64,000 nt of DNA from Gemmatimonadaceae bacterium (GTDB taxonomy: Bacteria; Gemmatimonadota; Gemmatimonadetes; Gemmatimonadales; Gemmatimonadaceae). The notes under the pieces were generated by a model. It made no database searches and was not told the DNA's origin. It saw nothing but the letters and a program-made list of their open reading frames with translations. A program made the position numbers and the translations under genes. The stretch spans positions 124,001 through 188,000 of the forward strand of contig JADZCT010000020.1 of the NCBI GenBank assembly GCA_020851455.1, written 5' to 3'. Below are positions 1 through 64,000 of the stretch, one piece after another; position 1 is the first letter of the stretch; each line of letters starts with the position of its first letter.

Positions 1-1267
1 CGAAGTAGCCGCGCATCACCTGCGGGCCACGAAGGAGAACCTCGCCCACCTCTCCATCCGGCAACTCGCGCCCCGGATGGTCAACATGCACCACCTTCAC
101 GTGGACGTCGGGCAACGGCAGGCCCACCGATCCGACCTTGTTCACTCCATGCACTGGATTCCCGCAGGCGGCAATGAGCGACTCCGTGAGCCCCCACGCT
201 TCGGTCACGCGCGCTCCGGTCAGTTTCTCGAACCTTCGCCTCGTCTCCGCCATCAACGGCGCGGCCCCACACGCCCAGAGCCGCACAGAACGGAACCGCC
301 CGTGGGCGCGCTGTGCCTTGCGGCTGCTAAGGATCGCGTTGTAGAGCGTAGGCACTCCGCAGAACACCACCGGGCGAAACCGCGCGATTGAGCGCACCAC
401 GTCGCTGATGTTCCGCGGATCGGGGATCAGGCCAAGCGGGTGCCTGCCCGTAATGCACACCCCCTGCACCAGGCTCGCCGCGTACGAGTGAAAGAGGGGG
501 AGCGGGAGGAGCACGCCATCGTCGGCATGCTGGAGTGCGCCCGCTGCCCACGCCCGGAACTGCACCGCGGTGGCGATGAGTCCCTTGTGCCACGCTGGCA
601 CACCCTTCGGCGTTCCCGTCGTTCCGCCGGAATAAAGGATCATCGCGTCGTCCTCCGGCCCTGGCAAAGGGGCCGTGATTCGCTCCCCGCGTTGGCGGCC
701 CAGGAAGGCGTTCCATCTTGCATCCCCAGGCCGCACGGTTACGCGATGGCCCAGGCGTCGCTCCATTAGCACGGTGAACACCGCGCGCAGTGGCAGCGGA
801 AAGTAGTCCTTGATGCTCGTCGCGACGATCCGCTCGACGCCCGCGCCGGCGCTCGCCGCCTTCACGCGCTCGTAGAACGGATCCAGCGTGATGACTACGC
901 GGGGCGCAAGCGCCTGAAGCCGCGCGGCAATTTCATCGGAAGTGAAGGCAGGGTTAAGCGGGCACACTATCGCGCCAAGACGCCACGCCCCGAACTCGGA
1001 GATCACGAACTGCGGGCAGTTCGGGAGGACGAGCACGACACGGTCTCCGCGCCCAACTCCCAGTTCAGCGAAGGCGCACGCGCACGCGTCCGCGTCACGT
1101 GCCAGGTCGCGCCACGTGATTGTCCGGCCCTTGAACCACAGCGCCGGGCCCCGCGGGATTTCCCGCGCGGCGTCCATCAGGTAGTCGAGCAGCGTCCGGT
1201 CAGGATACGGCTCGAGCGACCTGGGAACTCCGGGATCGTACTTGGCGTGGAATCTGTCGGCTGGCAC
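1..1267 (-). CDS. Long-chain acyl-CoA ligase, FadD-like (3' end outside window)
   Basis: Adenylate-forming enzyme that would activate a fatty acid to its acyl-CoA with ATP. About 422 N-terminal residues are visible; the C-terminal part lies beyond base 1. The phosphate-binding loop ILYSGGTTGTPKG and the later TEAWGLTES motif of the AMP-binding family are both present. The start is a GTG at 1267: an in-frame TGA lies only five codons upstream with no other start between, and no ATG occurs until well into the domain. It is divergent from the M20 peptidase gene, with 36 bp between starts. Substrate chain length cannot be read from the sequence; another acyl-CoA synthetase class is possible. Confidence 0.88.
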   Translation of the reverse strand, partial: MPADRFHAKYDPGVPRSLEPYPDRTLLDYLMDAAREIPRGPALWFKGRTITWRDLARDADACACAFAELGVGRGDRVVLVLPNCPQFVISEFGAWRLGAIVCPLNPAFTSDEIAARLQALAPRVVITLDPFYERVKAASAGAGVERIVATSIKDYFPLPLRAVFTVLMERRLGHRVTVRPGDARWNAFLGRQRGERITAPLPGPEDDAMILYSGGTTGTPKGVPAWHKGLIATAVQFRAWAAGALQHADDGVLLPLPLFHSYAASLVQGVCITGRHPLGLIPDPRNISDVVRSIARFRPVVFCGVPTLYNAILSSRKAQRAHGRFRSVRLWACGAAPLMAETRRRFEKLTGARVTEAWGLTESLIAACGNPVHGVNKVGSVGLPLPDVHVKVVHVDHPGRELPDGEVGEVLLRGPQVMRGYF

Positions 1268-1291
1268 GGTGCGGGGCCGGAGTCAGCGGCC

Positions 1292-1297
1292 TATCTT
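1292..1297 (+). promoter_or_regulatory. -10-like box TATCTT, 6 nt before ATG (leaderless type)
   Basis: TATCTT is followed by 6 nt and the ATG at 1304. There is no Shine-Dalgarno between them and no recognisable -35. The same arrangement recurs in the window and supports 1304 as the start. Confidence 0.6.
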
Positions 1298-1303
1298 CCG
1301 AAT

Positions 1304-2620
1304 ATGCATCCCGAATCCTCGCCGTCCAGTCGCCTGATGCAGCACTCACGCCTTGCGATATCCGTGGCGGTCACCGCGCTTGCCTTCTGCGTCGCACCAG
1401 CGCTTTCGCAGGGGACGCTCGTTACGAACGACCCGGCCATTCGCCGCGCGTTCGATGCAATTCAGTCATGGAACAACTGGATCGTCGAGAACCAGATCTC
1501 GATCTGCGAAATCCCCGCGCCACCGTTCAGGGAACAGGCACGCGCAGAGGAGTTCCGGAAGCGCATGATTGCACTCGGCTACGCCAATGCCAGGATTGAC
1601 GCCGCAGGCAACGTGATCGCCGAGCGGCCTGGCAAGGGCGGCGGCCCGACCGTGATGATTTCCGGGCATCTCGATACGGTGTTCCCCGAGGGCACCGACG
1701 TGACCGTGAAGCGCGAGGGAGAGCGGCTCACTGGTGCCGGCATTGGCGACGATTGCCGCGGCCTCGCGGTGATTCTCGCGCTCGGGCGCGCGCTGAACGA
1801 GGCGAAGGTGGAAACACGCGGCACCGTGATCCTGGTTGCAAATGTGGGTGAAGAGGGACCTGGCAACCTACGCGGCGTGCGGGAGCTCTTCACCAACTCG
1901 CTGAAGGGCCGCGTTGACCAGTACATCTCGGTTGACGGCACCGGCTTTGGCGTAACGGCGCGCGCCGTGGGCAGCAAGCGGTACAACGTCGTGTTCACCG
2001 GACCCGGCGGCCACAGCTATGGCGCATTCGGGAACGTGCCCAGCGCCATCCACGCCATGGGCCGCGCGATCTCCAGTATCGGAGATCTCGTGCCGCCCGC
2101 GGGAACGAAGACCACGTTCAACGTTGGTGTCGTGAAGGGCGGCACCTCCGTCAACACGATCTCGCCAAACGCCGAGATGGAAGTTGACATGCGCTCCGAG
2201 TCCCTCGGCAACCTCGATCAGATGGAGCGGCTCATCAAGGCAGCTATCGCGAAGGGCGTGGACGCGGAAAACGCAAGATGGCCCGGCGCCCGCGGCAAGA
2301 TCACGGTGCGCTACGACACGATCGGCATCCGGCCCGTGGGCCCTGTTCCGCAGACCGATTCGACGCCAATCGTGCGGCTCGCCGTTGAAGCCGCCCAGGC
2401 CCTGGGAGAAAGAGCGCCGGTGGGCGCAAGCAGCACGGACGCCAATCTGCCGATGAGTCTTGGTATCCCGGCAATCACCATTGATGGAGGCGGCCGCGGC
2501 GGCAACGCGCACGCCGCCGGCGAATGGTACGAAGACGGGCCGGCCGGGTACAAAGGCCCGCAGTGGGCATTACTGTTGGTGACTTCACTGGCCGGGGTCG
2601 TCGGCCGAACCACGCCATAG
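1304..2620 (+). CDS. Exported M20 family metallopeptidase
   Basis: Zinc-dependent amidohydrolase or peptidase of the M20 clan, 438 residues, probably periplasmic. Residues 16-36 form a signal peptide ending near ALS-QG. Metal-ligand motifs are visible in order: GHLDT (H122, D124), GIGDD (D149/D150), the catalytic pair GEE (E183, E184), D211 and a terminal NAHAAGE histidine. An in-frame ATG at 1247 would overlap the divergent ligase gene and adds nothing recognisable; ATG 1304 sits 6 nt after TATCTT and ATG 1337 is a fallback. Closest in style to tripeptidase/ArgE-DapE-like enzymes; the real substrate is unknown. The next gene follows after 13 bp. Confidence 0.85.
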   Translation: MHPESSPSSRLMQHSRLAISVAVTALAFCVAPALSQGTLVTNDPAIRRAFDAIQSWNNWIVENQISICEIPAPPFREQARAEEFRKRMIALGYANARIDAAGNVIAERPGKGGGPTVMISGHLDTVFPEGTDVTVKREGERLTGAGIGDDCRGLAVILALGRALNEAKVETRGTVILVANVGEEGPGNLRGVRELFTNSLKGRVDQYISVDGTGFGVTARAVGSKRYNVVFTGPGGHSYGAFGNVPSAIHAMGRAISSIGDLVPPAGTKTTFNVGVVKGGTSVNTISPNAEMEVDMRSESLGNLDQMERLIKAAIAKGVDAENARWPGARGKITVRYDTIGIRPVGPVPQTDSTPIVRLAVEAAQALGERAPVGASSTDANLPMSLGIPAITIDGGGRGGNAHAAGEWYEDGPAGYKGPQWALLLVTSLAGVVGRTTP

Positions 2621-2633
2621 CGCGGGAGGGAAA

Positions 2634-3110
2634 GTGAACAGGCGCGGGTTCTTGGGATCGCTCACGCTCGGCGTTGCTGGTGTGATGTTGGCGCGAAAAA
2701 GCGCCGATAGTGCTACGATACCTCAATCGAAAGCGACTCTGCCTACGATGACGGTTTACAAGACACCGGCGTGCGGGTGCTGCAAAGACTGGATGAAGCA
2801 CATCGAACGCGCCGGGTTCAAAGTGAAGGCCGTTGACATGGACGACCTTACCGCGGCAAAGCGGTCAGCCGGCGTACCGCAGGCACTCGAGAGCTGCCAC
2901 ACGGCACTCGTTGGCCCCTATGTGGTGGAAGGCCACGTTCCAGCGGATCTCATCAAGAAGATGCTGGATGAGACGCCAAAGATCGCAGGACTGGCTGTTC
3001 CCGGGATGGTTGTCGGGTCGCCGGGGATGGAGCAGGGAAACGTCAGGCAGCCGTATGCCATCATTGCGTTCACCCGCGCCGGCCAATCGAGCGTTTACGC
3101 GCGCCGGTAG
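2634..3110 (+). CDS. DUF411 protein with Tat signal (probable metal binding)
   Basis: A 158-residue exported protein. The N-terminus MNRRGFLGSL carries an RRxFL twin-arginine motif followed by a hydrophobic stretch, so it is probably exported folded. The mature part has the DUF411 pattern: a thioredoxin-like start VYKTPACGCCKDW (C47, C49, C50) and a later ESCHTA (C88, H89). DUF411 proteins are often found with copper-handling genes, so a copper-binding role is plausible but not proven. Start is GTG 2634 after a GGGAGGGAA Shine-Dalgarno. It probably shares a transcript with the peptidase upstream. Confidence 0.82.
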   Translation: MNRRGFLGSLTLGVAGVMLARKSADSATIPQSKATLPTMTVYKTPACGCCKDWMKHIERAGFKVKAVDMDDLTAAKRSAGVPQALESCHTALVGPYVVEGHVPADLIKKMLDETPKIAGLAVPGMVVGSPGMEQGNVRQPYAIIAFTRAGQSSVYARR

Positions 3111-3168
3111 CACTGGCACGACAAAACGATGATCCCGGGCTCCCCTCCCTGCACGGGCCAACGGACAA

Positions 3169-3241
3169 CTGGGGCGGCTGGACTCGAACCAGCAACATCC
3201 GCATTAACAGTGCGGCGCTCTGCCAATTGAGCTACACCCCA
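3169..3241 (-). tRNA. tRNA-Asn (GTT)
   Basis: Read on the minus strand this folds as a complete cloverleaf: 7-bp acceptor, D arm GCTC/GAGC, anticodon stem CCGCA/TGCGG with loop CTGTTAA (anticodon GTT), and T arm GCTGG-TTCGAGT-CCAGC. It is 73 nt including a G discriminator; CCA is not encoded. Confidence 0.96.
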
Positions 3242-3354
3242 TCGCTCTCGGATCCGGCGCGGCAGCACCGCCGGGACGCAGAAACCTAGCAGCCCAAGCG
3301 CCGATTTCCAGCCCGCAGACCAACCGCCGGAACTCCCAGACCTGGCCGGCTGCC

Positions 3355-3360
3355 TATCTT
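3355..3360 (+). promoter_or_regulatory. -10-like box TATCTT, 6 nt before ATG (leaderless type)
   Basis: TATCTT then CCCGTG then the ATG at 3367. Box and spacing are the same as upstream of the M20 peptidase. It favours ATG 3367 over the GTG at 3364. Confidence 0.6.
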
Positions 3361-3366
3361 CCCGTG

Positions 3367-3888
3367 ATGAATCGGACTCCCCTTTTCTTCACGGCTGCCG
3401 TCCTCCTTGGCTGCTCCGGCCCCAAGGACGCCACCCCCGCGCGCACCGCTGACGAAGTATTGGCCGACGCCGCCGCCGCCAAGTCGCTGCCGCCCGAGAA
3501 GTACGTCAGCCCCACCGCCGGGTTCGACCTCTCGCTCCCCGGCGCCTGGACGGGACGGTACCGCGCAACGGAGCAGAAGGACTCGACCTTCGGATCCCAC
3601 CTGGCGATTGACTTCCGGTTCGTGCCCGACAGCGGATCCAGGGCGCCATCGCTCACCCTCGTAACCATCCGCGTCTTCTCGAAGGCTGCGTGGGCGAAAG
3701 TCTCGGCGCTGCCAGCGCCGATAGGCGCCGTGCTGGGCGAGCGTGGCGACGATGTCTTCGTGCTGTCGCTCCCGCGCGAGAATCCATACCCGGCGTCATC
3801 TCCCGAGGCACCAATCTACGACCGGCTGATCATCTCGCTGGCCCAGGGTGGCCAGCAGGTACACCTCTCGCCTCACCCGCTACAGTAA
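3367..3888 (+). CDS. Hypothetical lipoprotein
   Basis: A 173-residue exported protein of unknown function. The N-terminus has a short hydrophobic segment ending in the lipobox LLGC with the lipidated cysteine at position 16. A Pro/Ala-rich linker follows, then a small domain with the phrase SPTAGFDLSLPGAW, which resembles the opening of many bacterial cell-surface 'PsbP-like' or stress-response lipoproteins. I do not recognise the family. It lies 19 bp upstream of the aminotransferase gene in the same direction, which need not mean a shared role. Confidence 0.7.
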   Translation: MNRTPLFFTAAVLLGCSGPKDATPARTADEVLADAAAAKSLPPEKYVSPTAGFDLSLPGAWTGRYRATEQKDSTFGSHLAIDFRFVPDSGSRAPSLTLVTIRVFSKAAWAKVSALPAPIGAVLGERGDDVFVLSLPRENPYPASSPEAPIYDRLIISLAQGGQQVHLSPHPLQ

Positions 3889-3907
3889 CCGAACCCGGCA
3901 TTATTCC

Positions 3908-5107
3908 ATGACAAAGCCGATTCCAGCCCAGCGACTCGATCTGCTCGCTGTCGAGGGCGCTTTTGCCGTCGCCGCGGCAGCGCGCGCGGTAGAAGAGTCC
4001 GGACGCGAGGTTGTGCACCTGGAGTTCGGGCAGCCCGACTTCCCGTCGCCACCGCACGCCACCGCAGCCGCAATTCGCGCCCTCGAGGCAGACGACGCGA
4101 AGTACACCGCACCCGCGGGAATCCCGGAACTTCGCGAGGCGGTGGTCGCCTACGCGCGCATGCGCGGTATTCCCGCCGAACGCGGCAACGTGGTCGTGAC
4201 CTCGTCGGCCAAACCGATGCTCCAGTACGCAATGCTCGCAACCGTGAACCCGGGCGACGAAGTCCTGATCCCCACGACAGGATTCCCGATCTATCCGTCC
4301 ATCGTGCGGTTTGCCGGCGGCACCGTACACACTTACTCGGTGGCGCTCACGGACTCCGGCTGGCAGCTCGACTGGGACACGCTCGACGCAGCGCTCTCGC
4401 CACGCACGCGGGCCATCCTGCTCAACTCTCCGCACAACCCAACCGGGTGGACAGCCACCCGCGCCGACCTCGAGCGCATCGCGCGCATCGCCGAGGAGCG
4501 CAACCTGTGGATAATCAGCGACGAAATTTACAGCGGGCTCGCGTTCGACTACCCGGAGGGTATCTCCCCGTCGGCTGCCGCGATTCCAGGCATGCTCGAC
4601 CGTACGATCATCGTGGACGGGTTCAGTAAGCGGTGGTCAATGACCGGATGGCGGCTGGGCTTCGGCATCGTGCCCAAGGAGCTATTCAAGGGCATGGTTG
4701 ACCTCGTGATCAACAATACGTCGTGCGCGCCGCCATTTATCCAGCGCGGCGGACTCGCCGCCATCAGCGGCCCGCAGGATGCGGTGCATGCGCTTCGTGA
4801 GTCCCTGCGCAAGCGGCGCGACCGCTTCGTGGCCGGACTGAATACCATTCCCGGGAGGCGGTGCGCACCGCCGGCGGGGGCGTTCTACGCATTCGTGGAC
4901 ATGAGCGCGCTGATCGCGACGACGAAGCTGGGCACCGATGCGTTCGCCAGCCGGCTTCTGCGGGAGTTCGGCGTGGCAGGGTGCGCAGGCACCGACTTCG
5001 GCCCAACAGGCGAGGGCTTTGTGCGATTCTCTTTCGCTACGGCAGCCGAGAAGCTCGATCGCGCAATTGAACTCCTCGCCGAGGCATCGCACGCATTCGG
5101 CGCGTAG
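3908..5107 (+). CDS. PLP-dependent class I/II aminotransferase
   Basis: Fold-type I aminotransferase, 399 residues, close to the aspartate-aminotransferase subgroup. Visible landmarks are the substrate-side motif FGQPDF near the N-terminus, SPHNPTG (Asn contacting PLP), SDEIYSGL (Asp contacting the pyridine nitrogen and the Tyr two residues on), the Schiff-base lysine in DGFSKRWSMTGWRLG, and a C-terminal arginine in EGFVRFSF that usually binds the substrate carboxylate. An ATG at 3908 starts the conserved part; an earlier start at 3848 would overlap the lipoprotein gene. The amino-acid specificity cannot be set from sequence alone. Confidence 0.88.
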   Translation: MTKPIPAQRLDLLAVEGAFAVAAAARAVEESGREVVHLEFGQPDFPSPPHATAAAIRALEADDAKYTAPAGIPELREAVVAYARMRGIPAERGNVVVTSSAKPMLQYAMLATVNPGDEVLIPTTGFPIYPSIVRFAGGTVHTYSVALTDSGWQLDWDTLDAALSPRTRAILLNSPHNPTGWTATRADLERIARIAEERNLWIISDEIYSGLAFDYPEGISPSAAAIPGMLDRTIIVDGFSKRWSMTGWRLGFGIVPKELFKGMVDLVINNTSCAPPFIQRGGLAAISGPQDAVHALRESLRKRRDRFVAGLNTIPGRRCAPPAGAFYAFVDMSALIATTKLGTDAFASRLLREFGVAGCAGTDFGPTGEGFVRFSFATAAEKLDRAIELLAEASHAFGA

Positions 5108-5159
5108 ACAGCCGGGTTGCTGCCGCGGCCGCATTCGGTCTCGACTGGAACACCAGTGG

Positions 5160-7646
5160 TCATCGCGTCCAGATGGCGATGAGTCCGCACCACTTTCCGT
5201 TTCCCGCGCCGCCAAACTTGACGGGAACGGTCGCCGGTCCCGCGAATACCTCGATGCCGTGAATCGCGTCGGGCGGCGGCAGCATCGCAAGGTTGACTGC
5301 CTGCGGAGCGCTGCCCAGTCGGCCGAAGCCGGCTGACGATGCCACGTCCTCCGCAACCGGTATACCGTCAACCATCACCTTCGGGTAGCATGGCTGGTTG
5401 CTGAAGTTCTGGATCATCACGCGCGGCATGGTGGCCACGACGGTGCCATCGCCACGATCGGCCACCTTCAGCGCGGGCACGTTCGTGAGCAGTTGCCACG
5501 TCGCCGATGGATTGCGCTTCTCGATTTCAGCGCGTGAGATCGTTCGCGTTGCGAGCTTGTTCAGGCGGCGATCCTCGAACTCGTCCAGGCGGTCGAGCCC
5601 TGCAACCCGGCGGTCGCCCACTATCCGGACGGTATCGAGCGAGGGAAGCCGCGCGGCGTCGAGGATGATTGGCACCGTGTTGCGGCCTGGGGCAATTGCG
5701 GCCGACACCTTCCCGGGCAGAAACCCGATCTTCCGCGCCACTACCACCAGGCGCCCCGCTCGGGCATCGGGCACGAGCACGCGTCCGTCCTCCGCCGTGA
5801 TGAGCGTGCGCGAGCCGCCGCCGGGAAGCTCAAGGTCGAGCCGTACGTCCGGCAGCGGCACGCTGCCTGCACTGGTGGCCATGACTTCCACCACGGCGAC
5901 CAGCGAGTCTGGAAGCGCGGCGCCGGTCCATGGCGCGGTCCGGTGCAGCGCCAGGTCGGCACTTAAGAAGGCATCGTCAGGGTCGAGGCGAACGGTTCGC
6001 ACGTCACCGAGAAGGTCCGCCGAGGCGCGAATCACGAGCGGCACGTCGCGCGGCACGCCGCAGAGTCGCCACGTCCCGTCTGCACCCGTAAATGTTCCAA
6101 CGCTCTTGCCGGCCCATCCAAGGTTCCGGTCGCGGTCGGTGCTCGCGCCCACCATTCGGAATGATCCCTGCCACGTCGCAGTTACGACTGCATCGCGCAC
6201 CGTGCGCCCGCTCGTATCTCGCACCACGCCGCGGAGCAGCGACTCGCCTGCCCCTGCTGAGTCGCCGCACGCCGCCTTGAGCAGTTGTTCGCGTGTTGGA
6301 ATGCGCACTGTATCGGGGTGCGCGCGCGCGCTTACTTCTACTTCGTGCCGGACGGCTTCCACTCCAAGCGAATCCATCAACGGCGTGCTGACCCTGAGGT
6401 CGTACCGGCCCTCGAGCACCGGCGCGATGCGCGCACGCCCGGTCGAATCGAGCGTTGCGCGGTAATCGGTGCCGTCGAGGCGCGTGCCTGCCCCGCGAAG
6501 CGTCACTTTCGGATCGTGAGCAATCGCCACGACATCCAGTGAAGCGCCGCTTGCCCGGTAGAGGGTCGAGTCCGCCTGCCGCACGCTCACCACCTCGCCG
6601 CCGGTCACGTTGAGCTCGGCAAGTTCGAGCGCGTTCGGCTGGCGCATCACGCGCCGTGTGCCGGCGTCGGCTACTGCGCCGGCACGGCGCGCAACCGGCA
6701 TGCGGATGCTCCACTTCGCGATGAACCACCCTCCCGTGCCCAACCGTGCGTACTCGATACGTCCGCCGGCATCGGCCTTCGCGACCGCATCGGGCATGCT
6801 GGTGTAGCGAAAGTCCATCCAGCGGAGTTCCGCCGTGTGGCGGTCAAGCCAGAACGTTCCCTCGATATCGCGGAAATCCCGACGATCCTTCGCGGGGCGG
6901 AACGCGACGCCCAACAGCGAATCGGCCTCCGTTCGCGGCCACACCACCTGGAAGCAATGGTTGGCGGCGAACGAGTCCGACAACAGCGCGTCTCCGTCCG
7001 GTGCGTGGTAGACCGTTTCGCCTTTCTCTGGCACAACGTACCCGTACGCTGCCAGTGATTCGGCCGGAACGCTCCGGAAGGCATGCGAGGTGGGGCCCGT
7101 CGTTGACCGGACATCGAGCCGCCTGACGATCCTGCCCGACGGGTCCAGCGTTCGTTCGTACTCGATCCACTCGGCGATCAGCGGCTTGTCGCCTGAGACG
7201 AGCTGTGCCGATGCCAGCGCCTTGCGCGCCTCTTCCCATGCACGCGCCACCAGCGCGCCGGAATCAGGCTTCACGCGGCACGCGTTCTCCCCCTTCACCT
7301 CGACAGCGGCAAGCGACACCGCGGCGCCTGAAAGGACAACGTTCACGATGACGGTATCGCGTGTCGCTACCGCAACCGCCGGGCCTTGCGTTGGGCGGTA
7401 GCCGATGCGCAGGGCACGAACCGCGTATCGCCCCGGCGCCGGCAGCGTCATGATGAACGCCCCGCGCTCCGTTGTCAGCGCCCGGGCCACGCGTCCCGAG
7501 TCACCGTTCGCCGTAACGATCACGCCAGCCGCCGGCGTCAGCGAGTCGGGCAGCGTGACGGTGCCACGAACGGTCTGCGATGCCGCCGGGAAAGCTGCAA
7601 CTGCCGTTGGCAGGGCCGCCCGTAGCAGGAGACTGCTGCACCTCAT
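5160..7646 (-). CDS. Exported protein with carboxypeptidase-regulatory repeats and terminal TonB plug domain
   Basis: An 828-residue exported protein. After a signal peptide (residues 1-25) there is a carboxypeptidase-regulatory-like beta sandwich (VRGTVTLPDS...), a long middle region with two further Ig-like segments, and at the end a TonB-dependent-receptor plug-like domain (NVPALKV..., VMVDGIPV, IHGIEVFAG). The 22-strand barrel that normally follows a plug is absent: the protein stops about 20 residues later. Possibly a surface or periplasmic partner rather than a transporter. The start at ATG 7646 is fixed by TATCTT-6 nt-ATG and by the signal peptide; longer frames read into the upstream gene. 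Function unknown. Confidence 0.78.
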   Translation of the reverse strand: MRCSSLLLRAALPTAVAAFPAASQTVRGTVTLPDSLTPAAGVIVTANGDSGRVARALTTERGAFIMTLPAPGRYAVRALRIGYRPTQGPAVAVATRDTVIVNVVLSGAAVSLAAVEVKGENACRVKPDSGALVARAWEEARKALASAQLVSGDKPLIAEWIEYERTLDPSGRIVRRLDVRSTTGPTSHAFRSVPAESLAAYGYVVPEKGETVYHAPDGDALLSDSFAANHCFQVVWPRTEADSLLGVAFRPAKDRRDFRDIEGTFWLDRHTAELRWMDFRYTSMPDAVAKADAGGRIEYARLGTGGWFIAKWSIRMPVARRAGAVADAGTRRVMRQPNALELAELNVTGGEVVSVRQADSTLYRASGASLDVVAIAHDPKVTLRGAGTRLDGTDYRATLDSTGRARIAPVLEGRYDLRVSTPLMDSLGVEAVRHEVEVSARAHPDTVRIPTREQLLKAACGDSAGAGESLLRGVVRDTSGRTVRDAVVTATWQGSFRMVGASTDRDRNLGWAGKSVGTFTGADGTWRLCGVPRDVPLVIRASADLLGDVRTVRLDPDDAFLSADLALHRTAPWTGAALPDSLVAVVEVMATSAGSVPLPDVRLDLELPGGGSRTLITAEDGRVLVPDARAGRLVVVARKIGFLPGKVSAAIAPGRNTVPIILDAARLPSLDTVRIVGDRRVAGLDRLDEFEDRRLNKLATRTISRAEIEKRNPSATWQLLTNVPALKVADRGDGTVVATMPRVMIQNFSNQPCYPKVMVDGIPVAEDVASSAGFGRLGSAPQAVNLAMLPPPDAIHGIEVFAGPATVPVKFGGAGNGKWCGLIAIWTR

Positions 7647-7652
7647 GCCATG

Positions 7653-7658
7653 AAGATA
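7653..7658 (-). promoter_or_regulatory. -10-like box TATCTT, 6 nt before ATG (leaderless type)
   Basis: On the minus strand TATCTT-CATGGC-ATG. It lies in the 22-bp gap between the YVTN gene and the plug-domain gene, so the latter can be transcribed on its own. Confidence 0.62.
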
Positions 7659-7668
7659 TCTCGGGCGA

Positions 7669-8703
7669 CTACCTCCCGAGCACGAGCACGTGGAACGAGC
7701 CCGGCACCATTGACGCGCGGCCGCGGCCACCAGCCGGTGGCGTCGCCTCCGCGCTGTACCTGGCAGTCGCGGTGTACAGGGTATGGCTCTTCTCGTCAAT
7801 CGTCATGGTGCGCGCCCGCGGTTCCGTCGCCGCATTGCCAAGGACTGTGTACTTGTCGGGCGTATCCTCGTGAATGACGGTGATATTCCCGTCGCCGCAC
7901 GATGCGAACACGAGCTGCAGCCCGCTGTCGAACGCCGCGGCGTCCGCACCAGAACAAATGGGCGGCGTCGCCACCGTCTTGCCAGTCGCGTAGTCTACCA
8001 CGGCGATCGTCTTGCTCTCGTTGCACGCGGCGAAGAGCCGCTTGTGCGCGCGGTCAATCGCGAGGCCGGTCGGGGCGGTGCAACCGGCCAGCGGCCACGC
8101 TGCCTTTACTTCCAGAGTCCTTGCGTCGAATGCGAAGACGCGGTTCCCCTCCTCGTCGTTGACGAAGATCGTGCCCGCCAGGTCCGACTGCCCCGTCTCG
8201 AGCGTACCATCTGTCTTTGCTGTGCCAAGCACTTTGCCGGTAGCGGCATCCAGCGCCGTCGTGTTGTGCCCCGAGTGGTTGAACGTGAACACGCGCTTCG
8301 AGAACGGATCGTAGAGAATGGCGTCCGGGTTTCTGCCGGTCACGGTCACCTTTGCGATCTGCTTGAGCGACTTGAGGTCGAATATGGTCACCGTCGAGTC
8401 GCCGCCGTTGCTCGTATAGCCGCGCCCGAACTCCGGCGCCAGCGCGATGCCATGCACGCCGTGCGTCGAATCAATCGTGCCCACCAGCTTCGACGCCTTC
8501 AGATCAACAACCTGCACCATGCTGGCCCCGCCGCGCGAGATGAACAGGCGGCCGGCGTCGGAATCGAAAGTGAGGTAGTCCCACCCGCCGTCTATCCCGA
8601 GCGGAATGGTCTTTGTCACGTGGAACGTGGTTCCCTGCCAAGCGGCCGCTCCGAGTGCCGCCGCTGCGCTCACCGCGATGAGGATTCTGCGGATCGGCTT
8701 CAT
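7669..8703 (-). CDS. YVTN-family beta-propeller protein
   Basis: A 344-residue exported protein built of about 40-residue repeats of the YncE/YVTN type (for example GGWDYLTFDSDAGRLFIS, GRNPDAILYDPFSKRVFTFN, and similar blades to the end), predicted to form a beta propeller in the periplasm. Residues 1-23 are a signal peptide. Start ATG 8703 follows AGGAG at good distance. It is the last gene after the RND permease (58 bp gap) and may be co-transcribed with the efflux operon. YncE-like proteins have been linked to metal or DNA binding in single cases; no specific role can be claimed here. Confidence 0.82.
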   Translation of the reverse strand: MKPIRRILIAVSAAAALGAAAWQGTTFHVTKTIPLGIDGGWDYLTFDSDAGRLFISRGGASMVQVVDLKASKLVGTIDSTHGVHGIALAPEFGRGYTSNGGDSTVTIFDLKSLKQIAKVTVTGRNPDAILYDPFSKRVFTFNHSGHNTTALDAATGKVLGTAKTDGTLETGQSDLAGTIFVNDEEGNRVFAFDARTLEVKAAWPLAGCTAPTGLAIDRAHKRLFAACNESKTIAVVDYATGKTVATPPICSGADAAAFDSGLQLVFASCGDGNITVIHEDTPDKYTVLGNAATEPRARTMTIDEKSHTLYTATARYSAEATPPAGGRGRASMVPGSFHVLVLGR

Positions 8704-8761
8704 TGTATTGCTCCTGGTGTGAATGGGCTGCGTGAAAAGACCGGATGCTGTATCCGCGGGC

Positions 8762-11700
8762 TCAGGCCGCGTCCTGCTGGAGCCGATACCCGCGCCCCCG
8801 CACCGCCACGAGCAGCGTTGGGACGAGGTAGAGCGTGATCGGCGTGGACAGCGCCAGCCCGCCAATGACCGCAAGCGCAAGGGGCCTCTGCATCTCGCTC
8901 CCCGCGCCAAGGCCCAGGGCAAGCGGCAGCAGGCCGAACAGGGTACACAGCGTCGTCATCAGGATGGGACGCAGGCGGATGCGGGCCGCTTCACGGATCG
9001 CCACCTCGAGCGGGAGCCCTTCGTCACGCATGCGCAAGCGCGTGAAGTCGAGCAGAATGATCCCGTTCTTCACGATCAGGCCGATCAGCAGTATGAGCCC
9101 CATGAACGACGACACGTTGAGCGGCGTCCCGGTAAACAGGAGCGCAGCCATCGCGCCGACAAACGACAGCGGCGCAGCGAGCAGCACCACTGCCGGTTCG
9201 ACGAACGACTGAAACTGAACCACCATAACGCCAACCACGCTTGCGGCAGCAAGCGCAAGGACAAGCAGCAACGCGCGAAATGCGGTCTGCTGCCCTTCGT
9301 ACTGGCCGCCGAGTTCCACGCGGATCCCTGCGGGCGCGGGATGCCGGGCGAGCACGTCGCGAACGTCCGTCATCACCGAGCCAAGGTCACGGCTGCCAAG
9401 CTCTGCCGTCATCATGATCAGCTGCTGCTGGTTCTCACGGAGAAGCTCCGAACGGGCATCCGTCGGCTTGAAGCGGGCCAGCGCGCCAAGCGGTGTCGCA
9501 ACAGCGCCCGTTGACGACACCACCGGAAGCGAGCCAAGCAGCGCCGGATTGAACCGCACGGAATCCGGCGCACGCACGCGCACCCCCACGGACCTGTCGT
9601 CGAGACGGATCTCCCCCGCGCCAGCGCCAAGCAGGGCGCTGCTCACCACCTCGCTCACCGCGGCTGGGTTGAGCCCGCGGCGGTTGGCCTCGACCGACGC
9701 GATGTTCATCTCCATCTCGGCGGTGGGCTCCACCACGCCGCTGAAGTAGTCCTCGAGCCCGGAGACCGCCGCCATCGCCGAGTCGAGGGACGTGGCGTAC
9801 GACTCGAGCTCGGCGATGTCGGAGCCGAACAGCTTTATCTCCACGGGGTGTTTGACGCCCGCCACGTCGTTGATGAGATCCGAGAGAATCTGCACGAACT
9901 CGACCCGGAGGCGCGGCACCTCCAGGGCGGTTCGGGCCCGGATGTCCGCGATCACGTCCTGCGTTGACCGGTCGCGTGCGCGCTCTGGCGTAAGCCGCAC
10001 CACGTAGTCACCGCTGTTCTGTTCCGTCGCGAACAGCCCCAGCTCGGCGCCGGTTCGTCGCGACGTCCCCATCACCTCGGGTGTGGCCGCCAGAATTCCA
10101 TCCACCTGCCTGAGAAGCTTGTCAGTCTCCGCCAGGGCCGTCCCGCCTGGACTCCAGTAGTCGAGCACGAAGGCGCCTTCGTCAATCTCGGGCATGAATC
10201 CCGTCTCGACCATGCGATGGGCCAGCCAGCCCCCGGCAACCAGCACGATGCCGGCAACGATCATCGTGCGCGCGTGGTGCAGCGCCCCTCCGAGCGATCG
10301 CTCGTAGAGACGCGCGAGCGAGTCCATTCCGCGCCCAAACGCGGCAAGCGGCCCCCGCGCCGGGCGGGCCATGGCCAGGTCCGTACCGCCCTCGAACTCC
10401 GCGTCCTGCGTCCGCAGGAACTGCTCGCTCAGCAGGGGAATGAGCGTTAGCGCCAGGATGAGCGACACCAGCACGGCAATGGTCAGCGTGACCGAGAGTG
10501 CATGAAAGAACTGGCCGACCACCCCCTCGAGCAGGCCCAGCGGCAGGAAAACCACGACGGTCGTCAGCGTCGAGGTCGTTACAGGCCAGATCAGCTCCTG
10601 CACCGCCTCACGAATCGCGGCGCCACGGTCCGGGTTCAGGTGCAGGTGCCTGACGATGTTCTCCGTGATCACCACCGCGTCGTCAATGACGAGCCCGATC
10701 GCGATTGCCATCGCGCCAAGCGTCATCAGATTGAACGTCTGCCCGAGCGACTGCATCACGAAAATCGTGATCACCATCGTGAACGGGATTGACGCGGCGC
10801 TGATTGCCGTAAGGCGCGCATGACGCAGGAAGAGCAGCAGTACCACCACTGCAAGGATGGCACCGATGACCATCGCATCGCGCACCGACCGCACCGCGTC
10901 GCGCACGAGGGACGCCTGGTCGTACACTGGCTTCAGGCGCACGCCGGGCGGAAGCGTGGCGGAAACAAGACGCGCAAGAGCGGCAATGCTGTCAGCGACT
11001 TCCAGCGTATTGCCGCCCACGCGCCGCGTGACGTTGATCTGCGCCACCGGCTTGCCGTCGCCTGCGATGATGCGCGTGTGGTCTTCGGTGCCCGGAATGA
11101 CTGTCGCAATGTCGCGCACCCGCAGGCCATGGCCAACGACGACGTTCGCGATGTCGTCAACGGAATGCGCCTCCGTCGCGCTCACGATCAGGTACTGCTT
11201 GTAATTCGCCGGCATCCGGCCCACCGCCATCACCGACGTCGCCTTCGAGATCTCTGCGGCAAGATCGCCGTACGTCATCCCCTGCGCAGCCAGGCGGCCG
11301 GGGTCGGCGACCACCTCGATCTCGCGCACGTCGTTGCCCATCACGTCAACGCGCCCCACTCCCGGCACCTGCGAAAACACCGGCTTGATCTGGTAGCGGG
11401 CGATGTCGTACAGGGTCGCCGGGTCGCCGCCCTCGAGGTTGTACGAGAGGATCGGGAATAGCGACGGCACCTGCCGCTCTGTGACGATGTTGAGTCCGGC
11501 GGGCAGGTCCGCCTGCGCCTGCGCCACGCGCGCCCGGACCTGCTGGAGCGCGTCCATCATGTTCGTGTTAGGCGAGAAGAGGATGTTGATCTCGCTCCCG
11601 CCGCGAATTGACCGCGAGGTCACGCGAAACACGCCGGGTACGATGCTCACGGCCTCCTCGATGGGCCGCGACACCGCGAACATCTGCTGCCGCGCGCCAA

Positions 11701-11890
11701 GCGAGGACCCCTCGGCCACGATCGTCACCCGGTAGAACTGGAGCTCGGGATAGATCGCCGATGGCAGGGTGAATGCCGCCCAGATGCCCGCTGCCGACAC
11801 GAGCGCGACCACCAGGTACACGAACCGCCGCTGTTCGGCCAGGATCCCGAACAGCGACCTTCGGCTATCGCTGCGCAGCGAAGCCGTCAC
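8762..11890 (-). CDS. RND efflux transporter, inner-membrane permease
   Basis: Proton-driven inner-membrane pump of 1042 residues, the normal length for the family. A first membrane helix at about 24-42 precedes a large periplasmic domain. The TM4 relay motif GLVIDDAVVITENI carries the paired aspartates D403/D404, equivalent to the proton-carrying pair of AcrB. A second half repeats the pattern, and the last helices are followed by a short cytoplasmic tail. It overlaps the adaptor gene by 4 bp (ATGA), which makes co-translation likely. Sequence style lies between the CusA/CzcA metal class and the drug class, so the substrate is not assigned. Confidence 0.93.
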   Translation of the reverse strand: MTASLRSDSRRSLFGILAEQRRFVYLVVALVSAAGIWAAFTLPSAIYPELQFYRVTIVAEGSSLGARQQMFAVSRPIEEAVSIVPGVFRVTSRSIRGGSEINILFSPNTNMMDALQQVRARVAQAQADLPAGLNIVTERQVPSLFPILSYNLEGGDPATLYDIARYQIKPVFSQVPGVGRVDVMGNDVREIEVVADPGRLAAQGMTYGDLAAEISKATSVMAVGRMPANYKQYLIVSATEAHSVDDIANVVVGHGLRVRDIATVIPGTEDHTRIIAGDGKPVAQINVTRRVGGNTLEVADSIAALARLVSATLPPGVRLKPVYDQASLVRDAVRSVRDAMVIGAILAVVVLLLFLRHARLTAISAASIPFTMVITIFVMQSLGQTFNLMTLGAMAIAIGLVIDDAVVITENIVRHLHLNPDRGAAIREAVQELIWPVTTSTLTTVVVFLPLGLLEGVVGQFFHALSVTLTIAVLVSLILALTLIPLLSEQFLRTQDAEFEGGTDLAMARPARGPLAAFGRGMDSLARLYERSLGGALHHARTMIVAGIVLVAGGWLAHRMVETGFMPEIDEGAFVLDYWSPGGTALAETDKLLRQVDGILAATPEVMGTSRRTGAELGLFATEQNSGDYVVRLTPERARDRSTQDVIADIRARTALEVPRLRVEFVQILSDLINDVAGVKHPVEIKLFGSDIAELESYATSLDSAMAAVSGLEDYFSGVVEPTAEMEMNIASVEANRRGLNPAAVSEVVSSALLGAGAGEIRLDDRSVGVRVRAPDSVRFNPALLGSLPVVSSTGAVATPLGALARFKPTDARSELLRENQQQLIMMTAELGSRDLGSVMTDVRDVLARHPAPAGIRVELGGQYEGQQTAFRALLLVLALAAASVVGVMVVQFQSFVEPAVVLLAAPLSFVGAMAALLFTGTPLNVSSFMGLILLIGLIVKNGIILLDFTRLRMRDEGLPLEVAIREAARIRLRPILMTTLCTLFGLLPLALGLGAGSEMQRPLALAVIGGLALSTPITLYLVPTLLVAVRGRGYRLQQDAA

Positions 11891-12987
11891 GGTTTCTTTG
11901 CCGGGCCGGGTTCGTCGCCTTCGTCCGAGATGCCAGCGATCCTGGCGCCGTCGGTCACGCCGAACGCGCCATCCACCACGATGACTTCGCCGGCCCGCAC
12001 CCCCGCAGTGATCCTCACGACCGCCTTGCTGCGCCCGCCGACGGTAACCGACCGCTCGTGCGCCACGCCGTCCTCATCCACCACAAATACCTTGAAGCCC
12101 TCGCCATCGGGAACCAGTGACCCGGCTGGCACGATCACGGCGTTCTGGTGCTCGGCAACCGTCATCTCCGCGACGACGCTCTCGCCGATGCGCAGCGGCC
12201 TCTTCGCCGTTGCCCCGCGGATGCGAACAACTACGCCACGGGTGTCCGGGTCCACGGCTCCACCCACGTCGCGAACCACCGAGGATCCAAGTTCTTCGCC
12301 ATTGGCGCTTGCAGCGGACGTGAGCATCGCGCGTGCGCCCACGCGAATGCGTGCTGCTTCGTCCGGGCTCACGTTGGCAACAATATCAACTTCCGTTGGA
12401 TCCGCCACCTCCACGACCGGCTGACTGGCATCCACTGACGCACCCAGCACGGCAGTCACCCTGGTAACCACCCCATCTACCGGCGATTCGACCAGCGCGA
12501 GCTGTGCAGCCCGGCGGGCCTCGATTGCATCGGCGCGTGCGCGCGCAAGATCGGCAGCCGCCAGTTCCTCTTCCTTCCGTGCGGCGATGCCCTGCTCCAC
12601 CAGCCGGCGCGCCCGGTCATACGCCCGCTCGGCCGCCTGGAGCGTTGCGTCGGCGCTCGCCGCGCGCGCATCGAATGGCGCGCGCTCGAACTCGACGAGC
12701 GGAGCCCCTTTCTTGACCGGTTGCCCAACGACAACGAACACCCGCACCACGCGCGTCGGTGCCGGCGCGCTGAGCAGCGCAACCGATCCGGGGCGCGGCA
12801 CCACAGTGCCAATCGCCGAAGTGGTTTCACGGAACGGGCCGGTCGCCACGGCGGCCGTCGTGGCGTTCACCACTGGCGTTGCGCCTTCCTCTTTCGCAGT
12901 CTCGCCGGCGCACCCTTGCACAAGCAGAACAACCGCTGCGCACGCCAGCGCTCCCGCTCCGCCGATGCGTATTGCCAGCTTTGTCAT
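11887..12987 (-). CDS. RND efflux periplasmic adaptor (membrane fusion protein)
   Basis: A 366-residue membrane-fusion subunit linking pump and outer-membrane channel. The N-terminus is a lipoprotein signal (VLLVQGCAG, lipidated Cys). A split biotinyl-lipoyl domain (VVRVFVVVGQPVKKGAPLVEF and a second half VESPVDGVVTRV) flanks an Ala/Arg-rich coiled-coil hairpin (about 110-160), followed by the beta-barrel domain. Start ATG 12987 overlaps the stop of the TolC gene in ATGA, and the stop overlaps the permease start the same way. An extended frame to 13047 lies inside the TolC gene and is not needed. Confidence 0.9.
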   Translation of the reverse strand: MTKLAIRIGGAGALACAAVVLLVQGCAGETAKEEGATPVVNATTAAVATGPFRETTSAIGTVVPRPGSVALLSAPAPTRVVRVFVVVGQPVKKGAPLVEFERAPFDARAASADATLQAAERAYDRARRLVEQGIAARKEEELAAADLARARADAIEARRAAQLALVESPVDGVVTRVTAVLGASVDASQPVVEVADPTEVDIVANVSPDEAARIRVGARAMLTSAASANGEELGSSVVRDVGGAVDPDTRGVVVRIRGATAKRPLRIGESVVAEMTVAEHQNAVIVPAGSLVPDGEGFKVFVVDEDGVAHERSVTVGGRSKAVVRITAGVRAGEVIVVDGAFGVTDGARIAGISDEGDEPGPAKKP

Positions 12988-14207
12988 TGCGGTCGCTCCG
13001 GCGTCGCAGTGAGGGTAAGCACGCGCGCTGTGGCAACGGCGATCCACGCGCGCGACAGGTCATCCACGTAGGCGGCGAGCATCTCCCGCGCGGCGCGCTG
13101 CGCCTCGAGCACGCTGGCGAGCGGCGCTGCACCTTCGCGATACGCCGCTACGGACATCGTGGCCACCCGCTCCGCGCTCGCGACCATGACCTGACCGCGA
13201 GCCACGCGGGCGAGTGCGACCTCGCGGTCCCGAAGGGCGCGCGCAACCCCGCCGTCCGACTCCACGCGAGCCAGTGCAAGCGCGGCTCGGGCACGGTCAC
13301 GCTCCGCGTCCGCAAGGGCAACCGCCCCTCCGTTCCGATTGAGGAGGGGCAATGGCAGCGACAGGCCGATCGCCGGGAGCAGCTTGTTGCCGGTCCCGCC
13401 TGGGTCATACGTGTCGTAACCCACCGTGATGCCAGGCGGCGCCCAGCGGTTGCGCCTCTGGAGAGAAGCGTACAGTTCGGCCGCATCGAGTACGGCTTGA
13501 GCCGAGGCGACTGGCAGCGTCACGCCATGATATGGCGCGATTGCATCGGGGCTGGGAACGGCGAGTGTGTCCGACAGCGCGATGCGCACCGAGTCTGCCT
13601 GAACTCCCATGACTGCCTGCAGGAGGAGCAGCTCGCTCACGTAGGCGAGGGAGTCGTCGGCCGCGATGTTCGCCTGCGCACCCGCGTTGAGCGTGGCCAG
13701 CTCTACGTCGAGCGTGCTGGCATCTCCCGCGTCGCGCCGCGCGACAACGATCCGCCGAAGCGAGTCGGCGTCGAGCGCCGTGCGCCGCGAGAGCCTGACA
13801 TGCTCTCGCGCGGCCAATGCGCGCGTGTACAACGTGTCGGCGTCGAGTGCCGACGCAGCCCGCTCCATCCGGAACCGGTACAGCGCGCCCGTCCGCTCTG
13901 TCGTCGCAGCGCGAATGCGTGTGCTGCGAACCCATGGATAGTCCACCGGAACCCCGAGTACCAGATGGTACCGCGGCGTACTCTGCGTATAGGACACGTC
14001 GAACGCGGGATTGGGGAGCTCCCTGGCGGCGAGGAGGAGGCCACGGGCAACGCCGGTGTCGGCGGCGGCCAGAGCCAGCCGTGCTCCCCGGGCCAAGGCC
14101 GCGTCAATCGCGGCAGCGCGCGTGACTTCGCGCGCCTGCGCGCCGGCAGTCGCTACCACGATGAGCGCCACCGGACACGCCGCGAACGTGGAATAGAGGA
14201 AACGCAT
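12984..14207 (-). CDS. TolC-family outer-membrane efflux protein
   Basis: Outer-membrane channel of the efflux complex, 407 residues. After a signal peptide (ALIVVATAGAQA) the sequence shows the two-fold repeat of long Ala/Arg/Glu-rich helices typical of TolC: RALAAREHVRLSRR... in the first half and RALRDREVALARVARG... in the second. It is the first gene of the TolC-adaptor-permease set. ATG 14207 gives a compact signal peptide; GTG 14222 is an alternative five codons upstream. A candidate promoter (TACGTT at 14237-14242) overlaps an inverted repeat upstream, so the efflux genes may be controlled separately from the sensor-regulator genes. Confidence 0.88.
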   Translation of the reverse strand: MRFLYSTFAACPVALIVVATAGAQAREVTRAAAIDAALARGARLALAAADTGVARGLLLAARELPNPAFDVSYTQSTPRYHLVLGVPVDYPWVRSTRIRAATTERTGALYRFRMERAASALDADTLYTRALAAREHVRLSRRTALDADSLRRIVVARRDAGDASTLDVELATLNAGAQANIAADDSLAYVSELLLLQAVMGVQADSVRIALSDTLAVPSPDAIAPYHGVTLPVASAQAVLDAAELYASLQRRNRWAPPGITVGYDTYDPGGTGNKLLPAIGLSLPLPLLNRNGGAVALADAERDRARAALALARVESDGGVARALRDREVALARVARGQVMVASAERVATMSVAAYREGAAPLASVLEAQRAAREMLAAYVDDLSRAWIAVATARVLTLTATPERPQ

Positions 14208-14252
14208 TGATGTGCTTGCCACCGGAATGGCTTGGCAACGTATCGGTCGTAC

Positions 14253-14270
14253 CTGACAGGAACCTGTCAG
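14253..14270. promoter_or_regulatory. Perfect inverted repeat, candidate operator of the efflux operon
   Basis: CTGACAGG-AA-CCTGTCAG, an 8-bp perfect palindrome with a 2-bp centre. It covers the stop codon of the histidine kinase gene and the expected -35 position of a promoter for the TolC gene (TACGTT at 14237-14242). Each arm contains TGTCA, the same core as the direct repeats at 16289-16321. It could instead be a small hairpin in the mRNA. Confidence 0.45.
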
Positions 14271-15583
14271 CCGGCCGACGTCGCCTGCTGTCCAGCCGGG
14301 GCCTGGAATACGACGCGGAACTCGGTTCCATGCCCAACCGAAGATCTGACCTCGATGACCGCGCCGTGCAGTTGCGCAATCCAGCGCGCGATCGAGAGGC
14401 CAAGTCCGGCACCAGTTCCGCCATCCGAGCGGGTCCGTGCCACGTCGCCACGGTAGAATCGGTCGAAGATATGCGGCAGGTCGGCGTCGGAGATCCCTGC
14501 CCCTGTGTCCGCGACGGATACCTGCGGGCGCCCGTGCGCGGTGCCGACTCGCACGGTAACCGTTCCGCCCACGGCAGTGAACTTCACCCCATTGTCGAGA
14601 AGGATCATGAGCAGTTGCTGGAGTAGGCCTTCATCGCCGTTCACCCACGCCTCTTCATACTCTGCCACGTCGAGCCTGATTCCGCGCGCCTCGGCAAGCG
14701 CGCGAGCGGCGGTCGCCGCGCGCAAGGCAACATCGTCCAGCGATATCCGCCGCAGCTCGACCTGCCTCTCCCCTGCATCCGCGCGCGCAAGCATCATGAG
14801 GTCGTCCACGATCCGGCCAAGCCTACCCGCTTCGGCGCCCATGACTCGGATGGCCTGCACCAGGTCCGCGCGGTCGCGCTCGCGCTGCAGTGCCACGTCG
14901 GCCCGGTTCCGCAACACCGTTACGGGGGTGCGCAGCTCGTGCGCGGCATCGGCCATGAACCGGCGCATTCTCTCCATCGTCGCCTCAGCCGGCTCAGTGG
15001 ACTTGCGGACGAGCAACCATCCTCCAGCGCCGGCAAGCGCCAGGCCAGCTACCGCGGCGGCCCCGAACGCAGCTATGAGCGAGGCGTATCTGTGCTCGAG
15101 CTCGACGCGGTCGGCAGCGGCCACGCCTATTACCACCGCATGGCTTGGCAGCACGAAACGCTCGCCACGATAGCGGAGCGTACGGTCATCACCGGTCTCA
15201 TGGTCCCCCGTCGCAACGCTGTCACGCGAGGCCGCGGCGGCAATGGTGGCGGCCCAAGGGGGCGGCGACGCTGGTACGAGTGGTTTCCCTGCACCGTCGA
15301 ACAGGAGAAGTTCCCTGTCGGGAATGCGGAGTTCCTCCACCGCATCCACGACGGCGCCATGGGCGGTTGCGGCCTCGATTTCGCGCGTCGCGGCCGCGCG
15401 CGCGATTTCACGCGTGGCATCCGCCAGCGATGAATCCAGCTGATCGCCCAGCTGGCTCCGTACAGCCATGAACAACCCGCCCCCAAGCACGGTGAGGATT
15501 ACAAGCATCGTACCCATGTACCACGCGGTGAGCCTGAGACGCAGGCGAGCCAGCAGCGGAGCCGGGCTGCGCGGCACGCTCAT
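14267..15583 (-). CDS. Two-component sensor histidine kinase
   Basis: Membrane sensor kinase of 438 residues. TM1 is at about 22-42, a periplasmic sensing region at about 43-165 and TM2 at about 170-192. The HisKA domain follows with the phospho-acceptor in AHELRTP (H215), then the ATPase domain with the N-box DNGVKF, the G1 box DTGAGISD and the G2-like GTGAGLGLS. Its start overlaps the regulator stop by ATGA, so it forms one translational unit with it. Position directly upstream of the efflux genes suggests that it senses a pump substrate or envelope stress. The signal is unknown. Confidence 0.92.
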   Translation of the reverse strand: MSVPRSPAPLLARLRLRLTAWYMGTMLVILTVLGGGLFMAVRSQLGDQLDSSLADATREIARAAATREIEAATAHGAVVDAVEELRIPDRELLLFDGAGKPLVPASPPPWAATIAAAASRDSVATGDHETGDDRTLRYRGERFVLPSHAVVIGVAAADRVELEHRYASLIAAFGAAAVAGLALAGAGGWLLVRKSTEPAEATMERMRRFMADAAHELRTPVTVLRNRADVALQRERDRADLVQAIRVMGAEAGRLGRIVDDLMMLARADAGERQVELRRISLDDVALRAATAARALAEARGIRLDVAEYEEAWVNGDEGLLQQLLMILLDNGVKFTAVGGTVTVRVGTAHGRPQVSVADTGAGISDADLPHIFDRFYRGDVARTRSDGGTGAGLGLSIARWIAQLHGAVIEVRSSVGHGTEFRVVFQAPAGQQATSAG

Positions 15584-16248
15584 GGGCCAAACCGGTAGCC
15601 GGCGCCACGGACCGTGTGGATCAGGTGCGGCGAGAATCCATCGTCAATCTTCCGCCGAAGCCGCCTTACGAGCACCTCAAGCACATTGGTGAACGGGTCG
15701 TGGTTCTCGTCCCACACGTATGCGGTGATCGCCGCGCGGTCAACCACCCGGTCGTTGTTGCGGATGAAGCACTCCAGGAGCGCGAACTCCTTCGCAGTAA
15801 GCTCGATCGCCTTGCCGGCGCGAACGACGCGGCGCGATGCGAGATGCACCTCGAGGTCGGCGATACGTACCGTCGCGGGAGCCATGGACGGCGGCCGCCT
15901 TCCGAGCGCGCGAACGCGCGCCAGGAGTTCCGCGAACGCAAACGGCTTCGTGAGGTAGTCATCCGCGCCGGCTTCGAGGCCTTCCACCCGGTCGCGGATC
16001 GAATCGCGGGCAGTGAGCATCAGGATGGGCGCAGAAATGCCGCGCGTGCGCAGCGCCCGGCACAGGTCGAAACCGGATCCGCCAGGCAGCATCACATCCA
16101 TGATGAGAACGTCGTAGGATGCGGCGAGCGCCTGGGCGCGGCCGGCCACGTACGACTCGCACGAGTCGAGCCGCATTCCGTGCTCGCGCAGGCCCGCGGC
16201 GAGTACCGACGCAATCTCGCGGTCATCCTCGACGAGCAGGATCCTCAT
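15580..16248 (-). CDS. OmpR/PhoB-family response regulator
   Basis: A 222-residue regulator. The receiver domain has the acidic pair in VEDD, the phosphorylation site D51 (LIMDVMLPGG), the Thr in MLTARD and K101 (LTKPF). The C-terminal winged helix is typical of OmpR/PhoB proteins (ELTAKEFALLE, RRLRRKIDDGF, HTVRGAGYRF). Start ATG 16248 sits 7 nt after a TAGAAT box. A run of three 11-bp direct repeats upstream (16289-16321) fits a binding site for this class and would allow autoregulation as well as control of the divergent PepSY gene. Confidence 0.95.
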   Translation of the reverse strand: MRILLVEDDREIASVLAAGLREHGMRLDSCESYVAGRAQALAASYDVLIMDVMLPGGSGFDLCRALRTRGISAPILMLTARDSIRDRVEGLEAGADDYLTKPFAFAELLARVRALGRRPPSMAPATVRIADLEVHLASRRVVRAGKAIELTAKEFALLECFIRNNDRVVDRAAITAYVWDENHDPFTNVLEVLVRRLRRKIDDGFSPHLIHTVRGAGYRFGP

Positions 16249-16255
16249 ACAGCCG

Positions 16256-16261
16256 ATTCTA
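16256..16261 (-). promoter_or_regulatory. -10-like box TAGAAT, 7 nt before ATG
   Basis: Minus strand TAGAAT-CGGCTGT-ATG for the response regulator gene. No Shine-Dalgarno lies between box and start, so a leaderless or near-leaderless message is implied. Confidence 0.58.
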
Positions 16262-16288
16262 CCCGCTCCGTAACGCCCGGCGCGTCCG

Positions 16289-16321
16289 TTGTCATCGTCG
16301 TGTCATCCTGGCGTCATCGCC
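16289..16321. promoter_or_regulatory. Three 11-bp direct repeats, candidate response-regulator box
   Basis: TTGTCATCGTC, GTGTCATCCTG and GCGTCATCGCC follow one another with GTCATC at 16291, 16302 and 16313, an exact 11-bp period. PhoB-type regulators bind 11-bp direct repeats with a TGTCA core, so the site fits the adjacent regulator. It lies between the -10 box of the regulator gene (16256-16261) and a possible -10 CAGAAT (16339-16344) for the divergent PepSY gene. Confidence 0.55.
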
Positions 16322-16372
16322 ACGACAGGTCGAGGCGCCAGAATCCATGGAACACCCCTTCGCGAGGCATCC

Positions 16373-16843
16373 ATGACAATGACTCCCCTGTTCACAGCGG
16401 CACTGCTCTTTACCGTGCATGGCGTCGCGCCTGCCCATCACCCTCGGACGCTCCAGCAGAAGCAGCCAGCCTCTGGACAATCGGCGCCCCAGACCAAGCC
16501 GACGACGAAGCCCGCATACAAGGCCGACCTTCCCGCTGCGCTCGTTCGGAAGGCAAGAATCGCCGAATCTGCCGCTGCAGCTACCGCGCTTGCCCAGGTT
16601 CCCGGCGGCCGTATCGCCAGCGTCGAGCTGGAAGAAGAGGGCGGCAAGCTCATCTACTCCTACGACATCGCAATCGCCGGAAAGAAGGGCGTGCAGGAAG
16701 TGCACGTTGACGCCATGACCGGAACCGTCATCTCCTCAGTGCACGAAGCCGACGACCCTCCTGCAGGTGCAAGCCGCGGGAAGCGTCCGGAGAGTTCGTC
16801 CCGGCGCGGAGGGCCGCCGCGCACCGCTACGCCGGCTCCTTGA
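16373..16843 (+). CDS. Exported PepSY-domain protein
   Basis: A 156-residue exported protein. A short signal peptide (TPLFTAALLFTVHGVAPA) is followed by a Gln/Lys/Pro-rich linker, then one PepSY domain (GGRIASVELEEEGGKLIYSY and EVHVDAMTGTVIS), and a basic Arg/Pro-rich tail. PepSY proteins act in the periplasm, sometimes as inhibitors or as binding partners of sensor proteins. Start ATG 16373 has GCGAGGC upstream. It is divergent from the response regulator and shares the 11-bp repeat box, a common arrangement in which a PepSY protein is part of the regulon. Its stop overlaps the convergent next gene by 17 bp. Confidence 0.8.
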   Translation: MTMTPLFTAALLFTVHGVAPAHHPRTLQQKQPASGQSAPQTKPTTKPAYKADLPAALVRKARIAESAAAATALAQVPGGRIASVELEEEGGKLIYSYDIAIAGKKGVQEVHVDAMTGTVISSVHEADDPPAGASRGKRPESSSRRGGPPRTATPAP

Positions 16844-17333
16844 GCTCCTGTCGGATGGGCATGAGCGCGTTCGCAGTCCCAGGGTTCCGCTTCATCACGT
16901 CCTCGAGCAGGGCAATCATGATCCCGTCGTCGTTCATGAGCGTGGGCGCCGCGCCAAACCGCTTTCCATGGCCCATGTGGCGCGCCGGATCAATCACCAG
17001 CGGATCCGGAAGCACCACGTCTGTGGATCCGTGGACGATGCGTACCACCATGAACTTCTTGCCGGCCTTCTCCATGTAGCCAACGCACACACCGTCCGCC
17101 TCGGCAGGCCACGCCGGTATCTGGTGTGCCACCCCATCCGTTCCCTCGAACGATGCAGCGCCCGGCTTGAGCTTCGGATAGTTCCTCTCGAAACCGCCAT
17201 GGTACATGAAGCAGTGGTTCATCGTGGGATGGCTCGTAATGAGGGTGAGCGAGCAGGAGGTGCCACACTGGGCGCTGCGCTCAATGTCGCACCGCCGGCA
17301 GCAGAACGCGAGTGGTGCGAGAACCCGTTCCAT
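16827..17333 (-). CDS. Hypothetical protein
   Basis: A 168-residue soluble protein that I do not recognise. The first 30 residues are rich in cysteine (FCCRRCDIERSAQCGTSC), which suggests a metal-binding knuckle if the ATG at 17333 is used. A shorter start in TMNHCFMYHGG would leave it out. The rest is a compact mixed region with HGSTDVVLPDPLVIDPARH, no signal peptide and no membrane segment. It is convergent with the PepSY gene and lies 36 bp downstream of the CHAD-CYTH gene, so it may be the second gene of that transcript. Confidence 0.55.
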   Translation of the reverse strand: MERVLAPLAFCCRRCDIERSAQCGTSCSLTLITSHPTMNHCFMYHGGFERNYPKLKPGAASFEGTDGVAHQIPAWPAEADGVCVGYMEKAGKKFMVVRIVHGSTDVVLPDPLVIDPARHMGHGKRFGAAPTLMNDDGIMIALLEDVMKRNPGTANALMPIRQELKEPA

Positions 17334-17369
17334 GACCGCCGGTGAGCCGACACCACGCGCTGCGGCGCG

Positions 17370-18848
17370 TCACCTCGCCAGATTCACGTTCGCGTACCCG
17401 GGCTCCTCCGTTACCTCGCGCACCACGCAATCGGCGAGCCAGTCGGGCAGCTTCACAACGTCGCGCGTGGACGCCAGCTCGACCTCGGCCAGCGCGAGCC
17501 GGCGGTCGAGGAACACGTCCACTTCCCACGTCCGCCCGGCGTCGGCCACCCTGTAGCGCCGCTTCCGCACGCGCCGCCCCTTGGTGAGGGGCCAGAGTGT
17601 ATCGAATACCGCCTCGCTGCACGCCTCTTCGATTTCCACCCTCGCGAGGCCCGAGCCGGTTTTCACCGTACGCGTGTACCTGATAGCCCCTGACTCCTTC
17701 GAGCGACGTATCCGTTCGACCAGCACCTTGCCCGGCAGATAACCCTGGTCAACCACAGCCGACGGCGCCGTCCTGACCTCCGCCGGTACGCGTCGTAGAA
17801 GGTACTTCCGCTCGATCTCGATGCCGGCCCCGCCCAGATCCCTCAACGACCGGATGATTCCATGGACTGTTCCAGCGAGTCGGGGAAGGCACGCTGCAAG
17901 CCAGCCGTCGTAGAAGGCCGTCCACGCGTCGTCACGACGCGTGCGCAGACGCTCAATCAGCAGTTGTACGCCACCGCCGCCCTCCCTCCGCGGGCCTTCC
18001 GGCGCGCCGCCCACCCGCATGTGCCGCCTCAGCGTGCGCTCGAAGACGTGCGCGTCGTGCAACGACCCCAGGTGATCCTGTGCCTGCTTCAGCAGGTCCA
18101 CCGCTTCTTCGGCGCCATCAACCGCGCCGGCCAGCGGCTCGATCAGGTAACGCAGACGCTTCGCCGCAATGCGCGCCTGATGCGCCGCATCGTCATCCTC
18201 CACCGCCTCGACTGCAACAAGGTGACTGCGCAGGTCGAGGAAAGCCTCGCCCATTCTCTCCGCAGCCGCCAGCGCCCAGCGGTCGCCGGGCTGCTGATCC
18301 CACACGGCCATCGGGTACCTGGAAAGATTCTTTCTGAGGCGCGCAGTCACCGCTGCGTACGAGGCGGACAGTGTAGCGCGAAAAGCCGCATCGGCGCGCC
18401 GCCGTTCGGCCGCCAGCATCCGTTCGAGACGCAGTACATCGCCGCGCATCCCGGGCCTGAGGGAACCGCGCTGCGCGGCCACCCACTGCAGGTGCGCTTC
18501 AAGGTCACGGCTCTCGTTCGTGGCGCGCGCCATCCCCCGGAGGTCCCGCGACGACCGCTTCCCCACGCTGTCGTTCAGGTCACCCTTGTACGCCCTGAGC
18601 CAGCTTCGCAGCCGCCTGAGCGCTACACGAAAGTCGTGCAGCGCCTCCACATCCGACCGGTCATCGAGGCGCACGCGCGCCGCGTCCATCCTGTCGAGCA
18701 GCGCGAGCGCAACCATGCGCGCTGCCCTGGGGGTGGGCTCGGCGAGCAAGTCCTTCGTTATCTGCGCGGCGGCCACGGTCGCGTCCCGGATGGCCACGCC
18801 GCCGTGAATCCCCGCCTTCGTCCGCTTGCCGCTGTGCACTCGTTTCAC
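17370..18848 (-). CDS. CHAD-CYTH fusion protein
   Basis: A 492-residue cytoplasmic protein. Residues about 45-335 form a CHAD domain, an all-helical fold with conserved basic histidine motifs (HDFRVALRRLRSW at 71, HQARIAAKRLRYL at 223). Residues about 342-490 form a CYTH domain with the tunnel signature EIERKYLL (E344, E346, K348). CHAD binds polyphosphate and CYTH proteins hydrolyse triphosphates or make adenylate cyclase, so a role in polyphosphate metabolism is likely. The usual fused order is CYTH first; here it is reversed. Start GTG 18848 follows GAAGAGG; ATGs at 18881-18887 are alternatives. Confidence 0.82.
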   Translation of the reverse strand: MKRVHSGKRTKAGIHGGVAIRDATVAAAQITKDLLAEPTPRAARMVALALLDRMDAARVRLDDRSDVEALHDFRVALRRLRSWLRAYKGDLNDSVGKRSSRDLRGMARATNESRDLEAHLQWVAAQRGSLRPGMRGDVLRLERMLAAERRRADAAFRATLSASYAAVTARLRKNLSRYPMAVWDQQPGDRWALAAAERMGEAFLDLRSHLVAVEAVEDDDAAHQARIAAKRLRYLIEPLAGAVDGAEEAVDLLKQAQDHLGSLHDAHVFERTLRRHMRVGGAPEGPRREGGGGVQLLIERLRTRRDDAWTAFYDGWLAACLPRLAGTVHGIIRSLRDLGGAGIEIERKYLLRRVPAEVRTAPSAVVDQGYLPGKVLVERIRRSKESGAIRYTRTVKTGSGLARVEIEEACSEAVFDTLWPLTKGRRVRKRRYRVADAGRTWEVDVFLDRRLALAEVELASTRDVVKLPDWLADCVVREVTEEPGYANVNLAR

Positions 18849-18955
18849 GCCGCCCTCTTCCCAAATCCACGGTGAGGCCATCATCATACGACCACGCCGG
18901 CCTCCGTGCCACGATGCACGCGGGAAAGCCGTCACGCGTCCACTGAGGAAGTACA

Positions 18956-21700
18956 ATGCCAGATAGCCGCCCTGCCCGCCCCCATCAGGCCAGCCGAACG
19001 CGCGGCCGAGCCGCCCCCACCATCATGACGGCTCTCGCCATCGTGCTGGGCGTCGCACTCGGCGCCGGAGCGCGCGGCCCCGCCGCCTTGAGCGCGCAGG
19101 CCCGTTCCACCGTCCCTGCGCCAGAATCGGTGTTTGGCTTTGCGGTTGGCGCCGATAGCCAGCTCTTCGACTACGAACAGTCCATGAGCTACTTCCGCAA
19201 GCTCGCCGCAGCATCCAACCGGGTGCGCATCGTCGAAGTCGGCAAGACTTCGTTCGGCCGCACGATGAGCATCGTTGTGATCTCGTCGCCACAGAACCTC
19301 GCGAAACTGGATCGCCTCAGACAGATCAACCAGCGCCTGGCGCATCCCGAAGGACTCACCGACAGCGAGGCGCGTGCGCTCGCGCGCGAGGGTCGCGCGT
19401 TCGTTGACATCAGCGGCGGCCTCCACGCGTCGGAGATCGCCGGATCGCAGCACACGCCCAAGCTTGCGTACGACATACTCTCGCGCGCTTCAGAGCCCGA
19501 GGTCGCACAGATCCTGGACAATGTCGTTTTCGTGCTCTGGCCTTCCATCAACCCCGATGGCCAGGATATCGTCGTCAACTGGTGCCGTGACCAGTATGCC
19601 GGCAGGAACTCCGGGCAGATGGAGCTCTACCAGAAGTACATCGGCCACGACAACAACCGCGACAGCTACATGATGAACGTGGTCGAGTCGCGCGTGATCC
19701 AGCGCACATGGCGCGACTGGGAGCCGAACATCATCTATGTGCACCACCAGACGTCGCCCGAGCCGACGCGCATCTGGATTCCGCCCTTCGCCGATCCGGT
19801 GGGCCAGCGTGCGCCCGCAATCCCGGCGCGCACGATCAACTCGATCGGCACTTACATCGCGCAGGAGCTTGATGCGCACGGGCAGCCCGGCGCGGCGCAC
19901 ATGCTCTCGACGTTCGATGCCTGGTATCCTGGCTACGTAGACTACATGCCGGTCTACCAGAACATCCCGTCGTGGTGGACCGAGACGCAGGGCGGGAACT
20001 GCGCGACGCCAAAGCCCGTCGGCCGCCCGGAGAACTTCCCGGCTGATTACAAGGATCTGCGCCCCCAGGCGCTGTACCTGAGCCCGTGGGCTGGCGGTCC
20101 GTGGCGCCTTGTTGATGCCGTTGACTATATGGTCACGGCATCGCGCGCCACGCTCAAGTTCGCGGCCAAGTTCCGCGAAGAGATTCTCTACAACCGCTAT
20201 CAGTCGGGCCGCAACGTCATCCAGAAGTACCGGACGAGCGCTCCGTACGCTTATATCGTGCCCCAGAATCAGCACGACGCAATGGCGCCGGTCGAGTTGC
20301 TGCGCCGTCTCGCCTTCATGGGGGTCCGCGTGGACCAGCTCGACCGTGACGCTGCGTACGCCGGCACGACATACCCACGGGGAACCTGGGTGGTGCCGCT
20401 CGACCAGGAGTTCGGCGAGCTGGCGCGCGAGATTCTGGAAGTCCAGCACTATCCGGAGATGGGCGACGACCTCCCATACGACGCTGCCGGCTGGACCCTC
20501 CCGTACCAGATGGGCGTGAACGTGGTCGAGGCGGAGCAGCCCCTGCCGGCGGAGTTCCGCACCGCGATGAAGGCGGTCAGGGGAACGCCGGAGCCGTGGG
20601 GCAAGTCGGCTGACTATCCGTTCACGACAAACGCGGTGGCGGCCGGCATCGTTACGTCGGCGCCGGGCACGGTTGCCGGCGCGGGGAACTACATCCTCGT
20701 GAATCCAGCCGAGAACAACGGGTTCCGCTTCGTCACGAAGGCGCTCGGCGCAGGCGCATCGCTGACGTACGCGCCGGACGCGCCCGGGGGCGCGCGGTGG
20801 GTGGTCACCGGCCTCGCGGCCGCAACTGCCTCCGAATGGGCGCGCGAGTTGTCCGTGCACCTGGAGCGCGCCGCGAGCGTGCCCGGCACCCAGAAGCCAA
20901 CCACGCGGGTCGGGCTCTATAAGGCATCACCCGGGAACATGGACGAGGGATGGACCGAGTGGCTGATGGATACCCACGGCGTCACGTACTCGCTCATCGA
21001 ACCGGCGGAGATGCAGTCCGGGAGCCTCGGCTCCAAGTATGACGTAATCGTCACTGGGTCACAGTCCTTCGGCGCAGGCGGGTTCGGCGGCCGCGGAGGC
21101 GGGTTCGGAGGCGCCGGAGGGCGCGGAGGACGCGGCGGCGGCGCGGTTGACAGCACCGCCATCCGTGCGGCGGAAGCGCGCACGCAGGCCGTGGACGCCT
21201 TCGTCAACGCTGGAGGCACCGTCGTAGCCTGGAATCAGGGCGCGACCGCAGCGGCGACGTCACTCAAGCTCCCCGTCAAGAACGCGGTCGCAGGCTTGCC
21301 GCGAACGGAGTTCTTCACCGGCAGCTCGCTCATGCGGATCGCCGTAGACTCGACGCACCCGGTAATGTCGGGCATGCCAGGCCTTTCCGACGTAATGGTG
21401 AGCAACAGCCCGGTCTTCGAGACAACCGATGGCTTCAGCGGAGCCGTAATTGCCAAGTTCACCGACGCGCCGCTCCGCTCCGGCTACCTCGACGGCGCGA
21501 AGTACATCCAGAACCAGGCCGCCGCGCTCGACGTGAAACACGGCAACGGGCACGTGGTCCTGTTCGGATTCTCGCCGCAGTGGCGCGGGCAGCCCACCGG
21601 CTCGTTTCGGATGGTGTTCAACTCGCTCTTCTTTGGCGGCGAGGTGAGCGCCGCGGCGAAGGCCACGCCAGGATTCTTCGTTCCGAAGCCGGTTCCATAA
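18956..21700 (+). CDS. Exported M14-type zinc carboxypeptidase
   Basis: A large secreted metallopeptidase of 914 residues. A signal peptide lies at about 24-48. The M14 zinc motif HxxE is seen in GGLHASEIAG (H157, E160), followed by the NPDG turn, NNRD and YVHHQTSPEP (H263/H264, likely third ligand). A middle Rossmann-like part contains a Gly/Arg-rich run (FGGRGGGFGG..., encoded at about 21071-21144), and the end resembles a glutamine-amidotransferase-like fold (HVVLFGFSPQWRG). Start ATG 18956 has a strong GAGGAAG; ATG 19025 would also give a signal peptide. A perfect hairpin terminator follows. Confidence 0.85.
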   Translation: MPDSRPARPHQASRTRGRAAPTIMTALAIVLGVALGAGARGPAALSAQARSTVPAPESVFGFAVGADSQLFDYEQSMSYFRKLAAASNRVRIVEVGKTSFGRTMSIVVISSPQNLAKLDRLRQINQRLAHPEGLTDSEARALAREGRAFVDISGGLHASEIAGSQHTPKLAYDILSRASEPEVAQILDNVVFVLWPSINPDGQDIVVNWCRDQYAGRNSGQMELYQKYIGHDNNRDSYMMNVVESRVIQRTWRDWEPNIIYVHHQTSPEPTRIWIPPFADPVGQRAPAIPARTINSIGTYIAQELDAHGQPGAAHMLSTFDAWYPGYVDYMPVYQNIPSWWTETQGGNCATPKPVGRPENFPADYKDLRPQALYLSPWAGGPWRLVDAVDYMVTASRATLKFAAKFREEILYNRYQSGRNVIQKYRTSAPYAYIVPQNQHDAMAPVELLRRLAFMGVRVDQLDRDAAYAGTTYPRGTWVVPLDQEFGELAREILEVQHYPEMGDDLPYDAAGWTLPYQMGVNVVEAEQPLPAEFRTAMKAVRGTPEPWGKSADYPFTTNAVAAGIVTSAPGTVAGAGNYILVNPAENNGFRFVTKALGAGASLTYAPDAPGGARWVVTGLAAATASEWARELSVHLERAASVPGTQKPTTRVGLYKASPGNMDEGWTEWLMDTHGVTYSLIEPAEMQSGSLGSKYDVIVTGSQSFGAGGFGGRGGGFGGAGGRGGRGGGAVDSTAIRAAEARTQAVDAFVNAGGTVVAWNQGATAAATSLKLPVKNAVAGLPRTEFFTGSSLMRIAVDSTHPVMSGMPGLSDVMVSNSPVFETTDGFSGAVIAKFTDAPLRSGYLDGAKYIQNQAAALDVKHGNGHVVLFGFSPQWRGQPTGSFRMVFNSLFFGGEVSAAAKATPGFFVPKPVP

Positions 21701-21723
21701 GCACGAAAGCGAAGGCAGGAATC

Positions 21724-21759
21724 AAGAGAGGCCGCTGGGTTCCTCCAGCGGCCTCTCTT
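21724..21759. terminator. Strong hairpin terminator between convergent genes
   Basis: A 15-bp perfect stem: AAGAGAGGCCGCTGG (21724-21738) pairs with 21745-21759 around a 6-nt loop. It lies between the convergent ends of the M14 peptidase and Tyr-rich protein genes and can stop both transcripts. There is no long T run on either side. Confidence 0.8.
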
Positions 21760-21784
21760 GCCTGCGCCCAGCGCGCGAGTACGG

Positions 21785-23062
21785 CTAACGCGGCGGCGGC
21801 GGCTTCCGGACAGCAGTACGAGGAGCGCTGCCCGACCCGCTGGAACTGCCGCTCACGCTGCTTCCAGAACTCCCCGGGGAACTGGATCCGCCGCTCTGCT
21901 TTGAACTCGATCCGCCTGCACTGGACGATCCACCCGACGAACCCGTTCCGCTGGTGTAGCCGCGGCCCTTCACCACCCGGCCGTGTGCATCCTGCCCCAC
22001 GGTGCCACCCGGCGGATTGTTCACCACGACAATCGGCCTGCCCGGGTAGTAGTAACCGTAGTACGGCGAGTACACACCATAGCCGAAATACGGCGAGTAC
22101 GCGCCGTACCCGTAGTATGAACCCAAGCCATATCGGTAACCCGTGTAGAACGGATCATAGTAATACGACCACGGTCCAAAGTACGGATCGTACCAGTACA
22201 CCGGCGCGGACCCGTAGGAATACATGTCCGCCGAGCGGCGCTGCGTCGCAGATGGACGGTCCACGACATCCTGCCCCTCGGAACCGGCAAGCGCGAAGTT
22301 CTGCGGATAGGCAATCGCCACCAGCACGTCAATCACCGACGGCGGAACACCTTCATCCGCAAGCGTTGCCAGTTGCCTGCCGCTCAGGTTGAGCTGGACG
22401 CCATGCGTCCGCTCCACGAGCCACGCGCCGGCCACGCTGCTGTCGGTGGACGCGGAGACATCGGCGATATCACGCAGCGTGAGCGGTGCCGACGCCGCAA
22501 GGGTTGCCATGTTCGCCTGTGGCCCGCGGAGCCTGAACACTGGCAGCAACTCCGCCGGCAGCCCGGTCGAATCAGCCAGGGGCTGATACCTCGTTACGGC
22601 GACTCCCTGCGCCTCGCCTGATGAAATGCTGCGAACGTCCAGCCACTCATGACGCTGATCAAATGACATCACGCCCGAGGCGCGCCGCTCGATGCCGCCG
22701 GTGCAAAGCAGCTTCCCCGACACGTACACCCGCGTACCGGAAACAGACCAGCGCGCGGTCTCCATGCCCGAGCAACCGTCCCGGGCCACCTCATGCGGCT
22801 GTCCATCGGCGTCCATGTGGACGCGCCCCGCAACCGATGAGCCGGAGACCGAGATGATATCAACCGCTGATGTGCCCTGCGCGGGCGCGACACACACAGC
22901 AGCGGAGCGCGCGGTTGCGGTACCGGGCGCGGCGGCGACCGGCGTCCAACATCCCACCCACGCCTGCCATCGTGCGTCCACGTCCTGGCCGTGCGCAGCG
23001 ACGAAAGGAATCGCCAGCAGCGTGACCGCGGCAACCAACCGGACGCCTGATCTGGTGCACAT
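21785..23062 (-). CDS. Exported Tyr-rich and Gly/Ser-rich protein
   Basis: A 425-residue exported protein of unknown function. A signal peptide (residues 1-25) leads into a globular part with several cysteines to about 270. Then comes an extraordinary tyrosine-rich segment of about 60 residues (YWYDPYFGPWSYYYDPFY...), and finally a tail of Gly and Ser with little else. The composition suggests surface adhesion or an amyloid-like or glue-like role; that is inference. Its AGGAGG Shine-Dalgarno (23068-23073) overlaps the TAG stop of the barrel gene upstream, so the two are translationally coupled. Confidence 0.72.
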   Translation of the reverse strand: MCTRSGVRLVAAVTLLAIPFVAAHGQDVDARWQAWVGCWTPVAAAPGTATARSAAVCVAPAQGTSAVDIISVSGSSVAGRVHMDADGQPHEVARDGCSGMETARWSVSGTRVYVSGKLLCTGGIERRASGVMSFDQRHEWLDVRSISSGEAQGVAVTRYQPLADSTGLPAELLPVFRLRGPQANMATLAASAPLTLRDIADVSASTDSSVAGAWLVERTHGVQLNLSGRQLATLADEGVPPSVIDVLVAIAYPQNFALAGSEGQDVVDRPSATQRRSADMYSYGSAPVYWYDPYFGPWSYYYDPFYTGYRYGLGSYYGYGAYSPYFGYGVYSPYYGYYYPGRPIVVVNNPPGGTVGQDAHGRVVKGRGYTSGTGSSGGSSSAGGSSSKQSGGSSSPGSSGSSVSGSSSGSGSAPRTAVRKPPPPR

Positions 23063-23071
23063 CGTATCCTC

Positions 23072-23842
23072 CTAGAACCGAATCGTCAGACCGGCACTCA
23101 CCCCCGGCCCCGAGAGGTCGAGCGGCGCAAAGCCGGCGAAATCCGTGCCAAGGCCTGCCCTTCCAAAGAGATACTTCGCCTGGGTCGTAACCGATAGCCG
23201 CGGGCTCAGCGACCAGTCAACGCCGCCGCTCACGAGCCCCGTGGTAGACCACTGCGACGACGCGAAGGTATCGCCGAACACAGAGTTTCCCTTCCCGAAG
23301 TCAATGAAATCGCCGTCTTGACGCAAGTGGTAGAGCGTCCGACCCACGCCGGCGCCTATCCATGGCGCAACGCTGGCAGGGACCCACGCGAACCTGCCGA
23401 GCGAACGTCCCTTGGGCATGAGGTAATACCGACCGCTCGCCGCGAGCGTAAACCGCGAAAAGGATGTCACCTGCTCAATCGGGTTGCCGCTGTTGTCCTG
23501 CCACTGGCGATACTCCGACTTTCTGGACATCCCGTCATTATCCACGCTAACGATCAGGTCAACCCGCGGCGTCAGCGACACCGCCAGGTCCCCGCCAACC
23601 GCGAACGACCCGAAATCGCTCTGCTGCAGCGTGAGTTCCTTCGTCACGAACGAGAACAGATCGCTGCTGGCGTTCGCACCGTCATAGCCGAGGCGCAGGG
23701 TAAGGGCGGCGTTCGGCGCGCCAAAGAGGTAGCCATTGCCCGACGAAGCCGGCTCCGCGCGACGCCCCTGCGCGAACGCCGCTGCCGCAAGCGTCGCACT
23801 TGCCACCGCCGCCTCCAGCATGCCCCGCGTTACACTCCTCAT
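23072..23842 (-). CDS. Outer-membrane beta-barrel protein
   Basis: A 256-residue exported protein. A signal peptide (residues 1-24) is followed by alternating hydrophobic/polar strands (FAVGGDLAVSLTPRVDLIVSV, FTLAASGRYYLMP, WIGAGVGRTLYHL, VSGGVDWSLSPRLSVTTQAKYLF) and a C-terminal phenylalanine in SAGLTIRF, the signature recognised by the Bam machinery. It is the size of OmpW/OmpA-like small barrels. Start ATG 23842 has GAGGAGG; upstream in-frame ATGs have no such signal. It forms a two-gene operon with the Tyr-rich protein and may anchor or export it. Confidence 0.78.
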   Translation of the reverse strand: MRSVTRGMLEAAVASATLAAAAFAQGRRAEPASSGNGYLFGAPNAALTLRLGYDGANASSDLFSFVTKELTLQQSDFGSFAVGGDLAVSLTPRVDLIVSVDNDGMSRKSEYRQWQDNSGNPIEQVTSFSRFTLAASGRYYLMPKGRSLGRFAWVPASVAPWIGAGVGRTLYHLRQDGDFIDFGKGNSVFGDTFASSQWSTTGLVSGGVDWSLSPRLSVTTQAKYLFGRAGLGTDFAGFAPLDLSGPGVSAGLTIRF

Positions 23843-24002
23843 GACCGCCTCCTCGTGCTTCTCGGACGATCCCGACCCGCGGGCGATGCTGTCCGCGCGC
23901 TCCATCGCCACCCGTGAGCGACCCAGAGCAGCGCCCCGGATAGTCCCTCATCAGGATACACCGCTACGGCCCAGAAGTGCGACCGGGTGTCAGGGTTTCC
24001 CC

Positions 24003-25676
24003 TTATCGCACCAGCTTCTTGTACTTGATGCGGTGCGGTTGGTCAGCGTCCGGGCCCTTCCTGCGCTTCAGGTCATCGATATACGCCGCGAAGTTGCCCT
24101 CGTACCACACGACCTCCGAATCGCCCTCGAAGGCGAGAATGTGCGTAGCCACCCTGTCGAGGAACCAGCGGTCGTGCGAGATGATCACCGCGCACCCACT
24201 GAAATCAAGTACGGCCTCCTCGAGCGCGCGTAGCGTGTCCACATCCAGGTCGTTCGTGGGCTCGTCGAGCATGAGCAGATTGCCGCCCTGCATCAGCGTC
24301 TTGGCGAGGTGCACCCGGTTCCGCTCGCCGCCCGAGAGGTTCGCCACCAGCTTCTGCTGGTCCGCGCCCTTGAAGCCGAACGCGGAACAGTAAGCGCGTG
24401 AGTTGGTCTCCTTCTTGCCGACCGGGATCTGCTCGCGGCCGCCCGAGATTTCCTCCCACACGGTCCGCTTGCCCTCGAGCGTGCGCTCCTGGTCCTGGTA
24501 GGAGATCACCACAGTATCGCCCAGCCGGAGCGATCCGGCATCGGGCTTCTCCTTGCCGTTGATCATCTTGAACAGTGTCGTCTTGCCGGCGCCGTTGGGT
24601 CCGATGATCCCAACGATGCCCGCGCGCGGCAGCGAGAACGACAGGTTCTCGAAGAGCAGTTTGTCGCCAAACGCCTTCTTCAGCCTGTCGGCGATCACGA
24701 CGTCGTTGCCTAGCCGCGGGGCGGGTGGAATGACGATCTCGTTCTGGATGACCTTGTCCTGCTGCGCTTCGCTCGCCAGCTGTTCGTACTGCTGCAGGCG
24801 GGCCTTGCTCTTTGCCTGACGCGCCCGCGGCGCCATGCGCACCCACTCAAGCTCGCGGTCGAGCGTCTTCTGCCGCGCGCTGGCCGCCTTTTCTTCCTGT
24901 GAGAGCCGCTGGCGCTTCTGCTCGAGCCAGCCTGAGTAGTTGCCTTCGTACGGCACTCCACGCCCCCGGTCGAGCTCGAGGATCCACTTCGCCACGTTGT
25001 CGAGGAAGTAACGGTCGTGCGTCACCGCGACGACGGTTCCGGGAAACCGTTCCAGGTGATGCTCGAGCCAGGCGACCGACTCCGCGTCAAGGTGATTCGT
25101 CGGCTCGTCGAGGAGGAGCATGTCCGGCTCCTCGAGCAGGACGCGGCAGAGCGCCACGCGCCGCTTCTCGCCGCCGGACAGTGTCTGCACGCTGGCGTCG
25201 GCTGGCGGCAGCCGCAGCGCGTCCATCGCTACCTCGATCCTGTTGTCTACGTTCCAGAGGTCGTGCTGGTCTATGTACTCCTGCAGCCGTCCCTGCTCCT
25301 CGAGCAAGGCGTTCATCCTGGCGTCGTCCATCGGCTCGGCGAATGCCGCGGCGATCGCGTTGAACCGGTCGAGCGTCGCTCGCTGCTCCTTGAGCGCCAG
25401 TTCGACGTTGCCCCTTACGTCGAGCGACTCGTCGAGCTGCGGCTCCTGCGGGAGATAGCCGACCTTCGTTCCCCTGTGGGCCCACGCTTCGCCCTGGAAA
25501 TCCTGGTCCACACCGGCCATGATCCGCAGCAGTGAGCTCTTGCCCGAGCCGTTGGGCCCGAGCACGCCAATCTTCGCGCCGGGATAGAACGAGAGCCAGA
25601 TGTCATCGAGAATGATGCGCGAAGGCGGAATCACCTTCCGCAGTCCCTTCATCACGTAAATGAATTGCGGAGCCAT
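24003..25676 (-). CDS. ettA: Energy-dependent translational throttle protein EttA (ABC-F ATPase)
   Basis: Soluble ABC-F ATPase of 557 residues that binds the ribosomal E site and gates the first translation steps by ATP/ADP ratio. Both ABC domains are complete: Walker A GPNGSGKSS and GPNGAGKTT, signatures LSGGEKRR and LSGGERNR, Walker B LLLDEPTNHLDAE and LMLDEPTNDLDV. The arm region (about 105-140) and the PtIM-like linker (LDRELEWVRMAPRARQAKSK) are those of EttA. Length matches E. coli EttA. ATG 25676 starts the conserved MAPQFIY-MKGLRK; the longer frame upstream has no similarity. Confidence 0.95.
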   Translation of the reverse strand: MAPQFIYVMKGLRKVIPPSRIILDDIWLSFYPGAKIGVLGPNGSGKSSLLRIMAGVDQDFQGEAWAHRGTKVGYLPQEPQLDESLDVRGNVELALKEQRATLDRFNAIAAAFAEPMDDARMNALLEEQGRLQEYIDQHDLWNVDNRIEVAMDALRLPPADASVQTLSGGEKRRVALCRVLLEEPDMLLLDEPTNHLDAESVAWLEHHLERFPGTVVAVTHDRYFLDNVAKWILELDRGRGVPYEGNYSGWLEQKRQRLSQEEKAASARQKTLDRELEWVRMAPRARQAKSKARLQQYEQLASEAQQDKVIQNEIVIPPAPRLGNDVVIADRLKKAFGDKLLFENLSFSLPRAGIVGIIGPNGAGKTTLFKMINGKEKPDAGSLRLGDTVVISYQDQERTLEGKRTVWEEISGGREQIPVGKKETNSRAYCSAFGFKGADQQKLVANLSGGERNRVHLAKTLMQGGNLLMLDEPTNDLDVDTLRALEEAVLDFSGCAVIISHDRWFLDRVATHILAFEGDSEVVWYEGNFAAYIDDLKRRKGPDADQPHRIKYKKLVR

Positions 25677-25813
25677 GCCGGGTATGGTGTGTGAAGCGCC
25701 AGGAACGGGCGGGGCACGTGGTTCGGGTGCAGCCTTGTAAGCTAGCTCGCGCACGGCCGTGCGGCCGAGGCCGCAGTTCGCCACCGAGCACGCCAGAGCG
25801 GCATTTTCCCGGG

Positions 25814-25819
25814 TACCTT
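25814..25819 (+). promoter_or_regulatory. -10-like box TACCTT, 6 nt before ATG
   Basis: TACCTT-GCATCC-ATG fixes the CcdA-like start at 25826. No Shine-Dalgarno lies between box and start. Confidence 0.58.
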
Positions 25820-25825
25820 GCATCC

Positions 25826-26539
25826 ATGGACTTCTCGCGGCTTGCCGACCAGTTAAGCACGAGCCCCGGAGCAGCCCTGCCGCTCCTGTTCCTCGGCGGC
25901 GTGCTGACGAGCCTGAATCCGTGCATCTACCCGATGATCCCGATCACGGCGGCGATCGTCGGAGGCAGCACGGCGGGCGCCCCGGTGGCGCGAGGCAGGG
26001 TTTTCGTGCTGTCGCTCGCCTATGCGGTCGGCCTCGCGTTGGTCTACTCGGTGCTCGGGCTCGTCGCCGGGCTCAGCGGCACGATCTTCGGCGCGGTGAG
26101 CAGCAACCCGTGGATCTACTTTACCATGGCGCAGGTACTCCTGGTCGCGGGGCTCGCCATGTTGGGGGTGATCCCGGTCAGGGTCCCCGGCTGGCTGGCA
26201 GCACGGGCAGCCACGGCTGGCAAGGGTGGGCGGCTGGCGGGTGCATTCGCCATGGGAGCCATGTCGGGGCTCGTTGCAGCACCGTGCGGCGCTCCGGTGT
26301 TCGCGGCGGTTCTCACCTGGGTCACAACCACCCGGTCGGCGGTTCTCGGGTTTGCCTATCTCTTCTCGTTTTCGCTTGGCATGTGCACGCTCCTGATTCT
26401 GGTCGGCCTGTCCGGCGGGCTCACAGCGAGCCTCCCTCGCGCAGGGGCATGGATGCTGTGGGTGAAGCGCTTCTTCGCCGCCCTGATGTTCGTTGCGGCC
26501 GAATACTACCTCATACAGGCAGGAAAGCTGTGGCTTTGA
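25826..26539 (+). CDS. CcdA/DsbD-type thiol-disulfide membrane transporter
   Basis: A 237-residue inner-membrane protein with about six helices. It carries electrons from cytoplasmic thioredoxin across the membrane to periplasmic thiol proteins. The two redox cysteines sit in the family contexts NPCIYP (C33, first helix) and APCGAP (C154). It is followed, with a 10-bp overlap, by the TlpA-like thioredoxin gene, its natural electron acceptor. ATG 25826 is 6 nt after TACCTT; the longer frame to 25691 is antisense to EttA 5' sequence. It serves cytochrome c maturation or general periplasmic reduction. Confidence 0.9.
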   Translation: MDFSRLADQLSTSPGAALPLLFLGGVLTSLNPCIYPMIPITAAIVGGSTAGAPVARGRVFVLSLAYAVGLALVYSVLGLVAGLSGTIFGAVSSNPWIYFTMAQVLLVAGLAMLGVIPVRVPGWLAARAATAGKGGRLAGAFAMGAMSGLVAAPCGAPVFAAVLTWVTTTRSAVLGFAYLFSFSLGMCTLLILVGLSGGLTASLPRAGAWMLWVKRFFAALMFVAAEYYLIQAGKLWL

Positions 26540-27057
26540 ATAGGATCTTCCCGCGTATCGTGCTGCGCGTTGCCATCGGTGCGTCGCTCGCCGCGCTCAA
26601 CGCCGTCGGCAGCAACGCCGCGGCGCAGGACTCGGGCATCCCGCTGGGCACCAAGGCCCCGAACGCGGAGGTGGAGACACTCGACGGCGCTCCTGCGGAC
26701 CTCGGTGCGTGGCTCGGGAAGGAGCCCATACTCATGGAGTTCTGGGCCACCTGGTGCCCCAATTGCCGCGAACTCGAGCCCGACCTGCTCTCGCTGGAGA
26801 AGCAGTACGCGGGCAAGGTCCGCTTCGTGAGCGTGGCGGTGAGCGTGAACCAGTCGCCAGCATTGGTAAAGCGCTACGTCCAACAGCATAGCTTACGAGG
26901 TGAACAACTTTATGATAGAAAGGGCAGGCTTACCGATGCATACGACGTCCCGGCTACCAGCTACGTAGTCGCAATCAACGCCAGGGGCATCGTCGTCTAC
27001 ACCGGCGTTGGTGGCAAGCAGGACCTCGCCGGCGCAATTGCCAAGGCGCTGCGCTAG
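26530..27057 (+). CDS. TlpA-family thioredoxin-like protein
   Basis: A 175-residue periplasmic thiol-disulfide reductase with a signal sequence or membrane anchor at about 8-32 and a thioredoxin fold after it. The active site is WATWCPNC (C76, C79) and the cis-proline motif is PATSY. It starts with GTG 26530 behind AGGAAAG inside the end of the CcdA-like gene, so the two are coupled. The pair forms a minimal reductive branch (CcdA to TlpA) without the gamma domain of DsbD. Likely targets are apocytochrome c or other Cys-containing exported proteins. Confidence 0.9.
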   Translation: MALNRIFPRIVLRVAIGASLAALNAVGSNAAAQDSGIPLGTKAPNAEVETLDGAPADLGAWLGKEPILMEFWATWCPNCRELEPDLLSLEKQYAGKVRFVSVAVSVNQSPALVKRYVQQHSLRGEQLYDRKGRLTDAYDVPATSYVVAINARGIVVYTGVGGKQDLAGAIAKALR

Positions 27058-27575
27058 CCGCCAAGCGGCGCGTCAAAGAGGAGTTGCGGCGCTGCATCGT
27101 CGCGTGTGTGGTAGACGCGCAGTGTGTGCATCACCCATAGCTCCGGCTCCCGGTACGACATGAGCGCCCCGAGCGATCCGGGCGTCAGCGTGGCGTAGAA
27201 GTTCAGCGTACAGTGCGGAGTGAACGGCCACCGCGCCCGCTCGCATCGCAGACCGCTGGTTTTCAGTGCCTCGTGCAGAACACGGAGTGGCCCGTGAGGG
27301 TCGAGCGGCAATACCACGATCTCACGTCCGATGAAGCGCGCCGGCGGGCCAAACGTCAGTTCCAGCGGTGGCGTGCGCGCCGCGATCGGCCTGATCGCCC
27401 CTGTCAGCACGTCAACCGGTGTATCCGGGGCTATCGGCCCGGCTCCGGACGACCCAATCAACGTGACGTGTGGCGGAAGTTCACGGGCAAGCTTCGGATC
27501 CCATCGTTCCTGCAGCGCCCTGACGCGCTGCGCCATGAGCCCGTCCAGTTCACTGGTAATGAAGATGCCGTTCAT
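27054..27575 (-). CDS. 2H phosphoesterase, LigT / 2'-5' RNA ligase family
   Basis: A 173-residue cytoplasmic protein with the two HxT motifs that define the 2H superfamily: PPHVTL (H36, T38) and TPHCTL (H121, T123). Family members hydrolyse 2',3'-cyclic phosphates or join RNA 2'-5'; the exact reaction is not predictable here. Start ATG 27575 overlaps the stop of the upstream PAP2 gene in ATGA, so it is the third gene of a three-gene overlap chain. Its stop is convergent with the TlpA gene and shares 4 bp. Confidence 0.82.
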   Translation of the reverse strand: MNGIFITSELDGLMAQRVRALQERWDPKLARELPPHVTLIGSSGAGPIAPDTPVDVLTGAIRPIAARTPPLELTFGPPARFIGREIVVLPLDPHGPLRVLHEALKTSGLRCERARWPFTPHCTLNFYATLTPGSLGALMSYREPELWVMHTLRVYHTRDDAAPQLLFDAPLGG

Positions 27576-28330
27576 GGCTTGTCCGCATGCCAGCGCACTA
27601 CTGCGCGCCCCCCCCAAAAGCCAATTACGCCCCCCATCACCACGTCGCTCGTCCAGTGTCGGTCACGATAAACCCTTGCCGCTCCGGTGAGCGCCGCAGC
27701 CGCGTATAGCATCGCTGGCACCAACCTGGACCGCCCGGGCCGCAGCCGGGCCCACTCGGCGTCCACGGCCGACGCAAACGCGAATGCCGCAGTGGTATGC
27801 CCGGAAGGGAACGACTGGAACTCGCTGCGATCGCCAAAGCCCCGGCCGAGCACAAAATCACGCGGATTGCCGGGCGATTCATCCGGCCGGGCCCGCCCCA
27901 TGGCTCCCTTCAGCGCGCTCGTCACGGCACCCGTGGCGATCACGGCTTCGAGCGACCGCAGCCCGACCAGGCGTCGGGTCTCGCTGCCCGGCCAGTATCC
28001 GCTCACCCAGAGCGCAACTCCTGCGGCGAGCACGCCAGGGCTGCCGTACGCGCTCATCCCGTCCATGATCCCGCCAACCACGCGATCACCCTGCAGGGGC
28101 GAAGCTCTCGCTCCATCGGCGATCGCCCGGTCCCAGCCGACCAGCACCGCACTTGCCGCCACGCCGATTCCAACGACAGCCACATCTGACCTGGCAAGGA
28201 CAGGACCGTGCGCGCGCGGCACATCCTGCGCACGAAGAACCAGCGGAACGCCAGCGCAGGCTGCGAGCGCCGGGAGCCAAAGCACACGCCGTCGTGCGAC
28301 TGTGAACCAGTCGAAACCGCGCGTCCTCAT
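27572..28330 (-). CDS. PAP2-family phosphatase (second of a tandem pair)
   Basis: A 252-residue membrane protein of the PAP2/acid phosphatase type. The three catalytic motifs are visible: KGAMGRARP, PSGHTT and ARVYRDRHWTSD. The N-terminus has a membrane-spanning or signal segment (VLWLPALAACAGVPLVL). It probably removes a phosphate from a lipid such as phosphatidic acid or undecaprenyl pyrophosphate at the outer face of the inner membrane. Start ATG 28330 follows GGAGG at 5 nt and overlaps the stop of the first PAP2 gene (ATGA). Confidence 0.85.
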   Translation of the reverse strand: MRTRGFDWFTVARRRVLWLPALAACAGVPLVLRAQDVPRAHGPVLARSDVAVVGIGVAASAVLVGWDRAIADGARASPLQGDRVVGGIMDGMSAYGSPGVLAAGVALWVSGYWPGSETRRLVGLRSLEAVIATGAVTSALKGAMGRARPDESPGNPRDFVLGRGFGDRSEFQSFPSGHTTAAFAFASAVDAEWARLRPGRSRLVPAMLYAAAALTGAARVYRDRHWTSDVVMGGVIGFWGGRAVVRWHADKP

Positions 28331-28992
28331 TCCGGCCTCCTGGACGAACGGCCATCCCCCATCGTCCACGGACCAAGCATCACGCGATCGTACGCCGACT
28401 CGGCACGGCCCCCGTGAATGCGCGCCAGAACGAACGCCGTAACTGCTCCGATAACGACTGCTGCGCAAACGTCAGTGAGCCAATGCTGGTCCGCGAACAT
28501 ACGTCCCCACATAACCCACAACACGCTCCCAAGCAGCGGGGCAACCACGCCGATGCGAAGCCGGAGCGACCAACTGGCAGACGCGCACAACACCCCCACC
28601 ACGAAAGCCGTGGTTGCCGTAGTGTGCCCTGACGGCATCGAGAAGAACCGCGCGTCCGCCCACCCGTGGTTGAACTCCCAGTGCCAGGGCGCATTCCATT
28701 CGACGAATGGCCGCGCGCGTCCCGCAAGTCCTTTGATGATCCCGCTGACGCCGCTTGCGACAGCCAGCGCCTCCGTGCCGCGGAGCCCCGCCCTCGATAC
28801 ACGCCGCCAGCCAACCGCCCGCGCGCCAAGCCACATGGCGGCCGCGAACCAGATCACCCCGGGGCCACCCCACCAGTTTGCCGCCCGGGCCGTTGCCTGG
28901 AGCACGGGAGATGCAAGCGCAGCCGAGTCACGCACGGCGGCGCGCGCGGCCAGATCAGCCCTCCAGATGACGTTCCCTTGCTCCATCACCAT
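28327..28992 (-). CDS. PAP2-family phosphatase (first of a tandem pair)
   Basis: A 221-residue membrane protein with motif 1 KGLAGRARPF, motif 2 PSGHTTAT and motif 3 RMFADQHWLTDV. The arginine of motif 3 is in WGRMFADQH. Helices lie between the motifs. It has the same architecture as the next gene but is shorter and has a distinct N-terminus; they may have arisen by duplication. Start ATG 28992 (MVM); ATG 28986 is equally possible. It is divergent from the GNAT operon. Lipid substrate not identified. Confidence 0.8.
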   Translation of the reverse strand: MVMEQGNVIWRADLAARAAVRDSAALASPVLQATARAANWWGGPGVIWFAAAMWLGARAVGWRRVSRAGLRGTEALAVASGVSGIIKGLAGRARPFVEWNAPWHWEFNHGWADARFFSMPSGHTTATTAFVVGVLCASASWSLRLRIGVVAPLLGSVLWVMWGRMFADQHWLTDVCAAVVIGAVTAFVLARIHGGRAESAYDRVMLGPWTMGDGRSSRRPE

Positions 28993-29136
28993 TCGCGTCG
29001 TGCCGCCAGATCACGCTCCCGCGCAGCGCACGGGCGAACCGCGTCTCCAGGCATGACTCGGAGACTCCACCAGGCGCCCGCAGCCGCGGGAAACTTGCGC
29101 ATTGCCTGCCCCTCCAGCGGAATTCATGTTTCCCTG

Positions 29137-29973
29137 ATGTCACGACAAGACCGAATGCAGAACGTAACATTGGAAAGCGGCATCGTCATTCGCCCGCTCG
29201 AAACACACGCCGAACGGACTGCTGCCGTGCTCTTGCAAGATGAAACGTGGGGCCGTGATTTCAGCGAGAAGATCCCCGCCATCATGATGCTGGTGGCGGA
29301 GAAGACCGGCGGTGTCGCGGCCGGAGCGTTCGGCCGCGACGGCGCGCTCCTGGGCCTCGTTTTCGGCATCACGGGTGTCCGCGACGGCGACCTCATCCAC
29401 TGGTCCGACCTCCTTGCCGTTCACCCGGCAGCCCGCGGCCAGCACCTTGGCGAGGCGCTCAAGCGTTACCAGCGCGAGCGGTGCCGTGACGTTGGCGTGC
29501 AGCGGATGCACTGGACCTACGACCCGTTCGTCGCGCTGAATGCCCACCTCAACCTGAACGTGCTGGGCGCGCGCGTGGTGGAGTTCGTGCCCGACATGTA
29601 CGGCACCGAGACCCGCAGCCGGCTGCACGGCAGTCTCGGTACCGACCGGTTCGTCGTTGCCTGGCCAGTGCAGGCCGCGCCAGTCCCCCTCCCTGCCGAC
29701 CAGGCGCGCCTTGTCGGCGCGCCTGTCGTGGGCGGCTCGCTCGCCGACTGCCCCAGCGATATGCTCCTACCCCAGGCCCCAGTCGTGACCGTCCGCGTTC
29801 CGCACGATTACAGCACGGTCCTTGCCGGCGACCTGGAAAGAGCCCGCGCGTGGCGTGTATCCGCCCGGCGCGCTTTCCAGCACTACCTGTCATCCGGCTA
29901 TGAAGTGTCGGCATTCGTTCCCGGCGACGGCGCCGACGCGAGCTACGTTCTCTCCCGTTCCCGCACCACGTGA
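29137..29973 (+). CDS. GNAT N-acyltransferase (COG3375-like), probable D-amino-acid N-succinyltransferase
   Basis: A 278-residue GNAT-fold acyltransferase. The acyl-CoA-binding loop is seen as LLAVHPAARGQHLGEALKRYQ (residues about 88-108). The C-terminal half is long and has no second enzyme motif. It lies 4 bp upstream of the NSAR/MenC gene, with an M20 amidohydrolase gene third. In Geobacillus kaustophilus this gene order encodes D-amino-acid N-succinyltransferase, N-succinylamino-acid racemase and desuccinylase. The function is therefore inferred from context. ATG 29137 has a weak CATGTT-6 nt box; ATG 29155 is an alternative. Confidence 0.8.
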   Translation: MSRQDRMQNVTLESGIVIRPLETHAERTAAVLLQDETWGRDFSEKIPAIMMLVAEKTGGVAAGAFGRDGALLGLVFGITGVRDGDLIHWSDLLAVHPAARGQHLGEALKRYQRERCRDVGVQRMHWTYDPFVALNAHLNLNVLGARVVEFVPDMYGTETRSRLHGSLGTDRFVVAWPVQAAPVPLPADQARLVGAPVVGGSLADCPSDMLLPQAPVVTVRVPHDYSTVLAGDLERARAWRVSARRAFQHYLSSGYEVSAFVPGDGADASYVLSRSRTT

Positions 29974-29977
29974 CCAG

Positions 29978-31096
29978 ATGCACATAGACCAGATCATCCT
30001 GCGCGAGATCCCGCTCGCCCTGCGCGAGCCCTTCAGGATCTCGAGCGGCGCGATACACGAACGCAGGATCCTCCTGCTGGAGCTTTACGACCGCAGCGGC
30101 GCCCGTGCGTGGAGCGAGTGCATCGCCGGAGAGGCGCCCAACTACTCGCCGGAAACGATTGACACGGCATGGATCATCGTCGAGCAATACGCCGCCACGC
30201 GCCTCCTCGGCAGGAACGTAGAGCATCCAGGCGCCGTTCACGCGATCCTCGAGCGCGATCTGCGTGGCCACCAGATGGCGAAGGCCGGCCTGGAAATGGG
30301 GTGCTGGGGGTTGGCTGCAACGATCGCCGAAGAACCCCTCGGCCGCTTTATCGGCGGTACGCGCTCCGAAGTGGACGTAGGTATTTCACTCGGTATTCAG
30401 GCGTCACCAGAGGCGCTCGTAGACCGCGCCCGGCGTGCGGTCGAGGACGGCTACCGCAAGGTCAAGATCAAGATCGAACCAGGCCGCGACGTGGAATGGG
30501 TGCGCACCGTTCGCGCTGAACTTGGGCCGAAGCCGCACCTTATGGCCGACGCAAACAATGCCTACACGCTCGACGACGCCGATCACCTCGCTGAGTTCGA
30601 TGACCTCGGCCTCATCATGATCGAACAGCCGCTGGCGTGGGACGACCTCGTCCGGCATGCCGAGTTGCAGCGCCGCATCCGCACTCCGATCTGCCTCGAC
30701 GAGTCAATTACGTCGCTCGAACGGGCGCAGGACATGGTGACACTGGGAAGCGGGCGTATCGTGAACATCAAGCCCGGACGCGTGGGCGGGTTCGCGAGCT
30801 CGATCGCCATTCACGACTACTGCCAGCAGGCGGGGGTTCCGGTGTGGTGCGGCGGAATGTTCGAGAGCGGCGTCGGCAGGGCATACAACGTAGCCCTTGC
30901 CTCACTCCCCAACTTCACCATCCCAGGCGATATCAGCCCGAGCGCACGCTACTGGAAGGCCGATGTGGTGCACCCGGAATGGACGATGCATGACGGACGC
31001 ATTCGCGTGCCGCTCGACACCCCCGGCATCGGGGTTGCCGTTGACGAAGACCGCATCATCAACTCCGCCGTTCGCACCGCCTTGCTTCGCGCATGA
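29978..31096 (+). CDS. N-succinylamino-acid racemase / o-succinylbenzoate synthase family
   Basis: Enolase-superfamily enzyme of 372 residues, muconate-lactonising subgroup. The capping domain is at 1-125. The barrel carries the acid/base lysine in KVKIKI (K163/K165), metal ligands D191 (MADANNAY), E216 (MIEQPL) and D241 (CLDES), and the opposing lysine K265 (NIKPGRVGG). This is the set of NSAR/OSBS enzymes. With the GNAT gene before it and an M20 gene after it (4-bp overlap), racemisation of N-succinyl amino acids is the best call. Menaquinone synthesis (MenC) remains possible because no other men gene is in view and NSARs are often bifunctional. Confidence 0.88.
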   Translation: MHIDQIILREIPLALREPFRISSGAIHERRILLLELYDRSGARAWSECIAGEAPNYSPETIDTAWIIVEQYAATRLLGRNVEHPGAVHAILERDLRGHQMAKAGLEMGCWGLAATIAEEPLGRFIGGTRSEVDVGISLGIQASPEALVDRARRAVEDGYRKVKIKIEPGRDVEWVRTVRAELGPKPHLMADANNAYTLDDADHLAEFDDLGLIMIEQPLAWDDLVRHAELQRRIRTPICLDESITSLERAQDMVTLGSGRIVNIKPGRVGGFASSIAIHDYCQQAGVPVWCGGMFESGVGRAYNVALASLPNFTIPGDISPSARYWKADVVHPEWTMHDGRIRVPLDTPGIGVAVDEDRIINSAVRTALLRA

Positions 31097-32265
31097 CAGC
31101 CGCCCTCCCCTTCACTCCCGCTGACCGGGACTTCCTGATCGCCCTCCGCCGCGACCTGCATCAGCACCCGGAGCTGGCGTGGAAGGACGAGCGCACGGCC
31201 GGTCGCCTCGAGAAGGCGCTGCGTGAGTGTGGAGCGCGCGACATCAGGCGCATCTGCGCCACGGGGGTCGTGGCGCGGATTCCGGGTACCGACAGCGGCG
31301 CCACGGTTGCAGTACGGGGTGACATTGACGCGCTTCCCATCCAGGAGGCAACCGGACTTGCGTTCACGTCTGAACACGCCGGGGTCATGCACGCCTGCGG
31401 CCACGACGTGCACGCATCGTGGGCTGTCGGCGCTGCGCTCCTGCTTGCGCGCCAGCCCGCCAGGGGCGACACCGTCATCTTGCTACAGCCGGCCGAAGAG
31501 GTTGGCGAAGGCGCGCGCGCGATGATCGAGGCTGGCGCCGTAGACGGCGTTCGCGCCGTCTTCGGCGCTCATGTGGACCGGAGGTTCCCGGTGGGAGAGG
31601 TGGTCGCCCAAGCCGGGCCCCTTGCTGCCAGCACCGATACGTTCAACATTCTTGTCCGCGGCAGGGGTGCGCATGGCGCGCGCCCGCACATGGCGCTCGA
31701 CCCGGTGGTTGGCGCCGCCTCCATCGTCACCGCTATCCAAACCATTGTCTCACGACGCCTAGACCCGGGATCTCCGGGCGTCATCAGCGTCGGCATCATA
31801 CAGGGCGGCACCGCGCCGAACATCATCCCCGAAGAAGTCGAACTGGCCGGAACCATCCGGGCCACGGGTCAAGCCGCGCGCTCACTCCTCACCACCGAAC
31901 TCTCGCGGCTCGCAAGCGCGGTGGCCGCCGCGCACGGACTGACGGCCACGGTGAGCATAAGGGAGGGCACGCCGCCGCTCGTAAACCCGCCCGAGTGCGC
32001 CGCGTGGGCATCCAGCGCAGTGCAAACATTGCTTGGCCCGGCGGCTCTGGTGCCGCTGGGGGTCGTCAACATGGGCGGCGAAGACTTTGCGTGTTACCTG
32101 GAGCAGGTGCCCGGCTGCTTCATGCGGATCGGGGCACGCGAGCCAGACGGTGATACGGTGGACGCCCACACGCCAAGGTTCGCGCCAGCCGAATGTGCCA
32201 TCTTTGTGGGCGCGGCCGTCCTCGCCCAGGCCGCACGCAATGCGTCAAGCGCGCTTGCGGACTGA
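31093..32265 (+). CDS. M20 amidohydrolase, probable N-succinyl-L-amino-acid desuccinylase
   Basis: A 390-residue cytoplasmic M20D-type metallohydrolase. Motifs seen: DLHQHPELAWKD, RGDIDALPIQE, HACGHDVHA (paired metal ligands), QPAEEVGEGA (catalytic Glu pair), and MGGEDFACY with the last His/Glu region. It overlaps the racemase gene by ATGA. In the known NSAR operons the third enzyme removes succinate only from the L-isomer, which pulls the racemase in one direction. General hippurate hydrolase or IAA-amino acid hydrolase activity would be the alternative if the operon works differently. Confidence 0.85.
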   Translation: MTAALPFTPADRDFLIALRRDLHQHPELAWKDERTAGRLEKALRECGARDIRRICATGVVARIPGTDSGATVAVRGDIDALPIQEATGLAFTSEHAGVMHACGHDVHASWAVGAALLLARQPARGDTVILLQPAEEVGEGARAMIEAGAVDGVRAVFGAHVDRRFPVGEVVAQAGPLAASTDTFNILVRGRGAHGARPHMALDPVVGAASIVTAIQTIVSRRLDPGSPGVISVGIIQGGTAPNIIPEEVELAGTIRATGQAARSLLTTELSRLASAVAAAHGLTATVSIREGTPPLVNPPECAAWASSAVQTLLGPAALVPLGVVNMGGEDFACYLEQVPGCFMRIGAREPDGDTVDAHTPRFAPAECAIFVGAAVLAQAARNASSALAD

Positions 32266-32272
32266 ACTGCGG

Positions 32273-33481
32273 TCAGTCCCGTGGCGCAGTTACTACTTCG
32301 CGCGACATCGCAAGGTCAGCGAGAAACAGATCCTCTGCGCGTGAGCCCGCGTTCACGTCGTCCAGGTAGAGGTCGAGCTCGAAGTTGACTGCAATCCCCA
32401 GGGGATTGAAATCTGTCGAGCCAATGCGGGTCCAGCGCCCGTCAACGACACTGGTCTTGGCGTGCATCATCTCGCCGTTCCACTCCCAGACGCGCACCCC
32501 TTGGGCAAGGAGCGTGCGGTAGTAGCGTCTCTGGTAGCCGTGCACCCACGGGTGGTCATTCTTCCTTGGCAGCAGCAGTCTGACGTCCACGCCCTCGCGC
32601 GCAGCGCCAATGAGCGCATCCACCTCGGCAAGGGACGGAATGAAGTACGCAGTTGCAAGCCAGATCGAGCGCTCCGATGCCGCGCATTGCAGGTGGAAGG
32701 CCCGGCCCACGCGAAAGCGGCCAGGTTCACCCTCGACCACCGCCGCCACCACCGCCGGCGCCGTACCCGGATCAATATCCGTATTGTGGCCGACTCGCCG
32801 GGTCCTGCGCTCCTGGCGTGAGGGACGTTGCCCGGACGCCCTGCGCCACATGTTGTCGAACGTCCGCCGCAAGTCCGAGGCCGCTGGACCCTCGATGCGC
32901 ACGCACCGGTCGCGCCACGGCAGGCTCTTCCTCCTGAGGAGCACACCCCGCCACTCATCCCCAATCCCGATCCCGCCCGTCACCGCGGCGGTGTCATCCA
33001 CTACGAGCAATTTCCGATGATCGCGCGGTACGAGGCCAAGCCAGCGATGAAACCCGGGAGGATTGAAAACCAGCACCTCGGCGCCCGCACGCCGGAGCCC
33101 GTCCAGAAATGAACCCGACGTTCCCCTCATTCCAATCCAGTCGCCAAGAACCCGGACCGCCGCACCGCGCGCAGCAGCGCGGCCAAGTGCGTCGGCGAAG
33201 CGATGTCCGGTAGTGTCGTCGCGAAGTATGTAGCTCTCCAGCTCCACGCTTCGCGAGGCGGCGTCTATGAGCGCGATCATGGCGTCGAACGTCTCGTCGC
33301 CGTCCGAGTACATCTCGATCGTGTTGCCCGACGACACGTCCGCTGATGCAATGCGCCAGAGGGCGCGGGCGTAACTTGCGCTGCGCTCCGCATAACCTGG
33401 CGGTAGCGGCGCTGCCTGGCGTGCGGGCGCCGCCACCTGCGGCGGCGCTACGACAATATGGGTTCCGGTGCGCCGGCTCAT
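32273..33481 (-). CDS. Phospholipase D-like protein (cardiolipin synthase family)
   Basis: A 402-residue protein with two HKD motifs: RDHRKLLVVDD and MHAKTSVVDG, each followed by the Gly/Ser turn (TGG, GSTDFN). That is the complete active site of the PLD superfamily. Spacing and the phrase NPPGFHRWLGLVPRDHRK match cardiolipin synthases, specifically the soluble short type without N-terminal membrane helices (ClsB/YbhO-like). It would transfer a phosphatidyl group between phospholipids at the inner membrane. Start ATG 33481 has AAGGGA 3-5 nt upstream. It is divergent from fabI. Confidence 0.85.
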   Translation of the reverse strand: MSRRTGTHIVVAPPQVAAPARQAAPLPPGYAERSASYARALWRIASADVSSGNTIEMYSDGDETFDAMIALIDAASRSVELESYILRDDTTGHRFADALGRAAARGAAVRVLGDWIGMRGTSGSFLDGLRRAGAEVLVFNPPGFHRWLGLVPRDHRKLLVVDDTAAVTGGIGIGDEWRGVLLRRKSLPWRDRCVRIEGPAASDLRRTFDNMWRRASGQRPSRQERRTRRVGHNTDIDPGTAPAVVAAVVEGEPGRFRVGRAFHLQCAASERSIWLATAYFIPSLAEVDALIGAAREGVDVRLLLPRKNDHPWVHGYQRRYYRTLLAQGVRVWEWNGEMMHAKTSVVDGRWTRIGSTDFNPLGIAVNFELDLYLDDVNAGSRAEDLFLADLAMSREVVTAPRD

Positions 33482-33572
33482 GTCCCTTCAGCTTCGCCTG
33501 CCCGCGGCCGATTCGGAAGTGCGGACAGGCAGCCCCACTTGCATCGCGACCGGGAAGGGGGACATTTCACTC

Positions 33573-34475
33573 ATGCTCTCGATTGACCTGACTGGCAAGC
33601 GCGCCCTGGTGGCGGGCATAGCCGACGACGCCGGCTTCGGCTTCGCCATCGCCAAAGCGCTGGCCGAGGCAGGAGCGTCCGTCTGCGTGGCAACGTGGCC
33701 GCCCGCTCGCAACATCTTCCTGAACCTCATCGAGCGCGGGAAGATGGACGAGTCCCGACGCCTCTCGAACGGTTCGCTGCTCGATTTCGAGAAGATCTAC
33801 CCCCTCGACGCCGCGTACGACACGCTCGAAGCCGCCCCTGACGACATCCGTTCCAACAAGCGGTACAAGGATGTCGGCGACTTCTCGATCGCCGGACTCG
33901 CCGCGCGGCTGACCGCCGACTTCGGCGCGCCATGCGTTGACATCCTGGTGCACGCGCTTGCGAATGGCCCCGAAGTACGAAAGCCGCTCATTGATACCAG
34001 TCGCGAGGGCTACCTCACCGCATTGGGAGTGAGCGCGTACTCGATGGTATCGTTGCTTCGGCACATGGGGCCTGCGTTTCGCCCGGGAGGATCGGCGCTC
34101 TCCCTCACGTACATGGCCAGCGAGCGCGTGGTGCCCGGCTACGGCGGCGGAATGTCATCCGCCAAGGCAGCTCTCGAATCCGACACTCGAACGCTGGCAT
34201 TCGAGGCCGGCCGGCGCTGGGGAGTCCGCGTCAATACAATCAGCGCTGGACCGCTTGCGTCGCGCGCCGCGAGCGCAATCGGGATCATCGAAAAGATGGT
34301 GGAATACTGCGCGGCTAATACGCCCATCCCGGAAGCGCTCACCGCGCGTGAAGTCGGTACCGCGGCGGCATTCCTTGCCTCGCCGCTGGCAAGCGGCATT
34401 ACCGGCGCCACGCTCTACGTGGACAAGGGCTACAACATCATGGGTATGGCGGTACAGGAGCGCGTGGCAGGTTAG
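33573..34475 (+). CDS. fabI: Enoyl-[acyl-carrier-protein] reductase, plant/apicomplexan-like type
   Basis: NADH-dependent reductase for the last step of each fatty-acid elongation cycle, 300 residues. It carries the long loop RGKMDESRRLSNGSLLDFEK between strands 2 and 3 that is known from plant chloroplast and apicomplexan enzymes and is absent in E. coli FabI. The catalytic residues Y180, Y190 and K198 keep the plant spacing (Tyr to Lys 8 residues, not 7), in SERVVPGYGGGMSSAK. NGPEV and TISAGPL also match. Start ATG 33573 begins the domain; GGGAAGGGGGAC lies upstream. Probably inhibited by triclosan-like compounds only if the loop fits, which cannot be judged here. Confidence 0.93.
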   Translation: MLSIDLTGKRALVAGIADDAGFGFAIAKALAEAGASVCVATWPPARNIFLNLIERGKMDESRRLSNGSLLDFEKIYPLDAAYDTLEAAPDDIRSNKRYKDVGDFSIAGLAARLTADFGAPCVDILVHALANGPEVRKPLIDTSREGYLTALGVSAYSMVSLLRHMGPAFRPGGSALSLTYMASERVVPGYGGGMSSAKAALESDTRTLAFEAGRRWGVRVNTISAGPLASRAASAIGIIEKMVEYCAANTPIPEALTAREVGTAAAFLASPLASGITGATLYVDKGYNIMGMAVQERVAG

Positions 34476-34505
34476 TACAGGCAGCCCCGCCCTGCTGCCC
34501 GCGCG

Positions 34506-35018
34506 TCAGACGGGCCGCTCGAACATTGCAACTTCGCCGCCGTCGTACGAACGAGCTCCCACGCGTACGAATCCCATCGCCTCATGGAAGGCGATGGAAT
34601 CCGGGTTCGGTGGGCGTACGTTCACCTCGAGCGCGATTCGCGCCCAGCGCCCCCGGGCGAAGGCAAACATCGCAGCGTAGAGCGCCCGCCCCACGCCCGC
34701 ACGCTTCGCGCGTGGCGCGACGACGATTCGGTCGAGGTACAGGAACGAGTCATAGCGTTCGCCAAACCACGCGTAGTTGCCGCTCCAGTACGGCGTGCCA
34801 TTTCGAAGCGCAAGCGCAAACCCATCCACGCGCCCGTCTCGCAATGCCAGTACCGCAAAGTCGGCGTTCCCGCGAATCCAGGCGAACTGCTCCTCATCGA
34901 GGACATTGACATGCGGCACTGCGGCGTTGTTCAATGCCCGCAGTGCCGCATCGTCATCTGGCGTGGCGCTCCGGATCTCCAGGCCGGAGTCGTTCGTCAA
35001 TCCGGAGCGCACCGTCAA
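34506..35018 (-). CDS. GNAT family N-acetyltransferase
   Basis: A 170-residue GNAT enzyme. The N-terminal strand is LEIRSATPDDDAALRALN and the CoA-binding motif A is LDRIVVAPRAKRAGVGRALYAAM (residues about 94-116, with the R/Q-x-x-G-x-G/A pattern). The end has EVNVRPPNPDSIAFHEAMGF, a typical motif B. Substrate unknown. The start is a TTG at 35018 (or GTG 35012), only 15 bp after the stop of the large BNR-repeat gene, so it is probably transcribed with it. Confidence 0.8.
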   Translation of the reverse strand: MTVRSGLTNDSGLEIRSATPDDDAALRALNNAAVPHVNVLDEEQFAWIRGNADFAVLALRDGRVDGFALALRNGTPYWSGNYAWFGERYDSFLYLDRIVVAPRAKRAGVGRALYAAMFAFARGRWARIALEVNVRPPNPDSIAFHEAMGFVRVGARSYDGGEVAMFERPV

Positions 35019-35033
35019 CGTGTCGTCTTCCGA

Positions 35034-38000
35034 TTACATCGCAACCTTGGGCTTCGGCTTCGTGTCAATCTCGGGAAGCCCGTACTTCTTCAGAAGCTCA
35101 TTGTATTTCTTCAGTTCCGTCGCGTAGATGTCGTCCATGCGCTTCGTCTGCACATTGAGCTTGCCGGTGAGTTCGCCGTACACCTGCCGGGCCTGGGCTG
35201 TGGGGCGCCCGGGCGCAGCACTCACCGCTCCGGTAAGCGCCGCCAGCTTGTTGTTCAGCTTGATCGGGAAGTTGAGCGGATCCTGGCTGCTCTCATTCTT
35301 GATCTGGTATACCTCTGCCTCGACACCAGTGATGTTCGTTGACATCTGCTTCCCGGCGTTGGTCAGTTCCTGCACGCCGGCAGCGGGCGCCTGCCTGATC
35401 CGCGCGTCAACCTCAGACTTCACGTGCCTCATCGAGATTACCGCCTCGTTTGCCTTCGTCACCTCGTCACGGATCTGGATCAGGAACTGGAACTGGGCGA
35501 GCTGATCGGCGGCGGTAGCCGGAGACCGCGGGTCGTTGAGGAGCCGGAACGTCTGCGAAACCGGCGCCTCGCCCGCCACGGTCAGGCGCACGGTGTAGGT
35601 GCCTGCCGGGGCGATGGGGCCCTGCGTGTCGCCGGCCCACAGGATCATTCCCGGGAATGTCACCGCGTCCGGATAGCGCATGTTCCACGCAAACTGGTTC
35701 AACCCTGCATTGCTGGTCGTCTGCCCGGTCGGTGGCCCGAACCCGCCACCGCGGCCGCCGCGGCCGCCGCGGCCACCACGGCCACCACCTTGGGTGGTGT
35801 CCGCGCGGGAGTTGAACGACTTGATGAGCTTGCCCGTTGCGTCGAGAAAATCGAGCGTGACGTCTGCGCCCGCATTGGCGAGCTGGTAGCTGACGATCAC
35901 TCCGCTCGGCGGGTTCGCCCCGACCGGGCCGCCGCCGCCCAAGCCGCCAAACCCGCGGCCACCCCAGTCGATCCGGTACGTATCGCGCGGCTTGTACAGA
36001 TGCACTTTCGCCGACGCTGCTGCGGTGCTCACCTGCCGCAGGACCGAGATGTCGTCGAGCACATAGAAGGACCGCCCGTGAGTGCCGGCGATCAGGTCTC
36101 CTTCCTTGATCGTGAGGTCATGCACAGGCACTGGCGGAAGGCTCGAGCGGAGTGGCTGCCAGCGCGCGCCATCGTTGAACGACACCCAGACGCCCCGTTC
36201 CGTGCCGGCAAACAGGAGGCCGCGCCGCACTGGATCCTCACGAATCGTGCGAGTGAACTCCGTCGCGGGAATCCCGTCCACGATCTTCGTCCACGTCGCG
36301 CCAAAATCCGCCGTCTTGTACAGAATCGGAGCGAAGTCGTTCTGCTGGTAGCGATTCGCAGCCACGTAAGCCGTGCCAGCACCATAATGGCCGGCCTCGA
36401 CGATCGAGATGCGAGTGAAGTCGCCAATGTCCTTCGGGGTCACGTTCTTCCATGTAACGCCAGCGTCACGGCTCACGTGAATCAGGCCGTCGTCCGAGCC
36501 GGCCCAGAGCACGCCCTTCTGTACGGGAGATTCGGCCAACGCGAAAATCACCCCGTACGTCTCGACGCCAGTCTGATCTTTGGTGATCGGCCCGCCCGAG
36601 GCACCGAGCGTCTTCGGGTCGTTGCGCGCCAGCGGCGGGCTGATGATCGAGTAGCTCTGGCCGCCATTCTTCGTCATGAAGAGCTGACTGCCACCCACGT
36701 ACATCGTCGTCGGGTCGTGTGGCGAAAACACGATCGGGAACGTCCACTGGAAGCGGTACTTGATGTCCTCGGACGAGATGCCCATCGGGTTGTCCGGCCA
36801 TGGACTCACGTTCCACTCGAGGCCCGTACGCATGTCCTTGCGGGTAAGCAGGCCGCCGTACGAGCCGGCAAACACGATGTCGGGATTCGTGGGGCTCACT
36901 GCGATGTATCCCGATTCGCCGCCGCCCGCGTCTTCCCAGTCCTTCATGTTGATGCCGCCCGTCGCGCGGCTCGGCCCGCAAAGGGTGCTGTTGTCCTGCT
37001 GAGCTCCACAGATCCTGTACGGAAAGTGGTTGCTCGTCGAGACGTGGTACATCTGCGCCGTTGCGAAGGTCTGTGCGGTCCACGTCTCGCCCCCGTCCAG
37101 CGATACGTTGGCGCCGCCGTCGTTCGCCTCGATCATCCTGTTCGGGTCATTGGATGCGATCCAAAGATCGTGGTTGTCGCCGTGAGGCACCTGAATCGCC
37201 TGCGCGAACGTCTTGCCACCGTCCCGCGAGCGATAGAAACCCGTGTTGACGGCATACACGATGTTCGTGTCCTTCGGGTCGGCGTAAATGCGGGTGTAGT
37301 ACCACGCCCGCTGCCGCAGGTTGCGATCGGCGTTCAGGTAAGCCCACGTCGCACCACCGTCGTCGGAGCGGAATACGCCACCCGAGTCCGCTTCGATGAT
37401 CGCCCACACGCGGCTCGACTTGGCGTTCGATACCGCAAGGCCGATCTTGCCCCAAGTACCCTTGGGGAGTCCGCGGTTCGCCGTCAGCTCGGTCCACGTA
37501 TCGCCGCCATCGGTGGACTTGAAGATCCCTCCACCAGGTCCGCCGGAGTTCAGTGACCACGGTGTGCGGTATGCATGCCAGAACGCGGCGTACAGCACAT
37601 TCGGATCGTTCGGGTCGAGAGCAAGGTCGGAAATGCCTGTCTCGTTGTTCCGGTACAGGACCTTCTTCCAGGTTTCGCCGCCGTCGGTCGTCTTGAACAC
37701 CCCACGCTGATCGTTCGGGCCGAACGCGTAGCCGAGCACGGCAACCCAGACGATGTTCGGGTTCGTGGGATGGATGCGGACTCGATTGACGTGATTCTTG
37801 ACGTCGAAGAATGTGATCCGCTTCCACGTCTTCCCCGCATCCGTTGTCTTCCACACTCCGTCGCCCGGCGCGGTATTGCCGCGAATGTCGCTCTCGCCGC
37901 CGCCGACCCAGACAATGTCAGGATTCGTCGGCGCCACCTGTATCGCGCCTATGGTGCCGCCAAAGTAAGCATCCGTTACCGGCGTCCAGCTCAGTCCGCC

Positions 38001-38231
38001 GTTGGTCGTCTTGAACACGCCCCCGCCGGTAGTCCCCATCCAGTACTCGTTTGGCCTCGCCACGCTGCCGGCAACCGCCACGGATCGCCCGCCGCGGTAT
38101 GGTCCGATCTCGCGCCAGCGCATGCCACTGAAGGCGAGCGTATCGAACGTCTGGGCCGGCAGCGCCGCGGCTAGCACAAGCATCGCCAGTACGCCTGCCA
38201 GCGTTCGTGCTCCAACTCGGGTGTTCAGCAT
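35034..38231 (-). CDS. Exported BNR/sortilin-like beta-propeller protein
   Basis: A 1065-residue exported protein. Signal peptide at about 10-28. The next about 700 residues hold many BNR/Asp-box blades (for example GGVFKTTNGGLSWTPV, GVWKTTDAGKTWKRI, GIFKSTDGGDTWTEL, GGVFRSDDGGATWAYL), which fold as a ten-bladed VPS10/sortilin-like propeller. A Gly/Arg-rich run (GGRGGRGGRGGRGG, encoded at about 35743-35788) and a C-terminal helical part rich in Lys/Gln follow. Such proteins are often called 'glycosyl hydrolase' but catalytic residues are not evident. ATG 38231 gives the signal peptide; the longer frame adds non-secretory sequence. Confidence 0.82.
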   Translation of the reverse strand: MLNTRVGARTLAGVLAMLVLAAALPAQTFDTLAFSGMRWREIGPYRGGRSVAVAGSVARPNEYWMGTTGGGVFKTTNGGLSWTPVTDAYFGGTIGAIQVAPTNPDIVWVGGGESDIRGNTAPGDGVWKTTDAGKTWKRITFFDVKNHVNRVRIHPTNPNIVWVAVLGYAFGPNDQRGVFKTTDGGETWKKVLYRNNETGISDLALDPNDPNVLYAAFWHAYRTPWSLNSGGPGGGIFKSTDGGDTWTELTANRGLPKGTWGKIGLAVSNAKSSRVWAIIEADSGGVFRSDDGGATWAYLNADRNLRQRAWYYTRIYADPKDTNIVYAVNTGFYRSRDGGKTFAQAIQVPHGDNHDLWIASNDPNRMIEANDGGANVSLDGGETWTAQTFATAQMYHVSTSNHFPYRICGAQQDNSTLCGPSRATGGINMKDWEDAGGGESGYIAVSPTNPDIVFAGSYGGLLTRKDMRTGLEWNVSPWPDNPMGISSEDIKYRFQWTFPIVFSPHDPTTMYVGGSQLFMTKNGGQSYSIISPPLARNDPKTLGASGGPITKDQTGVETYGVIFALAESPVQKGVLWAGSDDGLIHVSRDAGVTWKNVTPKDIGDFTRISIVEAGHYGAGTAYVAANRYQQNDFAPILYKTADFGATWTKIVDGIPATEFTRTIREDPVRRGLLFAGTERGVWVSFNDGARWQPLRSSLPPVPVHDLTIKEGDLIAGTHGRSFYVLDDISVLRQVSTAAASAKVHLYKPRDTYRIDWGGRGFGGLGGGGPVGANPPSGVIVSYQLANAGADVTLDFLDATGKLIKSFNSRADTTQGGGRGGRGGRGGRGGGFGPPTGQTTSNAGLNQFAWNMRYPDAVTFPGMILWAGDTQGPIAPAGTYTVRLTVAGEAPVSQTFRLLNDPRSPATAADQLAQFQFLIQIRDEVTKANEAVISMRHVKSEVDARIRQAPAAGVQELTNAGKQMSTNITGVEAEVYQIKNESSQDPLNFPIKLNNKLAALTGAVSAAPGRPTAQARQVYGELTGKLNVQTKRMDDIYATELKKYNELLKKYGLPEIDTKPKPKVAM

Positions 38232-38413
38232 CTCTGGGGGAACCTCGTCGAAAAGTGGGGTCGCCTTCCTGACGTACGGTAAGATGTCCTTCCAAGACAG
38301 GGTAGCAAGGGGGGAAGACCGCTCGAGGCGCCAGCATGCCGGGTAGATTGCAGCATGCGGGATCATCCCTCGCGACGGCGTAACACCCCGCAGCCCGGCT
38401 GGCGGAGCCACCC

Positions 38414-39457
38414 ATGAGCCGGTGGCGCTGGGCGCTGGTCCTGATGTCGTTTGCAGCAACCACAGGTATCACGGCCTACATCTTCCGCAAGGGGCTGTCG
38501 CACCCAGGTCCGCATCCGGTTCTGCCCCCTTGGGCGCATGTCGCCGCACTGGGAGCGGTGCTTCTGGAGATCGGCACACGCGCCGTGAAGATCCACTGGA
38601 GTGCAGCGGCGCTCCACATCCCGCTGCGGTTCGGCACCTCGCTCCGCGTGTGCCTGGGCGGCGACTTCGCAGCGTCAATTACCCCAGCCCGCTCCGGCGC
38701 TGAGCCGGCACGCTTTCTGGTGCTCGCGGAAGACGGCGTTGCCGCTGCGCCTGCGCTTCTGATACTGTTCACGGAATTGCTGCTGGAGACGTGGTCGCTC
38801 GTACTGCTCTGCGCGGTCTTTCTCGTCGCGTTTCGCGGTCAGGGCGCGATCCTCGGTCTTACGACGGCAATGATCGGCGGCTACGCCGTTCTCGTGCTGG
38901 CAGCGGGCGGCGCCGCGCACCTCCTCTCGCGCCGGCATTCGAGGGGGCCGCCGCCACGCCTCGCGCTCGCGGCTGGGCTGAACCCAGCCAGGTGGCGTGC
39001 AGTGCAGCGGACGCTCCGCGCCCTCCGCGCAAACATGTCCGCGTTACGCCACGCATCACCAGGTCCGATGGCCGGTGCGTTCCTGGCGTCGCTCCTGCAC
39101 GCGGGTCTGCGCCTGGCCGTCCTCCCCATCATTGCTCTCGCCCTCGATCCGTCGCTTTCGCTGTCGTCCCTGGTTCTGTGGCCGCTGGTATTCCTTTACG
39201 GTGGCGCAGTCGCACCGGCGCCGGGCGGTGGCGGCGCAGTCGAATTCGGCTTCCGTTATGCGTTCGAGAGCACAATGGCGCCTGCGGTCCTCAGCGGTGC
39301 GCTGCTCTGGTGGCGCTTCTACACCTTCTACCTCTACGTGCTCCTTGGAGGGCTGTCGGTCGGCGGCACGGTGCTCAGGGCGCTGCGAACGCAGCGCCAC
39401 GGACGCCTTCACGAGCGCGCTGCGCGCAACCCTGCCGAGCCCGATCCCGTGCCGTAA
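38414..39457 (+). CDS. Flippase-like integral membrane protein (LPG synthase TM / UPF0104 type)
   Basis: A 347-residue membrane protein with about eight helices, with Gly/Pro in the middle ones. The family signature with conserved glycines and a small polar loop is visible in LGGDFAASITPARSGAEPARFL and FLYGGAVAPAPGGGGAVEFGF. These match the transmembrane domain of lysylphosphatidylglycerol synthase and related YbhN-type proteins, which translocate lipids. It lacks the soluble aminoacyl-transferase domain, so it is the flippase-like part alone. Start ATG 38414 has GGAG upstream. It is divergent from the BNR gene and convergent with the HD-GYP gene. Confidence 0.78.
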   Translation: MSRWRWALVLMSFAATTGITAYIFRKGLSHPGPHPVLPPWAHVAALGAVLLEIGTRAVKIHWSAAALHIPLRFGTSLRVCLGGDFAASITPARSGAEPARFLVLAEDGVAAAPALLILFTELLLETWSLVLLCAVFLVAFRGQGAILGLTTAMIGGYAVLVLAAGGAAHLLSRRHSRGPPPRLALAAGLNPARWRAVQRTLRALRANMSALRHASPGPMAGAFLASLLHAGLRLAVLPIIALALDPSLSLSSLVLWPLVFLYGGAVAPAPGGGGAVEFGFRYAFESTMAPAVLSGALLWWRFYTFYLYVLLGGLSVGGTVLRALRTQRHGRLHERAARNPAEPDPVP

Positions 39458-39481
39458 ATGCGCACGACGGCGGTCCCGTGC

Positions 39482-40840
39482 TCACGCTCCGACGCTGACG
39501 CCGGCTGAACCGGAGTCGCCGCTCGTGCCACCGGGGTTCGCATCGCCCGGGCCGGCTTCACGGGCTTCCGCGCCGTCCCGCAACGCTCCCACCGTATTCG
39601 ATGCCCGCGCGGCCGCCTTCGCCGCCGCAACGGCCTTGTCCACCGCCGACTGCGCCGCGCTGGCCATCTGCGGCAGGGGAGTCTTGTCGTCAACCACCGC
39701 GACACGCCGTTCCCATTGACGCATCATCTTAATGAACGCACGCGCCAGCTCGGCGTCGAAGTCAGGCCCGGCGCCGCGCTCGATCTGCTCCAGCACCCTC
39801 TCTGATTCCCATGCAGGGCGGTATGGACGGTTGGTTCTCAGGGCATCGTACACATCGCAGATGTGCACGAGCTTGCTGGCCCGGTGCGGCTCGCGGCGAA
39901 AATGGCGCGCGGGGTAGCCGCCGCCATCAATCATGATGTGATGCTCGTACGCAACCGCGGACGCGAGGTCGAGCTGCCGGTCACTCTCGAAGATGATCTT
40001 CGCGCCGTCCACCGGATGGCGTCGCATGATCGTCCACTCTTCATCGGTGAGCTTCCCGGGCTTGGTAAGAACCTCCTTCGGAATACGGACCTTGCCGAGG
40101 TCGTGCAACAGCCCGGCAACCCCGAAAGCCCGCACGTCCTTGGGACCAAGCCCGATGTACTCAGCCAGGGCCATTGCAAGCACGCTCACGTTCAGCGAGT
40201 GCGTAGTGGTGTACTGGTCGAATTCCTTGATCTGCAGAAGCGGGATCACGATATCCCGGTCACCGTGCATGGCAACCGCCAGCGACCGCACTACGCTCTC
40301 CGCCTCCAGCAACGGTAGTTCGCCAGTCATCTGTACTTCGTCATGCAGCCAGCGAATCGCATCGGCCTCCTCGCCGAGCGAGTAGGCTATGGTAGCCGTT
40401 GGGAGCAGGTCCTCAACACGCTGCACTCCCTCGGTGCCTCGCACACCAATTGCACCGAACTTGATCGTGGACCGCCGCTCCGGACTCCGCGTGACGGATT
40501 CCACTGCCACGGCCGACACACGCCCCAGCACTTCGTCGAGGAACGCCTCGTATTCATCGCGCGAGACATGTTTGGGAAACTCCAGCCGCTGAACGCCGGC
40601 ATTGGCGAGCCGAAGCCCCCAGTCCCAATCCTTCAGCTCGCGCAGCGCGGACTTTCCGTAGATCACGTCCAGGCCAAGAAACGAGAACTGGGGTGACGGA
40701 TCATTCTCCTGCAGGCGCTTGAGCTGCTCGAACGAATGGTCAATCGCGCGCTGACGCGCTGGGTGCCCGCCCTTGTACAGTCCCATGGTCGCAAGGGACT
40801 GAGCGAATGCATTCAGAAACTTGGCTGCCCCTGCGCTCAT
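39482..40840 (-). CDS. HD-GYP domain protein with N-terminal paralogous domain
   Basis: A 452-residue soluble protein. Residues about 8-110 are a domain shared with the neighbouring HEAT protein. An HD-GYP phosphodiesterase domain follows at about 205-370: HSLNVSVL, GLLHDLGK (H246, D247), RRHPVDGA (H275), YEHHIMIDGGGYP (HH at 300-301, GYP at 308-310) and HICDVYDALR (D329). The GYP triplet and surrounding motif fit cyclic-di-GMP hydrolases. The C-terminal tail is Ala/Gly-rich and low complexity. ATG 40840 overlaps the stop of the HEAT gene (ATGA). Likely action: c-di-GMP turnover in response to something sensed by the shared domain. Confidence 0.85.
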   Translation of the reverse strand: MSAGAAKFLNAFAQSLATMGLYKGGHPARQRAIDHSFEQLKRLQENDPSPQFSFLGLDVIYGKSALRELKDWDWGLRLANAGVQRLEFPKHVSRDEYEAFLDEVLGRVSAVAVESVTRSPERRSTIKFGAIGVRGTEGVQRVEDLLPTATIAYSLGEEADAIRWLHDEVQMTGELPLLEAESVVRSLAVAMHGDRDIVIPLLQIKEFDQYTTTHSLNVSVLAMALAEYIGLGPKDVRAFGVAGLLHDLGKVRIPKEVLTKPGKLTDEEWTIMRRHPVDGAKIIFESDRQLDLASAVAYEHHIMIDGGGYPARHFRREPHRASKLVHICDVYDALRTNRPYRPAWESERVLEQIERGAGPDFDAELARAFIKMMRQWERRVAVVDDKTPLPQMASAAQSAVDKAVAAAKAAARASNTVGALRDGAEAREAGPGDANPGGTSGDSGSAGVSVGA

Positions 40841-42918
40841 TGACCGCCGTCCCACCGCGCGACCGCATCACGCACCCCCCTGTCCCCGCTGCGCCGCGCG
40901 GCCAGCAGGACTTCTGCCGCGGCCGCGTCGTCCGCCCAGTGCGTGGCAAGGCCCGCCAAAGCAGCGAGCATCTCCGGGGTAGACGCCGCAAGCGCGCTGC
41001 GCCTGAGCAGGCGACGCTTCCCGGAAACCCGCGCCAGCAATGAAGCGAGAACGTCGGGCGTTCTGCACGATGCCGCTGCGCGGATGCCGAGCGCCCGCAT
41101 GTCCGGCGAGAGGGCAGGATCCTCCGCGAGAGCAAGAAGCGCCCGTGAAGCCGAGGGCGGACAATCAGCCATAGCCGCGCCAATTGCCAGCCGCACGATG
41201 CGCTCATCCGGATCCGCCAGCGCATTGACGATCGCGCGATCCCTGGCCCCGGAACTGCGAAGCAGTGACCGGTACGCTTCACGCCGAACCAGCACATCCG
41301 GATGGCTCGTGAAGGCAGCAAGGTCGAATCCGGCGGGCAGGGGGCCCAGCCGCGCCAGGACGGAGAGCAGCAGCCTGAGTTCCCCTGCGCGCGCGCCATC
41401 CACGCGCGATACCGCCAGCGGTGCAACGTCCGGCCCGAGCCGTACGAGCAGTTCCACGTACGCCGCTGACGTCCGGTCGTCGGCACCTTCGAGGCCATCG
41501 AGCAGCGCCGGCGCCGCTGCAATCCCCATCCGCTCCGCCAGCCGCTCGATCACGCCGAGGTCAACACGGCTGCGGGCGATCTGCCGGGAGAGCACGTCCG
41601 GTGATGCCGTGCGCCTCCACAAGATGTCCTTCATCCACCCGTCCGGGGCGTTGTCGAGAAGCGCAACGAGCGGCGTCATGTCATCGGCCGCCGTCATCGC
41701 TGTCATGGCCCGCCATACCGGGTCGCCGAGAGTGTCAATCTCGATCCCCATCGCAAGAATTCGCTCTGCCTCACACGGAAAAGCGTCATCCCCCGTCTGG
41801 AACACCGGGGCAGCCACGGACATCTTCTCGAGGGCGAGGCGGTAGCCGTCCGGGTTGGGATCATCGAGCGTCCAGTCCGTTATCAGGTTGTGCACCGAAT
41901 CGCGGAGCGCCGTGTCGGCCGCGGCGCGCCCAAGGGGCGCGCCTTCGTCGGCATGGACAGCCAGCTTCGACAGCATGCGCACCAGGGAGTGCGATACCCC
42001 CTGGCTCGATGTGTCCGCCGCCGCCTGGACAAGTTCGACGATTGCATCCACAGCCATGCCCTGCGCAGCGTCCAGCACGAACTTCTGGCGCTGCCGCGTG
42101 TCACCGCCCATTTCAAGCAGCCGGGAGAGCGTCTCCGGCTGAAGCGTCGCCACGAGGCGCGAGATCCTCTTCTGGAGCGCCGCGGCATCCTTGCCGCCCT
42201 TCTTCTTGAGCTCTTCTGCGATCTGAAGGAGGTAGCCCACTACCACCTGGTCGTACGCCGCATCCCGCTTGTGTTCGTCAATTGCCTTTGCAACCAGCAC
42301 CGGATCAGCCGATTCCGGCCTGGTTGGGTCAGTCTCGTCCGCGTTCGCCGCGACGGCTGCCCTCGCAAGCCCTATCCACAACTGCGCGGCGCGGCTCCGG
42401 TCGCTCCTGAGCTCGTCGGCATCCGGCTTGCTCGGATCCTCCTCGAGGAGTTCCAGTTGCTCGAAAGTGAGCGGAAACAGCCTGATGTGCTCCCACTGCT
42501 GCAAGACGTCGGGCCCCTCGAGGCCAAGCGGCCGGGCACGGCGGCCAACGTCCACCGCAATAGTGGCGAGCGCGTTGGCAATCTCCGCCTGTTGAACTCC
42601 CGCAGTGAACTTTATTGCGCCAAGGTGATGGTTGTGCAACCGGTGCGCCAGGTCGCGCAGCACCGGATTGCTCTCGTCGGTCGCAACCCCCTCTATGATC
42701 AGTTGCTGGCGAGCCACCCCTAGCGTGAGCGTCGAGCGCACCTGCAGCAGGGCCCCGAGGCGCTGCGCGATGCGGCCGGTGGCTCCCTCCAGCAGCGGAT
42801 GCCCCGGCGGGTAGATCGCGTTCTTGTGGAGCCCAATCGAGAGCTCGATGAGAAAATCCGACAGATCGCGCGTCAGCGTCGCTGATGTGGCTCCACCAAC
42901 AGCTGCCGGCTGGGTCAT
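40837..42918 (-). CDS. HEAT-repeat-like protein with shared N-terminal domain
   Basis: A 693-residue soluble protein of unknown function. The first 115 residues repeat the pattern of the HD-GYP protein: a helix, then YPPGHPLLEG, a hydrophobic strand TLGVARQQLIIEG, and FTAGVQQAEI. The rest is helical and Leu/Ala/Arg-rich, with about 30-residue units near the end (LADPDERIVRLAIGAAMADC, LAEDPALSPDMRALGIRAAA) typical of HEAT repeats. Start ATG 42918 is 6 nt after TATAAT; a longer frame to 42963 has no support. It is the first gene of a two-gene operon and may serve as a scaffold for the HD-GYP enzyme. Confidence 0.78.
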   Translation of the reverse strand: MTQPAAVGGATSATLTRDLSDFLIELSIGLHKNAIYPPGHPLLEGATGRIAQRLGALLQVRSTLTLGVARQQLIIEGVATDESNPVLRDLAHRLHNHHLGAIKFTAGVQQAEIANALATIAVDVGRRARPLGLEGPDVLQQWEHIRLFPLTFEQLELLEEDPSKPDADELRSDRSRAAQLWIGLARAAVAANADETDPTRPESADPVLVAKAIDEHKRDAAYDQVVVGYLLQIAEELKKKGGKDAAALQKRISRLVATLQPETLSRLLEMGGDTRQRQKFVLDAAQGMAVDAIVELVQAAADTSSQGVSHSLVRMLSKLAVHADEGAPLGRAAADTALRDSVHNLITDWTLDDPNPDGYRLALEKMSVAAPVFQTGDDAFPCEAERILAMGIEIDTLGDPVWRAMTAMTAADDMTPLVALLDNAPDGWMKDILWRRTASPDVLSRQIARSRVDLGVIERLAERMGIAAAPALLDGLEGADDRTSAAYVELLVRLGPDVAPLAVSRVDGARAGELRLLLSVLARLGPLPAGFDLAAFTSHPDVLVRREAYRSLLRSSGARDRAIVNALADPDERIVRLAIGAAMADCPPSASRALLALAEDPALSPDMRALGIRAAASCRTPDVLASLLARVSGKRRLLRRSALAASTPEMLAALAGLATHWADDAAAAEVLLAARRSGDRGVRDAVARWDGGQ

Positions 42919-42924
42919 GTGGCA

Positions 42925-42930
42925 ATTATA
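42925..42930 (-). promoter_or_regulatory. -10 consensus TATAAT, 6 nt before ATG
   Basis: Minus strand TATAAT-TGCCAC-ATG: a perfect -10 hexamer placed so close to the start that transcription would begin at or near the A of ATG. Confidence 0.68.
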
Positions 42931-43044
42931 GGCTAGGGGACCGTCCTCGGGCCAAGCTCGCACCCCCCCGACGCATCAGCGGCCGGTGGCCACGGGCTCG
43001 CATGTTAGCTTACACGCGTCCAGAACCCTCTCGTCAGCCCTGCC

Positions 43045-45054
43045 GTGTCACACGCCGACATCGAGCTTCTCGCCATCAACACGGTGCGCACCCTGGCCAT
43101 GGACGCGGTTCAGGCCGCGGATTCCGGCCATCCAGGCACCCCCATGGCGCTCGCGCCCCTCGCCTACGCGCTCTTCCATCGGCACATGCGGCACAACCCC
43201 GCCGATCCTGCGTGGCCGGACCGCGATCGCTTCGTGCTCTCCGTCGGACACGCATCCATGCTGCTCTACGCCGCGCTTTATCTCTCGGGCTATGATCTCT
43301 CGCTCGATGAGATACGCAACTTCCGTCAGTGGGGAAGCAAGACGCCAGGACACCCGGAGGTTGCGCACACGCCGGGCGTCGAGACTACTACCGGGCCGCT
43401 TGGCCAGGGAATTGCCAACGCCGTAGGAATGGCGCTCGCTGAACGCACCATGGCGGCCACGTTCAACCGCGACGGGCATCCGGTGGTTGACCACACAACG
43501 TGGTTCATCGCCGGAGATGGTGACCTCATGGAAGGAGTGTCGCACGAAGCAGCGTCGTTTGCCGGCCATCAAGGACTCGGAAAACTCATCGGCTTCTTCG
43601 ATGACAACCGGATCACGGTTGACGGCGGCACCGACCTGTCCTGCTCCGATGATGTTGCCGGGCGTTTCGCGGCCTACGGCTGGCAGGTGCTTCACGTCGC
43701 CGACATCAACGACCTTGCCGGCATAGACGCAGCCATCGCCAGCGCCCGCGCAGACACCGCGCGACCGTCACTCGTCATTACCCGGTCGCACATCGGGTAC
43801 GGCAGCCCCAATCGCGTGGATACCTCAAACGCGCACGGCCAGCCGCTCGGCGTAGCCGAAGTTGCCCTCGCCAAGCAGGCGCTGGGCTGGCAGTGGACCG
43901 AGCCGTTCACCATCCCGCCGGAAGTACTCGCGCACTGGCGCACGGCCCGCGAGCGCGGGGCTAACGACCACGACACGTGGCGCCGTCGCCTCATTGCCTA
44001 CGCTGCCGCACACCCCGAAGATGCCAAGGAGTTCGGGCGGCGTACGCACGGCGACCTCCCGGCCGGATGGGAGTCTGCCTTGCCGAAGTTCGACAAGGCC
44101 ACCGGCAACGTCGCTTCGCGCGTGGCTTCCGGCATCGTGCTCAACGCCATCGCGGCCAAGGTTCCCGAGCTTATCGGCGGGTCTGCCGACCTCGCGGGAT
44201 CCAACAACACGACTATCAAGGGGACCCCGACGCTCTCCAGGACACGACCAGATGGTCGCAACATCCATTTCGGCATCCGCGAGCACGCCATGGGAGCCGT
44301 GATGAGCGGAATGTCACTCCATGGTGGCGTCGTCCCGTATGGCGGCACGTTCCTCGTCTTTTCAGACTACATGCGCCCGGCGATCCGCCTCGCGGCGCTG
44401 ATGAACCGTCAGGTGATCTACGTCCTCACCCACGATTCCATCGCGCTCGGCGAGGACGGACCTACTCACCAGCCCATCGAGCACCTCGCCGCGCTCCGCT
44501 GCATTCCGAATCTGACCGTGATCCGCCCCGCAGATGCCGCCGAGACCGCTGAGGCATGGCGCACTGCCCTCAAGCACCGGCACGGGCCCACTGCGCTGAT
44601 CCTCACGCGACAGAAGCTCGCGCTGCTGGATCGAGAAAGGTTCGCCGCTGCCTCCGGGCTTGCCCGCGGCGCCTATGTCCTTTCCGACGCGGCTTCGCCT
44701 GCCGCCGTCATCATCGCAACCGGTTCGGAAGTGCACCTGGCTCTCGATGCCCAGGCAATCCTGCAGGCCGAAGGCATACCGGTGCGCGTCGTCAGTGCGC
44801 CGAGCCTCGAGCTATTTCGCGCACAGGACTGGACGTACCGCGATTCCGTGCTGCCCCCGGGTGTACCGAGAGTCGCGGTGGAAGCCGCGCATCCGATGAG
44901 CTGGCACGAGTTCGTTGGCGCCGGAGGTGCCATCGTGGGCATAGACCACTTTGGTGCATCGGCGCCATACACGCGGCTGTTCGAGGAATACGGGCTTACG
45001 CCGGCTGCCGTGGCGCACCGCGTCCGCAAGATCACCGGCACGGTTCGTGGATAG
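43045..45054 (+). CDS. tkt: Transketolase
   Basis: Thiamine-diphosphate enzyme of the pentose phosphate and Calvin-type pathways, 669 residues, moving two-carbon units between sugar phosphates. Domain order is complete. The PP domain has [13 protein letters not shown], the catalytic [15 protein letters not shown] loop and the ThDP motif [13 protein letters not shown] followed by DDNRITVDG. The Pyr domain has [14 protein letters not shown] and [19 protein letters not shown]. The C-terminal domain ends in [10 protein letters not shown]. Start GTG 43045 gives MSHADIELL; a canonical Shine-Dalgarno is not obvious. It is divergent from the HEAT gene with about 126 bp between. Confidence 0.96.
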
Positions 45055-45100
45055 CTGTTCTTAGCCGCAGTACGGACTGCGCAACCCTCTGGCGAACACG

Positions 45101-46162
45101 GTGAGTTCCCGGGTGCCACGCTCCCGAACCGCAACTGGCCGGCCGCTTCGTCCCTGGACAAGGTGGCCAACGAAGCGCTTGTTGCAGTTGCGGCTCCGGG
45201 ACCTTCACCTGAGGATCGAAGGAACATGGCTCGTCGGCTGCCTGGATGAACTGTACGCGGAACTCGATGCCCGCAAGCTGGCAATCCGCCCGCATGCATG
45301 GCTCTCGGACGAGTGGTTCTCACCCGGGGGCGTGCCCGGCATTGCGATTCCGTTCTATCTCGCCCATCCACGGCTCATGCGCCTCGAACGCAGCCAGTTG
45401 CTGGAGGTCGAGGGCGGAACCCACGTCGAGTGCATGCAGATCCTTCGGCACGAATGCGGCCACGCAATCCAGCATGCCTACGCCCTGCATCGCCGCCGAG
45501 AGTGGCAGCGTCTCTTCGGACGGTCATCCACGCGCTACCCGGAAGCCTACCGGCCGAACCCTGCCAGCAAGCGCCACGTTCAGCACCTCCGTCGTTGGTA
45601 CGCGCAAAGCCACCCGGATGAGGATTTCGCCGAAACGTTCGCCGTCTGGTTGCAGCCACGCTCCGATTGGCGCAGGCGGTACGCCGGTTGGCCGGCGCTG
45701 CGCAAGCTCCAGTACGTGGATCGCCTGATGAAGGAACTCGCGGGCCAGCCACCGACCGTACGCTCCCGCCGCCGGGTGGATCCGCTGCGAACCATCTCCC
45801 GCACGCTGTTCGAACACTACACTTACCGCAGGGCCCTCTACTCCGCCGAATCGCCAAGAACCTGGGATGCCGACCTCCTGCAGCTCTTCTCCAATGACCC
45901 GCGGCTCGAGGGCCGGGAACCGGCATCGGCCTTCCTGCGGCGCCACCGCTCGTCTATCCGCTGTGTGGTCTCCCGGTGGACCGGCGAGTACCAGTTCACC
46001 CTCGACACGGTGCTTGGAGACATGATCGGTAGGTGCCGCGAGCTGCGCCTTCGGCTCGTCGGGCGCGAACGGCAGGTCCTCACCGACTTCATGGTCCTGC
46101 TTACGGCGCGAACCATGGAGGTGCTGTCCAAGAAGGGTCGCCGCGACTGGATCGTCCTGTGA
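45101..46162 (+). CDS. Putative zinc metallopeptidase, DUF-type
   Basis: A 353-residue soluble protein with a zincin motif HECGH (H117, E118, H121) and a downstream glutamate in DEDFAETFAVWL (E178). These match the 'putative zinc-binding metallo-peptidase' group. The segment between them is rich in His and Arg. No signal peptide. Start GTG 45101; earlier part is basic and may be non-essential. It overlaps the following ATP-grasp gene by GTGA, so the two products probably act together, perhaps one making and one cutting a peptide or amide bond. The substrate is unknown. Confidence 0.72.
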   Translation: MSSRVPRSRTATGRPLRPWTRWPTKRLLQLRLRDLHLRIEGTWLVGCLDELYAELDARKLAIRPHAWLSDEWFSPGGVPGIAIPFYLAHPRLMRLERSQLLEVEGGTHVECMQILRHECGHAIQHAYALHRRREWQRLFGRSSTRYPEAYRPNPASKRHVQHLRRWYAQSHPDEDFAETFAVWLQPRSDWRRRYAGWPALRKLQYVDRLMKELAGQPPTVRSRRRVDPLRTISRTLFEHYTYRRALYSAESPRTWDADLLQLFSNDPRLEGREPASAFLRRHRSSIRCVVSRWTGEYQFTLDTVLGDMIGRCRELRLRLVGRERQVLTDFMVLLTARTMEVLSKKGRRDWIVL

Positions 46163-47181
46163 AGCCAGTCCGCGTTCTCGCCCTGATGCACCCTGAGCTG
46201 GTTCCACGCGACGACCGGGGCCGGCTGTCGCCGCAGGAAGCATCCGATTCCAAGACCGAATACGACGTTGTTCGCACGCTCCGCACGACCGGTCACGAAG
46301 TGTACCCGCTCGGCGTGCAATACGAGTTGTTCCCGATTCGCGACGCAATCGAGCAGGTCGAGCCGCACATAGTGTTCAACCTGCTCGAGGAATTTCACGG
46401 CGAGGTTCTGTTCGACCAGAACGTCGTGAGTTTCCTGGAGCTCCTTCATATACCCTACACGGGGTGCAACCCCCGCGGGCTCGTCATCTCACGCGGCAAG
46501 GCGCTCTCGAAGAAGCTCGTTGCCTACCACCGCATTCGTGTTCCGGACTTCGCCGTCTTTCCGGCTGGACACAAAGTGCGACGCCCATCCCGCCTCAGGT
46601 TTCCGCTGATCGTCAAGTCACTCATCGAGCATGCGTCCGTTGGCATCGCCAAGGCGTCAATAGTGGAGTCGGACGAGAAGCTGGCAGAGCGGGTCGCGTT
46701 CGTCCACGAGCGCCTGGGCACCGACGCCATCGCCGAGCAATTCATCGAAGGCCGCGAACTCTACGTCAGCGTGCTCGGGAATGACCGGCTGACGGTGTTC
46801 CCTGCATGGGAACTGGTTGCGCTCAACCGCACGGACGGCGAACCGTTGATCGCCACTGCCAAGGTCAAGCACGACGTAGAGTACCAGGAACGCCACGGCA
46901 TCCGGATCAGGCCCGCCGACATGCCCGAGGAGCTAGCTGCGCGCATGGCACGCACCGCCCGTCGCATCTACAAGATCCTCGAGCTGTCGGGATACGCACG
47001 CCTCGACTTTCGCCTTGACGCCTCCGGAGAGTTCTACTTCCTTGAAGCCAATCCGAACCCGGAGATCGCCGAAGGCGAAGAGTTCGCCCAGGCAGCGCGT
47101 GCGGGAGGAATCGCGTACCCCGCGTTGCTCGATCGCATCCTCGCCCTGGGACTCAAGCAGCGCTACCCCGCGCCAGCCTGA
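46159..47181 (+). CDS. ATP-grasp ligase of the D-Ala-D-Ala ligase type
   Basis: A 340-residue ATP-grasp enzyme. An N-terminal alpha/beta domain precedes FNLLEEFHGE and the ATP-grasp core: LIVKSLIEHASVGI (phosphate-binding loop region), IAEQFIEGRELYVSV, and the metal-binding end RLDFRLDASGEFYFLEANPNPEI (E and N ligands). The real D-Ala-D-Ala ligase is at 50290, so this is a paralogue with a different amide bond to make. GTG 46159 overlaps the metallopeptidase stop by GTGA. The operon pair resembles amidoligase systems in which an ATP-grasp enzyme makes a peptide-like product and a peptidase processes it; this is inference. Confidence 0.75.
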   Translation: MKPVRVLALMHPELVPRDDRGRLSPQEASDSKTEYDVVRTLRTTGHEVYPLGVQYELFPIRDAIEQVEPHIVFNLLEEFHGEVLFDQNVVSFLELLHIPYTGCNPRGLVISRGKALSKKLVAYHRIRVPDFAVFPAGHKVRRPSRLRFPLIVKSLIEHASVGIAKASIVESDEKLAERVAFVHERLGTDAIAEQFIEGRELYVSVLGNDRLTVFPAWELVALNRTDGEPLIATAKVKHDVEYQERHGIRIRPADMPEELAARMARTARRIYKILELSGYARLDFRLDASGEFYFLEANPNPEIAEGEEFAQAARAGGIAYPALLDRILALGLKQRYPAPA

Positions 47182-47232
47182 AGGCAGCGTCGAGAATGCT
47201 GCTGGCGCGGTGACAGCGGAATGCGTACAGGA

Positions 47233-47305
<73 letters not shown>

Positions 47306-47399
47306 GGAAGCAGTAAATGTACCCGGCTCCAGACCGGCGGCCAAGCCTGACAACTTCACCCCCCGTGACTTTGTCCCCGCCGTATGCTTCCTTTACACA

Positions 47400-48284
47400 G
47401 TGACCACTCTCCGGATCGCGTGCCAGCAGGAGTTGACCTCTTTTGGGGAAGATGCAGCACACCAGCTCTGGGGCGGTGATGTGGATCTCATGCTCCTGCC
47501 CGACCTGGGCGACATCTCCTCGGCTGTCGCGACCGGAGCCGCCGACCGAGGTGTCCTCCCAATCGAGCACACGATCCTCGGCTCGGTTCAGGCGAGCCAC
47601 GACGCGCTGGACGCAGCCCCGGAAATCGTCGCCGTCGCCGAGACCGTAATCCGGTCTCAGCTGTATCTCCTTGGGCCGCTCGAATCAAGCCTCGATGCGG
47701 TGGGCGACGTCTTCTGTCACCCTATCGCGTTGGCGCAGTGCCGCAAGTTCTTCCGCGCGCATCCACGCATCACCGTGCATTCGGTGCTCGATACGGCCGC
47801 CTCGGTCGCGGACGTCGAGAACCTCGCTGACCCACAGTTTGCCGTCGTGGCCGGACGCGCCGCGATGCTCTCGCATCATGTCGCCGTCGTCGCCCCCGAT
47901 ATCCAGGATCGTCCGGACACCCAGACCCGCTTCCTCGGTGTGTCAACCTCGCGGCAGCCACTGCCGCCTGGTACGCCCGCACGCACGACGTGCATGATCA
48001 CCGTTGACGATGTTCCGGGCGCGCTTCTCCACGGCCTCGCTCCATTCGCCGCCCACGGCATCAACATGCGGCGGATAGAAGGCCGACCAACTGGGGCGCC
48101 ATGGGTGTACAGGTTCTTCCTCGAATTCGACCACCAGAGCGGCGACCCGGGTATTGATTCCCTGCTCGATGAGCTGGCTCGAACCGCAAAGGACATGCGC
48201 TGGCTCGGCACCTACCCACGCTGGAACGCCGGACGCCGAGGCTCGATCGGCTGGCGATCCGGCTCAATTCTTCCCGTTGACTAA
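47400..48284 (+). CDS. pheA: Prephenate dehydratase
   Basis: Enzyme that turns prephenate into phenylpyruvate for phenylalanine synthesis, 294 residues. The catalytic part (about 1-185) carries GVLPIEHT and the conserved TRF motif in TQTRFLGV (T176). A C-terminal ACT domain (about 195-275) follows, and is normally the phenylalanine feedback site. There are two odd points: the usual PIEN is PIEH, and the ESRP motif of the ACT domain reads EGRP (E227-P230). The N-terminal GPxGTFS element is also poorly preserved. Start GTG 47400. The stop overlaps the queF stop by a few bases (convergent). Confidence 0.85.
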   Translation: MTTLRIACQQELTSFGEDAAHQLWGGDVDLMLLPDLGDISSAVATGAADRGVLPIEHTILGSVQASHDALDAAPEIVAVAETVIRSQLYLLGPLESSLDAVGDVFCHPIALAQCRKFFRAHPRITVHSVLDTAASVADVENLADPQFAVVAGRAAMLSHHVAVVAPDIQDRPDTQTRFLGVSTSRQPLPPGTPARTTCMITVDDVPGALLHGLAPFAAHGINMRRIEGRPTGAPWVYRFFLEFDHQSGDPGIDSLLDELARTAKDMRWLGTYPRWNAGRRGSIGWRSGSILPVD

Positions 48285-48691
48285 CCTGCCGCCCTGCCCT
48301 TCCTGCGGCCTGCGCGCACTGTAATGACCGACTTTATCCCGCCCCGAACATTAAAGTCTCCGACGACCGTCATGTCCCGCGGCCGCACGGCGCGGGAAAG
48401 GTCGTCGAAGATCGTGTTGACCGCGCGTTCGTAGAAGATGCCATCGTTGCGAAAGCTCCACAGATAAAGCTTGAGGCTCTTCAATTCGACACATCGCCGG
48501 TTTGGGGCATACGTGATCGTGATCGTCCCAAAATCCGGGGCTCCGCCTTCCAGTGCAGCAAGCTCCCGCGCGTCCGACTCGATCCCGCCCACGGGACACA
48601 TTGACGTGAACTCCGCGCACGTCATTACGATCTCGTACTCGCGCCCCGGGTAGGGGTTTGGAAACGTCTCCAGCAGGCCGGGGCGTGGCAT
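48281..48691 (-). CDS. queF: NADPH-dependent 7-cyano-7-deazaguanine reductase, QueF type I
   Basis: Cytoplasmic enzyme of queuosine synthesis that reduces preQ0 to preQ1, 136 residues. The nucleophilic cysteine sits in FTSMCP (C32), then PDFGTI (D53) and the QueF signature CVELKSLKLYLWSFRN (E69). Between C32 and D53 there is an insertion of about 14 residues (GIESDARELAALEGG) where the type I enzyme usually has only TGQ. It follows the rhomboid-like gene after 4 bp. No other queuosine gene is seen in the window, nor any preQ1 riboswitch. Confidence 0.92.
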   Translation of the reverse strand: MPRPGLLETFPNPYPGREYEIVMTCAEFTSMCPVGGIESDARELAALEGGAPDFGTITITYAPNRRCVELKSLKLYLWSFRNDGIFYERAVNTIFDDLSRAVRPRDMTVVGDFNVRGGIKSVITVRAGRRKGRAAG

Positions 48692-48695
48692 CGCG

Positions 48696-49631
48696 CTACT
48701 TGCCGCGCAGCCGACGGGAAGCTTCGTCGAGCCGCACGCGTTCGTCCGGTGTCAGGCTCTCCAGCCCCTGCGCGGAGATCTTGTCCAGGAGCCGGTTCAG
48801 ACAGGCAGCATCGCGCGGCTCTGCGCCTTCGGTGCGCCGCGCAGCCAGTTCGTGTGCGACGACCGCGTTGCTTCTCGCGACCACGTCATCCTCGTGACGC
48901 CGAAGGCGAGCGTCATCGCGCAGATGAGTACGCGGCACGGCCCGCGGCATTTCGTCGTAGTCATCGGGCACCGGCGACACTCCGTCCCTGATGCGCTTCA
49001 GGCTCAGCGAGCCAGCCGTCCGTAGATACGCCCACGCACCGACGAAGCCGCCGACGTGCGCGAGGAAAGCGGAGGCGGCACCGGGGGGAGCGGCGGCCAC
49101 GCCCACAGCGATGATCAGCATCGTCCCGCCGACAACGAGCCACCCGGGCGACACGGACACGGCACCCACCCTGAGCGACGGGCCGCCCCCGCTCATGGAT
49201 GCGAAAGCGAGGAGGATCCCCATCGCTGGACCGGCAGCGCCCGCGAGCACGAGATCGGCCGACGCCCAAACCAGGTGCGCCACCCACGCCCCCATGGAGC
49301 AGGCCAGATAGAACCGAAGGAACGCGCCGCTGCCCCAATTCCGCTCCAAGCGCGTGCCGAACACAAGCAGCACTGCCAGGTTGACCGTGAGCGGCCAAAG
49401 CGCCCCATGCGCAATGGTGAAGGTCAGCAGCGTCCACCAGTGATGCCCCAGATCCTGCGTGGTAAACCCCAGGACCGATTCAACAGCACCCGACGCAAGC
49501 AAGGTGGCCTGGACGATGTACACGACTACTGCCGTGGCAGCAATGCCTCGCGTTACCCACGGCTGCATTGCTGCTCGCGCGGGAATGCCGCTGCCGGGGA
49601 CCGCGGCATCGTCATCGCGTCCGCGAGTCAC
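48696..49631 (-). CDS. Rhomboid-family membrane protein without catalytic serine
   Basis: A 311-residue membrane protein with six helices in the rhomboid order: helix 1 at about 29-48, then IAHGALWPLTVNLAVLLVFG, RNWGSGAFLRFYLACSMGAW, and later LAHVGGFVGAW. In active rhomboids the fourth helix holds GxSG; here it reads GAAGPAMG (A133), and the upstream HxxxN element has Pro for His. Only the last histidine (H192) remains, so it is predicted to be inactive, like iRhoms. A basic C-terminal cytoplasmic tail of about 100 residues follows. GTG 49631 overlaps the upstream stop (GTGA); ATG 49568 is the alternative. Confidence 0.78.
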   Translation of the reverse strand: MTRGRDDDAAVPGSGIPARAAMQPWVTRGIAATAVVVYIVQATLLASGAVESVLGFTTQDLGHHWWTLLTFTIAHGALWPLTVNLAVLLVFGTRLERNWGSGAFLRFYLACSMGAWVAHLVWASADLVLAGAAGPAMGILLAFASMSGGGPSLRVGAVSVSPGWLVVGGTMLIIAVGVAAAPPGAASAFLAHVGGFVGAWAYLRTAGSLSLKRIRDGVSPVPDDYDEMPRAVPRTHLRDDARLRRHEDDVVARSNAVVAHELAARRTEGAEPRDAACLNRLLDKISAQGLESLTPDERVRLDEASRRLRGK

Positions 49632-50293
49632 CGCAACCCCGCTGGCGGTGGAAGCCGCAACGCCAGACGACAGTCGGCATGCACCGCCACTGCCTGCTCT
49701 AGCAGTGTAGACCAGCGCCGGTCGAGCGTGAGTCCGTCGCCAGGCGGCGTCGCCGGGTGTATGACTACCTCGACAGACCTGCTGGCGGAACTCGCCTGCT
49801 CGACGATACGCAACAGTTGCGCATCGGTCGTGTCTTCGCGAGGAGCAACCACCACCGCGTGCCTGCACCCCGCCGTCGCTGCGGTTCGTATCGTGCTCAT
49901 GGCGTGCGCGATCGTTGCCTCGAAGCCCGAGAAATCCACCGTAACCTGAACGAGCGCAAGGCGGCCAAGCATACCCTGAATTGCCTCTGGGCGCTGACCG
50001 TCTGTATCAAGCATTATCGGAACAGAGCCGGGAATTGCGGCGAGGGCGGCATGGAGGAATGCGATGTTCGCCAACGGGTCGCGCCCGCCCACGGAGACCG
50101 AGTGGAACTTCGATCTACCCAACTGGCGTTCAACCTCGCGGGCCAGGGCGGCGGCCGTGTACATCGTCGCCGTCTCGGCTTCACCGGCAAAACGCACGAA
50201 TAACTGCCGCCGTCCTGCCCATGCGCCCTGCGCTTGTACTCCGGCAGGCACGCCAGCCAGGGCTGCGGCGGCTACGGGTTGTTGTACAGTCAT
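49628..50293 (-). CDS. Hypothetical protein, possible cysteine-less radical-SAM-like fold
   Basis: A 221-residue soluble protein with no clear family. Its order of strands loosely resembles the radical SAM enzymes QueE or pyruvate formate-lyase activase: LFVRFAGEAETATMYTAAAL where those have FVR-AGC...C...C, then SVSVGGRDPLAN in place of TGGEPLLQ, then IMLDTDGQRP like ETNG, and DFSGFEATI. The three iron-sulfur cysteines are absent, so if related it cannot be a radical enzyme. It overlaps ddl (ATGA) and the rhomboid-like gene (GTGA). The name 'radical SAM-like' is an inference; I would not rely on it without a structure prediction. Confidence 0.6.
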   Translation of the reverse strand: MTVQQPVAAAALAGVPAGVQAQGAWAGRRQLFVRFAGEAETATMYTAAALAREVERQLGRSKFHSVSVGGRDPLANIAFLHAALAAIPGSVPIMLDTDGQRPEAIQGMLGRLALVQVTVDFSGFEATIAHAMSTIRTAATAGCRHAVVVAPREDTTDAQLLRIVEQASSASRSVEVVIHPATPPGDGLTLDRRWSTLLEQAVAVHADCRLALRLPPPAGLR

Positions 50294-51345
50294 GCGTGTG
50301 CTCCGCCAGAACGCGTTTGCAGCGCTAGCTGCGCGATGCGTTCGCACAGCTCGGGAAACGAAATGCCGTCCGCTGCCGCAGCCTGGGGAATCAGGCTGAG
50401 TTCCGTCATCCCGGGCAGCGTGTTAGCCTCGAGACAGTAGAATTCTCCCTCCACCGACATGCGGAAGTCAATGCGGGCATAGCCAGATAGCTTGAGTACG
50501 CCAAAGGCCCGCGCTGCATGATCCTGTACCGCGCTAGTCTGGCCAGGCGTGAGCTCCGCGGGAAATACCTCCCGGGCCATCCCAGGTGTGTACTTGCACT
50601 CGTAGTCATAGAGTTCGTGCACGGGGATGATCTCACCGACCGGAAGCGCCTTGCCTCCCAAGATGCCCACCGTCAGCTCGCGGCCGGCAATGAATCGTTC
50701 GATCATCACCTCGTTGTCGTGGCGGAATGCCTCCACGACGGCCGCAGCCACGCCTTCGGCCGCCTTGACGAGTGTCAACCCGACGGTGGAACCTTCCTTC
50801 GATGGCTTGACGATCAGCGGCAGGCCGAACGTGGAGACGACGCGCTCCGCAAAGCCGGCAGACGCCCAGTCGCCGCTCCCATCGCTGCGAATCAGATCCC
50901 AGTCCGGCGTTGGTACCCCAACGCTCCGAAACAGCCGCTTCGACAGGTCTTTGTCCATCGCCAGCGCACTGGCGAGATGGCCGCTGCCCGTGTACGGAAT
51001 GCCGGCCAGGTCCAGGAGCGCCTGAACGGTGCCATCCTCACCGTTGCCGCCATGAAGCGCAAGGAAGACAAGGTCGGCCGCGCCCTCCTCGGCTGCCAGC
51101 GCTACGGCGTCGGCAAGCGTTGTCGCAGCAAGCCTTGCCAGGGATGACCTCTCCGGTGGCAATGGCTGGATCACGCCGGATCGCAGCATGGCAGTTTCTT
51201 CGGCCGGCGTCACGCTGCCCCGGATCGTATCTATCACCGCCACCTCATGTCCGCGCTGCCGGAGCGCTGCGGCAATCCGCAGCCCGGACACCAGTGACAC
51301 GTCGCGCTCCGACGACGTCCCGCCCATCAGCACCGCAATCTTCAT
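50290..51345 (-). CDS. ddl: D-alanine--D-alanine ligase
   Basis: Cytoplasmic ATP-grasp enzyme that joins two D-alanines for peptidoglycan, 351 residues, a normal family length. The N-terminal VLMGGTSSERDVSL, the HGGNGEDGT motif, the ATP loop KPSKEGSTVGL, the lid region and the terminal RIDFRMSVEGEFYCLEANTLPGMT (metal-binding E and N) are all visible. It starts at ATG 51345, 3 bp after the stop of the cystathionine synthase gene, and overlaps the next gene by ATGA. It lies in the holA to queF run. Confidence 0.95.
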   Translation of the reverse strand: MKIAVLMGGTSSERDVSLVSGLRIAAALRQRGHEVAVIDTIRGSVTPAEETAMLRSGVIQPLPPERSSLARLAATTLADAVALAAEEGAADLVFLALHGGNGEDGTVQALLDLAGIPYTGSGHLASALAMDKDLSKRLFRSVGVPTPDWDLIRSDGSGDWASAGFAERVVSTFGLPLIVKPSKEGSTVGLTLVKAAEGVAAAVVEAFRHDNEVMIERFIAGRELTVGILGGKALPVGEIIPVHELYDYECKYTPGMAREVFPAELTPGQTSAVQDHAARAFGVLKLSGYARIDFRMSVEGEFYCLEANTLPGMTELSLIPQAAAADGISFPELCERIAQLALQTRSGGAHA

Positions 51346-51348
51346 CCG

Positions 51349-52749
51349 CTACCGCGCCATGAGAAATGCCAGCAGGTCGGAGCGCGTTACGATGCCAACC
51401 GTCTTTCCGCCCTCACGTACCAGCACGGCCGGGTTTGCCTTCGACAACACCTTCACGATCGCATCTACCGGCTGGGTAGCGTCAACCGTCGGATACGGCG
51501 ACTCCATTACGTCAGCCACCGCCCGGTCGAGCACACCATGTTCTTCGAGCGCCGCCGCGCTCAGGGCACTCTCACTCACCGCGCCGACACAGCTCCCCTC
51601 CTCCATCACCGGCAACTGCGAAATGTCATGCACTGCCATCAGGTGGAGCGCCTGCCGTACGCTGGCCGCAGGCGCTGCGCTCACGACGCCTTCCGGCGCG
51701 CCGCCGTGCTTCGCGCCAAGCAGTTGTGCAAGCAACGGATGCTCTGTATCCAGCATCTGGTTCTCGCGCATCCACTCATCGTTGTAGAACTTCGAGAGGT
51801 AGCGTTCTCCCGTATCGCAGAGGAACGTCACGACGCATGCGTTGGGGTCGTTTACCCGCCGCGCGACGGTGAGCGCTGCGTGCACGAGCAGCCCCGATGA
51901 GCCGCCCACGAACAGACCCTCTTCGCGTGTGAGCCGACGCGCCATGCCGAATGCATCGCGGTCAGCCACCGTCTGAAACTCATCGATCAGCGACATATCC
52001 AGCGTGCCAGGCACCTTGTCCTGCCCTATACCCTCCACCTTGTACGGCGCTCCCCTTGCGTCACTCGTCCCGCCGCTTCGCCAGTACTCTGCCAGGACTG
52101 ACCCGGCCGGGTCGGCGCACACCACCTGCACCTTGGGGTTCTGGCGCTTCAGGTAGCGCCCCGTCCCCGTGATCGTCCCGCCCGTTCCGGCTCCCGCGAC
52201 GAGGTGCGTGACCCGACCCCCGGTCTGTTCCCATATCTCCGGGCCAGTGGTGGCCTCGTGTGCCTCGGGATTCGCCTGGTTGTAGAACTGATTTGCCAGC
52301 ATCGCGTTGGGCGTTTCCGCAGCGATACGCCTCGCCGTCATCACGTAGTTGTCTGGATGATCTGGTGGCACCGCCGTGGGTGTGATGATCACCTCGGCGC
52401 CGTACGCTTTCAGCAGCCGCACTTTCTCCTGCGACATCTTGTCGGGCATGGTGAAGACGCAACGGTAGCCCTTCAGCGTTGCGGCAAGGGCAAGCGCGAC
52501 TCCGGTGTTGCCGCTCGTCCCTTCCACGATCGTGCCTCCGGGCTTCAACTTCCCCTCTGCCTCGGCCCGCTCGATGATCGCCGGTCCAATCCGGTCCTTG
52601 ACCGACCCTCCGGGATTCAACATCTCCGCCTTTACCCACACCGGCGTGGCAATCCCGCGCGTGACGCGGCTCAGGCGGATGAGCGGCGTCCATCCAATAG
52701 TTTCGAATACGGACTCATAGACCCGCAGGTCGCGGGGCGATGCAGACAT
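51349..52749 (-). CDS. Cystathionine beta-synthase (PLP domain plus two CBS domains)
   Basis: A 466-residue PLP enzyme. Residues 1-330 are the fold-type II domain, with K51 in GGSVKDRIG as Schiff-base lysine, EGTSGNTG for substrate binding, GAGTGGTITG for the PLP phosphate, and CDTGERYLSKFYND near the end. Residues about 350-466 are a CBS domain pair (VRQALHLMAVHDISQLPV and VDATQPVDAIVKVLSKANPAVLV), the regulatory module of CBS. The reaction would be homocysteine plus serine to cystathionine; plain cysteine synthase activity is possible. ATG 52749 has AAAGG upstream. The next gene downstream is ddl. Confidence 0.9.
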   Translation of the reverse strand: MSASPRDLRVYESVFETIGWTPLIRLSRVTRGIATPVWVKAEMLNPGGSVKDRIGPAIIERAEAEGKLKPGGTIVEGTSGNTGVALALAATLKGYRCVFTMPDKMSQEKVRLLKAYGAEVIITPTAVPPDHPDNYVMTARRIAAETPNAMLANQFYNQANPEAHEATTGPEIWEQTGGRVTHLVAGAGTGGTITGTGRYLKRQNPKVQVVCADPAGSVLAEYWRSGGTSDARGAPYKVEGIGQDKVPGTLDMSLIDEFQTVADRDAFGMARRLTREEGLFVGGSSGLLVHAALTVARRVNDPNACVVTFLCDTGERYLSKFYNDEWMRENQMLDTEHPLLAQLLGAKHGGAPEGVVSAAPAASVRQALHLMAVHDISQLPVMEEGSCVGAVSESALSAAALEEHGVLDRAVADVMESPYPTVDATQPVDAIVKVLSKANPAVLVREGGKTVGIVTRSDLLAFLMAR

Positions 52750-52782
52750 GACGGTTCGCCTTTGCGAGGGATATTGCTGAAT

Positions 52783-55416
52783 CTACCTTCGATGGTTCTC
52801 CTCGGCTAAGCCGGCATCCTCCTGCCGTGCGTCAGCCACGAGTCCGGCCAGCAGCGTCAGCGCCTCGAGCGGTGTCACATGGTTGACATCGAGCGCGCGC
52901 AGGCGGTCCACGACGGGATGCTCCCGCACTGATCCGAACAAGCCCAGCTGATCATCATCTCGCCGGGCACGCCGTAGCGTACCGCCAGCCATCGCCACCG
53001 CCAGCTGCTCCTGTTCAAGCACGGCAAGCAGCGAGCGGGCGCGGCCCAACACTGGCTCCGGAAGGCCGGCAAGGCGACCCACCTCGATGCCGTACGACCG
53101 ATCCGCCCCACCGGGCCGGAGACGATGCAGGAACCTGATGCGTCCATCCCGCTCTTCGACCCCGACGTTCAAGTTGCGCACCGCGGGAAGCTCATCTGCC
53201 AGCTGAGTCAACTCGTGGTAATGCGTGGCAAACACGGTCTTGGCCCCAACGCGGTTGTGCAAGTGCTCACTCACCGCCCACGCAATGCTGAGCCCGTCCC
53301 ATGTGCTCGTGCCGCGCCCGATCTCGTCCAGCAGTACCAGGCTACGCGCAGTTGCTGTGTGGAGGATGGCGCTGGTCTCGGCCATCTCCACCATGAATGT
53401 TGACTGGCCGCGTACGAGGTTGTCGCTTGCTCCCACACGCGTGAAGATCCGGTCCACCACCCCAATCCGGGCGCGTGACGCCGGCACGAAGCTCCCAATG
53501 TGCGCCATGAGCGCCTGCAGGCCAATCTGACGCAGAACCGTGCTTTTCCCGGCCATATTTGGGCCCGTTACGACCAGCAGCCGCGCCTCAGGCGTCAGCG
53601 CCACGTCGTTCGGGATGAACTGCTCACGCGGCATCATTCGTTCCACCACCGGATGCCGGCCGGAGGTCACCTCGAACTCGAAGCCGTCGTGCATCTCGGG
53701 CCGGACGTACCGCTCCCTGACCGCAACCTCGGCAAGTGACGCGGTCACGTCGAGTACCGCGATGCGCGCTGCGATGGCCTGAAGGCGCACGATTGCGGAC
53801 CCGAGCTGCGCCCGAAGCTCATCGAAGATTTCGCGCTCCAGTCGCTCAATGCGCTCAGTCGCGTGCAGGACCTTCTCTTCGTACTCCTTCAGCGCAGGCG
53901 TGACATACCGCTCTGCACCGGCCAGCGTCTGCCGCCGCTGATAGTCCGCCGGCACGAGGTGCGCGTTCGCGTTGGTGACTTCGATGTAATAACCAAACAC
54001 GCGATTATGCCCCACCTTGAGCGACGCAATCCGGGTCCGGTCTCGTTCAGATTGCTGCAGCGCCGCAATGGAATCGCGCCCGCCGGTCGCAATCGAGCGC
54101 AGGTCGTCCAGTTCCTGGCTCCTGCCCTTCGCAACGGTCTCACCTTCGCCAATCACGACCGGCGGCCTTTCCACTACCGTCGCTGCGACCAGCGCGGCGA
54201 GGTCGGCGGCGCTGTCCCACAACTGCATGGCCGCCGCGAGTTCTCCGCGTGGCTCCGTCCGTGACATCGCATTGACGACGGAGTCGAGCATCCCGAGCGA
54301 ATCTCCGAGCGCGCGCACGTCACGTGGCGTCGCCCGGCCAGTTGCGCACTTGGCTCCAAGCCGCTCGACGTCACGCACCCCTTCGAGCGACGCCTGAAGC
54401 GCGGCACAGACATGGGGCGCGCTCGCGAGCACAGTTACGGCGTCCAGCCGCGCCTCGATCGCGGCGCGGTCGGTCAAAGGCGCAAGCGTCCTTGCGCGAA
54501 GCAATCTCGCCCCCATCGGCGTCACTGTACGATCCATCACGCCAAGCAGTGTGCTGCTTCCATCCCCGCTGCGAAGCGGCTCGACCAGCTCCAGGTTCCG
54601 CCGCGTCATGTCATCGAGCGGCATGACCCCCCCGGGTCGCTCGATGACCGGTCGCGCGAGGTGCGCTATGCCACCCGGTTGCAGCCCGCGCAAATATCGA
54701 ACAAGCGCCCCCGCTGCTCCGATCAACACGTCGTCTTCGGCGCCAAACCCAAGACCGTCGAGGCCCGCTACGCCATACAGTTCGGCGATCTCGCGACTCG
54801 ATATTCCGACATCAAACTCCCAGTCCGGTCGCTCAGTGATCAGCACTCCGCTGTCCGTCACCGCACCCAGAGCCGGACGTGCCGACGCGCCAACAAGCAC
54901 CTCGCGTGGCCCGATCCTCGCGAGAGATGAAGAAAAGTCTCCCGCCCTCGCCTCGATTACGCGAAACTCGCCAGTCGACAGGTCAACCGCGGCAATCCCA
55001 ACCCGTTCCTGTAGCTGGACGACCGCCGCGAGAAAAGTGTTCCTGGATCCATCCAGCAGGTCGTCCGAAAACGTCGCACCTGGCGTCACCGTCTCTATGA
55101 CCGCTCGCCGAACGATGCCCTTGGCAGCACTGGGATCCTCCACTTGGTCACAGATCGCTACGCGATACCCGCGCTCCACGAGCTTGCGCACATACTCCCC
55201 CGCCGCTCGAATCGGAACTCCAGCCAGGGGTACTGCCGCCGCGCTGCCATTGTTGCGCGACGTCAACGTCAGCCCAAGGACCCGCGCCGCCGTCTCTGCG
55301 TCGCCGTAGAACATCTCGAAGAAATCGCCCATCCGGAAAAACAGTATCGCGTCGCGATGACGGGCCTTGATCTCATCGTACTGCTGCATCAACGGCGTCG
55401 TTGACGGGGGGGTCAT
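52783..55416 (-). CDS. mutS: DNA mismatch repair protein MutS
   Basis: Mismatch-recognition ATPase of 877 residues. The mismatch motif Phe-x-Glu is in GDFFEMF (F32, E34). Connector and core domains follow, then the ATPase with Walker A GPNMAGKST, the Walker B region LLDEIGRGTSTWDGL and VFATHYHELTQL. The C-terminal end is short (about 70 residues) and has no clear dimerisation tail. It starts inside the SPOR gene stop (ATGA overlap) behind GAGAGG, and the cystathionine synthase gene follows after 33 bp. No mutL lies nearby. Confidence 0.97.
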   Translation of the reverse strand: MTPPSTTPLMQQYDEIKARHRDAILFFRMGDFFEMFYGDAETAARVLGLTLTSRNNGSAAAVPLAGVPIRAAGEYVRKLVERGYRVAICDQVEDPSAAKGIVRRAVIETVTPGATFSDDLLDGSRNTFLAAVVQLQERVGIAAVDLSTGEFRVIEARAGDFSSSLARIGPREVLVGASARPALGAVTDSGVLITERPDWEFDVGISSREIAELYGVAGLDGLGFGAEDDVLIGAAGALVRYLRGLQPGGIAHLARPVIERPGGVMPLDDMTRRNLELVEPLRSGDGSSTLLGVMDRTVTPMGARLLRARTLAPLTDRAAIEARLDAVTVLASAPHVCAALQASLEGVRDVERLGAKCATGRATPRDVRALGDSLGMLDSVVNAMSRTEPRGELAAAMQLWDSAADLAALVAATVVERPPVVIGEGETVAKGRSQELDDLRSIATGGRDSIAALQQSERDRTRIASLKVGHNRVFGYYIEVTNANAHLVPADYQRRQTLAGAERYVTPALKEYEEKVLHATERIERLEREIFDELRAQLGSAIVRLQAIAARIAVLDVTASLAEVAVRERYVRPEMHDGFEFEVTSGRHPVVERMMPREQFIPNDVALTPEARLLVVTGPNMAGKSTVLRQIGLQALMAHIGSFVPASRARIGVVDRIFTRVGASDNLVRGQSTFMVEMAETSAILHTATARSLVLLDEIGRGTSTWDGLSIAWAVSEHLHNRVGAKTVFATHYHELTQLADELPAVRNLNVGVEERDGRIRFLHRLRPGGADRSYGIEVGRLAGLPEPVLGRARSLLAVLEQEQLAVAMAGGTLRRARRDDDQLGLFGSVREHPVVDRLRALDVNHVTPLEALTLLAGLVADARQEDAGLAEENHRR

Positions 55417-56345
55417 TGCCTCTCGGATTCCACGACAATCGCGGTGAACTGCTGCCGCCTGAGCTGGTTCACCAGCTCGGCAGCGGCTGCCTTTCCCTGA
55501 AACCTGCCTACCCGCACTCTGAATGGCGTTTCGAGCGCCACCCTTGCCTCATAGCCGAGCGCAACGAGCTTCGCCGCCAGGCGCTCGGCCTCCGGCCGCG
55601 TGGTGAACGCCGCAACCTGCACCGTCCAGCGTCCGCTGGCAGCGGGTTTGCCAGCACCGCCCGCTCCCGTAAGCGGAGTTGCGCCACGCGCCGTCGCGGT
55701 CCCTGGCTTGCCGGATGATGCCTTGGAGGTGCTATCGCCCAGCGCCTCCTTCCACTGCTCGCACGGCCGGGCGGCATACGCTGCCTGGTTTCGCAGTTCC
55801 ACCTGATCTTCCGCCGCGTGTGCCAGTGACGAGTCCAGCGCAGCGCACGCTGCAGCAATCTCATTCTGCTGAAGATGCATCCGCCCGGCCTCGAGCGCGG
55901 CCTGCGGTCCCACTTCACTCGACATGAAGTCACGTACGATTCGATCGAGCCTGATTCGTGCCAGGTCGCGCGCACCCAGTGCAAGATCTTCCTGCGCCAG
56001 CGCGTAAAGGGCGCTTGGAACGGAAGGATGTGTTGGGAAGTCAACCGTCAGGCGAATGAGGTCCAGGCGTGCATCTGGCGTATGCCGAAGCGTCCCGCGC
56101 CAGTACAACGCGGTGCCGTACGCGGAGTTCCCCGGGTCTGTATCAGCCAGAATGGAATCCGCGATGCTCAGCGCGGCTGAATCTGCGCCCGATCGCGCCA
56201 GTGCCTCGATCCGTGCAATGGCGCCTGCGCCTGGTTGCGCCGTAAGGCGCCGTCCCGCGCCAGCCAACAGCGCTACGCCTCCAAGTGCGCATACCCCCAC
56301 TTGCAGCACCCGTGTCAGCATGGAGCGTCGCGCCGATCCACCCAC
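55413..56345 (-). CDS. SPOR-domain protein
   Basis: A 310-residue exported protein. Residues about 9-34 are a signal or anchor segment. The middle (about 40-195) is helical with TPR-like units (LARSGADSAALSIADSILA, LYALAQEDLALGARDLARIRLD). A Ser/Gly/Thr-rich linker leads to the C-terminal SPOR domain (WTVQVAAFTTRPEAERLAAKL, FRVRVGRFQGKAAAAELV), which binds denuded peptidoglycan at division sites. GTG 56345, 5 bp after the holA stop, is preferred over ATG 56321. Its stop overlaps mutS by ATGA. Confidence 0.82.
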   Translation of the reverse strand: MGGSARRSMLTRVLQVGVCALGGVALLAGAGRRLTAQPGAGAIARIEALARSGADSAALSIADSILADTDPGNSAYGTALYWRGTLRHTPDARLDLIRLTVDFPTHPSVPSALYALAQEDLALGARDLARIRLDRIVRDFMSSEVGPQAALEAGRMHLQQNEIAAACAALDSSLAHAAEDQVELRNQAAYAARPCEQWKEALGDSTSKASSGKPGTATARGATPLTGAGGAGKPAASGRWTVQVAAFTTRPEAERLAAKLVALGYEARVALETPFRVRVGRFQGKAAAAELVNQLRRQQFTAIVVESERQ

Positions 56346-56350
56346 GTCGC

Positions 56351-57400
56351 CTACGCCGCCGCGCGCGTTCGGGCGCACATCGCCAGGAACGCCGTGGCCA
56401 GCACCTGCTCCTCCGTCGAAACGCCGGTGTTCTTGAGCGCGCTGTCTGTATCCGACAGAATGCATAGCGCCCGGTTCACGCCGGGCCGGTCCCACTGTGA
56501 CGCAGCCCGAACCATCGTCGCGACCGCGTCCTTCCACGGGCGCCCCACGGGGACGCTCCTGGCCTCGCTCATCATGGAGTAGAGCGCGCCCTCGACCTGC
56601 CTTGCCGGCGTCCTCCGCGCCCGCTCCCGTAGCACCTCGCCTATGCCGAGCATGTGCGCCGCAAGCGACAGCACGATTCCTACCGCCGACGCCTTCGGTT
56701 GTCGCAATACGACTGGAGCTAACGCCGCGGCACCACGCCCGTCCCGGGCGCACACCAGATCCACAAGGTCACCTGCCGCCTTGCCGGGAATCGCGCCCAC
56801 GACGGCTTCAACGTGCGCCACCGTGATGGGTGAATCGCCTGCAAAATCCGTCAGTTTGCGCAGCTCGCTCGCCGCAAGTGCCAGGTCAGAGCCGGCAGCC
56901 AACGTCAGCGCAGTCGCTGCGTTCGCCTCGATCGAAGTGCCAAGGACGCCCGCTTCTCTCCCGACCCACTCGATCATTTCCCGCTCGCTCAGCGCGCCCG
57001 CTTCCACCGCCACCGCTTCCGCCGCAAAACCAGCATCTCTCTTCCATCCCCTGGGCGCAACGAGAATGAGTACCGTACCACGGGCAGGGTTCGCCGCGTA
57101 GCGGTCGAGAACCGCACGGGCGTTCCTGGAAAGACTCGGTGCATCGCGAATCACCACCACACGGCGGGCCGCGAACACGGGAAGCGCGTCCAGCGCCTGT
57201 GACAACGCACCGGCGTCCGTGTCCCCCCCCCGAACGATGTCAACGTTGAACTCACGGGTTGCCTCGTCAGCCAATGCCGGCACCGCCGCCCTCAGCACCT
57301 CCTCCTTCAGGAAATCATTGTCCCCGTACAGGAGGTAGATCGGGTGGGGGGTTCCGCTGGCAATCGCGCTGCGGAGCGTATCGAGAGAGGCCTGCGGCAT
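56351..57400 (-). CDS. holA: DNA polymerase III subunit delta
   Basis: Clamp-loader subunit of 349 residues that opens the sliding clamp. It shows the family opening YLLYGDNDFLKEE, the region ARRVVVIRDAPSLS, the mid-domain RGTVLILVAPRGWKRDAGFA and the C-terminal collar helices. ATG 57400 is 6 nt after TATATT, and a longer in-frame extension upstream belongs to no homologous region. It overlaps the end of the zinc-finger anti-sigma frame, which is read in another frame. The clamp interaction tail cannot be judged by eye. Confidence 0.9.
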   Translation of the reverse strand: MPQASLDTLRSAIASGTPHPIYLLYGDNDFLKEEVLRAAVPALADEATREFNVDIVRGGDTDAGALSQALDALPVFAARRVVVIRDAPSLSRNARAVLDRYAANPARGTVLILVAPRGWKRDAGFAAEAVAVEAGALSEREMIEWVGREAGVLGTSIEANAATALTLAAGSDLALAASELRKLTDFAGDSPITVAHVEAVVGAIPGKAAGDLVDLVCARDGRGAAALAPVVLRQPKASAVGIVLSLAAHMLGIGEVLRERARRTPARQVEGALYSMMSEARSVPVGRPWKDAVATMVRAASQWDRPGVNRALCILSDTDSALKNTGVSTEEQVLATAFLAMCARTRAAA

Positions 57401-57663
57401 GATCCCAATATAGCCGCCCCCCGTGCGGCCTCCCGCGACGCGCCCGCGCAGCCAAACCGGCGCTTGAGGGCAACACGGAGCTTTCGCGACGGCTCGATCG
57501 TTCGCACGCAGCTCAGCGCCATCAGCCCGCGACGCAGCGCCACGTCCAGCCGTGCGCACCTCTGACACTGCGCCAGATGCAGGAGCGCAGCCGCGCGGCA
57601 GGCCTCAGGCATTTCACCTTCGACGAGCGCGAGGTGATGCTCGCGAAACACACAACAGGTCAC
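57307..57663 (-). CDS. Zinc-finger anti-sigma factor candidate
   Basis: A 118-residue cytoplasmic protein. The N-terminal segment CCVFREHHLALVEGEM, followed by HLAQCQRC (His, Cys, Cys) and a basic helix, is the pattern of zinc-binding anti-sigma factors (zf-HC2). It follows the ECF sigma factor gene in the same direction, as expected for a sigma/anti-sigma pair. Start GTG 57663 is behind GGTGGAG; ATG 57702 is possible. The C-terminal 30 residues overlap the start of holA by about 94 bp in a different frame and may be non-essential. No membrane helix, so a soluble type. Confidence 0.6.
   Translation of the reverse strand: MTCCVFREHHLALVEGEMPEACRAAALLHLAQCQRCARLDVALRRGLMALSCVRTIEPSRKLRVALKRRFGCAGASREAARGAAILGSCRRPLSIRSAARLPAEPPTRSTSCTGTMIS
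57407..57412 (-). promoter_or_regulatory. -10-like box TATATT, 6 nt before ATG of holA
   Basis: Minus strand TATATT-GGGATC-ATG. It lies inside the anti-sigma frame, so holA and the operon downstream can start independently. Confidence 0.6.
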
Positions 57664-57722
57664 AGGACTCCACCAGCGAGGGGATCTGCCTAAACCGTAC
57701 ACCCTCCGGCTCGGTCGGGTTC

Positions 57723-57751
57723 CGGCACGGTCCGGTGCGGGCCGTGCCGGC
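57723..57751 (-). other. GC-rich hairpin between sigma and anti-sigma genes
   Basis: CCGGCACGG (57723-57731) pairs perfectly with 57743-57751 around an 11-nt loop. It lies between the sigma factor stop (57778) and the anti-sigma start (57663), without a T run. It could attenuate the message so that less anti-sigma than sigma is made, or stabilise the sigma mRNA end. Confidence 0.4.
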
Positions 57752-57777
57752 TGCGATTCGATGAACTGCTGAGCGCG

Positions 57778-58419
57778 CTATCGCAGCTGCGGTTCGATCA
57801 ACTCAGCGAACGCATTTCGCGCCCGGTTCAGTCGCGACTTCACGGTTCCCAGGTTGCACCGGGTAATATCAGCGATCTCTTCGTACGAGCGGCCTTCCAA
57901 TTCCCGCAGCACAAACACATCCCGATGGTGTGCCGGGAGCTGCGCGACGGACTGCTCGACTGCGTCCTGCAGATGGCGCTGCCGGAATGCCTCGTCTGGC
58001 TGCGCACCCGTGTCCTCAAACTCCAGCGGACGGTCGTCGTCAGCCCATTGCGGCGCCAGTGCCGTGAACAGCACGAGCGGGCTCCTCGACCTGTTGCGAA
58101 GCTCATTCTTGGCCAGGTTGGACGCAATTGTATACGCCCAAGTCGAAAATTTCTTGGACCTGTCAAAACGCCCGAGATGCCGGTGGATCCTGATGAACGC
58201 CTCCTGCACGAGATCCTCCGCTCGCTCCCGGTCACCAATTATGCGATAAACGAAATTCAGGAGGCGCGTCTGGTATCGTTCCACCAGAACCTCGAACGCC
58301 CTCGATTCTCCGTTCAGGTGCTCCTGTACGAGCGATGAGTCCGGCAGGGCATTGAGTTCGGCACGCGTTGCAATCGTCGCCCGGAGTGCCTGTTGAGTCC
58401 TTGCAGTGGCCTGCACCAT
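57778..58419 (-). CDS. RNA polymerase sigma factor, ECF type
   Basis: A 213-residue group IV sigma factor that would direct RNA polymerase to a set of stress or envelope promoters. Region 2 is seen in RAFEVLVERYQTRLLNFVYR, EDLVQEAFIRIHRHL and FSTWAYTIASNLAKNELR. Region 4 is seen in LPAHHRDVFVLRELEG and SYEEIADITRCNLGTVKSRL. The N-terminal 25 residues are an extension. Start ATG 58419 has CGGGAG at a good distance. The AT-rich 5' region holds a possible -10 and an inverted repeat. The gene following it is a zinc-finger anti-sigma candidate. Confidence 0.9.
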   Translation of the reverse strand: MVQATARTQQALRATIATRAELNALPDSSLVQEHLNGESRAFEVLVERYQTRLLNFVYRIIGDRERAEDLVQEAFIRIHRHLGRFDRSKKFSTWAYTIASNLAKNELRNRSRSPLVLFTALAPQWADDDRPLEFEDTGAQPDEAFRQRHLQDAVEQSVAQLPAHHRDVFVLRELEGRSYEEIADITRCNLGTVKSRLNRARNAFAELIEPQLR

Positions 58420-58517
58420 GTATGCTCCCGCGAAACGAGTGGCAGCGCATCAACTCGCTCGATAGGAAACGCACGCGGCATGCCATGGCGGCGCGCTTAG
58501 GCGAACTGGAACATAAG

Positions 58518-58564
58518 ATTCTATCAAATATGCACTTACTCGTTTTGTAATCCTTGTAACGAGT
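58518..58564 (-). promoter_or_regulatory. AT-rich sigma-factor 5' region with -10 and inverted repeat
   Basis: TAGAAT (58518-58523, minus strand) is a possible -10 for the sigma gene, about 95 nt upstream of its start. Upstream of it lies the inverted repeat ACTCGTT...AACGAGT (58538-58544 and 58558-58564) with a 13-nt centre, close to the expected -35. This is the most AT-rich stretch of the window. Confidence 0.4.
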
Positions 58565-58666
58565 ATGAATATTGCACCGCGCTCGTCCTAATTAGTGGAC
58601 ATCGGGCGGGGACACTGTCGGCGTAGACACGGGCAGGGATCTGGCCCAACCGCCTCCGCTGTCCTG

Positions 58667-59236
58667 CTAGGCGTGGCCCAGAAGGCGAAACTGGGCTGCA
58701 TACAGGATCGCGGTCGCGCTCTTCGCGTCGTGTATGTCTCCCCGCTCGATCATGCCGAGCGCCCTGGAGAGACGCGTTGGCACGACCTCTATGAACTCAT
58801 CGCTCTCGCGCCTGCTCTCGCCCATCGTCAGCCCCGTTGCCATGAACAGATGGATGATCTCATCGCTGAACCCGGGCGTGGTCAGGATCGTCGTTAGCAA
58901 CGTCAGTTCATCCGCGGCACAGCCGGTTTCTTCCAGTAACTCACGCCGCGCGCACTGTTCCGGCGGCTCTCCGGCTTCTTTCCTTCCCGCCGGAATCTCG
59001 ACCAGCCACTCGGCGGCAGCGTGCCGATACTGGCGAAGCAGCAGCAAATCGGGATCTGGCTCTGTGGCGCTGCTCAACACCGGCAGGACCGCGCACGCCC
59101 CGGGATGCCGCACGATGTCGAGGTGTCCAATCGTTCCGTCCGGGAACCGGATGGTCTCTTCGTTCACGCGGATGATCCGGCCGGCGTGAATCTGGTGTAC
59201 GGAAATCGTTGCGCCGTCGTGCTTGCCGGCGGTCAT
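58667..59236 (-). CDS. Nudix hydrolase (ADP-ribose pyrophosphatase type)
   Basis: A 189-residue soluble enzyme with a perfect Nudix box G84-x5-E90-x7-R98-E-L-L-E-E-T-G105. Sequence outside the box (LLLLRQYRHAAAEWLVEIPAGR) matches ADP-ribose/NDP-sugar pyrophosphatases of the NudF type. It would split ADP-ribose to AMP and ribose 5-phosphate. Start ATG 59236 overlaps the stop of the upstream beta-CASP gene by ATGA. A stretch of about 250 bp beyond its stop to the sigma factor gene has no gene that I can support. Confidence 0.88.
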   Translation of the reverse strand: MTAGKHDGATISVHQIHAGRIIRVNEETIRFPDGTIGHLDIVRHPGACAVLPVLSSATEPDPDLLLLRQYRHAAAEWLVEIPAGRKEAGEPPEQCARRELLEETGCAADELTLLTTILTTPGFSDEIIHLFMATGLTMGESRRESDEFIEVVPTRLSRALGMIERGDIHDAKSATAILYAAQFRLLGHA

Positions 59237-60633
59237 GCTTCGAGTACGTCCACTTCACCGCCTGCCGGGCACGATACCAGTGCGTGAAGCCTCTCCAGCG
59301 CAGCGCGAAGCGCCTCCTGCGCGTCGGGCTCCCCGTGCACGAGCCACGTCCTCCGGTAGCGCGGAGAGGTGCGCCTCACTGCCTCGTGCCACGCGATGAG
59401 GCCTGCGCTGTCCGCGTGGGCGCTATAGCCGTTGAGTACCCCTACCTGCGCCCTGAGCTCCACCTCTTCGCCGTACACCTTGATGAAACGCCGACGTTCC
59501 ACGATACGGCGGCCCAGCGTGTGTTCCGCCTGGAAACCAACGATGAGGATCGTGTTGCGAGGGTCCGACGCGCCGTGCAGCAGGTGGTGCAGGATCCGGC
59601 CCGATTCAGCCATCCCCGACGCTGCGATCACCACCATGGGACCGCGTCGGTTCATCGCCTCCTTCGACTCCTCGACCGTCTGCGCGTATGATACGAGATG
59701 ATTCTGCAGCACGCCCGCTGGATTCCCGCCGAATGCCCGGACCAGCGGCTCCGTTGAGTCAAACAGCTCAGCGTGGCGCATGAATACACCAGTGGCCTCG
59801 ATTGCAAGCGGGCTGTCAACCACCACTGGAATATTCGGTATGAGGCCGTCGCGCACGAGGCCATTGATGCCGTAGATGATCTCCTGCGTCCGGCCCACCG
59901 CGAAGGCAGGAATCAATACCTTGCCTCCGCGCGCCGCCGTCTCGGCAATGAATGCGCCAAGCATGCGGCGCGCATCTGCGGCCGGCGGATGAAGCCGGCC
60001 CCCGTACGTGCTCTCCATGAGCACCGCATCCACATTCTCGGGCGGAACGGGGTCACGGATAATCGCAAGACCCTTGCGCCCGATGTCGCCGCTGAAGGCC
60101 AGGCGTCGCACGGAGGCGCCTTCACGCCACTCGAGGACGACCGAAGCGGAGCCCAGTATGTGTCCGGCATCGAGGAAGAGCGCGCGAACGCCGGGTGCAG
60201 CGGTAAACCATGTTCCATAGCCGGTACCGCGAATCTGCCCCATCGTACGCTCCACGTCGCCACGATCGTACAGGGGTTCCGGGTGGGCGCGCTGGTGCCG
60301 CGCGAGAAACTCGGCATCCTTCTCCTGGATGTGCGCCGAGTCCGCGAGCATCACCCGGCAGAGGTCACGCGTCGCCTCAGTCGAATACACTGGCCCCCGG
60401 TAACCATTGCGCACCAAGTATGGCAGGCGGCCTGCGTGATCAATGTGAGCGTGGGACAGAATAATCGCGTCTATCGAGCCGACATCCACGGGAAGCTGCT
60501 GGTTCTTGTGATGAACCTCGGCACGGCGGCCCTGAAACAGTCCCGCGTCCAGAACGATCGTGCGCCCCGCCACTTCGATCACGTGGCACGAGCCCGTGAC
60601 TTCGCGCGCCGCTCCTCGAAACGTTATCCGCAC
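59233..60633 (-). CDS. Metallo-beta-lactamase/beta-CASP ribonuclease-like protein
   Basis: A 466-residue enzyme of the RNA-processing beta-CASP family. The MBL part has SHAHIDHAG (H61, H63, D65, H66), the DAGHILGSAS motif (H158) and SGDIG. The beta-CASP insertion (about 205-370) precedes the C-terminal RMMBL motif NGYSAHAD. This is the CPSF-73/YsfG-like type often called 'exonuclease'. Start GTG 60633 opens the conserved VRITFRGAAREVTGSCH; upstream in-frame residues read back through the small DUF4177 gene stop and are rejected. It overlaps the Nudix gene by ATGA. Confidence 0.88.
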   Translation of the reverse strand: MRITFRGAAREVTGSCHVIEVAGRTIVLDAGLFQGRRAEVHHKNQQLPVDVGSIDAIILSHAHIDHAGRLPYLVRNGYRGPVYSTEATRDLCRVMLADSAHIQEKDAEFLARHQRAHPEPLYDRGDVERTMGQIRGTGYGTWFTAAPGVRALFLDAGHILGSASVVLEWREGASVRRLAFSGDIGRKGLAIIRDPVPPENVDAVLMESTYGGRLHPPAADARRMLGAFIAETAARGGKVLIPAFAVGRTQEIIYGINGLVRDGLIPNIPVVVDSPLAIEATGVFMRHAELFDSTEPLVRAFGGNPAGVLQNHLVSYAQTVEESKEAMNRRGPMVVIAASGMAESGRILHHLLHGASDPRNTILIVGFQAEHTLGRRIVERRRFIKVYGEEVELRAQVGVLNGYSAHADSAGLIAWHEAVRRTSPRYRRTWLVHGEPDAQEALRAALERLHALVSCPAGGEVDVLEA

Positions 60634-60694
60634 GCGCGTCGCGCCCCGTGCGGGCTCACGCAGGGTAGCCCGCCAGGCGCCCCCGACGACTGTC

Positions 60695-60868
60695 TCAAGC
60701 TGATTCGGCCTGCCGCGCGAATACGATGGTGATACGCTCCGCGTCCTGGGCGAGAAGCTCAGGATGCCATCCGCTGCGGCTCCGCTCGTTGAGCAGGTCG
60801 GTGACTGCATCCTCGTCGTCGCGAGTCCTGCGGCTCAGGCGAACAACGACGGCCTGGTATTCTTTCAT
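60695..60868 (-). CDS. Small DUF4177-like protein
   Basis: A 57-residue protein, [20 protein letters not shown] at its start, then [14 protein letters not shown] and ITIVFARQ. This matches the small DUF4177 pattern (Tyr near the N-terminus, LN..G..GW in the middle, a final strand with F.R). Function unknown. The ATG at 60868 is preceded by TATCTT at 7 nt, so the gene has its own leaderless-type promoter, divergent from upp. The beta-CASP gene follows after 61 bp. Too short for many gene finders, but the composition and promoter argue that it is real. Confidence 0.65.
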
Positions 60869-60875
60869 CGTGGCG

Positions 60876-60881
60876 AAGATA
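60876..60881 (-). promoter_or_regulatory. -10-like box TATCTT, 7 nt before ATG of small gene
   Basis: Minus strand TATCTT-CGCCACG-ATG. It is 1 bp from the TAGACT box on the plus strand. Confidence 0.58.
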
Positions 60882-60882
60882 C

Positions 60883-60888
60883 TAGACT
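60883..60888 (+). promoter_or_regulatory. -10-like box TAGACT, 7 nt before ATG of upp
   Basis: TAGACT-CTCCCGC-ATG. It supports ATG 60896 as the upp start. The facing box of the minus-strand gene is 1 bp away. Confidence 0.55.
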
Positions 60889-60895
60889 CTCCCGC

Positions 60896-61543
60896 ATGAA
60901 CACCACCCCGGCCCGCTCGAACCCAACGGTCCTTCGCCATCCGCTCATCCAGCACAAGGTCACAATGCTGCGTGACAGGGCGACACCCACCAAGATCTTC
61001 AAGGAGCTGGTGGATGAGATCGCAATGCTCATGGCCTACGAGGCCACGGCCGCTCTGCCCCTCGAGCCATGCGAAGTCGAGACTCCGCTCGAGCGTGCCG
61101 CGGGCGTGCGTGTTGCGGGAAAGAAGCTCGTGCTTGTGCCGATACTCCGGGCCGGGCTTGGCATGGTAGAGGGAATCCTCCGTCTCATCCCATCCGCACG
61201 CGTGGGCCATATTGGCCTGTACCGTGATCACGCTACGCTTCAGCCGGTTGACTACTACTTCAAGATTCCAGGAGGCGCCGCGGAGCGCGAGTTCTTTGTT
61301 CTCGATCCCATGCTCGCGACAGGTGGAAGCGCCGTGGCCGCAGTCTCGCGGCTCAAGGACGCCGGAGCGCGGAAGATCCGCTTTCTTTGCCTCGTCGCGG
61401 CACCCGCCGGCGTCGCCGCGCTGCAAGCTGCCCACCCTGACGTGCCCATCATGACCGCGGCGCTCGACCGTGAGCTTGACGCTCAGGGATACATCCTCCC
61501 CGGACTCGGCGACGCGGGCGACCGGTTGTTCGGAACACGCTGA
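60896..61543 (+). CDS. upp: Uracil phosphoribosyltransferase
   Basis: Pyrimidine-salvage enzyme joining uracil and PRPP to UMP, 215 residues, a typical length. Seen: [13 protein letters not shown] at the start, [14 protein letters not shown], the PRPP loop [12 protein letters not shown] and the uracil-binding C-terminal [19 protein letters not shown] 60896 is 7 nt after TAGACT; an earlier frame to 60764 is the antisense of the small gene. It stands alone, divergent from the DUF4177-like gene. Confidence 0.96.
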
Positions 61544-61626
61544 CGCCGCATCGTGAGGATGCTCGGCGCTCAACTTGCCCTCGCAGCGGAAGCTGGCGGC
61601 GCCGAGGATACGAACATCGGGCGCAC

Positions 61627-61655
61627 TTGCTTGCAAACACGTGAAGGTCTAAGTT
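61627..61655 (+). promoter_or_regulatory. Possible -35/-10 promoter TTGCTT-17-TAAGTT
   Basis: TTGCTT (61627-61632), an exact 17-nt spacer and TAAGTT (61650-61655). It fits a housekeeping promoter for the protease gene at 61740. That would leave a 5' untranslated stretch of about 78 nt without other visible features. Confidence 0.4.
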
Positions 61656-61739
61656 GTTCGTCCAGCGTGCTGGCCACCATGCGCGCGCCATCGTCGCGCA
61701 AGCCGAAGCGCCGCCTCTTACAACTCCGCTGCCATCCAA

Positions 61740-62675
61740 ATGCTCATCAACCTGCTGCCCGATTTCTTCGCGGTGCTGCAGGACTCCGAGCCCGAAGCCG
61801 CCTATCGCCGGTACATGGAGGCGCACGCTCCGCTGCTCAACGCGTATTGGCACAACTATGTCATTGAGCCCGCTGGCCCGCAGTTTGATGACATTGTTCG
61901 TTCCACCGTGCGCGCCAATCGCGACGATCTTCGGGCCATGCTCGCGCGTACCGACGTTGCCGCCATGGCTCGCCAGACCGCATTCCGGTGCCACTCGCTC
62001 TTCGAAATGGAGGCCGAAGCCGACGTCATCCTCATGGTCGGCGTCGGCGCCGCGAACGCCGGTGAACTTGTCGTCCACGGCGACGCTGCGGCATTCGTAT
62101 GCCTCGAACATTTCACGAGTGCCGTCAACCCAGCCACGAGAAGCCTGGGGCTCGACCCTGAACTGATTCCGATGTGGCTGGCGCACGAACTGGCGCACGG
62201 CGTGCGCTACACTTCTCCTGCAAGCCGTAGCGAGACTCGCGACATCGTGGCGTCGTCAGACGGCTACTACTCTTACTGGGATACCGGCCGGCGGGCCACG
62301 CTGCGCGAACACCTCGTCAACGAAGGGCTCGCCGTGCACGCTGCCCGTCAAGTAAGCCCCGGCCACGCGCCGTGGGAGTATTTCGGATACGAGCGCCGGC
62401 AGTACGTGCGTATCCGCGAACTCGAGGACTCCATCGCGCGGGCGGCGCGCGAAGACCTCGACAACACCGGACTTGGCCTCCGCCTCCGCTATCTCTCCGG
62501 CGGCATGAGCGATGCCGCGCGTACCGTCAATCGCACCGTGCTGCCGGAGCGATCGGGATACTACATTGGCGCGCGCATGGTAGAAGCGTCCGTGGGCGAA
62601 CTGGGCCTCGCACGCGCCCTTCGCGCCTCCGCCGCCGCGCTCTGCACGCCCGCGAGCACAGTTCGTAGCGCTTGA
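61740..62675 (+). CDS. DUF2268-like zinc protease
   Basis: A 311-residue soluble protein. The zinc motif is HELAH (in MWLAHELAHGVRY), followed about 45 residues later by NEGLAVH, whose glutamate is the third ligand in DUF2268-type predicted proteases. The N-terminal half is helical and has no known domain. No signal peptide. Start ATG 61740 is the only one in the frame. It is convergent with mnmE. Function unknown. Confidence 0.7.
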   Translation: MLINLLPDFFAVLQDSEPEAAYRRYMEAHAPLLNAYWHNYVIEPAGPQFDDIVRSTVRANRDDLRAMLARTDVAAMARQTAFRCHSLFEMEAEADVILMVGVGAANAGELVVHGDAAAFVCLEHFTSAVNPATRSLGLDPELIPMWLAHELAHGVRYTSPASRSETRDIVASSDGYYSYWDTGRRATLREHLVNEGLAVHAARQVSPGHAPWEYFGYERRQYVRIRELEDSIARAAREDLDNTGLGLRLRYLSGGMSDAARTVNRTVLPERSGYYIGARMVEASVGELGLARALRASAAALCTPASTVRSA

Positions 62676-62678
62676 TCG

Positions 62679-64000
62679 TCACTTCCCTACGCAGAAACTG
62701 GAGAATACGCGCGCCAGGACATCGTCCGGCGAGACTGACCCGATGAGTTCGTCCAGCTCGTGAGCAGCAGCTCTCACGTGCGTCGCGCAAACGACGACGG
62801 GCAACTCCTGGCTCCGCCATGCACCCAGAAAAGTCGCCACTTCCCTCCGGGCTGCCTTGAGCGCTGAGTGCTGGCGCACGGTGACCGCTGCCGCGGCCGG
62901 CAACACGCCGCTGCCAGCCGCCCGTTGCACAGCGGCACGGATTCGCTCCCAGAGGACGGCCAGCCCGGCACCCGTCTGAGCGCTTACGGTCACGGGCAAG
63001 ACTGTGTCACCTGCCTGTACCGACAGTCGGTCGCCGACGTCGCCCTTGGTCCTGACTCCGATTACCTCGGCGCTCGTGCGCAACTTTAGTTCTCCCGTCA
63101 GGTGCGCCAGCTCGGCTGTATCGTCTGCGCACGCAAGGACGACGCTCGCCGCCCTCAGATAGCGATCGCTTACCTCGATCCCAAGCCGCTCGACCGCATC
63201 TGCCTCATCCCTGAGCCCCGCCGTGTCAACCAGGCGCACCGGCCATGGCTCCTCGTCCACGAGCACTTCCACTGCGTCCCTCGTGGTGCCTGGTTGGTCG
63301 CTCACTATCACGCGCGACTCGCCAACGAGAGCATTCAGCAGCGACGACTTTCCAGCGTTTGGCGGACCCGCCAGTACGACCAGAGCTCCATCCCGGGCGA
63401 TCGGCGCGGCAGGAACTGCGGCCAGCACGGAATCCAGCTTTGCGGCAAGGCTCCTTGCGGCTGTCTCGATTGTATCGCGGTGAATCGGCCCGCCGTCCTC
63501 CTCCGGAAAGTCAATGTCGTAGGCAAGCATCGCGTCCAAGCCTATCGCAGCCTCACGAAGCTCACGAAACAGCCGCGACAATGTGCCCGAGAGCGCACTC
63601 AGGGCTGCCCGGTGCGCAGCGCGCGTCCGTGCGTCCACCAGAGCGCCGATCGCTTCCGCCTCCAGCAGATCCATGCGACCGTTGAGCACGGCCCGCTCCG
63701 TGAACTCACCCGGGAGCGCCTCGCGCGCTCCTGATGCCACGCACGCGTCACGAATCACGGACGGGCCCGCCATCCCCCCGTGAATGTGCAGTTCGAGCGT
63801 CGGCTCGCCGGTGTAGGAGCTTCCCTGCGGAAAGAACACGGCGAGGGCGTCATCGAGCGGCCGGCCGCGCTCTCCGGGCTCGCGCAGTGCGCAGCGCACA
63901 AGCCGCCGCGGCGTCCGTGGCCAAGGGGTGACCATGCCCCTGCCGATACGCTCCGCATCAGGCCCGCTCAACCTCACGATGGCCACTGCGCCGCGCCCCG
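62679..64000 (-). CDS. mnmE: tRNA modification GTPase MnmE (5' end outside window)
   Basis: GTPase that, with MnmG, makes the wobble-uridine modification at position 34. About 440 residues are visible; the first about 12 to 15 are beyond base 64000, where the frame reads GRGAVAIVRLSG, the usual family opening. The N-terminal folate-binding domain (LELHIHGGMAGP, GEFTERAVLNGRMDL) is followed by the G domain with GPPNAGKSS, DQPGTTRD, DTAGLRD and TKGD, and by the helical region. The C-terminus is FCVGK, the conserved CxGK motif. It is convergent with the protease gene at 61740. Confidence 0.96.
   Translation of the reverse strand, partial: GRGAVAIVRLSGPDAERIGRGMVTPWPRTPRRLVRCALREPGERGRPLDDALAVFFPQGSSYTGEPTLELHIHGGMAGPSVIRDACVASGAREALPGEFTERAVLNGRMDLLEAEAIGALVDARTRAAHRAALSALSGTLSRLFRELREAAIGLDAMLAYDIDFPEEDGGPIHRDTIETAARSLAAKLDSVLAAVPAAPIARDGALVVLAGPPNAGKSSLLNALVGESRVIVSDQPGTTRDAVEVLVDEEPWPVRLVDTAGLRDEADAVERLGIEVSDRYLRAASVVLACADDTAELAHLTGELKLRTSAEVIGVRTKGDVGDRLSVQAGDTVLPVTVSAQTGAGLAVLWERIRAAVQRAAGSGVLPAAAAVTVRQHSALKAARREVATFLGAWRSQELPVVVCATHVRAAAHELDELIGSVSPDDVLARVFSSFCVGK

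Follow-up and report, generated by a model that had tools for sequence, protein, structure and literature searches.

An operon for a GNAT acyltransferase, an NSAR-type racemase and an M20 amidohydrolase in a Gemmatimonadota bacterium, and its probable role in converting D- to L-amino acids

The closest described counterpart of the locus analysed here is the N-succinylamino acid racemase (NSAR) pathway of Geobacillus kaustophilus, in which D-amino acids are reportedly acylated, racemised and then deacylated by an L-specific enzyme. The likeness lies in the three enzyme classes of that pathway, which we take to be the same as those found here, and in a racemase of the NSAR/OSBS (o-succinylbenzoate synthase) family; it is a likeness by description to a system from another phylum. 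The NSAR and L-succinylase of G. kaustophilus have been used as a pair in biocatalysis (PMC7431475). Among solved structures, the best relative of our racemase is the N-acylamino acid racemase of Deinococcus radiodurans (PDB 1r0m/2ggg, E 1e-90). Plasmid MP1 of that bacterium carries a menC-type gene, which may not be the one encoding the crystallised enzyme, with a GNAT gene close by; unlike the present locus, its cluster has no adjacent M20 gene, and the GNAT and the menC-type gene are separated by ABC transporter substrate-binding genes. The full trio is found on plasmids of Priestia megaterium, Lysinibacillus fusiformis and a Streptomyces sp., whose racemases are 44-45% identical to ours and keep all the key residues. 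In these clusters the M20 gene lies upstream, whereas it lies downstream here, and their GNATs are 24-33% identical to ours; the M20 proteins of the Priestia and Lysinibacillus trios are 28-30% identical to ours, and that of the Streptomyces trio gives no significant BLAST match and is distantly related, if at all. Beyond Gemmatimonadota and Acidobacteriota, plasmids from Deinococcus, Sulfitobacter and other bacteria also carry the GNAT-menC pair. One further record, plasmid CP031730.1 of Stenotrophomonas rhizophila GA1 (L121), matches the L. fusiformis plasmid (L118) gene for gene in its order and appears to be a Lysinibacillus plasmid recorded under Stenotrophomonas. In the literature, our searches found no direct account of the complete pathway in Gemmatimonadota.

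The window, a 64,000-nucleotide stretch of DNA, belongs to a Gemmatimonadota genome of 2.96 Mb that is 97% complete. Three adjacent plus-strand genes, 4 bp apart or overlapping, are present in it just as the original prediction had described them: a GNAT N-acyltransferase gene (29155..29973, stop codon at 29971-29973) is followed after a 4 bp gap by the gene for an NSAR/OSBS-type enolase (29978..31096, ATG at 29978, stop codon at 31094-31096), and the M20-family amidohydrolase gene (31093..32265) begins with an ATG at 31093 in a 4 bp ATGA overlap with the preceding stop and itself stops at 32265. All three predicted reading frames stood; only the start of the first required adjustment, since the Met encoded at 29155 (MQNVTL...), where its nearest homologues also start, is likelier than the alternative at 29137.

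The first protein scores 20.6 bits against Pfam, under the 27-bit cut-off; a sequence search for solved GNAT structures returned no match at E 0.001, and a profile search gave a weak one. In its AlphaFold model (pLDDT 92.7), residues 9-176 clearly adopt the GNAT fold and superimpose on the human NatA subunit Naa10 with a Z of 16.4 and an rmsd of 1.8 A over 151 residues. Going by the model, this fold comparison settles the GNAT class of the protein for residues 9-176, the C-terminal third being barely covered. It is 24-35% identical to the GNATs that stand beside menC/NSAR genes in Deinococcus, Sulfitobacter, Priestia, Lysinibacillus and Streptomyces, a distance at which the acyl donor and stereospecificity are not readable from the sequence; as a candidate function we propose succinyl-CoA:D-amino acid N-succinyltransferase.

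The second protein scores 315 bits against the TIGR01928 model, whose cut-off is 201, and the PDB entries most closely related to it are N-acylamino/N-succinylamino acid racemases (2ggg/1sja/2zc8, E 1e-88 to 1e-90). Alignment to the NSAR active site places the catalytic lysines of strands 2 and 6 at K163/K165 and K265 and the Mg ligands at D191/E216/D241, the latter with exactly the numbering that had been given earlier. The eight active-site positions that we checked are invariant in 80/80 relatives. The residue at 268, an arginine in 80/80, is the equivalent of R266 in characterised NSARs as judged by its position after the second catalytic Lys; this second-shell Arg is said to be a determinant of NSAR activity. 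With the family score, catalytic residues and arginine all as in NSARs, the enolase is predicted to racemise N-succinyl amino acids.

The third protein passes both TIGR01891 (335 bits, cut-off 154) and PF01546, and is related to YxeP (PDB 1ysj, E 1e-75) and to plant auxin-conjugate hydrolases. Its metal-site motifs are HACGHD at position 100 (with C102), PAEE at 133, GAH at 158 (with H160) and DAHTP at 357, and we propose it as a putative L-specific N-succinyl-amino acid hydrolase; the M20/TIGR01891 family includes L-specific aminoacylases.

The clustering of GNAT, NSAR and M20 genes by which a Geobacillus-type pathway is recognised is found here, with the use of succinyl-CoA and D-amino acids and L-specific hydrolysis as predictions. 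The operon thus likely encodes a cytoplasmic route for the irreversible conversion of D- to L-amino acids. The GNAT would acylate the amine of a D-amino acid, with succinyl-CoA as the most likely donor of a succinyl group; the racemase would equilibrate the N-succinyl-D- and N-succinyl-L-amino acids via an Mg-stabilised enolate, with K165/K265 as acid/base; and the amidohydrolase would strip succinyl from the L form only, drawing the flow towards the L-amino acid. Homology suggests these reactions as well as the acyl donor, stereospecificity, substrates and physiological source. By analogy, succinyl is the preferred acyl group, and acetyl is also possible since NSARs tolerate a variety of N-acyl groups (PMC7431475). 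Peptidoglycan or biofilm would be a plausible source of the D-amino acids.

The TIGR01928 model carries the name o-succinylbenzoate synthase, the enolase reaches 315 bits against it as a single-copy gene, and its plasmid relatives are (automatically) annotated as menC; one could accordingly take it for the menC of menaquinone synthesis with incidental neighbours. We consider this extremely unlikely. Profile searches of this 97% complete assembly recovered neither MenD (best 47 vs 244 bits) nor MenB (best 117 vs 343 bits) above cut-off, but did recover two members of PF02621 (MqnA/MqnD family), which is diagnostic of menaquinone synthesis by way of futalosine; as far as the assembly goes, an OSBS/menaquinone role is therefore almost excluded. 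Further, the gene adjoins the GNAT and M20 genes, and no men gene turned up among the other neighbours that we examined. On the strength of the genome content we rejected the menC/OSBS assignment, and the name menC is almost certainly wrong for this enolase. The racemase of G. kaustophilus is described as NSAR/OSBS; here, unlike in Geobacillus, OSBS activity is not needed because the Men route is absent. The original prediction had taken its pathway to fail if the racemase were the only OSBS of the genome and inactive as a racemase. It is indeed the sole TIGR01928 gene, yet the pathway reading survives the genomic side of this check since MenD and MenB are lacking and futalosine genes are present.

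The same picture emerges from 54 genomes of the same family with a completeness of 90% or more, tallied manually from tables. None of them (0/54) has a MenD above cut-off, which also speaks against the menC assignment; PF02621 is present in 53/54, and TIGR01928 exceeds its cut-off in 37/54. Both GNAT and NSAR are present in 36 of these genomes and both are absent from 17, with one discordant case; the two genes are neighbours in 34/34 genomes for which a GNAT position was listed, out of the 36 having both. The discordant genome (G016), which counts against the pathway reading, has a TIGR01928 gene but lacks the GNAT, and neither PF02621 nor MenD exceeds its cut-off there. Beyond this family, one genus of another family (g70) has MenD, and wherever both positions are listed its TIGR01928 gene is either more than 100 kb away from the GNAT or on a different contig, whereas other genera of that same family keep both MenD and a GNAT-linked TIGR01928 gene; in these latter genera, the enzyme is possibly bifunctional. 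A preference of Gemmatimonadales for the futalosine pathway has been described in the literature (PMC9426454).

For the conservation of the cluster we used 80 related loci fetched with the NSAR as query, mostly from Gemmatimonadota with several from Acidobacteriota, and clustered their neighbours with a codon-position filter against shadow ORFs in G+C-rich DNA; a scan of the genome contigs with the GNAT alone as query gave no confirmed relatives. The GNAT lies directly upstream of the NSAR in 76/80 loci and the M20 directly downstream in 47/80, with a few of the remaining loci cut by contig ends. All but one of the 47 loci with a downstream M20 (46) have the GNAT upstream, and in the last the contig ends before it. 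Most of the Acidobacteriota loci have no M20, and in some Gemmatimonadota relatives too it is not adjacent, a point against the pathway reading. The Acidobacteriota (Thermoanaerobaculia, Holophagales) with the GNAT-NSAR pair and no adjoining M20 are L072, L080, L082, L088-L091, L093, L096, L097, L101, L103, L104 and L108; the conserved neighbours of the pair in Acidobacteriota resemble, by eye from sequence, acyl-CoA reductase, enoyl-CoA hydratase, SDR and NAD-metabolism genes. The retention of residues and gene order across the 80 relatives excludes a chance origin of the trio. Its occurrence in a G+C-rich diderm, originally singled out as noteworthy, proved unsurprising: the GNAT-NSAR pair is spread widely through Gemmatimonadota and Acidobacteriota and is shared by Deinococcus and Sulfitobacter, so that the trio in a diderm is not special.

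These counts also bear on whether the locus serves a generic salvage of N-acyl-amino acids, in which amino acids bearing an N-acetyl or another N-acyl group, whether D or L, would be recovered by the racemase together with an aminoacylase, the GNAT being a detoxifying or unrelated acyltransferase. NSARs accept many N-acyl groups (PMC7431475), TIGR01891 covers broad-range amidohydrolases and the GNAT may have another specificity, all of which would suit such a role. But no gene accompanies the racemase as constantly as the GNAT, which does so in 76/80 relatives and in other phyla, ahead of the M20; acylation hence looks central rather than incidental, and we regard generic salvage as unlikely. 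The D- to L-conversion, by comparison, draws support from the conserved trio and active site and from the near-exclusion of a menaquinone role, the enzyme activities themselves being predictions.

A second line of context comes from D-aminoacylase-like genes. Such a gene stands divergently beside the GNAT in 18 relatives, the closest one included (L034, L037-L040, L042-L046, L049, L054, L062, L065, L066, L073, L079 and L081); it encodes a protein of ~600 residues related to PDB 1rjp (E 4e-67). Many copies have a lipobox, and the loci sometimes include a GntR-type regulator; given these lipoprotein signals, many of the proteins are probably located outside the cytoplasm. A D-aminoacylase and serine hydrolases are likewise found near the GNAT-menC pair of Deinococcus psychrotolerans. 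The corresponding position in the window is taken by genes that are PAP2-phosphatase-like by motif: two overlapping minus-strand genes (27572-28992), with PSGHT motifs and divergent from the operon, form a pair conserved beside the operon in about 19 relatives. The D-aminoacylase-like homologue of this genome is encoded elsewhere (contig C49, 69520-71067; about 40% identity). The D-aminoacylase-like neighbours point to D-amino-acid metabolism in general, as support independent of the trio. Taken with the reversibility of the racemase, they could also suit a pathway running backwards, in which the GNAT would acylate L-amino acids and a D-specific hydrolase would release D-amino acids. This is very improbable, as the hydrolase of the operon is an M20/TIGR01891 protein related to YxeP and to the hydrolases of the Bacillota trios, from a family with L-specific aminoacylases, and many of the D-aminoacylase-like proteins, bearing lipoprotein signals, are probably extracytoplasmic.

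The trio is very probably a further instance of the known Geobacillus-type D-to-L pathway, widespread in the phylum. This would place a known but little-studied route of D-amino-acid recycling across Gemmatimonadota, with its GNAT-NSAR pair reaching Acidobacteriota, both of them phyla common in soil and water. The most useful by-product is the evidence against the menC label in MenD-less Gemmatimonadota: in futalosine-pathway members of the phylum this family-model label is very probably a misnaming, and one that would falsely imply a second menaquinone route. As the phylum includes both MenD-positive and MenD-negative lineages, it should lend itself to tests of how the NSAR and OSBS activities separate. 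We further suggest, as a tentative but serious possibility, that the "menC" of Gemmatimonadales no longer has any part in menaquinone synthesis and is devoted entirely to D-amino-acid recycling, perhaps forming with a periplasmic D-aminoacylase-like lipoprotein a route for N-acyl-D-amino acids or debris containing D-residues. If true, the futalosine lineages of the phylum would be a natural experiment on what becomes of a promiscuous NSAR/OSBS enzyme once selection for OSBS activity is gone.
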